Origin: a virus
IMG/VR virus record: IMGVR_UViG_3300044633_000091
Coordinates: 1 to 23,781 of that record
Reading direction: 5' to 3' (one strand)
DNA length: 23,781 bases
Under the pieces are notes generated by a model, which was not told the DNA's origin, searched no databases, and was given only the letters and a program-made list of their open reading frames with translations. The number at the start of each line of letters is the position of its first letter. Positions within the stretch are counted from its first letter, which is position 1. The translations under genes were made by a program, and so were the position numbers. Of the stretch, positions 1 through 23,781 are shown piece after piece.

Positions 1-3000
1 GATTACGCTCATTATCTGTAGCACAGGGCAATTAACAGTCACTGTTAATGTAACGATGCCAGTGGTTGTGATTTGTAGGCTTACAACGTCCTCGCTGCCA
101 GAGTTCTTATTGAAACTCAATACGCCAGATGTATTTATGAATCCAGTCTGATAGACATTTGAATTGTAGTCAGCCTCGATATTGAACGTAGCACCCGGAT
201 CAACTGAAGCGGTGTAATTTATGTTCAAGTCACCAACGTATGGCCCTGCATTTACGCAGTAACTGAATGTTGATCCACCGGGTAAGAAGAAACTAAACGT
301 CTGACTTACTCCACAAGCCAAGCATTGCTCTACTACAGGAAGGTCAATTTCATTAGAAACCAATACGTACTCATTCATGTAAGGATCGTATCCTCCAAGT
401 TTTTGAGTATTGAAGGATGTAATGAATTCATCACGGAACCAAGTTCTCATTCCCAATTCAGAAACCACAGCCAACTGATCGTTCGCATATGAGTCACCTC
501 TCAATTGTAATACAGCACCGCGCTTTACATCGGTAAAGTATCTATCGTATCCCCAATTGACATAACTCTCTGGATTAAAACTAATGCCATACTTCTCGAC
601 CCTAGAGATCTGAGTTCCCAACACTTCTGGAACTGATGTAAGCGCACTACCTGCGGCAGCATCAGACAAAAGGTTCTTTCCTACAAGTACATAGGATATC
701 TTGTCCTCTTGAAGAACAAGCATGTCCGTTCTGCGGCCATCCAATATGTAGATAGGCCCGAAGGAATCTTCCAATGCTTTGAAGTTGAGTATACCTAAGT
801 TAAACTCATTCAGCCTATTGAGATTTGATTCGTCATTGTAGATACCACTATAGGTAACGTCCGCGTAGCGGTCCACCTGTTTGTAGTCCTGCTCTGATAC
901 TGATGTTACTCTGTTGCCTAGATTGAATGGTCTTCCAACGACAGAGTCTCTGATCTTGTAACTCTCTGCTCCGTTACCGAAAGCAAAGCAGTTGAAGAAC
1001 TTCGTGTCCACTACGCCGGCAATTCCCAAAGCAATGTCTTGATTCGTTACGTTACCACTGTGGTTACCATCTATATCGATTGAGAAAGACAAATCGTTCT
1101 CAAAGAATACATCTGGTAATGCATCGATTGGCTGTGTCTCGAATATTAAAGTGGTATCTGCTCTAAACACTTCGATGTTTCCAGTGACAGTAGATCTTCT
1201 CTTAGTCTTACTGAATGCACCCGAACAACTCGTTGTTCCTGATACCAACAATATAAGCTGATTGGTGCTAGCCCTAAAGAATCTATAAAAATTTGTACAT
1301 AGAGATGTCGGTATATCTCCCCCATTACTTGCTAGTGTTGAAATATATTGGTTGTCTACTGCGCAATTTCCCCCGCCTACGTCCTGTATACCATCATTTA
1401 ATATGGCTTGAACGTTGTCGCCGTTCCACCAATCGAACATGTTATCATAGTTAGCAGATGCCACCAATGTTTTGTCCAATGTGTATATACGTCTTTCGCA
1501 ACTTTTATTTCCATCACCAGTTCCCAAACGTTCAAATTTAAAGTATAGGCGAATGCGACTACCAGCAGGAACATCATAGTCAACCCAACTAGATGTTGCA
1601 GTATCAAACCTATTCATTGGATATTGCAGAATTGGGGAATCGTTTGCTCCGTCCGTAAACTCCTCTCTTTTGCCCGGCGCTATGATAGCCAACTCATCAT
1701 TAACCACATTGAAACTATTCGGGTTGATCTTCATGTAAACGCCGGATGGCACAGGAAGATCTACTGATGGATCCAATGTACTCGGAACAGTGATAAAGTC
1801 CGCTGCTTTAGATTCCTTCTCAAGAACTGTAGCGTATACGCATTGCTGAGTAGGGCCAGTGGTGTCAGCCTTTACAATTAATCTGTCTCCTGTTTCAACT
1901 TTCTTTGAATTCTCGCCTTCCAATAGGAAGTATGCATCATTTGAATATGGGTCAAGAAAGAATATAGATGTGTAAATGGTCTCATAATTTTCTTCATCGG
2001 GCTTGATTACGAACTTGTATCTCTTTGCCCAAACTGGTGCTACCTGTGTTACCGGTATCGTTACGTATATAGAGTTCTGATTTGCAGAGTAAGCGCAAGG
2101 AATGTGTGTGGTGTTCTGCTCACTAACCAATGCAGTGGTTGAGCGATTAAACTCATCCATGTACACAATACCAATCTCATAATCTCTGTTACTATGAAGG
2201 CTTTGCGGATTGGCAATCTCTTGGAATGTGGCTTCAACAAATGTAACCTCGTAGTACTCATAGATTTGAACTGTTGGGGTCGTCGTGTTATCAACGTATT
2301 CTATTGCCGGTAATTGAAAGCCAATCACTGTACTAGCAGGGCTTGTGATAACAGCAATAGGCTGGCCAACTGCACTGATACCACTAGCAAACTTTATCAA
2401 AGCGTCCAAGTTGTTAGGCGCTGCGCAGTTCACTTGGTCGGTAAGTGTCGTTCCATCACACGATGTTTGAGTACCGGGGACAGAAGAGAATACAGGCTTG
2501 ATATTTCCTGTTGTACCTACCGCTTCTTCGAACTCTGGGCTTGTTGCTAATGCATAAACAGATGAGTATGAAGTGGATAGATAGAACGAAAAGGTTAAAG
2601 ATATGTTTGTGGTGGTCTCAGATGGAACAGGAGAACCACTAAAAGATTGGTGATTGAATGTAAACTCTACACTTATTGCAGAGCCTGCCACTAGGTCGGC
2701 ACCTGCCAAATCAATCTCAAATATAGAAGCAGGGATCGTCTGAACCCCATCAATACTGTAAGTACCTGTGCTTGTAGAATCTAGGATTTCTGTTTCACCA
2801 ATTATCTCAGTTACTAAACTAGTTTGATATTCCAACTTTACAGCAAAGCCATCTTTATCAATCAAGTCATAGCCTTCTACGTAGTTACCGTACATCAAGC
2901 GGTTACCCATTAATGTCTGAGCCTTTGCTAGCAATGGCACGTTGTCATAAAGCCTAAGTAATTCTGATGTAGGTAATAGAGTGAAGATCTTACTATTGTT

Positions 3001-3942
3001 AAAAGTGAATGTCACATCCACATTGTCACCGGTAGTCTTGTCTAGTCTCTCGATAACGCGGATCACGTTTCCGCTCGCTTCTTTGAATAGCAAATCAAAA
3101 CCAACTACTAACGGACCTCCAGTATTGTATGTAACCTCCACAGCGTTCGCTCTGTTGATCATTCCCTCATTTAGATAACTATCTATACTAAATTGAAATG
3201 AGTTCGGTAGAAACGCTGGTGGTGAGAACTGAGACGTTGCTGAATACTCTCCATCTGCGTACCTATATCTATAAGCAAAGCAAATAAACCTCGTTTGAAG
3301 GAAGTTATCTTGACCTCCAGTCACAATAGGATTGATTGTTGGAGACTCAGCCGGTGGCTTCTTTACAACAAGGATTGACTCAGCACTGAATTGATCTTCA
3401 TTTGTGGAGGGATCTGGATTTGGATATCCTCTGCGTACATTGATGAACCTTGGTGGGTTGTAATCATCCGTAAAGAACAATAAACTCTCATCAAGATTAC
3501 CTGTCTTTACTATATCAACACCAGTGATTAGATATTTTGGATTGAAGTTTAGCGTGGTATTGTCACCATTAGTATCATCGATGCTGATGATGTGGTAGGT
3601 TAATATATTTGTTAATACATTAAAGGAAACAATCATATCAAGTTTACCGGTGGCACCAACTGGAAAGTTGGAGTCATGGATAAACCAATAGATAGTTTCT
3701 TTCTCTCCATCAGCAAGTGTTCCTATACATCTGGCATCTGCACTCAATGGCGTGCCATCTATGTAGGTCAATGTGGTCAAGGATACGTTACCCTTTGAGT
3801 TCTCTATGACACCTATCTCTGATTGCTCAGTGGCACCCATACGAACATTAAGAGCATCGATATATTGCCCGTCAGGAATAAGGCGTTCATCGACGGCCTT
3901 ATTCATTTTACCTGCTATGAAATTCCTTGTAGTGTTCGCCAT
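1..3942 (-). CDS. Giant tail hub / stabilisation-like structural protein, partial (3' end beyond left edge)
   Basis: An uninterrupted minus-strand frame runs from ATG at 3942 to the left edge, 1314 codons without a stop, so the C-terminus lies outside the window. The N-terminus (GKMNKAVDERLIPDGQYIDA, then ALNVRMG, then IGVIENSKGN) is the hallmark of a very large structural protein common in marine and Bacteroidota podovirus-like phages, usually compared with the P22 gp10 tail stabilisation/hub protein. The rest is beta-rich with many Gly, Thr, Asn and Tyr residues and scattered cysteines in the second half. No transmembrane segment or enzyme motif is visible. It starts 1 nt after the preceding gene's stop and is the last visible gene of the neck/tail unit, as expected for a protein assembling after the ring proteins. 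Its exact position in the tail is inferred. It could instead be a tail-tube-distal or fibre-anchoring protein. Confidence 0.8.
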   Translation of the reverse strand, partial: MANTTRNFIAGKMNKAVDERLIPDGQYIDALNVRMGATEQSEIGVIENSKGNVSLTTLTYIDGTPLSADARCIGTLADGEKETIYWFIHDSNFPVGATGKLDMIVSFNVLTNILTYHIISIDDTNGDNTTLNFNPKYLITGVDIVKTGNLDESLLFFTDDYNPPRFINVRRGYPNPDPSTNEDQFSAESILVVKKPPAESPTINPIVTGGQDNFLQTRFICFAYRYRYADGEYSATSQFSPPAFLPNSFQFSIDSYLNEGMINRANAVEVTYNTGGPLVVGFDLLFKEASGNVIRVIERLDKTTGDNVDVTFTFNNSKIFTLLPTSELLRLYDNVPLLAKAQTLMGNRLMYGNYVEGYDLIDKDGFAVKLEYQTSLVTEIIGETEILDSTSTGTYSIDGVQTIPASIFEIDLAGADLVAGSAISVEFTFNHQSFSGSPVPSETTTNISLTFSFYLSTSYSSVYALATSPEFEEAVGTTGNIKPVFSSVPGTQTSCDGTTLTDQVNCAAPNNLDALIKFASGISAVGQPIAVITSPASTVIGFQLPAIEYVDNTTTPTVQIYEYYEVTFVEATFQEIANPQSLHSNRDYEIGIVYMDEFNRSTTALVSEQNTTHIPCAYSANQNSIYVTIPVTQVAPVWAKRYKFVIKPDEENYETIYTSIFFLDPYSNDAYFLLEGENSKKVETGDRLIVKADTTGPTQQCVYATVLEKESKAADFITVPSTLDPSVDLPVPSGVYMKINPNSFNVVNDELAIIAPGKREEFTDGANDSPILQYPMNRFDTATSSWVDYDVPAGSRIRLYFKFERLGTGDGNKSCERRIYTLDKTLVASANYDNMFDWWNGDNVQAILNDGIQDVGGGNCAVDNQYISTLASNGGDIPTSLCTNFYRFFRASTNQLILLVSGTTSCSGAFSKTKRRSTVTGNIEVFRADTTLIFETQPIDALPDVFFENDLSFSIDIDGNHSGNVTNQDIALGIAGVVDTKFFNCFAFGNGAESYKIRDSVVGRPFNLGNRVTSVSEQDYKQVDRYADVTYSGIYNDESNLNRLNEFNLGILNFKALEDSFGPIYILDGRRTDMLVLQEDKISYVLVGKNLLSDAAAGSALTSVPEVLGTQISRVEKYGISFNPESYVNWGYDRYFTDVKRGAVLQLRGDSYANDQLAVVSELGMRTWFRDEFITSFNTQKLGGYDPYMNEYVLVSNEIDLPVVEQCLACGVSQTFSFFLPGGSTFSYCVNAGPYVGDLNINYTASVDPGATFNIEADYNSNVYQTGFINTSGVLSFNKNSGSEDVVSLQITTTGIVTLTVTVNCPVLQIMSVI

Positions 3943-3943
3943 G

Positions 3944-4867
3944 TTACTTTATCCACTTGTCCATACCACGAAGACTCATCAATAGTCTGCCGGGATGAAT
4001 GTTGCTCAATCTTATTTTTGCGTTTCTAAGTAATGCAGACTTTTCTTTTCTTGCTCTAGCCACAACGTACTCTTGTACACCCAACTTTGAACTAAGTATC
4101 TCGTACTGAATATAGGCATACACATATTTTTCAAACAACTTATTAACAGTTATCAAAGAATCGTCTCCGTTCTCCATGCCGTCTGACACATACTCAACGA
4201 TACATTGTTGGTCTGACATGTCAGAGTTGAAGTTGATTACACCTGCCTTCTTGTCGATGGCGAATGTTGGGTTGAAGTTTGCTACCTCTGTTTCTAATCC
4301 AAAGCGCGCACCGATGCCATAGTCAAAATACCAATTACCATCAATGTTCCAACCTTCTTGCCCGTCAAACATTCCGCCCGGATTCAAGTAGATATTTCTC
4401 TTGGTTCCCTTTAAGCGCTCCATGTCTATCTGAGAGTTCTGTGGTTGTAAGATATTCCCGTTCTGATCGAATAAGATGTTGGCTTTGCTATCTTGCAAGT
4501 AAGCGCTAGAAGAAAGTATCTGAACGTTCTCTGTCATTGGTCTCAATAGACCATCTCTGAACAAAGAAATGCGTACCCAATTGACAAAATCGCTAGGGAG
4601 AATGTATCTTAAGTTACTACCAACGGTGAGTTCAAGGACTTTAATCTCCTTGAATGCATCATAGTTCAACTCTTGCACCGCTCTCTTTGCGTGGAATAGT
4701 ATCCGATACCGCTCCTCGTTGTTGACTAGCGAGTGGTTGCCTGCATACATCAACTGAAAGTTCTTGACGATATCTTGTAGACTTACATATTGGTATGAGC
4801 CCCAGTTCTCATTCTCTGGAGTAGCACCGCTGTTTTCGTAGTATTGATATTGGGATATATAAGCCAT
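3944..4867 (-). CDS. Neck/tail ring (tail tubular-like) protein
   Basis: 307 residues from ATG at 4867. The N-terminal third is helical with the pattern EERYRILFHAKRAVQELNYD followed by a strand-rich LELTVGSNLRYILPSDFVNW, which is characteristic of tail-tubular or portal-adjacent ring proteins in podovirus-like Bacteroidota phages. The C-terminus ends with a basic helix and a GMDKWIK tail, also typical of the family. The gene lies between the other ring protein (3 nt gap on the upstream side) and the giant hub-like protein (1 nt gap), consistent with a stepwise neck built below the portal. I recognise the family by its sequence pattern, not by a computed match. Which ring position it occupies cannot be told from sequence. 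Confidence 0.75.
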   Translation of the reverse strand: MAYISQYQYYENSGATPENENWGSYQYVSLQDIVKNFQLMYAGNHSLVNNEERYRILFHAKRAVQELNYDAFKEIKVLELTVGSNLRYILPSDFVNWVRISLFRDGLLRPMTENVQILSSSAYLQDSKANILFDQNGNILQPQNSQIDMERLKGTKRNIYLNPGGMFDGQEGWNIDGNWYFDYGIGARFGLETEVANFNPTFAIDKKAGVINFNSDMSDQQCIVEYVSDGMENGDDSLITVNKLFEKYVYAYIQYEILSSKLGVQEYVVARARKEKSALLRNAKIRLSNIHPGRLLMSLRGMDKWIK

Positions 4868-4870
4868 GGT

Positions 4871-5806
4871 TTATGGTTGTTGTTGGGCTTGTTGTGTCAT
4901 TCCGAATTGAACTACCTCAGTCTCTCTGATAGACATACCGGCGTATTCCAATATCTTGGTAGCCAACTTGTACTCATAGTCTGGAGACAATTCAAAATCT
5001 TGGTAGTCGGGTTGCGTCTGATCGAATACAGGCTCACCACCTGCCAAACTAATGTATGTCCACTTTGGAACGAATGGGTATCTGAAGTAGTTAGCAATCA
5101 CTTGGCCCGGAACCTTGTAACTCACAGGTGTGATTGTCATTACATTGGCCTGCTGTGTGTACGCAGGGAATAAAGTTGATGGGGCTGTGAGCATTGACGT
5201 GTTCAACAATGTTGATTTTGATTGCGTCAACTTCTCTGCCTCCACTGCTGCGCTGGCTTTTAATACCAAGAAGTTAGCAGGGGTGGTGGTGAATATGTTA
5301 TTGTCTAACAACAAAACTGTATTGCTAGAAACCAATATTACATTGGCCACTGTATTTGTGGTGGTATTAACTACTACATCTCCGGCAACAATTCCTGCTG
5401 TCGTGAAAGTAGCACCACTATCAACCAACTGAAAAGATACCACAGAAGTGTTGGCTCCACTGTCTAGTACCGTTGGATAGCATATAATCTTTACTATCAT
5501 ATAGTACTCGTCGCCAGTAGTTGCTGAACTTGGTAGCAAGAACACGCTGCCTGCAAAGTTTTGAAGAGGGTTGTTGGAAATAAAAAGTTCCATCGCTTCT
5601 TCGTAAGTTCTTTTTAAGTCCGCATAGTCAGTACCAGACTCGCGCCTGTTCTCCATTATGATGATCTTATTGTAGGCAGAAAACATCTCTTCGTACAATT
5701 CCATCTGCGCTTGACTAGCAAACAAGTTGAAGTCTGATGGAGATATATATCCGTAATTGTTCTTATTCAATATGGACAACACGGTATTTCTTACTTCATT
5801 AATCAT
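4871..5806 (-). CDS. Neck adaptor/ring protein (P22 gp4-like position) with inserted beta domain
   Basis: 311 residues starting at ATG 5806 (MINEVRNTVL). A TTG at 5833 in the same frame would overlap the promoter-like TATCTTTG, so ATG is preferred. Residues about 1-80 are helical (SPSDFNLFASQAQMELYEEM), a usual opening for head-tail adaptor proteins of this phage group. The middle carries a short beta domain (FQLVDSGATFTTAGIVAGDV, then VVNTTTNTVANV) that recurs as an insert in unrelated phage structural proteins. The C-terminus (DFELSPDYEYKLATKILEYA, then GMSIRE) returns to the adaptor pattern. It is the first gene after a terminator and a -7-like element, so it probably opens the neck/tail operon. 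The molecular role is inferred from pattern and order. Confidence 0.72.
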   Translation of the reverse strand: MINEVRNTVLSILNKNNYGYISPSDFNLFASQAQMELYEEMFSAYNKIIIMENRRESGTDYADLKRTYEEAMELFISNNPLQNFAGSVFLLPSSATTGDEYYMIVKIICYPTVLDSGANTSVVSFQLVDSGATFTTAGIVAGDVVVNTTTNTVANVILVSSNTVLLLDNNIFTTTPANFLVLKASAAVEAEKLTQSKSTLLNTSMLTAPSTLFPAYTQQANVMTITPVSYKVPGQVIANYFRYPFVPKWTYISLAGGEPVFDQTQPDYQDFELSPDYEYKLATKILEYAGMSIRETEVVQFGMTQQAQQQP

Positions 5807-5820
5807 GTTATTGTTTAAAG

Positions 5821-5828
5821 CAAAGATA
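5821..5828 (-). promoter_or_regulatory. Bacteroidota-type -7 element TATCTTTG
   Basis: Read on the minus strand, TATCTTTG matches the Bacteroidota -7 consensus TAnnTTTG and ends 14 nt before the ATG at 5806. It follows directly after the T-tract of the terminator at 5832..5860. No clear TTG is seen at the usual -33 spacing, so only the -7 half is supported. Confidence 0.5.
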
Positions 5829-5831
5829 AAC

Positions 5832-5860
5832 AAAAAAAAAGAGGGAGCGTTTGCCCCCTC
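5832..5860 (-). terminator. Intrinsic terminator after 5884..6633
   Basis: On the minus strand GAGGGGGC and GCTCCCTC form an 8 bp stem (one G-U pair) around a 4 nt loop, followed by nine T residues. It stands 23 nt after the stop of the 249-residue gene and in front of the neck operon. Confidence 0.88.
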
Positions 5861-5883
5861 TCATTGATAAGAAATAAAGTTTA

Positions 5884-6633
5884 TTAGATCATCTCTAGAC
5901 TCTTGTCTAGAAGTTTCAATGCATCAATACCTTCGTCGGTCTGTAGGTACAAAGTAACCTCAACGTAGGGATCTGATCCGAAAGGAATATTGATCATCTT
6001 CTTCTTGCTTGAAGGAGTGTTGAACCAAACTTCCTTGTTCCCGTTTCTGAATGCCAAAACCTTTCCGTCAAAGTACTTGCGTACATTGGACTCTAGTTTT
6101 AACATCGGATCATTGATCAAGTTCAAGAATCCTCTTGGATCTTGCTTGGCGTAAATCAATACATCTCTTTTCAATTCGGCAGTACTCACGACCGATGGGT
6201 CTTTACCAAACAAAACTCGAGATACATTTTCCAATTGATCGATGGTCAATGAACGTGCTTCAATCAAAGCATCCACTTCTTCGTTCAAGAATTCCACTTC
6301 TGACTGAGCGTCTTTTTCATGGTTTACTTCCGCGAATACGGTGTTCATCATCGGATGATAATACAAAAACTGCTGAAGGACTGGGTTGTTCTTTGGAACA
6401 CGAAGCATACCATCTTCGAATATCACAGGCTCAATGAGTGGATTACCATCTTGCTCATCCTCGAATGGGCTCTTTTGGTTTATCGCATACCTCAATGGGC
6501 GGTTAGTATTTTGGTCTTCATCAAACCACAATAATGGGAATCTCCTAGTACTCCTTGAAGGAATAGTAAATGAAAGGGGAGATGAGTGAATTAGTTTGTA
6601 GACTTTGTCTACGGGTGTTGCGTGTTTTTTCAT
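5884..6633 (-). CDS. Conserved phage protein of unknown function in the head-to-neck interval
   Basis: 249 residues from ATG at 6633. The protein is charged and mostly helical in its central part (residues about 105-180, with NPVLQQFLYYHPMMNTVFAE and a Glu-rich EVEFLNEEVDALIEA). It ends in a strand-rich segment containing NIPFGSDPYVEVTLYLQTDE. This layout resembles a protein regularly found next to capsid genes in marine and freshwater phages, but I know of no assigned function. There is no signal peptide or membrane segment. It stands alone between two strong terminators (6661..6694 upstream, 5832..5860 downstream), so it is either transcribed by readthrough or from a promoter I cannot identify in the 97 nt before it. 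The isolation suggests its dosage is set separately from capsid and neck proteins. Confidence 0.8.
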   Translation of the reverse strand: MKKHATPVDKVYKLIHSSPLSFTIPSRSTRRFPLLWFDEDQNTNRPLRYAINQKSPFEDEQDGNPLIEPVIFEDGMLRVPKNNPVLQQFLYYHPMMNTVFAEVNHEKDAQSEVEFLNEEVDALIEARSLTIDQLENVSRVLFGKDPSVVSTAELKRDVLIYAKQDPRGFLNLINDPMLKLESNVRKYFDGKVLAFRNGNKEVWFNTPSSKKKMINIPFGSDPYVEVTLYLQTDEGIDALKLLDKSLEMI

Positions 6634-6660
6634 GATATAATTTGATATGATTTTTTACTT

Positions 6661-6694
6661 TTTAAAAAGGAGAGCGCCGTTACCAGCACTCTCC
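6661..6694 (-). terminator. Intrinsic terminator after the major capsid gene
   Basis: On the minus strand GGAGAGTGC pairs with GCGCTCTCC (9 bp, one G-U) around an 8 nt loop, followed by TTTTTAAAAAG. It begins 37 nt after the capsid stop codon. The short T-run broken by A residues suggests partial termination is possible. Confidence 0.82.
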
Positions 6695-6730
6695 AGATTA
6701 AATGAATCAACTTTTTTATTTCGTTAGTGA

Positions 6731-8191
6731 TTAAGCACCGTAACGGAACAATACGAAGTTGTTAGCACCCAAGGTACATACACAACGCTCAGACAAGAAG
6801 TTAACTTCCATAGCATCCAAGTCGCTAGTAGCAGCACCACCGGCAGAACCTGTGATCCAAGTCTTATAACGACGATCCTCTGTAGCAGTTGCTCTGTAGC
6901 GAACGTGCAAGAAAGGACGCTTGGCGTTCTTACCTAATACCTGATCGTAAACAGTTGTAGAACCAGCAGGAACCAACAATCCAGTGATAACGTTTGCAGT
7001 ACTTGCACCTGTAGTAGATGAAGTCAAACCACCACGCATTGTAGGATCGTTTAGGTATTTCCAATCTGTCTTGTAGAAGTCATAACCACGACGGAATCCG
7101 CTGAACCCAAGGTTCAATGCCATGTTCACGTCGTTCTCAAACAAACCGAAAGAGGCAGCGTTAGAAGCACCTGATCCATTGTAACCATTCAAGGTAGCCA
7201 ACATATCGTCGATGTCGAAACTGAAATCACGATTTACGAAGATTACGTTCTCTTCGATAGATCCCTGTTTGTCCAAACGAGAAACGATAGAATCGAAGTC
7301 AGCCAAAGTGGTTGGGTTACCGCCACCCCAAACGTTTCCACGGTCGTTCACAACATAGAACACACCTTCAGAACCTTTGAAACCAGCAGCAACAGCACCT
7401 GATCCGCTAACGGCAGGAACTGCTTCAATCATAGCGGTCTCCAAGTAATCTTCGAAACGCAAACGAGTCTCGTGCTCAGACTTCAAGTACCACAAGAAAC
7501 CAGATGCTCCGTTTTCAGTAGTAACTTCAATCCATCCGATCTGAGCCATGTCAGAACCAGATACAGCATACTTGTCCTTGATGATGATAGGGCTGTTGTC
7601 GAAGATTTCATCTTCTGCTTCCAAAGAACCTTGCATTCCGTTAGTTCCTTTTTTGAATTCAGAACCGTAGATGAAGATAGTGAAAGTGTTAGTAGCCAAG
7701 GCGTTGGTCATACCGGCTGCTTCGTAGAAGGCAACATCGATAGTACCGGCGGTTGGGTTTGTACCGGTAATGATACCTTTGTTCTGAGTAGGACCAGCAA
7801 CGTTAGGAGTGATTACAACAGTTTGTCCAATACGCAAAGCGATAGTACCAGCAGTCAAACCAATAGCAGCACGGTTAGGAACCAATACGTCATTGATAGT
7901 GAAAGTTGCAGTATCGGCTGTAGTCAAAACAGATGTAGTACAGTTGATGTACTTGATGTGCAAACGGCCTTGTTCAGCCCATTTGATCATATCTGAGTTT
8001 GATGGCATTTCGGCGCCAACCATACGCAAGAAAGAAGAGATAGTACGATTACCGTAACGCTCAAATTCTTTCTCGTAAGTATCAGGAAGATACTGGTTCA
8101 AGAAGTTGAAGTCGGTAATGTAGTTAGTAGATAGGGGGACCTGCTGCGCACTCGGCTGCAGCTGAAAGGTCGGGGTGGATAAAACTGCCAT
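6731..8191 (-). CDS. Major capsid protein
   Basis: 486 residues from ATG at 8191. The N-terminus (TDFNFLNQYLPDTYEKEFER, then YGNRTISSFLRMVGAEMPSN) is the recognisable start of a major capsid family widespread in environmental Caudoviricetes, predicted to use the HK97 fold. Residues about 85-175 form a Thr/Val/Ile-rich segment that looks like an inserted beta domain on the capsid surface. The C-terminal half has alternating short strands and Gly/Ala-rich turns, ending in NNFVLFRYGA. No prohead protease is visible nearby, and the N-terminal stretch is short. The gene follows the scaffold-like gene by 25 nt and is followed by a strong terminator, the usual end of a head operon. The leader is A-rich and repetitive, with no Shine-Dalgarno sequence. 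Confidence 0.9.
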   Translation of the reverse strand: MAVLSTPTFQLQPSAQQVPLSTNYITDFNFLNQYLPDTYEKEFERYGNRTISSFLRMVGAEMPSNSDMIKWAEQGRLHIKYINCTTSVLTTADTATFTINDVLVPNRAAIGLTAGTIALRIGQTVVITPNVAGPTQNKGIITGTNPTAGTIDVAFYEAAGMTNALATNTFTIFIYGSEFKKGTNGMQGSLEAEDEIFDNSPIIIKDKYAVSGSDMAQIGWIEVTTENGASGFLWYLKSEHETRLRFEDYLETAMIEAVPAVSGSGAVAAGFKGSEGVFYVVNDRGNVWGGGNPTTLADFDSIVSRLDKQGSIEENVIFVNRDFSFDIDDMLATLNGYNGSGASNAASFGLFENDVNMALNLGFSGFRRGYDFYKTDWKYLNDPTMRGGLTSSTTGASTANVITGLLVPAGSTTVYDQVLGKNAKRPFLHVRYRATATEDRRYKTWITGSAGGAATSDLDAMEVNFLSERCVCTLGANNFVLFRYGA

Positions 8192-8218
8192 TGTAGTTTA
8201 GTTTAGTTTTTAGTTTTT
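8192..8218 (-). repeat. A-rich tandem leader before the capsid gene
   Basis: On the minus strand the gap between the scaffold stop and the capsid ATG is made of CTAAAAA twice, then CTAAA twice, then CTACA. It holds no Shine-Dalgarno sequence. The short unit repeat suggests a selected A-rich ribosome entry region for the most highly expressed virion protein. Confidence 0.6.
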
Positions 8219-9302
8219 AGATTTTTTTGATACTTCGGATTTTTAAGCCTTTGCCGGCATCAGGATCAACCACTTTAACCTGGAACCCGTCACTCGCCAT
8301 CGGCTGGGGTGATTGTCTCTCGCTCATATTAATGTTCTTAATTCTGCGAGTAACATCATCAGTCGCGGCTGATCTGCCTTGTTCATAAAAGTACTTGGCA
8401 AACCTTTCGGGATTCATTGCTACCGCTAGCGCTCTATGATAACCTGTTGCATCATTGATCATCCCATCCTTATCCAAGTACTTCGATATGAAGTTCGTTG
8501 GTGTCAGTTGGGCTTTCTTCAATTCAGCAGCATCCCCCGGTGTAAATCGTAAAACTTGGTCGTCTAACTTAAATTCAAAACCTTTGAACTCATTGTTAAA
8601 TACCTCGTCGGTCTTCTTTGAAAACCACTCACGCTTACGCTCGGCTTCTTGATCCATAGTTTTTGCCTGCGATATATATTGCTTGTAAGCCTGCAATTCT
8701 TCTTTTTCTTCTGGAGAAACGTTTGCCGTACTTGACTCAAGGGGCGTTTTGTATTTCTCTTTTTGAGAGTTGAAGTACTGTTTGGCTTCTGCAACCATTT
8801 TTTTCTTGGATAGTTTGGCTCTTCTGATAGTTGAGTCATCGTCCAAGTCCTCATTGTATGAGTAGTCTTCCATCATGACATCAATATCATCATCATCCAA
8901 TCCATCCTGTGTGGCCTTGAGGTAACTGCGAAGGACATTGTCAGGCTCCATTGTATCGAAGTCTTCCTTCAACTTGATGAAGTCTTCAAAGCCTCTACCT
9001 GTTTCCTTGCGGTAATTCAAGTAGGCTGACACATCCGCAGGCAATTGCTCGTCGGAACGTTCAGCCACCAAATCATCAAAAGAATTGATTTGCTTGTTGT
9101 AGCGTTTGCTAATATAAGAAAGAACGTCTTGCTCTTGAAGTTCAGCCTGTATCGGTTCGGGAGCCGGTTCGGGATCTGGTTCTAGACTTGGAGCGGGATC
9201 AACGTTGTTGATTTGCTCTTCGTGTTTCTCTAGCAACTCTCTCTCGAGTTCCTGTACTCCTTTGGCCTCAATAGCCTTTACTTCTCTTACTTGGATTTCC
9301 AT
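8217..9302 (-). CDS. Scaffold-like acidic protein
   Basis: 361 residues from ATG at 9302. Residues about 10-60 are rich in Glu, Pro and Asp (SLEPDPEPAPEPIQAELQEQ). The middle is a charged, helical region with Lys/Glu runs and acidic blocks such as YNEDLDDDS. There is no catalytic triad or membrane segment. Low complexity, high charge and a position between the portal and major capsid genes are the standard signature of a capsid scaffolding protein. The C-terminus ends in a basic stretch (LKIRSIKKI), which in known scaffolds contacts the capsid shell; that contact is inferred here. A 49 nt gap upstream holds a -7-like element, so the scaffold and capsid genes may receive extra transcription. 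A decoration or internal core protein is the alternative. Confidence 0.72.
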   Translation of the reverse strand: MEIQVREVKAIEAKGVQELERELLEKHEEQINNVDPAPSLEPDPEPAPEPIQAELQEQDVLSYISKRYNKQINSFDDLVAERSDEQLPADVSAYLNYRKETGRGFEDFIKLKEDFDTMEPDNVLRSYLKATQDGLDDDDIDVMMEDYSYNEDLDDDSTIRRAKLSKKKMVAEAKQYFNSQKEKYKTPLESSTANVSPEEKEELQAYKQYISQAKTMDQEAERKREWFSKKTDEVFNNEFKGFEFKLDDQVLRFTPGDAAELKKAQLTPTNFISKYLDKDGMINDATGYHRALAVAMNPERFAKYFYEQGRSAATDDVTRRIKNINMSERQSPQPMASDGFQVKVVDPDAGKGLKIRSIKKI

Positions 9303-9323
9303 TTTGATTAGATTTAATTTTTA

Positions 9324-9331
9324 CAAATTTA
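9324..9331 (-). promoter_or_regulatory. Bacteroidota-type -7 element TAAATTTG
   Basis: TAAATTTG on the minus strand fits TAnnTTTG and ends 21 nt before the scaffold ATG at 9302. It lies in the largest gap inside the packaging/head operon. No matching -33 TTG is seen, and the surroundings are AT-rich, so chance is possible. Confidence 0.4.
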
Positions 9332-9351
9332 TATATTTTTTTCAATATCGT

Positions 9352-11787
9352 TTAGCGAGGCTCGAACACTGACAAATCAAAGCCATCAAGAGAATCCTCT
9401 GTGGACTCGAAGTTGATTGGCGGCAAGTCGTTCTTGCGCTGATTAATTAGTTTCGATTGCTCGCTGTTCTGCTGGCTTATTCTCTTTGACTTAGCATCTT
9501 CTTTAGATTTCTCTCTACTAGAGATCTGCTGCTCGTCCATGCCAGCAAGAGTCATGTTGTATCTGAACTCCTCGGCCATCAACTGCTGCTTAAGACCTGC
9601 CTCTGCCTTCAACATCTCAATTTGGAAAGCCACCTCGGCTTGTTTGATCTGCATCTTGGCTTGGCTTTCTGCTTGAATCTTCTGAAGGGCAGACTGTGAA
9701 GCCATCTGTTGTAACTCCATGTTCTGCTGTGCAGTCATCTGTTGCTGCATCATAGCCATCTTGTCCTTCTGCTCTTGCAACTTGATACGCTTCACCTTCA
9801 GCAATTGGTTTGCCATCTTAAGGTTCTTTATCTCGCGGATATCAATTGCATCCTCAAGATTGATGTCACCCTTAGATAAAGCCATCTGTATGTTGGCTTC
9901 AAGTTGTGCGCGCTCTTCTTCGTCCGGGGCTATCTCCAAGAAAATACCAAAGTCATAAATGTATAAGTCCTTGATTTCGTTTAAGATAGACACATTGTAC
10001 TTGCCGATACGACTAATGAAGTCATCTTTGAAATCAGCGTACTCAAGGATGTCAGCCACACGATAGGTCAATGCTTCCGCGATTGATCTGAATATGTATA
10101 GACCGCCCTCTAAGATGTGGCGAGTTGCTGTGTTTGAATTAAGCGCAGCCAACTTCTGTAAGCCAACCAATGAGTTCGGGTCTGGACTACTACCATCACG
10201 GGCCTCATTGAGTCCTGTGGCAGTGCGTATCATGTCCATGTAGTGGTTGTAGTTTGCGATTAGCATCTGCGTTTTAGCAGCACCAGAGTTGGAAGTCAAC
10301 TGAGTGATAGGCACTCTTGCATTGTTGAAGTCCCCATCTTGGGTATAACTACGACCGATAACACTACCTGTTTGGAAGTACAATCTCAAAGCATCCTCTG
10401 GGTTGTACGCGTTTCCTGTACCAAGATCCACTTCGTTAAGACCATCGGCATCAATGAATACACCATCAGGTACTGTACGAGCGATTACTTGTTGTAACTT
10501 CAAGTGAGTCAACTGAATCAAGTCAGTGAAAGGAATCATCCTACGCACCAAAGATTCAATCGCTCCCTTGTACATACGCGGAGCGCATGCTACATAGTTA
10601 GGTAATGCATGTTGAGAAGAAGACTTTGGACGAACCATGTTCTCGGACATCTTCCACTTAAGCAAGTAGTTTGTCCCCATGACCATGACACCTTCGTACC
10701 AAACGTCGATAGTTTTTTCTATACGCTCAAACTTTCCATCCTCCATCATCTCTGTTGGTGGATTGAAAGTATCTTCTTTTTCAATGTAACGAACACCACC
10801 GCCCTCTAAGTACTTCTTCTTATAAACAATCTTCTTAGTGGTTTTATAATTAAAATATAAAAGGGTGGTCGTGTCTCTGAAGAAAATGCTGTTCTGGTAG
10901 AACTGACCTACGTTGTAGTAGTCGTACCAAGCCTGTCCGCTTTTGGATATTTCTTCTAATTCTGTGTTTGTTAATTTGGGGTCTATCTTCAGTAACTCTG
11001 TGATAGGTACTGTTTTAATCTCTCCCCAATAAAAACAATCTTTAAAATATGGGTCTTCAGTATAACTGTAGACCACGTTTGCAGGATCAACGTAAGATAC
11101 TTCAACGCCGGATCCCAAAAGGAATTCATGTTTTGCTACACCAATACCAAGTACAGTCATATCGTAATCGATACGCTTTCTCAAGTCGAGATACTTGTTC
11201 TCGTCAAGGATTGTATTGATGGCTTCCTCTTCTGCAATCTCAATGGCCGGCTTATAATTCAACTGCATGTACAATGACAACTCTTCGTCATTGTTTGGCA
11301 ATTGCTCTGGATCCATGGTGAATGCGTTGATACCCGTCTTGTTTTGGATGATTTCCAAAATGTCTTTAGACACCATCTGAGCCTCAATAACGTCTTGGTA
11401 CTTGCTACGCTTTGCTTGAGACATTGCGTCTTGGGCGTAAGCCTTTACCTTAAACATACGATCTGACATGCCGTTCACAACGATATCCACAAACTTTGGG
11501 ATAACGGGAACCGGAGTCCAATCCAAGTTCAAATAAGAAAGATCACCATCAATGGCGAGTTCGTTCTTGTATTTCTGGGTGGACTGTTCTCCACGAGCAT
11601 AGAGCCTAAGTCTATGGAAATCTTTCCATTGGCCATAGAACCTACACTGATTGCCGTCCTTACGGAACCATTCGTATTGTATGGCTTGCCCTATTTGTAG
11701 CCCATACTCATCTGATGCTTTCTCTGAGTCAGAGACAAACTGAGTTGGGAATCCTGTTGCAGTTATATTAATTAAGACATCCTTCAT
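9352..11787 (-). CDS. Portal protein
   Basis: 811 residues from ATG at 11787, which overlaps the terminase stop by 4 nt (ATGA). The order TerL-portal-scaffold-capsid is canonical. The body (residues about 50-620) has the alternating helix/strand pattern of long podovirus portals, including TARNATGLN-like text (MDMIRTATGLNEARDGSSPD) that matches the conserved region of this portal family. The C-terminal 150 residues form a Gln/Lys/Glu-rich coiled coil (MAMMQQQMTAQQNMELQQMA), consistent with a barrel or crown projecting into the capsid. The length is large compared with siphovirus portals and close to P22-type portals. It forms the dodecameric DNA channel at one capsid vertex, where the terminase docks; this is family knowledge, not seen directly. 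Confidence 0.88.
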   Translation of the reverse strand: MKDVLINITATGFPTQFVSDSEKASDEYGLQIGQAIQYEWFRKDGNQCRFYGQWKDFHRLRLYARGEQSTQKYKNELAIDGDLSYLNLDWTPVPVIPKFVDIVVNGMSDRMFKVKAYAQDAMSQAKRSKYQDVIEAQMVSKDILEIIQNKTGINAFTMDPEQLPNNDEELSLYMQLNYKPAIEIAEEEAINTILDENKYLDLRKRIDYDMTVLGIGVAKHEFLLGSGVEVSYVDPANVVYSYTEDPYFKDCFYWGEIKTVPITELLKIDPKLTNTELEEISKSGQAWYDYYNVGQFYQNSIFFRDTTTLLYFNYKTTKKIVYKKKYLEGGGVRYIEKEDTFNPPTEMMEDGKFERIEKTIDVWYEGVMVMGTNYLLKWKMSENMVRPKSSSQHALPNYVACAPRMYKGAIESLVRRMIPFTDLIQLTHLKLQQVIARTVPDGVFIDADGLNEVDLGTGNAYNPEDALRLYFQTGSVIGRSYTQDGDFNNARVPITQLTSNSGAAKTQMLIANYNHYMDMIRTATGLNEARDGSSPDPNSLVGLQKLAALNSNTATRHILEGGLYIFRSIAEALTYRVADILEYADFKDDFISRIGKYNVSILNEIKDLYIYDFGIFLEIAPDEEERAQLEANIQMALSKGDINLEDAIDIREIKNLKMANQLLKVKRIKLQEQKDKMAMMQQQMTAQQNMELQQMASQSALQKIQAESQAKMQIKQAEVAFQIEMLKAEAGLKQQLMAEEFRYNMTLAGMDEQQISSREKSKEDAKSKRISQQNSEQSKLINQRKNDLPPINFESTEDSLDGFDLSVFEPR

Positions 11788-14078
11788 CGAATGAGTTCAC
11801 TTGTATTACCTTGGTTTGTGTACCTAGCAAAAGTAATGCTTATTTTTGATTCTTTTTTTTCTGGCATGTATAGGTGTTTCTGATTTGCCATAATCGCCAA
11901 TCCCGAACTAATAGATGCATCAAACTTGGTTCTATTTGATATGTCAAACTTGGCCCAATCCTCTAGCGTTTTATTGAATGGCATTGACCCAATCAAATCC
12001 GGATCCCTGTATTTACCCTCGAAGTCAAAACCAACGTGCTTCTCGATATGTGATTCTATTGCTGATGCGTGTGATTGCCTAACGTCTTCTGATGAGTTCG
12101 GTATACCACCCAACTCCTTCTCAGTAGCAGACAACTTATGAAGCAACTTGTCGGGTCTGTTGATGCTGTACCCACGGTAGCCCCTGTTCTTCAAGTGGTA
12201 TAGTAATCGTGGCTTGTTGTTCTCCGCAAGCACCGGCATCCCATAGAATACCAAAGCCATAAGCACATCCTCGAAGAATATCTCCGCTGTCTGTGGTCTT
12301 GATATGTATTCTAGGAAGAACTCGTTTGATGGCGCATCATCCATGTGGAACTTGGTCATGCCGTGCAATGCACCGTTTGATCCTCGCCCATCCACCGTCG
12401 CCGATATATCGTATGAGTCACACCCGAACGAGCCTAAGTGTTCATTGCCGGGATACTTCATGCCATTACGCTCGATCATTCTGTTCTGGAACTTCTGATC
12501 TGGAAGCCAACTGACTAGGAACCTGCCTTTATTATCTGGCGACCATATCACTTTGGTGTCCTTGATCCCATCCTTCCACATGAAACTACCGCGCGTCACC
12601 ATGTGTGCTAGCACCTGTGAGTCATTGTAATCTATCTGGTGGTATATCTTAGTCAAGTTGAATAATGATTGCTTGCTCTCGTCTCTAAATGCGTGAGACT
12701 CCGTGCGTGGGAACTGACGATAGAATTCATTCAATGCATCTGCATCGTTCTTCAATGAATCTACTTCTGCCTCCCAGTAATCAATCGCGCCATTCTTCAC
12801 CATGCCATTGTCAACTCCTTTGACTGGATTGCTCGGCGCTCTGAACACAGGCATCCCGTATCTGTCAATGAACCCCTCCATATTCCACTCCATTGGAATG
12901 AACAATTTATACAGCCCGCTCTTGGTCTGGTTGTTGGAGTTCCTCACCGAAGCATTGGAATCCTCATATAGTTTTTTGTAATTATCGCCACCTTTACTCA
13001 AGGCATTTGACGTAGAACCCATGATACACTTGCCGATGATCCTGCTACCCACCCTCAAACACGTCTTGGTTACAGCCCAACTGTTAAGGATGTTGTTTGG
13101 CCGGGTCCACTTTGCTGATTCGTCATGAGCTAATAGTAGTAACTTCTCTCCATCATAGGAGTTCTCTTCTGTGTTACGCCAGTCAATGGTGGTATCCAAT
13201 CCATCTACCTCGTCCATCGTCACATCGTACATGTTCTTCTTGGTGATCTTCGATGCAGGTACGCGGTACGCCAATTCTGTCTTTGGCTTATCCATACCAT
13301 CCATCACCGGCTTGAAGAAGAACGGATACTTGCTGTTGATGGGAACTACCTTATCGGTAAACATCTTCTTGGCATCGATACCGGTCTTGGATAGAATACC
13401 AATCCTTGAGTTCTTTGCAAGCGTAGCCGTGTTCACTACCTCAGACGAACACATGAATGAAAATCCTGAACGACGTATCTTCAAGTAAATCATACCAAAG
13501 GATCTTTCGTCAGCGACGCATGCCTCCCAAAATATGTAGAATATTCTGTTGGCTTCCCTATAATCAGGATATCCCACGTCAATACTAGCCCATTGCAAAT
13601 ACATCCAATGGCTACCGGTCATGTAAGTGGGTACGCCATCATTCATAAACCAATAACCTTGGTCTCTGTAATCGTACTGGCTCTCCACGTAATCAATCCA
13701 ATTGTCTTTGAACCCCGATGGGAGTTCGTTCCATTGAAAGATGGATTGTATTCTCTGTAATTCTTTTGGATACTCAGCCCTTTCCCAGTACTGATGGGAT
13801 GGCTTGGGGCTTCTTGAGTTCACCTTCTCTGGCTTCAGCGGCAAGGCGATGATTAGCCCTGACACTTTCCATATCTCCCCGATCTGTCCTGTCTTTGAGA
13901 TAACGACCATATCACACTGCTCGTTGTAGCCGTACCTCCATCCTTTCACCGCGTTCTTGTGGTTAAGGGTGGCCTTCGGAACGTAATCAACAAGGACCGT
14001 GTATAAACTATTTTGATCGTCTCTCTGCAAAGCCACGTTTAGAATCTGATTTTTTGGGGCCGTTATTAGCCATGTCAA
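11784..14078 (-). CDS. terL: Terminase large subunit (packaging ATPase/nuclease)
   Basis: About 764 residues if started at TTG 14078; there is no ATG before codon 56. The protein carries the TerL motifs in order: a degenerate Walker A (KIRRSGFSF, about residue 200), Walker B LLLLAHDE (about 313-320), a coupling motif IMGSTSN (about 352-358), and a nuclease segment SFGCDSYDISATVDGRG with a likely metal-binding Asp near residue 554. It packages DNA into proheads through the portal, coded immediately downstream. The start is uncertain: TTG 14078 overlaps the upstream gene by 71 nt, while GTG at 14036 would shorten the overlap to 29 nt. Protein similarity appears to begin around YTVLVDYVPKATLNHKNAVK, so either is compatible. 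The N-terminal 190 residues are longer than in minimal terminases but usual for this environmental lineage. Confidence 0.92.
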   Translation of the reverse strand: MTWLITAPKNQILNVALQRDDQNSLYTVLVDYVPKATLNHKNAVKGWRYGYNEQCDMVVISKTGQIGEIWKVSGLIIALPLKPEKVNSRSPKPSHQYWERAEYPKELQRIQSIFQWNELPSGFKDNWIDYVESQYDYRDQGYWFMNDGVPTYMTGSHWMYLQWASIDVGYPDYREANRIFYIFWEACVADERSFGMIYLKIRRSGFSFMCSSEVVNTATLAKNSRIGILSKTGIDAKKMFTDKVVPINSKYPFFFKPVMDGMDKPKTELAYRVPASKITKKNMYDVTMDEVDGLDTTIDWRNTEENSYDGEKLLLLAHDESAKWTRPNNILNSWAVTKTCLRVGSRIIGKCIMGSTSNALSKGGDNYKKLYEDSNASVRNSNNQTKSGLYKLFIPMEWNMEGFIDRYGMPVFRAPSNPVKGVDNGMVKNGAIDYWEAEVDSLKNDADALNEFYRQFPRTESHAFRDESKQSLFNLTKIYHQIDYNDSQVLAHMVTRGSFMWKDGIKDTKVIWSPDNKGRFLVSWLPDQKFQNRMIERNGMKYPGNEHLGSFGCDSYDISATVDGRGSNGALHGMTKFHMDDAPSNEFFLEYISRPQTAEIFFEDVLMALVFYGMPVLAENNKPRLLYHLKNRGYRGYSINRPDKLLHKLSATEKELGGIPNSSEDVRQSHASAIESHIEKHVGFDFEGKYRDPDLIGSMPFNKTLEDWAKFDISNRTKFDASISSGLAIMANQKHLYMPEKKESKISITFARYTNQGNTSELIR

Positions 14079-14292
14079 TATTCTCCTTCTCAGAAGTGAT
14101 CCGGTTTAGAATATCGAATGCATCAAATATAGCCAACTTCTTGGTTGCTGCCGCGTTCTTTAACTTATCGGCAGACAGATCGTCATCTTCGCCCGGCTTA
14201 ATGATGTCTTCTTCGGCGACCATAATCAACTTGTCGACCGCGGCATAGCCAGCCTTGATGATCCTTAGTTTGATTTCATCGTTGTCTATCAT
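14008..14292 (-). CDS. Small helical protein upstream of terL, possible small terminase subunit
   Basis: 94 residues from ATG at 14292, sharing ATGA with the upstream oxygenase gene. It is predicted to be helical, with the segment LSADKLKNAAATKKLAIFDA followed by FDILNRI, and ends in a basic, probably disordered tail (GPKKSDSKRGFAERRSK). Size, charge pattern and position directly before the large terminase fit a small terminase subunit, which would recognise phage DNA. No helix-turn-helix can be assigned by eye, so this remains an inference from context. Its 3' end overlaps the terL reading frame by 29-71 nt depending on the terL start. Confidence 0.7.
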   Translation of the reverse strand: MIDNDEIKLRIIKAGYAAVDKLIMVAEEDIIKPGEDDDLSADKLKNAAATKKLAIFDAFDILNRITSEKENIDMANNGPKKSDSKRGFAERRSK

Positions 14293-14768
14293 ACCCTGCC
14301 TTTCAAAAACACTACTTGCACTAGCCTTGCTCCTTCGTCCTTGCCGAAGTTCTCGAATATGTTTCTAGAGTGCGCGAGTTCTGAATCAAATATAACCATG
14401 CGGTTGTACTTGGAGTAAAACACACATGACTTATTTCCGTCCTCGTCGTAGATGGTGGTGCCGTCTTCTTTTGGATGAGTCTTGCTCAAGTAAAGGATCG
14501 CAGTCACATCGCCCATCATATCATCCTTGTGGATGTAGTTGGGTTCTTCCTGCCCCTCGGGTGATTTACGCACAAAGTTAAACGCCACGTCGTAGTCTGG
14601 CCCTAAAGAAGCCATCACTATACGAGCAAACATGTCGTGGCTAGGACGAGGCTGAATGTTTTTGAATACCTTGTCACCGTCATTGACATCTATAAATCCC
14701 TGCTTGTTAATGTCCCTTACGTATAGATCGGGATCAATCAATACATTGTCTGATACTATGAAGTTCAT
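14289..14768 (-). CDS. 2-oxoglutarate/Fe(II)-dependent oxygenase, prolyl-hydroxylase-like
   Basis: 159 residues from ATG at 14768, sharing ATGA with the upstream gene. The metal triad is visible: His80 and Asp82 in PNYIHKDDMMGD, and His133 in SELAHSRN. Arg148 in GARLVQVVF would bind the 2-oxoglutarate carboxylate. The spacing and the strand-rich surroundings match the double-stranded beta-helix core of the P4H-like branch. Family members hydroxylate protein side chains or other substrates using O2 and 2-oxoglutarate. Lying inside the head operon immediately before the terminase genes, the likely substrate is a phage or host protein, but nothing in the sequence identifies it. It is compact compared with cellular prolyl hydroxylases, as is usual for phage versions. 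Confidence 0.85.
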   Translation of the reverse strand: MNFIVSDNVLIDPDLYVRDINKQGFIDVNDGDKVFKNIQPRPSHDMFARIVMASLGPDYDVAFNFVRKSPEGQEEPNYIHKDDMMGDVTAILYLSKTHPKEDGTTIYDEDGNKSCVFYSKYNRMVIFDSELAHSRNIFENFGKDEGARLVQVVFLKGRV

Positions 14769-15328
14769 AATTTAATTGTTATCTGGTGGTCGAATATTCT
14801 ATACAATCTCTCTCCATCCACTTCAAACTCGTACTCGCTTTCGGGTTGGAAGCAAACGATGTCCCCTTTGTTGACGCCCTTACTCAGCAGGTATTCATTG
14901 GGATACCACATCTGCCCCATTAACGGCTCGTCTTTGAACGGCTTGAATATGTGAGAGTGCTTTGCAGGTATGGGTTTGACGAAACAATATCTGTCGTATG
15001 TGTGCCATACATCTGCGTGTTTGAATAAGAAAAATTGGTCAAGCTCGATGAAAAATAAATCTTCACGAAAGAAACTTTTCCCACTCTTGCGGTTTCCCCG
15101 CATGTCGTTGTAGAATTTGAAAACATTGTGGTGTACTAATAAAATATCTCCGGGGACGATGGGGCCTCGGTATCCCCTAGGAACTTCAACCACCTCAGCC
15201 TGCCGGTTAGAGAACTTATAGTCCTCTTCCGATGTGCTAACGATCACTTCAATACCGGCTATCTCTTTGGTATTGTTGTATCGTCGTCCCTTAACTGGTC
15301 TTGCGATAAAATAGAATGGCGACTGCAT
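14765..15328 (-). CDS. Double GroES-like (co-chaperonin-fold) protein
   Basis: 187 residues from ATG at 15328 (TGATG overlap with the upstream stop; a TTG one codon earlier is less likely). Two co-chaperonin-like halves can be read. In the first, IAGIEVIVSTS stands where GroES has its mobile loop, followed by AEVVEVPRGYRGPIVPGDIL, matching the GroES core GxVvavG...vkvGDkVl. In the second, GVNKGDIVCFQPESEYEFEV followed by DGERLYRIFDHQITIKL matches the GroES C-terminal vGDkVlf...evdgeeylilreddIla. A genuine GroES has one such domain of about 97 residues, so this would be a tandem, divergent version. It may assist capsid or tail protein folding, as T4 gp31 does, but the long insert (NDMRGNRKSGKSFF) and weak mobile loops make a purely structural role possible. 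Confidence 0.6.
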   Translation of the reverse strand: MQSPFYFIARPVKGRRYNNTKEIAGIEVIVSTSEEDYKFSNRQAEVVEVPRGYRGPIVPGDILLVHHNVFKFYNDMRGNRKSGKSFFREDLFFIELDQFFLFKHADVWHTYDRYCFVKPIPAKHSHIFKPFKDEPLMGQMWYPNEYLLSKGVNKGDIVCFQPESEYEFEVDGERLYRIFDHQITIKL

Positions 15329-15555
15329 CAATAGTTAATGTTGTATTCTATGGATACAGGAATAGTGGAAGAGAACTCTTTCCAAAGCACCACCTCATTC
15401 TTGGGGTTGATGATATAAATCTTAATTGATTGTCTGCGCTCGTCGTACTTGATTAGATGTATTTCATTGGTGTCGTTGAGAACCTTTTGCCCAACGATAT
15501 AATGCATCGCACCCCCCTTGTAGTCCGGACCAATCGCTATTTTCCTGATGTCCAT
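15328..15555 (-). CDS. Small conserved phage protein, unknown function
   Basis: 75 residues from ATG at 15555. The sequence alternates strands (AMHYIVGQKVL, EIHLIKYDE, SIKIYIINPKNEVVLWKEF, ending VSIEYNINY), suggesting a small beta barrel or sandwich. There is no signal peptide or membrane segment. Similar small proteins accompany terminase operons in related environmental phages, to my recollection, without a known role. Its stop overlaps the next ATG (TGATG), so translation is probably coupled to the double GroES-like protein. The leader carries the AATCTAATCAAA motif also seen before the genes at 9302 and 22779. Confidence 0.75.
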   Translation of the reverse strand: MDIRKIAIGPDYKGGAMHYIVGQKVLNDTNEIHLIKYDERRQSIKIYIINPKNEVVLWKEFSSTIPVSIEYNINY

Positions 15556-15593
15556 ATTTCATTTGATTAGATTAAATTTAATTACTCGTACTA

Positions 15594-16133
15594 TTATACT
15601 ACACTGAAGTTCATCGTATTAACGAGAATATCAGTAGCATCAGTTGTATTGACAAGCCATAATTCTATGTAGTCGTTAGTCGCCAATGTAATAAATCCCT
15701 GTGATAGGCCAGATGCTCTATCAAGAGTAATCAACGTTTTGGTGGTTGTATTCACCTGCGGTGTTGTACCATTCTTATATACGACAGCCTCGATAGTAGC
15801 ATCTGAACCGGCTGTGCGATAAGCAGTAAACGAAACACTAGCAAATACCGTAACAGAACTGGTTCCTGTATATGTCAATCGGTTATTAGATGGCATAGTA
15901 AACCCAGACAATACGCCTGATGTTGTTGTACCCTCCACCTTTACCGGTACATTGACAGTAGCAACAACAGTGTCAGTGGTGTTGTTGATCATATACATCT
16001 CTGCATCAGGTCTCAATGCCAACACATCGGAGATTGTGAAGTTAGCAGTTTCGTCGTTAGCGGAAACGTTTGTTCCGATCAACTTGCTAGATACCCCAAG
16101 GGGTGTGGCGTTGGCGTACTGTGAAATTTTCAT
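15594..16133 (-). CDS. Beta-rich virion fibre/decoration-like protein
   Basis: 179 residues from ATG at 16133, 4 nt after the previous stop. The composition is strongly beta: many Thr, Val, Ser and Asn residues, few charges and no cysteine. The segment TYTGTSSVTVFASVSFTAYR, then VVYKNGT and finally ATNDYIELWLVNTTD, reads like a jelly-roll domain of the C1q/TNF-like type often found in phage head fibres and tail fibre tips. The N-terminus (KISQYANATPLG) is short and has no coiled coil. It is coded in the head operon rather than with the other fibre genes, which favours a head-associated fibre or decoration protein. This is inferred from pattern and position. Confidence 0.65.
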   Translation of the reverse strand: MKISQYANATPLGVSSKLIGTNVSANDETANFTISDVLALRPDAEMYMINNTTDTVVATVNVPVKVEGTTTSGVLSGFTMPSNNRLTYTGTSSVTVFASVSFTAYRTAGSDATIEAVVYKNGTTPQVNTTTKTLITLDRASGLSQGFITLATNDYIELWLVNTTDATDILVNTMNFSVV

Positions 16134-16137
16134 TTTG

Positions 16138-16368
16138 TTATTCTTTTTCCTTCTTTGTTATCTCTCCGGTCTTCATGTTTATGACCGCATCCGCTCCGTA
16201 GAGTTCGATCAAAAGTCTTTCGTGGTTGGAGAACTTCTCACGCAAGGCTTCCATTGCACTTAATGCAGCGTACTTATTCATTTCGAAATCAGCGATGCTC
16301 ATTCTCAAACGCGTGTACTCTGTATTCATTTGTTGGATTGTCTCCAACTGCTCTTGAGTTAATTTCAT
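16138..16368 (-). CDS. Small helical conserved phage protein, first gene of the head operon
   Basis: 76 residues from ATG at 16368; an in-frame GTG at 16374 overlaps the promoter element and is less likely. The protein is a long helix with coiled-coil periodicity (QEQLETIQQMNTEYTRLRMS, then YAALSAMEALREKF), closing with ELYGADAVINMKTGEITKKE. The motif YG-x-INxxTGEI is common in small phage proteins of unknown function. It follows a terminator and a TATATTTG element by 5 nt, so it starts a transcription unit and could be translated from an almost leaderless RNA. No function can be assigned. Confidence 0.8.
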   Translation of the reverse strand: MKLTQEQLETIQQMNTEYTRLRMSIADFEMNKYAALSAMEALREKFSNHERLLIELYGADAVINMKTGEITKKEKE

Positions 16369-16373
16369 TACCA

Positions 16374-16381
16374 CAAATATA
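16374..16381 (-). promoter_or_regulatory. Bacteroidota-type -7 element TATATTTG, 5 nt before a start codon
   Basis: TATATTTG on the minus strand matches TAnnTTTG exactly and shares the longer context CCATATATTTGT with the element at 19264..19271. It sits between a strong terminator and the ATG at 16368, only 5 nt away. A TSS a few bases downstream would fall at or next to the start codon. The -33 region is T-rich without a clear TTG. Confidence 0.6.
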
Positions 16382-16390
16382 TGGCTTTTT

Positions 16391-16424
16391 TAAAAATAAA
16401 AATCCCCCTTGATTAGAGGGGGAT
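16391..16424 (-). terminator. Intrinsic terminator after the peptidase gene
   Basis: On the minus strand ATCCCCCT and AGGGGGAT form a perfect 8 bp stem around a 7 nt loop, followed by TTTTATTTTT. It begins 9 nt after the peptidase stop and closes the lysis unit. Confidence 0.9.
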
Positions 16425-16432
16425 GGTAATGA

Positions 16433-16918
16433 TTACTTAGCGGCTTTCTTCTTTTTGAATTTTGCTGCGTCCAATACTTGGTATTGGGTCTTGCCACTTA
16501 CCTTCAAGGCTTTCAACAATTGCTTGCGATTGCCGGTTGATTTGTAAGACACGTGCACCCAATCAGGATTCTTGTCGTCACCGAACTCCCAGATGATCTG
16601 GTCAAAGTCTAAGTTGTTGACGATGTAAGAAAACAATTCGCCGTTCTTGCCATCCAAGTCAATGTCAACTGCCTCACCAACATTGTGCTGGCTAGCCTTA
16701 GCACCACCGATAAGTTTGTTCAACTCCGGTGAGCGGTAGCCGCTGCTGATTTTGATCGGGCATTTCATACCATCTCTTAAAGGTTCTAGTACTTTTTCAC
16801 ACAAGGTCTTTAGGTTCTCAGCCACTTGTGGATCTTTGGGGATGTTTGGAATCCCGTTTTTAATTGCTGTTTGACTATAGGTCAACTCACGCAATGAGAA
16901 GTTTTCAGTTAGGTTCAT
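16433..16918 (-). CDS. Peptidase M15-family endolysin-like protein
   Basis: 161 residues from ATG at 16918, 1 nt after the stop of the upstream gene. An in-frame TTG at 16925..16927 lies inside that gene's stop region and is rejected. The N-terminus (NLTENFSLRELTYSQTA) and the core match the M15_3 zinc peptidase pattern: SGYRSPELN, then His78 and Asp85 in SQHNVGEAVDID, and His122 in DWVHVSY, giving the zinc ligands. Family members cut peptide bridges in peptidoglycan, so this is the likely endolysin. It follows holin-like and spanin-like genes, and no signal peptide is seen, so export would depend on the holin. The Lys-rich C-terminus (KFKKKKAAK) may bind the cell wall. A virion-associated lysin is the alternative. 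Confidence 0.85.
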   Translation of the reverse strand: MNLTENFSLRELTYSQTAIKNGIPNIPKDPQVAENLKTLCEKVLEPLRDGMKCPIKISSGYRSPELNKLIGGAKASQHNVGEAVDIDLDGKNGELFSYIVNNLDFDQIIWEFGDDKNPDWVHVSYKSTGNRKQLLKALKVSGKTQYQVLDAAKFKKKKAAK

Positions 16919-16919
16919 C

Positions 16920-17225
16920 TTATACAAAAATAAAGAATATTAGTCCAATAGCAAGTGAGACGCAAATGCGCTTGAGTTTGTGGATCTTGTTGTCCCTCTT
17001 CTGCAACTCATCGAGCAGCTTAGTTTGTATCTTGTCCTGCTCGGCAATGACCGCGCTGTCCACCTTGCGGAACTCCCGGCACAGGGCCAAGTTCTCTCTG
17101 GCTTCTGCTCCTTTGATTAGGTAGTGGTTACTTGCCGCAACTATCGAGGAATCGATGCATTGCGATGAGGCGCTTTGTGGCACCGCAAGAAGTATCACCA
17201 GCAAGAGTGAGGTATATCGTGTCAT
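16920..17225 (-). CDS. Secreted/membrane spanin-like protein with coiled coil
   Basis: 101 residues from ATG at 17225. Residues 1-20 form a signal peptide (MTRYTSLLLVILLAVPQSAS) followed by SQC. The spacing is near a lipobox, but Gln precedes the Cys, so lipidation is doubtful. A coiled-coil region (KIQTKLLDELQKRDNKIHKL) leads into a hydrophobic C-terminal segment (ICVSLAIGLIFFIFV) that should cross the membrane. The first 98 nt overlap the 3' end of the upstream gene in another frame, which recalls Rz/Rz1 spanin pairs that bridge inner and outer membrane in the last step of lysis. Position before the M15 peptidase fits. A C-terminal anchor is not the classic o-spanin layout, so the pair may be a different lysis or envelope device. 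Confidence 0.6.
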   Translation of the reverse strand: MTRYTSLLLVILLAVPQSASSQCIDSSIVAASNHYLIKGAEARENLALCREFRKVDSAVIAEQDKIQTKLLDELQKRDNKIHKLKRICVSLAIGLIFFIFV

Positions 17226-17430
17226 ATCTTTGATCAATAATAGTCTGGGTGTCGTGGAGTTTCTTGTACTTGAGTTTGATCTTATACAAAGTATCCAACT
17301 CTTTTTGCACGATCCGTATTGCAGGGCCATGGGTTACCTCCTTTGTTTTTGGCACGGCAAACTCTAGGTATACCATACCACAGAAGATCAGTAACAGTAG
17401 CAGCAATATAGATGCATTACTCTTCGACAT
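17128..17430 (-). CDS. Small membrane protein, possible inner-membrane spanin partner
   Basis: 100 residues from ATG at 17430 (MSKSNASILL); an upstream in-frame start at 17457 would lengthen overlap with the holin-like gene. Residues about 7-25 are a single transmembrane segment (LLLLLLIFCGMVYLEF). The rest is soluble and basic, with KELDTLYKIKLKYKKLHD likely helical. An N-terminal anchor with a periplasmic helix is the expected shape of an i-spanin. The start overlaps the holin-like gene by 14 nt, and its last 98 nt contain the start of the next gene in a different frame. Cys83 and Cys98 could form disulfides in the periplasm. Function is inferred from topology and place. Confidence 0.55.
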   Translation of the reverse strand: MSKSNASILLLLLLIFCGMVYLEFAVPKTKEVTHGPAIRIVQKELDTLYKIKLKYKKLHDTQTIIDQRYDTIYLTLAGDTSCGATKRLIAMHRFLDSCGK

Positions 17431-17653
17431 CGTTTTTCTTTCCGCTGAACTTGTCAATGGATGTAAAGCCTAGCGATAGGATGGTCACCCACTCTACTGC
17501 CTCTACTAGTTCTTTTGATGGCGCGATGTCCTGTGGTGACATGGAGTTGTGAGCCATGGTGCCAAATAAAACAAATGCACCGATGATGCCAACAAAACGT
17601 TTAGACGACCACTGGCCTTTGTCTCCTTTGAAAATATCGAGTATCTTTTTCAT
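17417..17653 (-). CDS. Holin-like two-helix membrane protein
   Basis: 78 residues from ATG at 17653, sharing 4 nt with the upstream gene. Two hydrophobic segments are visible, RFVGIIGAFVLFGTMAHNS (about residues 19-37) and VEAVEWVTILSLGFTSIDKF (about 51-70), separated by a short polar loop. The N-terminus is basic (MKKILDIFKGDKGQWSSKR) and the C-terminus charged (KKNDVEE). Such small two-helix proteins with KRF-type entry into helix 1 and an xxSIDKF end are typical phage holins. It would permeabilise the inner membrane and set lysis timing. The M15-like peptidase lies three genes downstream in the same unit, supporting the call. Confidence 0.7.
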   Translation of the reverse strand: MKKILDIFKGDKGQWSSKRFVGIIGAFVLFGTMAHNSMSPQDIAPSKELVEAVEWVTILSLGFTSIDKFSGKKNDVEE

Positions 17654-17907
17654 TTCTGATTTTCTTTTAACATATCAATAAATTGGTCACGCTGATCCAT
17701 TAAATACTTTTCTCTTGCGATCATACGTTCACGTTCAGCGTCCACAATCGTATTGATGTACTCTTGTTTTTCTTTGACCACTGAATCGTATCGATCTAAT
17801 TGCTGTTGGAATATTTGGTTCTGATAGTATAGACCACCGATCATAAGTATGATAGTAAAGGACTGATCCTTTAACTTGTCAACGAATGTAGTGGCTACTG
17901 TACTCAT
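17650..17907 (-). CDS. Membrane-anchored coiled-coil protein
   Basis: 85 residues from ATG at 17907 (1 nt TGATG overlap with the previous stop). A hydrophobic segment near residues 16-28 (FTIILMIGGLYY) is followed by a highly charged helix (VVKEKQEYINTIVDAERERM, then REKYLMDQRDQFIDMLKENQ). This is the layout of an inner-membrane protein with a long helical rod, as in i-spanins or some holin partners. It is coded directly before the holin-like gene, so a lysis role is plausible but not shown. No signal cleavage site is evident. Confidence 0.6.
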   Translation of the reverse strand: MSTVATTFVDKLKDQSFTIILMIGGLYYQNQIFQQQLDRYDSVVKEKQEYINTIVDAERERMIAREKYLMDQRDQFIDMLKENQK

Positions 17908-18053
17908 CAGCCCTGACCTTTGTATTTTTTGACGTAATTTTTAGAGGTCTTCAATGAGGAACTCTTCTTCTTTGAAACAACGCCGGGCCTTTTGGTAGGA
18001 GCCTTTGGCTTCCACTTGGCTGTCTCTTTGATTGACTTAACCTTTGTTGCCAT
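17907..18053 (-). CDS. Short basic peptide, unknown function
   Basis: 48 residues from ATG at 18053 (TAATG overlap with the upstream stop), ending in TGATG with the next gene. It is very rich in Lys and Ser (KWKPKAPTKRPGVVSKKKSS), with a C-terminal KNYVKKYKGQG and no acidic residue except one Glu. It has no hydrophobic core and is probably disordered. Both ends coupled to neighbours within a tight operon support it as a real gene. Comparable basic peptides occur at 22610..22735. Binding to nucleic acid or to anionic envelope material is possible; neither is demonstrated. Confidence 0.65.
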   Translation of the reverse strand: MATKVKSIKETAKWKPKAPTKRPGVVSKKKSSSLKTSKNYVKKYKGQG

Positions 18054-18403
18054 TATTTCATTCCGTTTAGTCGTAACATGTTTTCAATAGATGCGGTGTC
18101 CATATCAGCCATTGCCGTGTCGATCCCCATGTACATCATGGTATTTGCATACTTGGCGGCCTTGGCTTCCGCCTTCTTTACATCCTCTTTTAATGCTTCC
18201 TTTTCCGCAACCTTTGATTCAACCATCTTTGCATTCATGCTCTGTGCCATTTTAGTGACTTCTCCCGCACTTTCTACATTTTTTGACACCTTGCTAAGCA
18301 ACGCATCTATTTCATCGATTGTAGGGGTTTGTCTTGCGTTTGCAATTGTGAACACATAACCCGTCATAAATAGGGCGGTAAAAACTAATAATGCCGTTCT
18401 CAT
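18053..18403 (-). CDS. Secreted coiled-coil protein, unknown function
   Basis: 116 residues from ATG at 18403, sharing ATGA with the upstream gene. The N-terminus is a signal peptide or anchor (MRTALLVFTALFMTGYVFTI, then ANARQ with an Ala-Asn-Ala cleavage-like site). The mature part is a Lys/Glu/Ala-rich helix (SKVAEKEALKEDVKKAEAKA) with a Met-rich end (MMYMGIDTAMADMD). The strong periodicity suggests a coiled coil outside the cytoplasm. An upstream in-frame ATG at 18457 would lose the signal peptide start and overlap the neighbour, so 18403 is chosen. It may be a periplasmic lysis or envelope factor, given the surrounding membrane genes. Confidence 0.65.
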   Translation of the reverse strand: MRTALLVFTALFMTGYVFTIANARQTPTIDEIDALLSKVSKNVESAGEVTKMAQSMNAKMVESKVAEKEALKEDVKKAEAKAAKYANTMMYMGIDTAMADMDTASIENMLRLNGMK

Positions 18404-18681
18404 AGTTTCTTCATTGTTTGCATTATACGAATCTCGGTCATGGCAGATGCCAAGCATGAGTCAGATCTCTTAAGGGCGTACGTCAATTTATCAATCTTGA
18501 TATCAAGAGCATCTATCTTTTGATTGCTTTTGTCGATCTGCTCTTTATAGCCCGAGCGAAGGTCCATATACAAATAGCTAACAGCCAGCAGCATGCAAAA
18601 AGCCACGGCAGCAATTGGGTTCTTACGAAATTCCGAAAAGGAAATTGGAAGTGCATTTGGTTTTACTTTTGGGGCGGTCAT
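18400..18681 (-). CDS. Membrane-anchored coiled-coil protein
   Basis: 93 residues from ATG at 18681, overlapping the preceding stop (TAATG). A single transmembrane segment lies at about residues 23-40 (IAAVAFCMLLAVSYLYMDL) after a short polar N-terminus. It is followed by a heptad-like helix (KEQIDKSNQKIDALDIKIDK). The layout is again that of a type II membrane protein with an extracytoplasmic coiled coil. With 17650..17907 and 17128..17430 it makes three such proteins in one lysis-type unit. It could be a spanin or a superinfection factor; sequence alone does not decide. Confidence 0.65.
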   Translation of the reverse strand: MTAPKVKPNALPISFSEFRKNPIAAVAFCMLLAVSYLYMDLRSGYKEQIDKSNQKIDALDIKIDKLTYALKRSDSCLASAMTEIRIMQTMKKL

Positions 18682-18977
18682 TATTCAGTAGGGGGGAATG
18701 GTGGTGATGGTGGTGGAACATACTCGCCAACGGGCAAATCTAAAACCCATGCGTATTCACTCGCCGCACTTGCACCCACCATCGGATAAATGGCTTTCAT
18801 TGATGTCCAAGTTCCGTCAGCCTTCATTTGAACCACTAAGGTATTCACAGCCGTCTTCTCGGTCAAAGTAAGTGTTCCACCGGCGGCAGTAACACGGGCA
18901 AAGAATGCGGCGGCGTCTACATCGTAACCACTCGCAGCCCCCGCCATAAATCCAATACCGATGCCGATGCCGATCAT
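18681..18977 (-). CDS. Small protein with phage tail adaptor-type helical domain
   Basis: 98 residues from ATG at 18977, 2 nt after the previous stop. It opens with MIGIGIGIGF, coded by a tandem hexamer. Residues about 18-70 (FFARVTAAGGTLTLTEKTAV, NTLVVQMKADGTWTSMKAIY, PMVGASAAS) match a helical domain frequent in Bacteroidota phage fibre and tail proteins, with the pattern TexxAVNxLVxxlKadGxWxkMKAiYPxVGxxA. In large proteins this domain sits ahead of fibre domains; here it is nearly the whole protein. The end is a Pro-rich tail (GEYVPPPSPPFPPTE), which may mediate attachment. An anchor or chaperone for the neighbouring spike/fibre proteins is the natural guess. Confidence 0.65.
   Translation of the reverse strand: MIGIGIGIGFMAGAASGYDVDAAAFFARVTAAGGTLTLTEKTAVNTLVVQMKADGTWTSMKAIYPMVGASAASEYAWVLDLPVGEYVPPPSPPFPPTE
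18951..18974 (-). repeat. Short GGCATC-type tandem repeat at a gene start
   Basis: Codons 2-9 of the gene at 18681..18977 are ATC GGC ATC GGC ATC GGT ATT GGA, an imperfect ATCGGC tandem giving four Ile-Gly pairs right after the start codon. Such hexamers can expand or contract in frame. Confidence 0.7.
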
Positions 18978-18979
18978 GA

Positions 18980-19246
18980 TTACCAGAGAGCTATGATGCT
19001 TGTCGCTGTAGTCCCTGTCGCCCACACGCGCAGGACTTGGACAGGAACAAAAGTACCTCCGTTGATTCCAACAAAAGTAACGTCATCGCCGCCAGCAGTT
19101 AATACACGAACGTCGCCGGATCCGCCAACGTATAATACGCATCCATTGTTTCCTATTCCACTCTGGGTGGAAACACTAGGAATATCCACTGTATCACTCG
19201 GTGTTACAGCAGATGCTCTACTGACTTGAAGTTTCTGATAGGCCAT
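18980..19246 (-). CDS. Spike base-like protein (RCAP_rcc01079-type)
   Basis: 88 residues from ATG at 19246 (MAYQKLQVSRASAV); the longer in-frame start at 19363 would run through the terminator and promoter and is rejected. The core TPSDTVDIPS, then CVLYVGGSGDVRVLTAGGDD, then TFVGINGGTFVPVQVLRVWA followed by TGTTATSIIALW, follows the small spike-base family first described for the gene transfer agent protein RCAP_rcc01079. That family is a compact beta domain that carries head spikes or fibres. A paralogue lies at 21437..21796, with the same order of motifs. It is the first gene after a terminator and promoter. Role by family resemblance. Confidence 0.72.
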   Translation of the reverse strand: MAYQKLQVSRASAVTPSDTVDIPSVSTQSGIGNNGCVLYVGGSGDVRVLTAGGDDVTFVGINGGTFVPVQVLRVWATGTTATSIIALW

Positions 19247-19263
19247 CGATTTGTTCTTTGGTA

Positions 19264-19291
19264 CAAATATATGGATTTTAAATAAAACAAA
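19264..19291 (-). promoter_or_regulatory. Bacteroidota-type promoter: TTTG, 16 nt, TATATTTG
   Basis: The -7 element TATATTTG (19264..19271) lies 17 nt before the ATG at 19246. A TTTG at 19288..19291, supplied by the T-tract of the terminator, stands 16 nt upstream, slightly short of the usual spacing. It would serve the spike/lysis unit. Confidence 0.65.
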
Positions 19292-19319
19292 AATACCACT
19301 CTGTGATTGGAGTGGTATT
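19280..19319 (-). terminator. Intrinsic terminator after 19344..19502
   Basis: On the minus strand AATACCACTC and GAGTGGTATT make a perfect 10 bp stem around an 8 nt loop (19292..19319), followed by TTTGTTTTATTT. It starts 24 nt after the stop of the 52-residue gene. Confidence 0.92.
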
Positions 19320-19343
19320 GTTTGATTGTGTTGTTGATTGTGG

Positions 19344-19502
19344 TTACTCTTCAGTGATCTCACCGAACTCTACATCCGGTTGACCATTGATGTGTTCCAA
19401 TGCTTTAACAATGTTTGTTACTTCGACTAAGCCGAAGCATCCCTTTGAGATTGCGATGTGCAACGCTTCCGATACGATTTGATTTGCTGTTTTATTGTCC
19501 AT
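19344..19502 (-). CDS. Small protein of unknown function
   Basis: 52 residues from ATG at 19502 to TAA at 19344. The sequence (KTANQIVSEALHIAISKGCF, then GLVEVTNIVKALEHI, then NGQPDVEFGEITEE) is amphipathic and helical with an acidic tail. There is no membrane segment or signal. It fills the gap between the DUF7936-like gene (6 nt upstream) and a strong terminator, and its codon use is ordinary, so it is very likely real. Similar short helical proteins occur next to fibre genes in Bacteroidota phages, to my recollection. No function can be assigned. Confidence 0.7.
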   Translation of the reverse strand: MDNKTANQIVSEALHIAISKGCFGLVEVTNIVKALEHINGQPDVEFGEITEE

Positions 19503-19508
19503 GATTTT

Positions 19509-19856
19509 TTATGCTTCTGTTACTGGGGCTGGAGCCCATGGTAGTGGCTGGCTTTGTGGTGTTACGGGAGGATTGATTTGTGAATCAATCTGTCCTTGAA
19601 TACACGCTTCTAAATTAGATACTCCATCTACGCCCAATTCGTCTTGAATCCAACCAATTACGATGTCATTGGTTAAATCTTCGTAAGGTACGAAAGGGGT
19701 TACAGATTCCGTATTAAAACGGGCTATGTTTGAAAGTGAGGCGGTGTACTCACCATCTACTCCTACTACTTCATAGTTAGCGATAACTACGTAGTTTTGT
19801 TCCCCGTCTATTGTTTCTGTGTAGAGGGCGGTTACGTTCCAAGTGTAAGTTGTCAT
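19509..19856 (-). CDS. DUF7936-like phage protein
   Basis: 115 residues from ATG at 19856. It begins TTYTWNVTALYTETIDGEQN with strands through YVVIANYEVVGVDGEYTASL, continues with VTPFVPYEDLTNDIVIGWIQ and ends in a Pro-rich tail containing PLPWAPAPV. This order (TYTW start, F-x-P-F/Y-x-x-L-T-x-x-x-V-x-GWIQ, LPWAP end) is that of the DUF7936 family, found in many tailed phages next to tail fibre or adhesin genes. The function is unknown; a fibre accessory or assembly role is suggested by location alone. It follows the large repeat fibre gene by 19 nt and precedes a small helical gene. Confidence 0.75.
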   Translation of the reverse strand: MTTYTWNVTALYTETIDGEQNYVVIANYEVVGVDGEYTASLSNIARFNTESVTPFVPYEDLTNDIVIGWIQDELGVDGVSNLEACIQGQIDSQINPPVTPQSQPLPWAPAPVTEA

Positions 19857-19875
19857 ATTGCGAATTTAGTTAATT

Positions 19876-21420
19876 TTAGGCTAAAAGTATCTTTTGTGCT
19901 ACTCCGTTAATTATTACATTCCAAACTTTACTTGATGCGTTTACTTCTACGTTTACTGCACCCGCGTTATATGTAGCATCGCCTACTACAAATTGATTAT
20001 TACCCGTTGCAGTTGCATTTATACCTAAAATTATACAACTATCATAATTAGCCGATTGGGTATTACGCCCAATAGCAGTATTATAAGAACCCGTTGTATG
20101 ATTTGATAAAGCAAGATAACCAAACGCAGTATTATAAGCACCCGTTGTATTGCTCGTTAACGCTTGTAATCCTACTGCGGTACATTGAAATCCCGTTGTG
20201 TTGGCTTTTAACGATTGATACCCTATCGCAGTTATACCCGTTCCACTCGTATTAGTAAACCCTGCCTCATAACCTACGGCAACGTTGTTGTCGGCGGTGT
20301 TGTTTAATAAACTATTTGTACCTACTGAAGTGTTAGAATTACCCGTTGAATTTGATAACAAAGAACCTCTACCAACTGCCGTATTACTTGTTCCGTTATT
20401 GGAAACTAACGAAAATAATCCAACTGCGGTATTATCTCCGCCTGTTATATTAGAACTTAATGCTTGATAACCTAATGCCGTGTTATTTGTTCCCGTTGTG
20501 TTCAAACGCAACGCTTGATAAACGATTGCAGTTAAACCTACCGCACTCGTATTACTATACCCCGCCTCAAAACCTACTGCGGTATTGTTGGATGCGGTGT
20601 TGTTGTATAAGGCACTACGACCTATTGCGGTTATATTACTTCCGCTTGTATTTGTTAGTCCTGCTTCAAAACCTACTGCGGTGTTACTTGATGCAGTATT
20701 GTTATATAAAGCACTTTGCCCTATTGCAGTATTACTACTTCCTGTTAAGTTTGAAAATAACGATGCTAACCCAATGGCAGTATTACTACTACCTGTTGAG
20801 TTTGTTGATAACGCTAATCCTCCAACTGATGTATTAAATGTTCCACTCGTATTAACAAACAACGCATCCACACCCACACCCACGTTGTAACTTCCGCTTG
20901 TGTTGGCTCGTAACGAACGATAACCCAATGCGGTGTTATTGCTATTGGTGTTGTTTTCAAGTGATAAATACCCTACGCCTGTGTTATTTGTGCCTGTTGA
21001 GTTTAAGCGTAACGCCAAAGCACCCAATCCCGTATTACCTGTGCCTGTACTATTGAATCTATTTGCGTGCTTACCCAGGGCTGTATTAAAGCTACCTGTA
21101 CTATTAGTAAACAAAGCATCATGTCCTATACCGGTATTACTGGCCCCGGTAGTATTGGCTGTTAAAGCTGAATCACCAAAAGCCGCGCTATCTGATCCGG
21201 TAGTATTACTATCTAATGCGCCACCGCCAAAAGCAGTGTTGCTAGTAATTGCACCTGCTCCATAGTTGGTCAAGGCTGTAGTAGATACCAACAGAGGCAG
21301 GTCATTGCCATTACCGTCGGACAAGTATCTTAGCGTACCACTGAGTGGTAAGTTGTCTGAAAGTTTTATCAGAGACGGGTACGTGTTCTGAGGGGTAGTA
21401 TTAAATAAAGAAGTTCCCAT
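19876..21420 (-). CDS. Repeat-rich tail fibre / adhesin (YadA head-like repeats)
   Basis: 514 residues from ATG at 21420. After an N-terminal domain of about 55 residues (including LIKLSDNLPLSGTLRYLSDG, a likely virion attachment segment), residues about 61-461 are built from roughly two dozen units of 15-18 residues with the pattern NTAxGxxALxxNTTGxx. The same motif forms left-handed beta-rolls in trimeric autotransporter heads of the YadA type, so a trimeric fibre shaft is likely. The last 53 residues lack repeats (NNQFVVGDATYNAGAVNVEV, ending VWNVIINGVAQKILLA) and may fold as a trimer tip. There is no autotransporter anchor, so it is not a bacterial adhesin gene but a phage fibre. Probable role: host surface binding. 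Confidence 0.82.
   Translation of the reverse strand: MGTSLFNTTPQNTYPSLIKLSDNLPLSGTLRYLSDGNGNDLPLLVSTTALTNYGAGAITSNTAFGGGALDSNTTGSDSAAFGDSALTANTTGASNTGIGHDALFTNSTGSFNTALGKHANRFNSTGTGNTGLGALALRLNSTGTNNTGVGYLSLENNTNSNNTALGYRSLRANTSGSYNVGVGVDALFVNTSGTFNTSVGGLALSTNSTGSSNTAIGLASLFSNLTGSSNTAIGQSALYNNTASSNTAVGFEAGLTNTSGSNITAIGRSALYNNTASNNTAVGFEAGYSNTSAVGLTAIVYQALRLNTTGTNNTALGYQALSSNITGGDNTAVGLFSLVSNNGTSNTAVGRGSLLSNSTGNSNTSVGTNSLLNNTADNNVAVGYEAGFTNTSGTGITAIGYQSLKANTTGFQCTAVGLQALTSNTTGAYNTAFGYLALSNHTTGSYNTAIGRNTQSANYDSCIILGINATATGNNQFVVGDATYNAGAVNVEVNASSKVWNVIINGVAQKILLA
20038..21240 (-). repeat. In-frame ~51 bp tandem repeat array coding for the fibre shaft
   Basis: About 24 diverged units of 45-54 bp encode the NTAxGxxAL..N..G motif. 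A higher-order block (NNTA.NNTAVGFEAG..NTSG, then TAIG..AL) occurs three times, indicating duplication of multi-unit segments. One unit has Val in place of the conserved Gly (TAIVYQAL). Opposite-strand open frames across this array are by-products of the repeat. Confidence 0.9.
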
Positions 21421-21436
21421 ATTATTATTTTCTTAG

Positions 21437-21796
21437 TTAAGGTAAGCAATCGTTCCAATGTGTGTTCCAATCTTGCCACAAGATGCTGATGTTCTGCCAT
21501 ACATCCGTAGACCAGCAGCCATCACTGCTACCGCCAACCATGTCAACGGCAATAATGTACGCAGCAGTTGTGCCCGTAGCAAAGACCCATGACGTATGAA
21601 CTGGAATGAATGTGCCTGATGGAATACCAGTGAATGTGACGTTGTCACCACCCACCGTTAGTATATGCACATTGCCACCCACACCCACATACAGACAACT
21701 ACTACGATTGCTCGTGTTTAGGCTTTGCTGTAAACTCTCCGTGTCGGAAGGAGTTATCAAAGCCCCATGATAGTGCTGTAGTTGTTGGACTGGCAT
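21437..21796 (-). CDS. Spike base-like protein, second copy with extended C-terminus
   Basis: 119 residues from ATG at 21796. Residues about 12-85 repeat the motif order of the protein at 18980..19246: ITPSDTESLQQSLNTSN, CLYVGVGGNVHILTVGGDNV, TFTGIPSGTFIPVHTSWVFA, TGTTAAYIIAVD. Unlike its 88-residue relative it adds about 35 residues rich in Trp, Asp and Ser (STDVWQNISILWQDWNTHWN), which may carry a fibre or bind a receptor. It lies immediately upstream of the repeat fibre gene (16 nt), so it probably forms the base to which that fibre, or another, attaches. Assignment is by pattern to the RCAP_rcc01079 spike base family. Confidence 0.7.
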   Translation of the reverse strand: MPVQQLQHYHGALITPSDTESLQQSLNTSNRSSCLYVGVGGNVHILTVGGDNVTFTGIPSGTFIPVHTSWVFATGTTAAYIIAVDMVGGSSDGCWSTDVWQNISILWQDWNTHWNDCLP

Positions 21797-21803
21797 CGGT
21801 TAT

Positions 21804-21974
21804 TTATTTTTTGTCGTAAGGAAATACCCTATTCAAAGCATCTTTGCGAGCCTTGCAACCGCAGTCATCTGCGCCTACCGCTTTCGCTACCTTCTCAACT
21901 ATAGCCTTTACGCCGGTAGCCGTAGTGATCTTCTCAATGGTGTCTCCTAATCCTTTGCTTTTATTTTCCATCAT
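21804..21974 (-). CDS. Small Cys-containing phage protein (CGC...LN..FPY type)
   Basis: 56 residues from the first of two consecutive ATGs at 21974 (or 55 from 21971). The N-terminal half is helical (KGLGDTIEKITTATGVKAIV), and the C-terminus carries the motif ADDCGCKARKDALNRVFPYD. Proteins ending in DCGC-x-x-R-x-x-x-LN-x-x-FPY are common in Bacteroidota phages, without known function. Only two cysteines are present, so a zinc site would need a second chain. The longer open frame to 22208 overlaps the upstream gene fully and has an Arg-rich implausible N-terminus, so the short start is used. Confidence 0.75.
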   Translation of the reverse strand: MMENKSKGLGDTIEKITTATGVKAIVEKVAKAVGADDCGCKARKDALNRVFPYDKK

Positions 21975-21984
21975 GCAAATATAA

Positions 21985-22320
21985 TTAAACTTTTGATACT
22001 CTATTGCCCATACCAACCCTACTCTTCTCCGCCTTCTTGGCAGCCAACTTGCTAGGGCTGATTTCTGATCTTGTCTTTGGAGTCTGTGCAGATATCTTCT
22101 TGGTCGGACGGCAGTACTCGTTCTTGCCACCTGCCCCACACGCCTTGCCACTCTTTGTGTCCACCCACTTCTCTGCCTGCCACCTCTTGAGGCTTGTGCC
22201 TTTCTCACTTTTGTTTACAACGCCCGATCCCTTGCGGCACTTGGCGATTGCCTGTGATGCCCGCGCAGATGGGAACACATCGTACTGCGCCTTGACTTTT
22301 TTGTAGCATGCGTCTTTCAT
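21985..22320 (-). CDS. DUF5872-like basic protein
   Basis: 111 residues from ATG at 22320 (TGATG overlap with the upstream stop). It opens MKDACYKKVKAQYDVFPSAR followed by ASQAIAKCRKGSG, then LKRWQAEKWVDTKSGKACGA, then EYCRPTKKISAQTPKTRSEI and an Ala/Lys-rich end. This order (CYxKVKxxYxVFPSAxAS-AxAKCRK, W-x-D-x-x-T/SGK-x-CG, CRPTKRxxxxTPxTxxEL) is that of small basic DUF5872-type proteins found in phages and large DNA viruses. Its four or more cysteines could hold a metal ion. The function is unknown; a virion core or DNA-associated role is a guess from charge. Confidence 0.72.
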   Translation of the reverse strand: MKDACYKKVKAQYDVFPSARASQAIAKCRKGSGVVNKSEKGTSLKRWQAEKWVDTKSGKACGAGGKNEYCRPTKKISAQTPKTRSEISPSKLAAKKAEKSRVGMGNRVSKV

Positions 22321-22610
22321 CAGTACTTCCCTTTTTTACTTTTGGGAGACGGGGTAGTTGATCCACCCGGGCCTGCCCACAAATTCTTACACGACCAGTA
22401 ACGAGGCGTTAACTTGTCGTTTGCTGTGTCACAAGAATGGCGCGCCTTGAAAGACTTACGGGCAGCAGCGGAATAATTATTTCCGTAGCCCTCGGCGCCA
22501 AAATGCAGGAGTTTCTCCTTGCCATTAGCACACCCCTTCACCATCTTCTTCTTGCCTGGCCTATCCGATGGGACAGGGCGGTTGCACGCCATCTTGGACT
22601 TGTCAGCCAT
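22320..22610 (-). CDS. Small basic Cys/Arg-rich conserved viral protein
   Basis: 96 residues from ATG at 22610 (TAATG overlap with the upstream stop). The central segment LLHFGAEGYGNNYSAAARKS followed by FKARHSCDTANDKLTPRYWS and CKNLW matches a motif (hHFGxxGY...RKSFxARHxCD...TxRYWxCKxLW) that I recognise from many phage and giant-virus small proteins. It has three to four cysteines and a high net positive charge with a Lys-rich end (SPKSKKGKY). It is coded as a coupled pair with the DUF5872-like protein, as such proteins often are. No activity is known to me; a packaged or head-interior protein is possible. Confidence 0.72.
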   Translation of the reverse strand: MADKSKMACNRPVPSDRPGKKKMVKGCANGKEKLLHFGAEGYGNNYSAAARKSFKARHSCDTANDKLTPRYWSCKNLWAGPGGSTTPSPKSKKGKY

Positions 22611-22735
22611 TAATAACCTTTCTTTTTGACATCGCCTTTTTTGGCCATGCCCATGATCATTTTCTTCGCGCCTGCTTTAGCAACAGGAGTTTTGCCCGTC
22701 TTAACGGTAACTGTTTTTTTCATTGTAGTTTTCAT
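22610..22735 (-). CDS. Short Lys-rich peptide, unknown function
   Basis: 41 residues from ATG at 22735 (an internal ATG at 22723 would give 37). The sequence is basic throughout (KKTVTVKTGKTPVAKAGAKK, then KKGDVKKKGY), with a short Met-rich turn (MIMGMAKK). It ends in TAATG shared with the next gene and follows a divergent -7 element by 20 nt, so it is probably the first gene of the unit. The composition resembles histone-tail or protamine-like peptides; DNA binding is an inference only. Confidence 0.65.
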   Translation of the reverse strand: MKTTMKKTVTVKTGKTPVAKAGAKKMIMGMAKKGDVKKKGY

Positions 22736-22751
22736 GATTGTAGTATTTTTG
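22723..22751 (+). promoter_or_regulatory. Promoter for the plus-strand gene: TTG, 18 nt, TATTTTTG
   Basis: On the plus strand TATTTTTG (22744..22751) fits TAnnTTTG, and a TTG at 22723..22725 stands 18 nt upstream, the usual Bacteroidota spacing. The ATG at 22779 is 27 nt downstream. The -33 element lies inside the opposite gene's first codons. Confidence 0.6.
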
Positions 22752-22755
22752 CATA

Positions 22756-22763
22756 CAAATATA
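22756..22763 (-). promoter_or_regulatory. Divergent -7 element TATATTTG
   Basis: TATATTTG on the minus strand ends 20 nt before the ATG at 22735 and is only 4 nt from the plus-strand -7 element. No clear -33 TTG is present; TTTC lies at about the right distance. The two polymerase sites cannot be occupied together. Confidence 0.55.
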
Positions 22764-22778
22764 ATCAAATCTAATTAA

Positions 22779-23282
22779 ATGAAAGCGCCGCATTACAATT
22801 ACATGAAGTACTGGAGAGTCGTCAGAAGATACGCCTTCCAGAAGTACGACCTAAGCCAACAAGATCTAGACATTCTGTTCTATATCCATGACGAGCATTA
22901 CTTTAGCAATTACCAATTTGAAAAGTTTGAACGCCTGTTCTCATGGAGCCTCATCAGACTCAACAGCCTGACCGAGCGCGGATGGATCAACAAACTTGGC
23001 TCCGGTAACAAGTACGGTAAGCGCGATGTCTATGAAGTGACCATGAAAACACAGCGTGTTGTCACCGGATTGTACAAAATCTTAAATGGAGAAGGCTTCC
23101 CAGACACCAGCCAGCGCATGATGCACCACCGACGTAGGTACATGGACCGCCGCTACCGGAAGTTTATTGGTGATATGGTCGATGAGATCAAAGAGACCAA
23201 GAAGAAGAACGCTGAGTTCAAAGCCGAAGTAGAAAAGCAAAGACTACGCGATGAGCGTATCCGCAAGACTAGAGGACAATAA
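22779..23282 (+). CDS. Winged-helix (MarR-like) DNA-binding protein
   Basis: 167 residues from ATG at 22779, the only plus-strand protein gene. Residues about 8-95 have the order of a MarR-type winged helix: MKYWRVVRRYAFQKYDLSQQ, DLDILFYIHDEHYFSNYQFE, FSWSLIRLNSLTERGWINKL as the recognition helix region, then a Gly/Lys wing (GSGNKYGKRDVYEVT). The C-terminal third is a highly basic helix (RRRYMDRRYRKF and EFKAEVEKQRLRDERIRKTR). Known relatives are transcription regulators; here the divergent, closely packed promoters suggest it may control itself and the late minus-strand unit. The long basic tail is unlike a minimal MarR protein. Its end overlaps the GroES-like gene by 14 nt, tail to tail. 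Confidence 0.65.
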   Translation: MKAPHYNYMKYWRVVRRYAFQKYDLSQQDLDILFYIHDEHYFSNYQFEKFERLFSWSLIRLNSLTERGWINKLGSGNKYGKRDVYEVTMKTQRVVTGLYKILNGEGFPDTSQRMMHHRRRYMDRRYRKFIGDMVDEIKETKKKNAEFKAEVEKQRLRDERIRKTRGQ

Positions 23283-23538
23283 CAACGTCTCTCTCCTGTA
23301 TGATCGTGTACTGATGGTTGTCAATCACCATCGTGAAACTCTGGTTCTTGTCGTAGTGAATCAGATCAGATGGCTTAATTACCGCCACGTCTGTGCCTGA
23401 TGCCACTACCTTCGCCTTCTTATAGCGAAATTCACTCGTGTCTTGGGCTGACAATAGTAGCCCTCCGTCTGTCTTAATCTCCTCCTCAATGTTGGAGATG
23501 ACAATGTACTTGCCTATTGGCTGAAAGGTTTTATTCAT
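23269..23538 (-). CDS. GroES-like co-chaperonin
   Basis: 89 residues from ATG at 23538; an earlier in-frame start would run into the tRNA gene. The protein follows GroES along its length: FQPIGKYIVISNIEEEI for the N-terminal strand, TDGGLLL at the mobile-loop position (SAGGIVL in E. coli GroES), KAKVVASGTD for the core GxVvAvG, and FTMVIDNHQYTIIQERDVVI for the C-terminal evdgeeylilreddIl. Length is close to the 97-residue norm. Phage co-chaperonins such as T4 gp31 replace host GroES so that GroEL can fold the capsid protein; this is the likely role. The hydrophobic LLL tip needed to bind GroEL is kept, unlike in the longer protein at 14765..15328. It is transcribed with the tRNA and RNA just upstream. 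Confidence 0.78.
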   Translation of the reverse strand: MNKTFQPIGKYIVISNIEEEIKTDGGLLLSAQDTSEFRYKKAKVVASGTDVAVIKPSDLIHYDKNQSFTMVIDNHQYTIIQERDVVIVL

Positions 23539-23542
23539 GTTG

Positions 23543-23635
23543 TAGTCAGGACAGGATTCGAACCTGTAAGCTTTTTGCCTTAACAAAGGTATCGGACAGA
23601 GAATCCAAAAGCGTCTACCATTCCGCCACCTGACT
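23543..23635 (-). tRNA. tRNA with long variable arm, identity unclear (best-fit anticodon CUC)
   Basis: The 93 nt minus-strand sequence has acceptor strands AGTCAGG and CCTGACT (7 bp), TG at positions 8-9, a D arm GCG-GAATGGTAGA-CGC of Leu-like type, a T arm ACAGG-TTCGAAT-CCTGT, and a long variable region with a CCTT/AAGG hairpin. The best anticodon stem is TTGGA/TCCGA with loop TTCTCTG, giving CUC, which is a Glu anticodon on a Leu/Ser-type body and has U at position 37. The variable region is long (24 nt). It could be a divergent Leu tRNA, a decayed gene, or misfolded by eye. CCA is not encoded. Confidence 0.7.
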
Positions 23636-23641
23636 ATGTTG

Positions 23642-23781
23642 TGGAGAAGGGGGGCCTCGAACCCCCGTCCAGATAAAGTCGCAATTCGATGTCTTTATTT
23701 ACACGCCTAGTACTGGGCAAGCCCTGCACCGTATTTCAATTCCACCATCTGGCGTAACCAGAAAAACAAATTTTGCCATTT
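23642..23781 (-). ncRNA. 3' part of a structured tRNA-like RNA, possibly tmRNA (5' end beyond right edge)
   Basis: On the minus strand the sequence ends with ATCTGGACGGGGG-TTCGAGG-CCCCCC-TTCTCCA: a T arm of 5 GC pairs and an acceptor strand CTTCTCC. The text TGGACG-GGGGTTCGA before a T arm is typical of the end of tmRNA, where helix 2 abuts the T arm. No partner strand (GGAGAAG) is found within the 140 nt visible, so the 5' end must be further right, which excludes a normal tRNA. Two further stems are visible: ACGCC/GGCGT and ATAAAG/CTTTAT. It lies 6 nt upstream of the tRNA. Without the 5' half, tag frame and pseudoknots, tmRNA is a hypothesis. Confidence 0.45.

What the first reader, a model, noticed from the sequence alone, without database searches (positions are those of the whole stretch)
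23642..23781. Possible phage-encoded tmRNA, 3' end
The visible 140 nt have a T arm and acceptor 3' strand in a TGGACG-GGGGTTCGA context characteristic of tmRNA, and no matching acceptor 5' strand within tRNA distance. Phage tmRNA genes are rare; a phage copy next to a tRNA and a GroES-like gene would form a translation/folding support cluster expressed with late genes.
Basis: partly seen in the sequence, partly recalled or inferred. Interest (0 to 1): 0.6.

Follow-up and report, generated by a model that had tools for sequence, protein, structure and literature searches.

The report
Phage tmRNA beside anticodon-less tRNA-like gene
The end of this phage contig carries the last 143 bases of a real ribosome-rescue RNA (tmRNA) whose relatives encode an unusually long protein tag, and it sits next to a tRNA-shaped gene with no recognisable anticodon that belongs to a large, apparently undescribed family in uncultured phages.

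Summary
In detail: minus-strand 23781-23639 is the 3' part of a tmRNA gene cut by the contig end (Rfam tmRNA, truncated match, E 4e-11). It is 143/143 identical to the 3' part of a complete 336-nt tmRNA in a sister contig. There, and in three more relatives, the full gene scores 77-84 bits (cut-off 47), keeps the G3-U70 pair and encodes a 25-residue tag, GNVELSTMAFEDAMSFVSNEYKVAA. In these relatives the tmRNA and the adjoining tRNA-like gene lie between phage groEL and groES. Two things go beyond an ordinary phage tmRNA. (1) Divergent phage tmRNAs share this long tag at the amino-acid level (L208, L210), and two other long-tag types recur (Callevirus; L201/L217); 29 Bacteroidota ssrA tags have 9-10 residues. 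(2) The neighbouring 'tRNA-Glu(ctc)' does not look like a decoding tRNA. Its acceptor, D and T arms recur almost unchanged around unrelated cores of about 30-140 nt in at least 119 stretches of uncultured-phage contigs (146 copies, 138 distinct cores in 80 fetched pieces), on the strand of nearby tRNAs, with no anticodon stem above chance. Most likely the tmRNA acts in ribosome rescue with host SmpB; the tRNA-like RNA's role is open. Nothing here is shown to be expressed.

The parts
23639..23781 (-). 3' part of phage tmRNA gene (ssrA), cut by the contig end; equals positions 194-336 of the complete gene in L020
   Evidence: Rfam RF00023 truncated match E 4.2e-11; 143/143 identical to L020
23643..23649 (-). 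acceptor 3' strand CUUCUCC; pairs with GGGGAAG beyond the window (G3-U70), discriminator A at 23642, CCA not encoded
23650..23666 (-). T arm GGGGG-UUCGAGG-CCCCC
23683..23691 (-). 3' strand of the long helix 2 (CAUCGAAUU); its 5' strand lies outside the window; one compensatory G-C to A-U change against L208
23710..23729 (-). hairpin GUGCAGGGCUUGCCCAGUAC with one compensatory change against L208
23543..23635 (-). tRNA-like element: constant acceptor, D and T arms, hypervariable core; called tRNA-Glu(ctc) by ARAGORN
23269..23538 (-). phage groES (89 aa), start codon 4 nt after the tRNA-like element
   Evidence: PHROG 3188 E 1.7e-14; Pfam PF00166 E 7.6e-11

Best explanation
The contig end holds the 3' part of a complete, one-piece, phage-encoded tmRNA. 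Shown: sequence and covariance-model match, full-length homologues, G3-U70 acceptor, long-range helix 2 with a compensatory change, and a 25-codon tag frame in the homologues. Inferred from established tmRNA biology: it is charged with alanine by host AlaRS, binds host SmpB (no phage SmpB found), enters ribosomes stalled on broken mRNAs and adds the tag, whose Ala-Ala end should send the product to host ClpXP-type proteases. Its long, conserved tag marks a phage-specific tmRNA lineage, not a recently copied host ssrA. A hairpin, the tmRNA and a tRNA-like RNA form a cassette that in this clade lies between groEL and groES, so ribosome rescue and chaperonin may be made together. The tRNA-like RNA is presumably excised by tRNA-processing enzymes, but does not look like a decoder of codons.
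For: RF00023 truncated match E 4.2e-11. 143/143 identity to a full tmRNA in L020. Full homologues 77-84 bits against cut-off 47, ARAGORN tag GNVELSTMAFEDAMSFVSNEYKVAA. Acceptor and T stem intact, helix 2 and hairpin compensatory changes against L208. groEL-hairpin-tmRNA-tRNA-like-groES order in L004-L007, direct groEL-groES junction (17 nt) in L002/L003. Tag homologues in L208 and L210, with differences concentrated in third codon positions (P 0.03, 0.03, 0.0007; pairs not independent), also L209/Calle 0.01, L201/L217 0.06. Bacteroidota ssrA tags: 9-10 aa, 29 called. No SmpB in 15 related contigs.
Against: The tag frame and 5' half are not in the window itself; they are inferred from a sister contig. 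The model scores are well below those of Bacteroidota ssrA genes (about 147-205 bits among those listed), so loss of some pseudoknots is possible. Overall free energy of the visible part is not below shuffles (z -0.45). No expression data. No promoter was identified; co-transcription with groEL/groES rests on gene order only.
Confidence: 0.85

Rival explanations
1. The sequence is a tmRNA remnant: an attachment-site fragment left by integration into host ssrA, or a decaying copy without function.
For: Phages often integrate at the 3' end of ssrA and carry fragments of it (discussed in PMC9004378). Rfam score is low for a tmRNA.
Against: The gene is full-length in four relatives. Against 395 Bacteroidota genomes only short matches (about 20-50 nt) are found. 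It is 98-99% conserved while groEL is 96% and groES 88-89% identical. Acceptor, T stem and helix 2 are kept with a compensatory change.
Confidence: 0.06
2. The phage tmRNA is a modified inhibitor or redirector of host rescue: it competes with host tmRNA for SmpB and stalled ribosomes, and its long tag gives products a different fate from host-tagged ones.
For: A tmRNA-like domain without a tag frame from mycobacteriophage DS6A has been tied to inhibition of tmRNA (PMC4131195, PMC11915505). Tags are 2-3 times longer than host tags and conserved. The Callevirus tag ends in VAVGV, without Ala-Ala.
Against: The window-clade tag ends in VAA, and L208 and L210 tags end in MAA and LAA, all degron-like. 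No functional data.
Confidence: 0.2
3. The adjoining tRNA-like gene is an ordinary class II or intron-bearing tRNA and nothing more.
For: Acceptor, D and T arms are intact; Rfam tRNA scores 36-45 bits; ARAGORN names an anticodon in the window copy.
Against: Across 70 cores with a D-stem no anticodon stem above shuffles, while 11 ordinary tRNA genes of the same search all show 4-5 pairs. ARAGORN makes no call in 84 of 101 copies and scattered anticodons in the rest. Cores are mostly unrelated in sequence and vary from about 30 to 140 nt.
Confidence: 0.1

Closest known systems
One-piece bacterial tmRNA (ssrA, Rfam RF00023)
   Same: tRNA-like ends with G3-U70, T arm, helix 2, a similar resume region (ATAAAC-GGC in relatives, ATAACT-GGC in host genes), tag ending in Ala-Ala, no encoded CCA as in most Bacteroidota ssrA
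   Different: Phage gene; 25-residue tag instead of 9-10 in 29 Bacteroidota genes; 77-84 bits instead of about 147-205; inside groEL-groES in relatives
tmRNA of Callevirus phages (Calle, phi38:1, phi40:1; Pervagoviridae)
   Same: Phages with a terminase related to the window's (36% identity); one-piece tmRNA at 87 bits; long tag; Calle also carries groEL and groES
   Different: Different tag (about 30 residues, ends VAVGV, no Ala-Ala); located away from groEL; no tRNA-like element annotated next to it
tmRNAs of actinophages (Streptomyces phages Pepperwood/Sushi23 and Faust) and Bacillus phage G
   Same: Phage-encoded one-piece tmRNA
   Different: Short tags (ANSKFAFALAA, ANSKNASAYALAA, AKLNITNNELQVA)
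Phage tRNA-Leu genes
   Same: D arm of the type GUGGCGGAAUUGGUAGACGC, found in the same tRNA clusters
   Different: The element has a nearly constant acceptor AGUCAGG and a hypervariable core in place of anticodon arm and variable arm

Membership tests
tmRNA (RF00023) | Covariance-model match | tested here: met
   Truncated match E 4.2e-11 in the window; 77-84 bits full length in four relatives
tmRNA (RF00023) | Acceptor stem with G3-U70 and T arm | tested here: met
   3' strand in the window, 5' strand in L020/L004/L006/L208; all seven pairs
tmRNA (RF00023) | Long helix 2 joining the 5' and 3' halves | tested here: met
   9 pairs with one compensatory change against L208; duplex energy alone is not exceptional (174 of 2000 shuffles as good)
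tmRNA (RF00023) | Tag frame with resume codon and stop, ending in Ala-Ala | tested here: met
   In homologues only; the frame lies outside the window
tmRNA (RF00023) | Pseudoknots PK1 to PK4 | tested here: inconclusive
   A PK1-type stem and several hairpins are present; pseudoknot partners were not established
tmRNA (RF00023) | Alanylation, SmpB binding, trans-translation | not testable with these tools
   Needs experiments
canonical tRNA (adjacent element) | Acceptor, D and T arms | tested here: met
   Rfam RF00005 45.4 bits; four compensatory acceptor pairs between window and L006 copies (sequences)
canonical tRNA (adjacent element) | Five-pair anticodon stem with seven-base loop | tested here: not met
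   Not above shuffles over the family; controls pass. The window copy alone can form one (UUGGA/UCCGA), but it is not kept in the L006 and L208 copies

The most novel reading that the evidence does not exclude
The window shows a member of an undescribed class of phage RNAs: tRNA-like molecules with constant acceptor, D and T arms and a hypervariable core without an anticodon, spread among many phages in many copies and moved as whole units, here coupled to a phage-specific tmRNA lineage whose long tag is itself under selection.
Probability: 0.45. Interest if true: 0.85.

Novelty: new variant of a known kind. Interest (0 to 1): 0.62.

Why it matters
Why phages keep their own tmRNA is unsettled. 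A lineage with long, conserved, phage-specific tags gives a direct test: the tag can be put on a reporter and its fate compared with the host tag. The location between groEL and groES suggests that ribosome rescue and protein folding are supplied together. The tRNA-like family, if expressed, would be a large new group of phage RNAs that gene finders overlook or misname as tRNAs, and may bear on tRNA-targeting defences.

Tried and rejected
A family search for RF00023 in the window's own record found only a chance hit, apparently because it does not score truncated ends. Panino (Maribacter phage) seemed a match from the literature, but Rfam shows a permuted tmRNA there, so not the same form. A tag-fragment pattern in the genome collection hit two genomes, neither hit in a tmRNA called by ARAGORN. 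The tag peptide was too short for a protein scan. A general closing helix for the tRNA-like cores was tested and is not above shuffles (24 against 18.7 expected at five pairs or more). Cores share no 16-mer with their surroundings, so no nearby antisense target was seen. Literature searches for anticodon-less tRNA-like phage RNAs gave nothing relevant, which is weak evidence of absence.

Full report
Observation. The last 143 bases of the window, read on the minus strand (23781 to 23639), match the Rfam tmRNA model as a 5'-truncated hit with E 4.2e-11. The default scan and ARAGORN report only the neighbouring tRNA, because more than half of the gene lies beyond the contig end. The window is a whole 23,781-base virus record, so extension had to come from relatives.

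Extension through relatives. Scans with the GroES-like protein and the next ORF found close relatives. Four of them carry a complete tmRNA: L004, L005, L006 and L007/L020, with 77-84 bits against a cut-off of 47 and full model coverage. The window's 143 nt are identical to the 3' part of the L020 gene, and the following 93-nt tRNA-like gene is identical too. The acceptor stem is GGGGAAG/CUUCUCC with G3-U70, and CCA is not encoded, as in most Bacteroidota ssrA genes read here. With the more distant homologue L208, helix 2 and one hairpin each show a compensatory change. The tmRNA differs by 1-2% between relatives, while groEL differs by about 4% and groES by 11-12%.

Gene order. In L004-L007 the order is groEL, a hairpin of about ten pairs, tmRNA, tRNA-like gene, groES. 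In L002 and L003, whose GroES is 95% identical, groEL and groES are 17 nt apart with nothing between. Among the phage contigs with a related groEL scanned whole with the tmRNA model, only these four score above its cut-off. L208 carries the same hairpin, tmRNA and tRNA-like gene with no groEL found in its 28-kb contig, so the three elements behave as a cassette.

Phage and host. The terminase is 76% identical to an uncultured podovirus (MW202828) and 36-43% to Flavobacterium elemo and Cellulophaga phages, so the host is probably a Bacteroidota bacterium (inference). The related isolates Calle, phi38:1 and phi40:1 also carry one-piece tmRNAs at 87 bits, and Calle's was reported (PMC8776804). 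Phage tmRNAs as such are known: 402 of 18,146 phage genomes (PMC9004378).

Long tags. The relatives' tag is GNVELSTMAFEDAMSFVSNEYKVAA. A pattern scan of the conserved 3' end found further phage tmRNAs: L208 with GNVEKSNMTFESAIEFVSEYQMAA, L210 (183-kb contig) with AEEISAFTFEDAMAFVGAEEYALAA, L201/L213 and L217 with GNVLDKMATIGLIRENASVVA and GNVLNNMAACGLFREESSVVA, L209/L214 with GKNTNGVVSQGDNAQIEANMNTVFSLLRNEVLAAA; Callevirus reads GNNTNAVNAQIEANMEAVNAILNLEVAVGV. The resume codons of L201/L213/L217, L209/L214 and Callevirus were set by analogy and may shift by a few codons in the same frame (ARAGORN starts the Callevirus tag eight codons later). Differences fall preferentially on third codon positions, as expected for a translated, selected peptide, though single tests are modest and pairs within a group are not independent. 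In 29 Bacteroidota ssrA genes tags have 9-10 residues, and 10 is the commonest length overall (PMC11915505). Other long-tag phage tmRNAs may exist in the literature; I did not find a survey.

The tRNA-like neighbour. ARAGORN names it tRNA-Glu(ctc). In L006 and L208 the corresponding gene keeps acceptor, D and T arms but has an unrelated middle; between window and L006 the acceptor stem differs by four compensatory pairs. With looser ends the 80 fetched pieces hold 146 copies with 138 distinct cores of about 30 to 140 nt, in 115 clusters, up to nine copies in one piece. The constancy of the ends is partly imposed by the query; the diversity of the cores is not. Where another tRNA lies in the same piece, 57 of 57 copies point the same way. 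No anticodon stem above shuffles is found, while ordinary tRNA genes pass the same test. Rfam lists many copies as tRNA and gives no other family for them. The window copy is identical over 98 nt to one in L366, from a 106-kb contig in which the fetched piece shows no other matching flank, which points to transfer of whole elements. A search of the isolate phage collection with the joined ends gave no match covering both ends as one such element, and three literature searches gave nothing.

Mechanism. For the tmRNA the inference from established trans-translation biology is straightforward: host alanyl-tRNA synthetase and host SmpB (no SmpB in 15 related contigs) would load it into stalled ribosomes. 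What the long tag adds is unknown; a longer flexible handle for proteases, or a different fate for tagged products, are both open. For the tRNA-like RNA the options are a decoy for tRNA-cleaving defences, punctuation for RNA processing (groES starts 4 nt after it in the window), or a carrier of variable regulatory sequence. None is tested.

Verdict. The finding is real and correctly read. As a tmRNA it is a new variant of a known kind: phage-specific long-tag lineage, in an unusual place. The neighbouring tRNA-like family is the more surprising part and deserves its own study.

Noticed in passing
window 23543-23635 (-); L364-L443: tRNA-like element with constant ends and hypervariable core, at least 119 stretches of viral contigs, up to nine copies per fetched piece; not a decoding tRNA by the tests done.
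   Followed up: partly
L109 27590-27798 (Maribacter phage Panino, PP540027): The annotated tmRNA is better read as a permuted (two-piece) tmRNA, RF04321 62 bits; none of 198 Bacteroidota genomes has a match.
   Followed up: partly
L179 6451-6812 (Cellulophaga phage Calle): One-piece tmRNA whose tag frame ends in VAVGV, without the Ala-Ala degron.
   Followed up: partly
L020 4351-4390; also L004-L006, L208: A hairpin of about ten pairs directly upstream of the tmRNA, conserved with the cassette; may be a terminator, processing site or mRNA stabiliser.
   Followed up: no
L209, L210, L199, L202, L212 contigs: Five of ten tmRNA-bearing phage contigs from the pattern scan also encode GroEL, but no tmRNA was called within about 3-4 kb of groEL there.
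   Followed up: partly
window 19876-21420 (-): A 514-aa protein built of repeats of the type NTAxGxxAL with no Pfam match, probably a fibre-like repeat protein.
   Followed up: no
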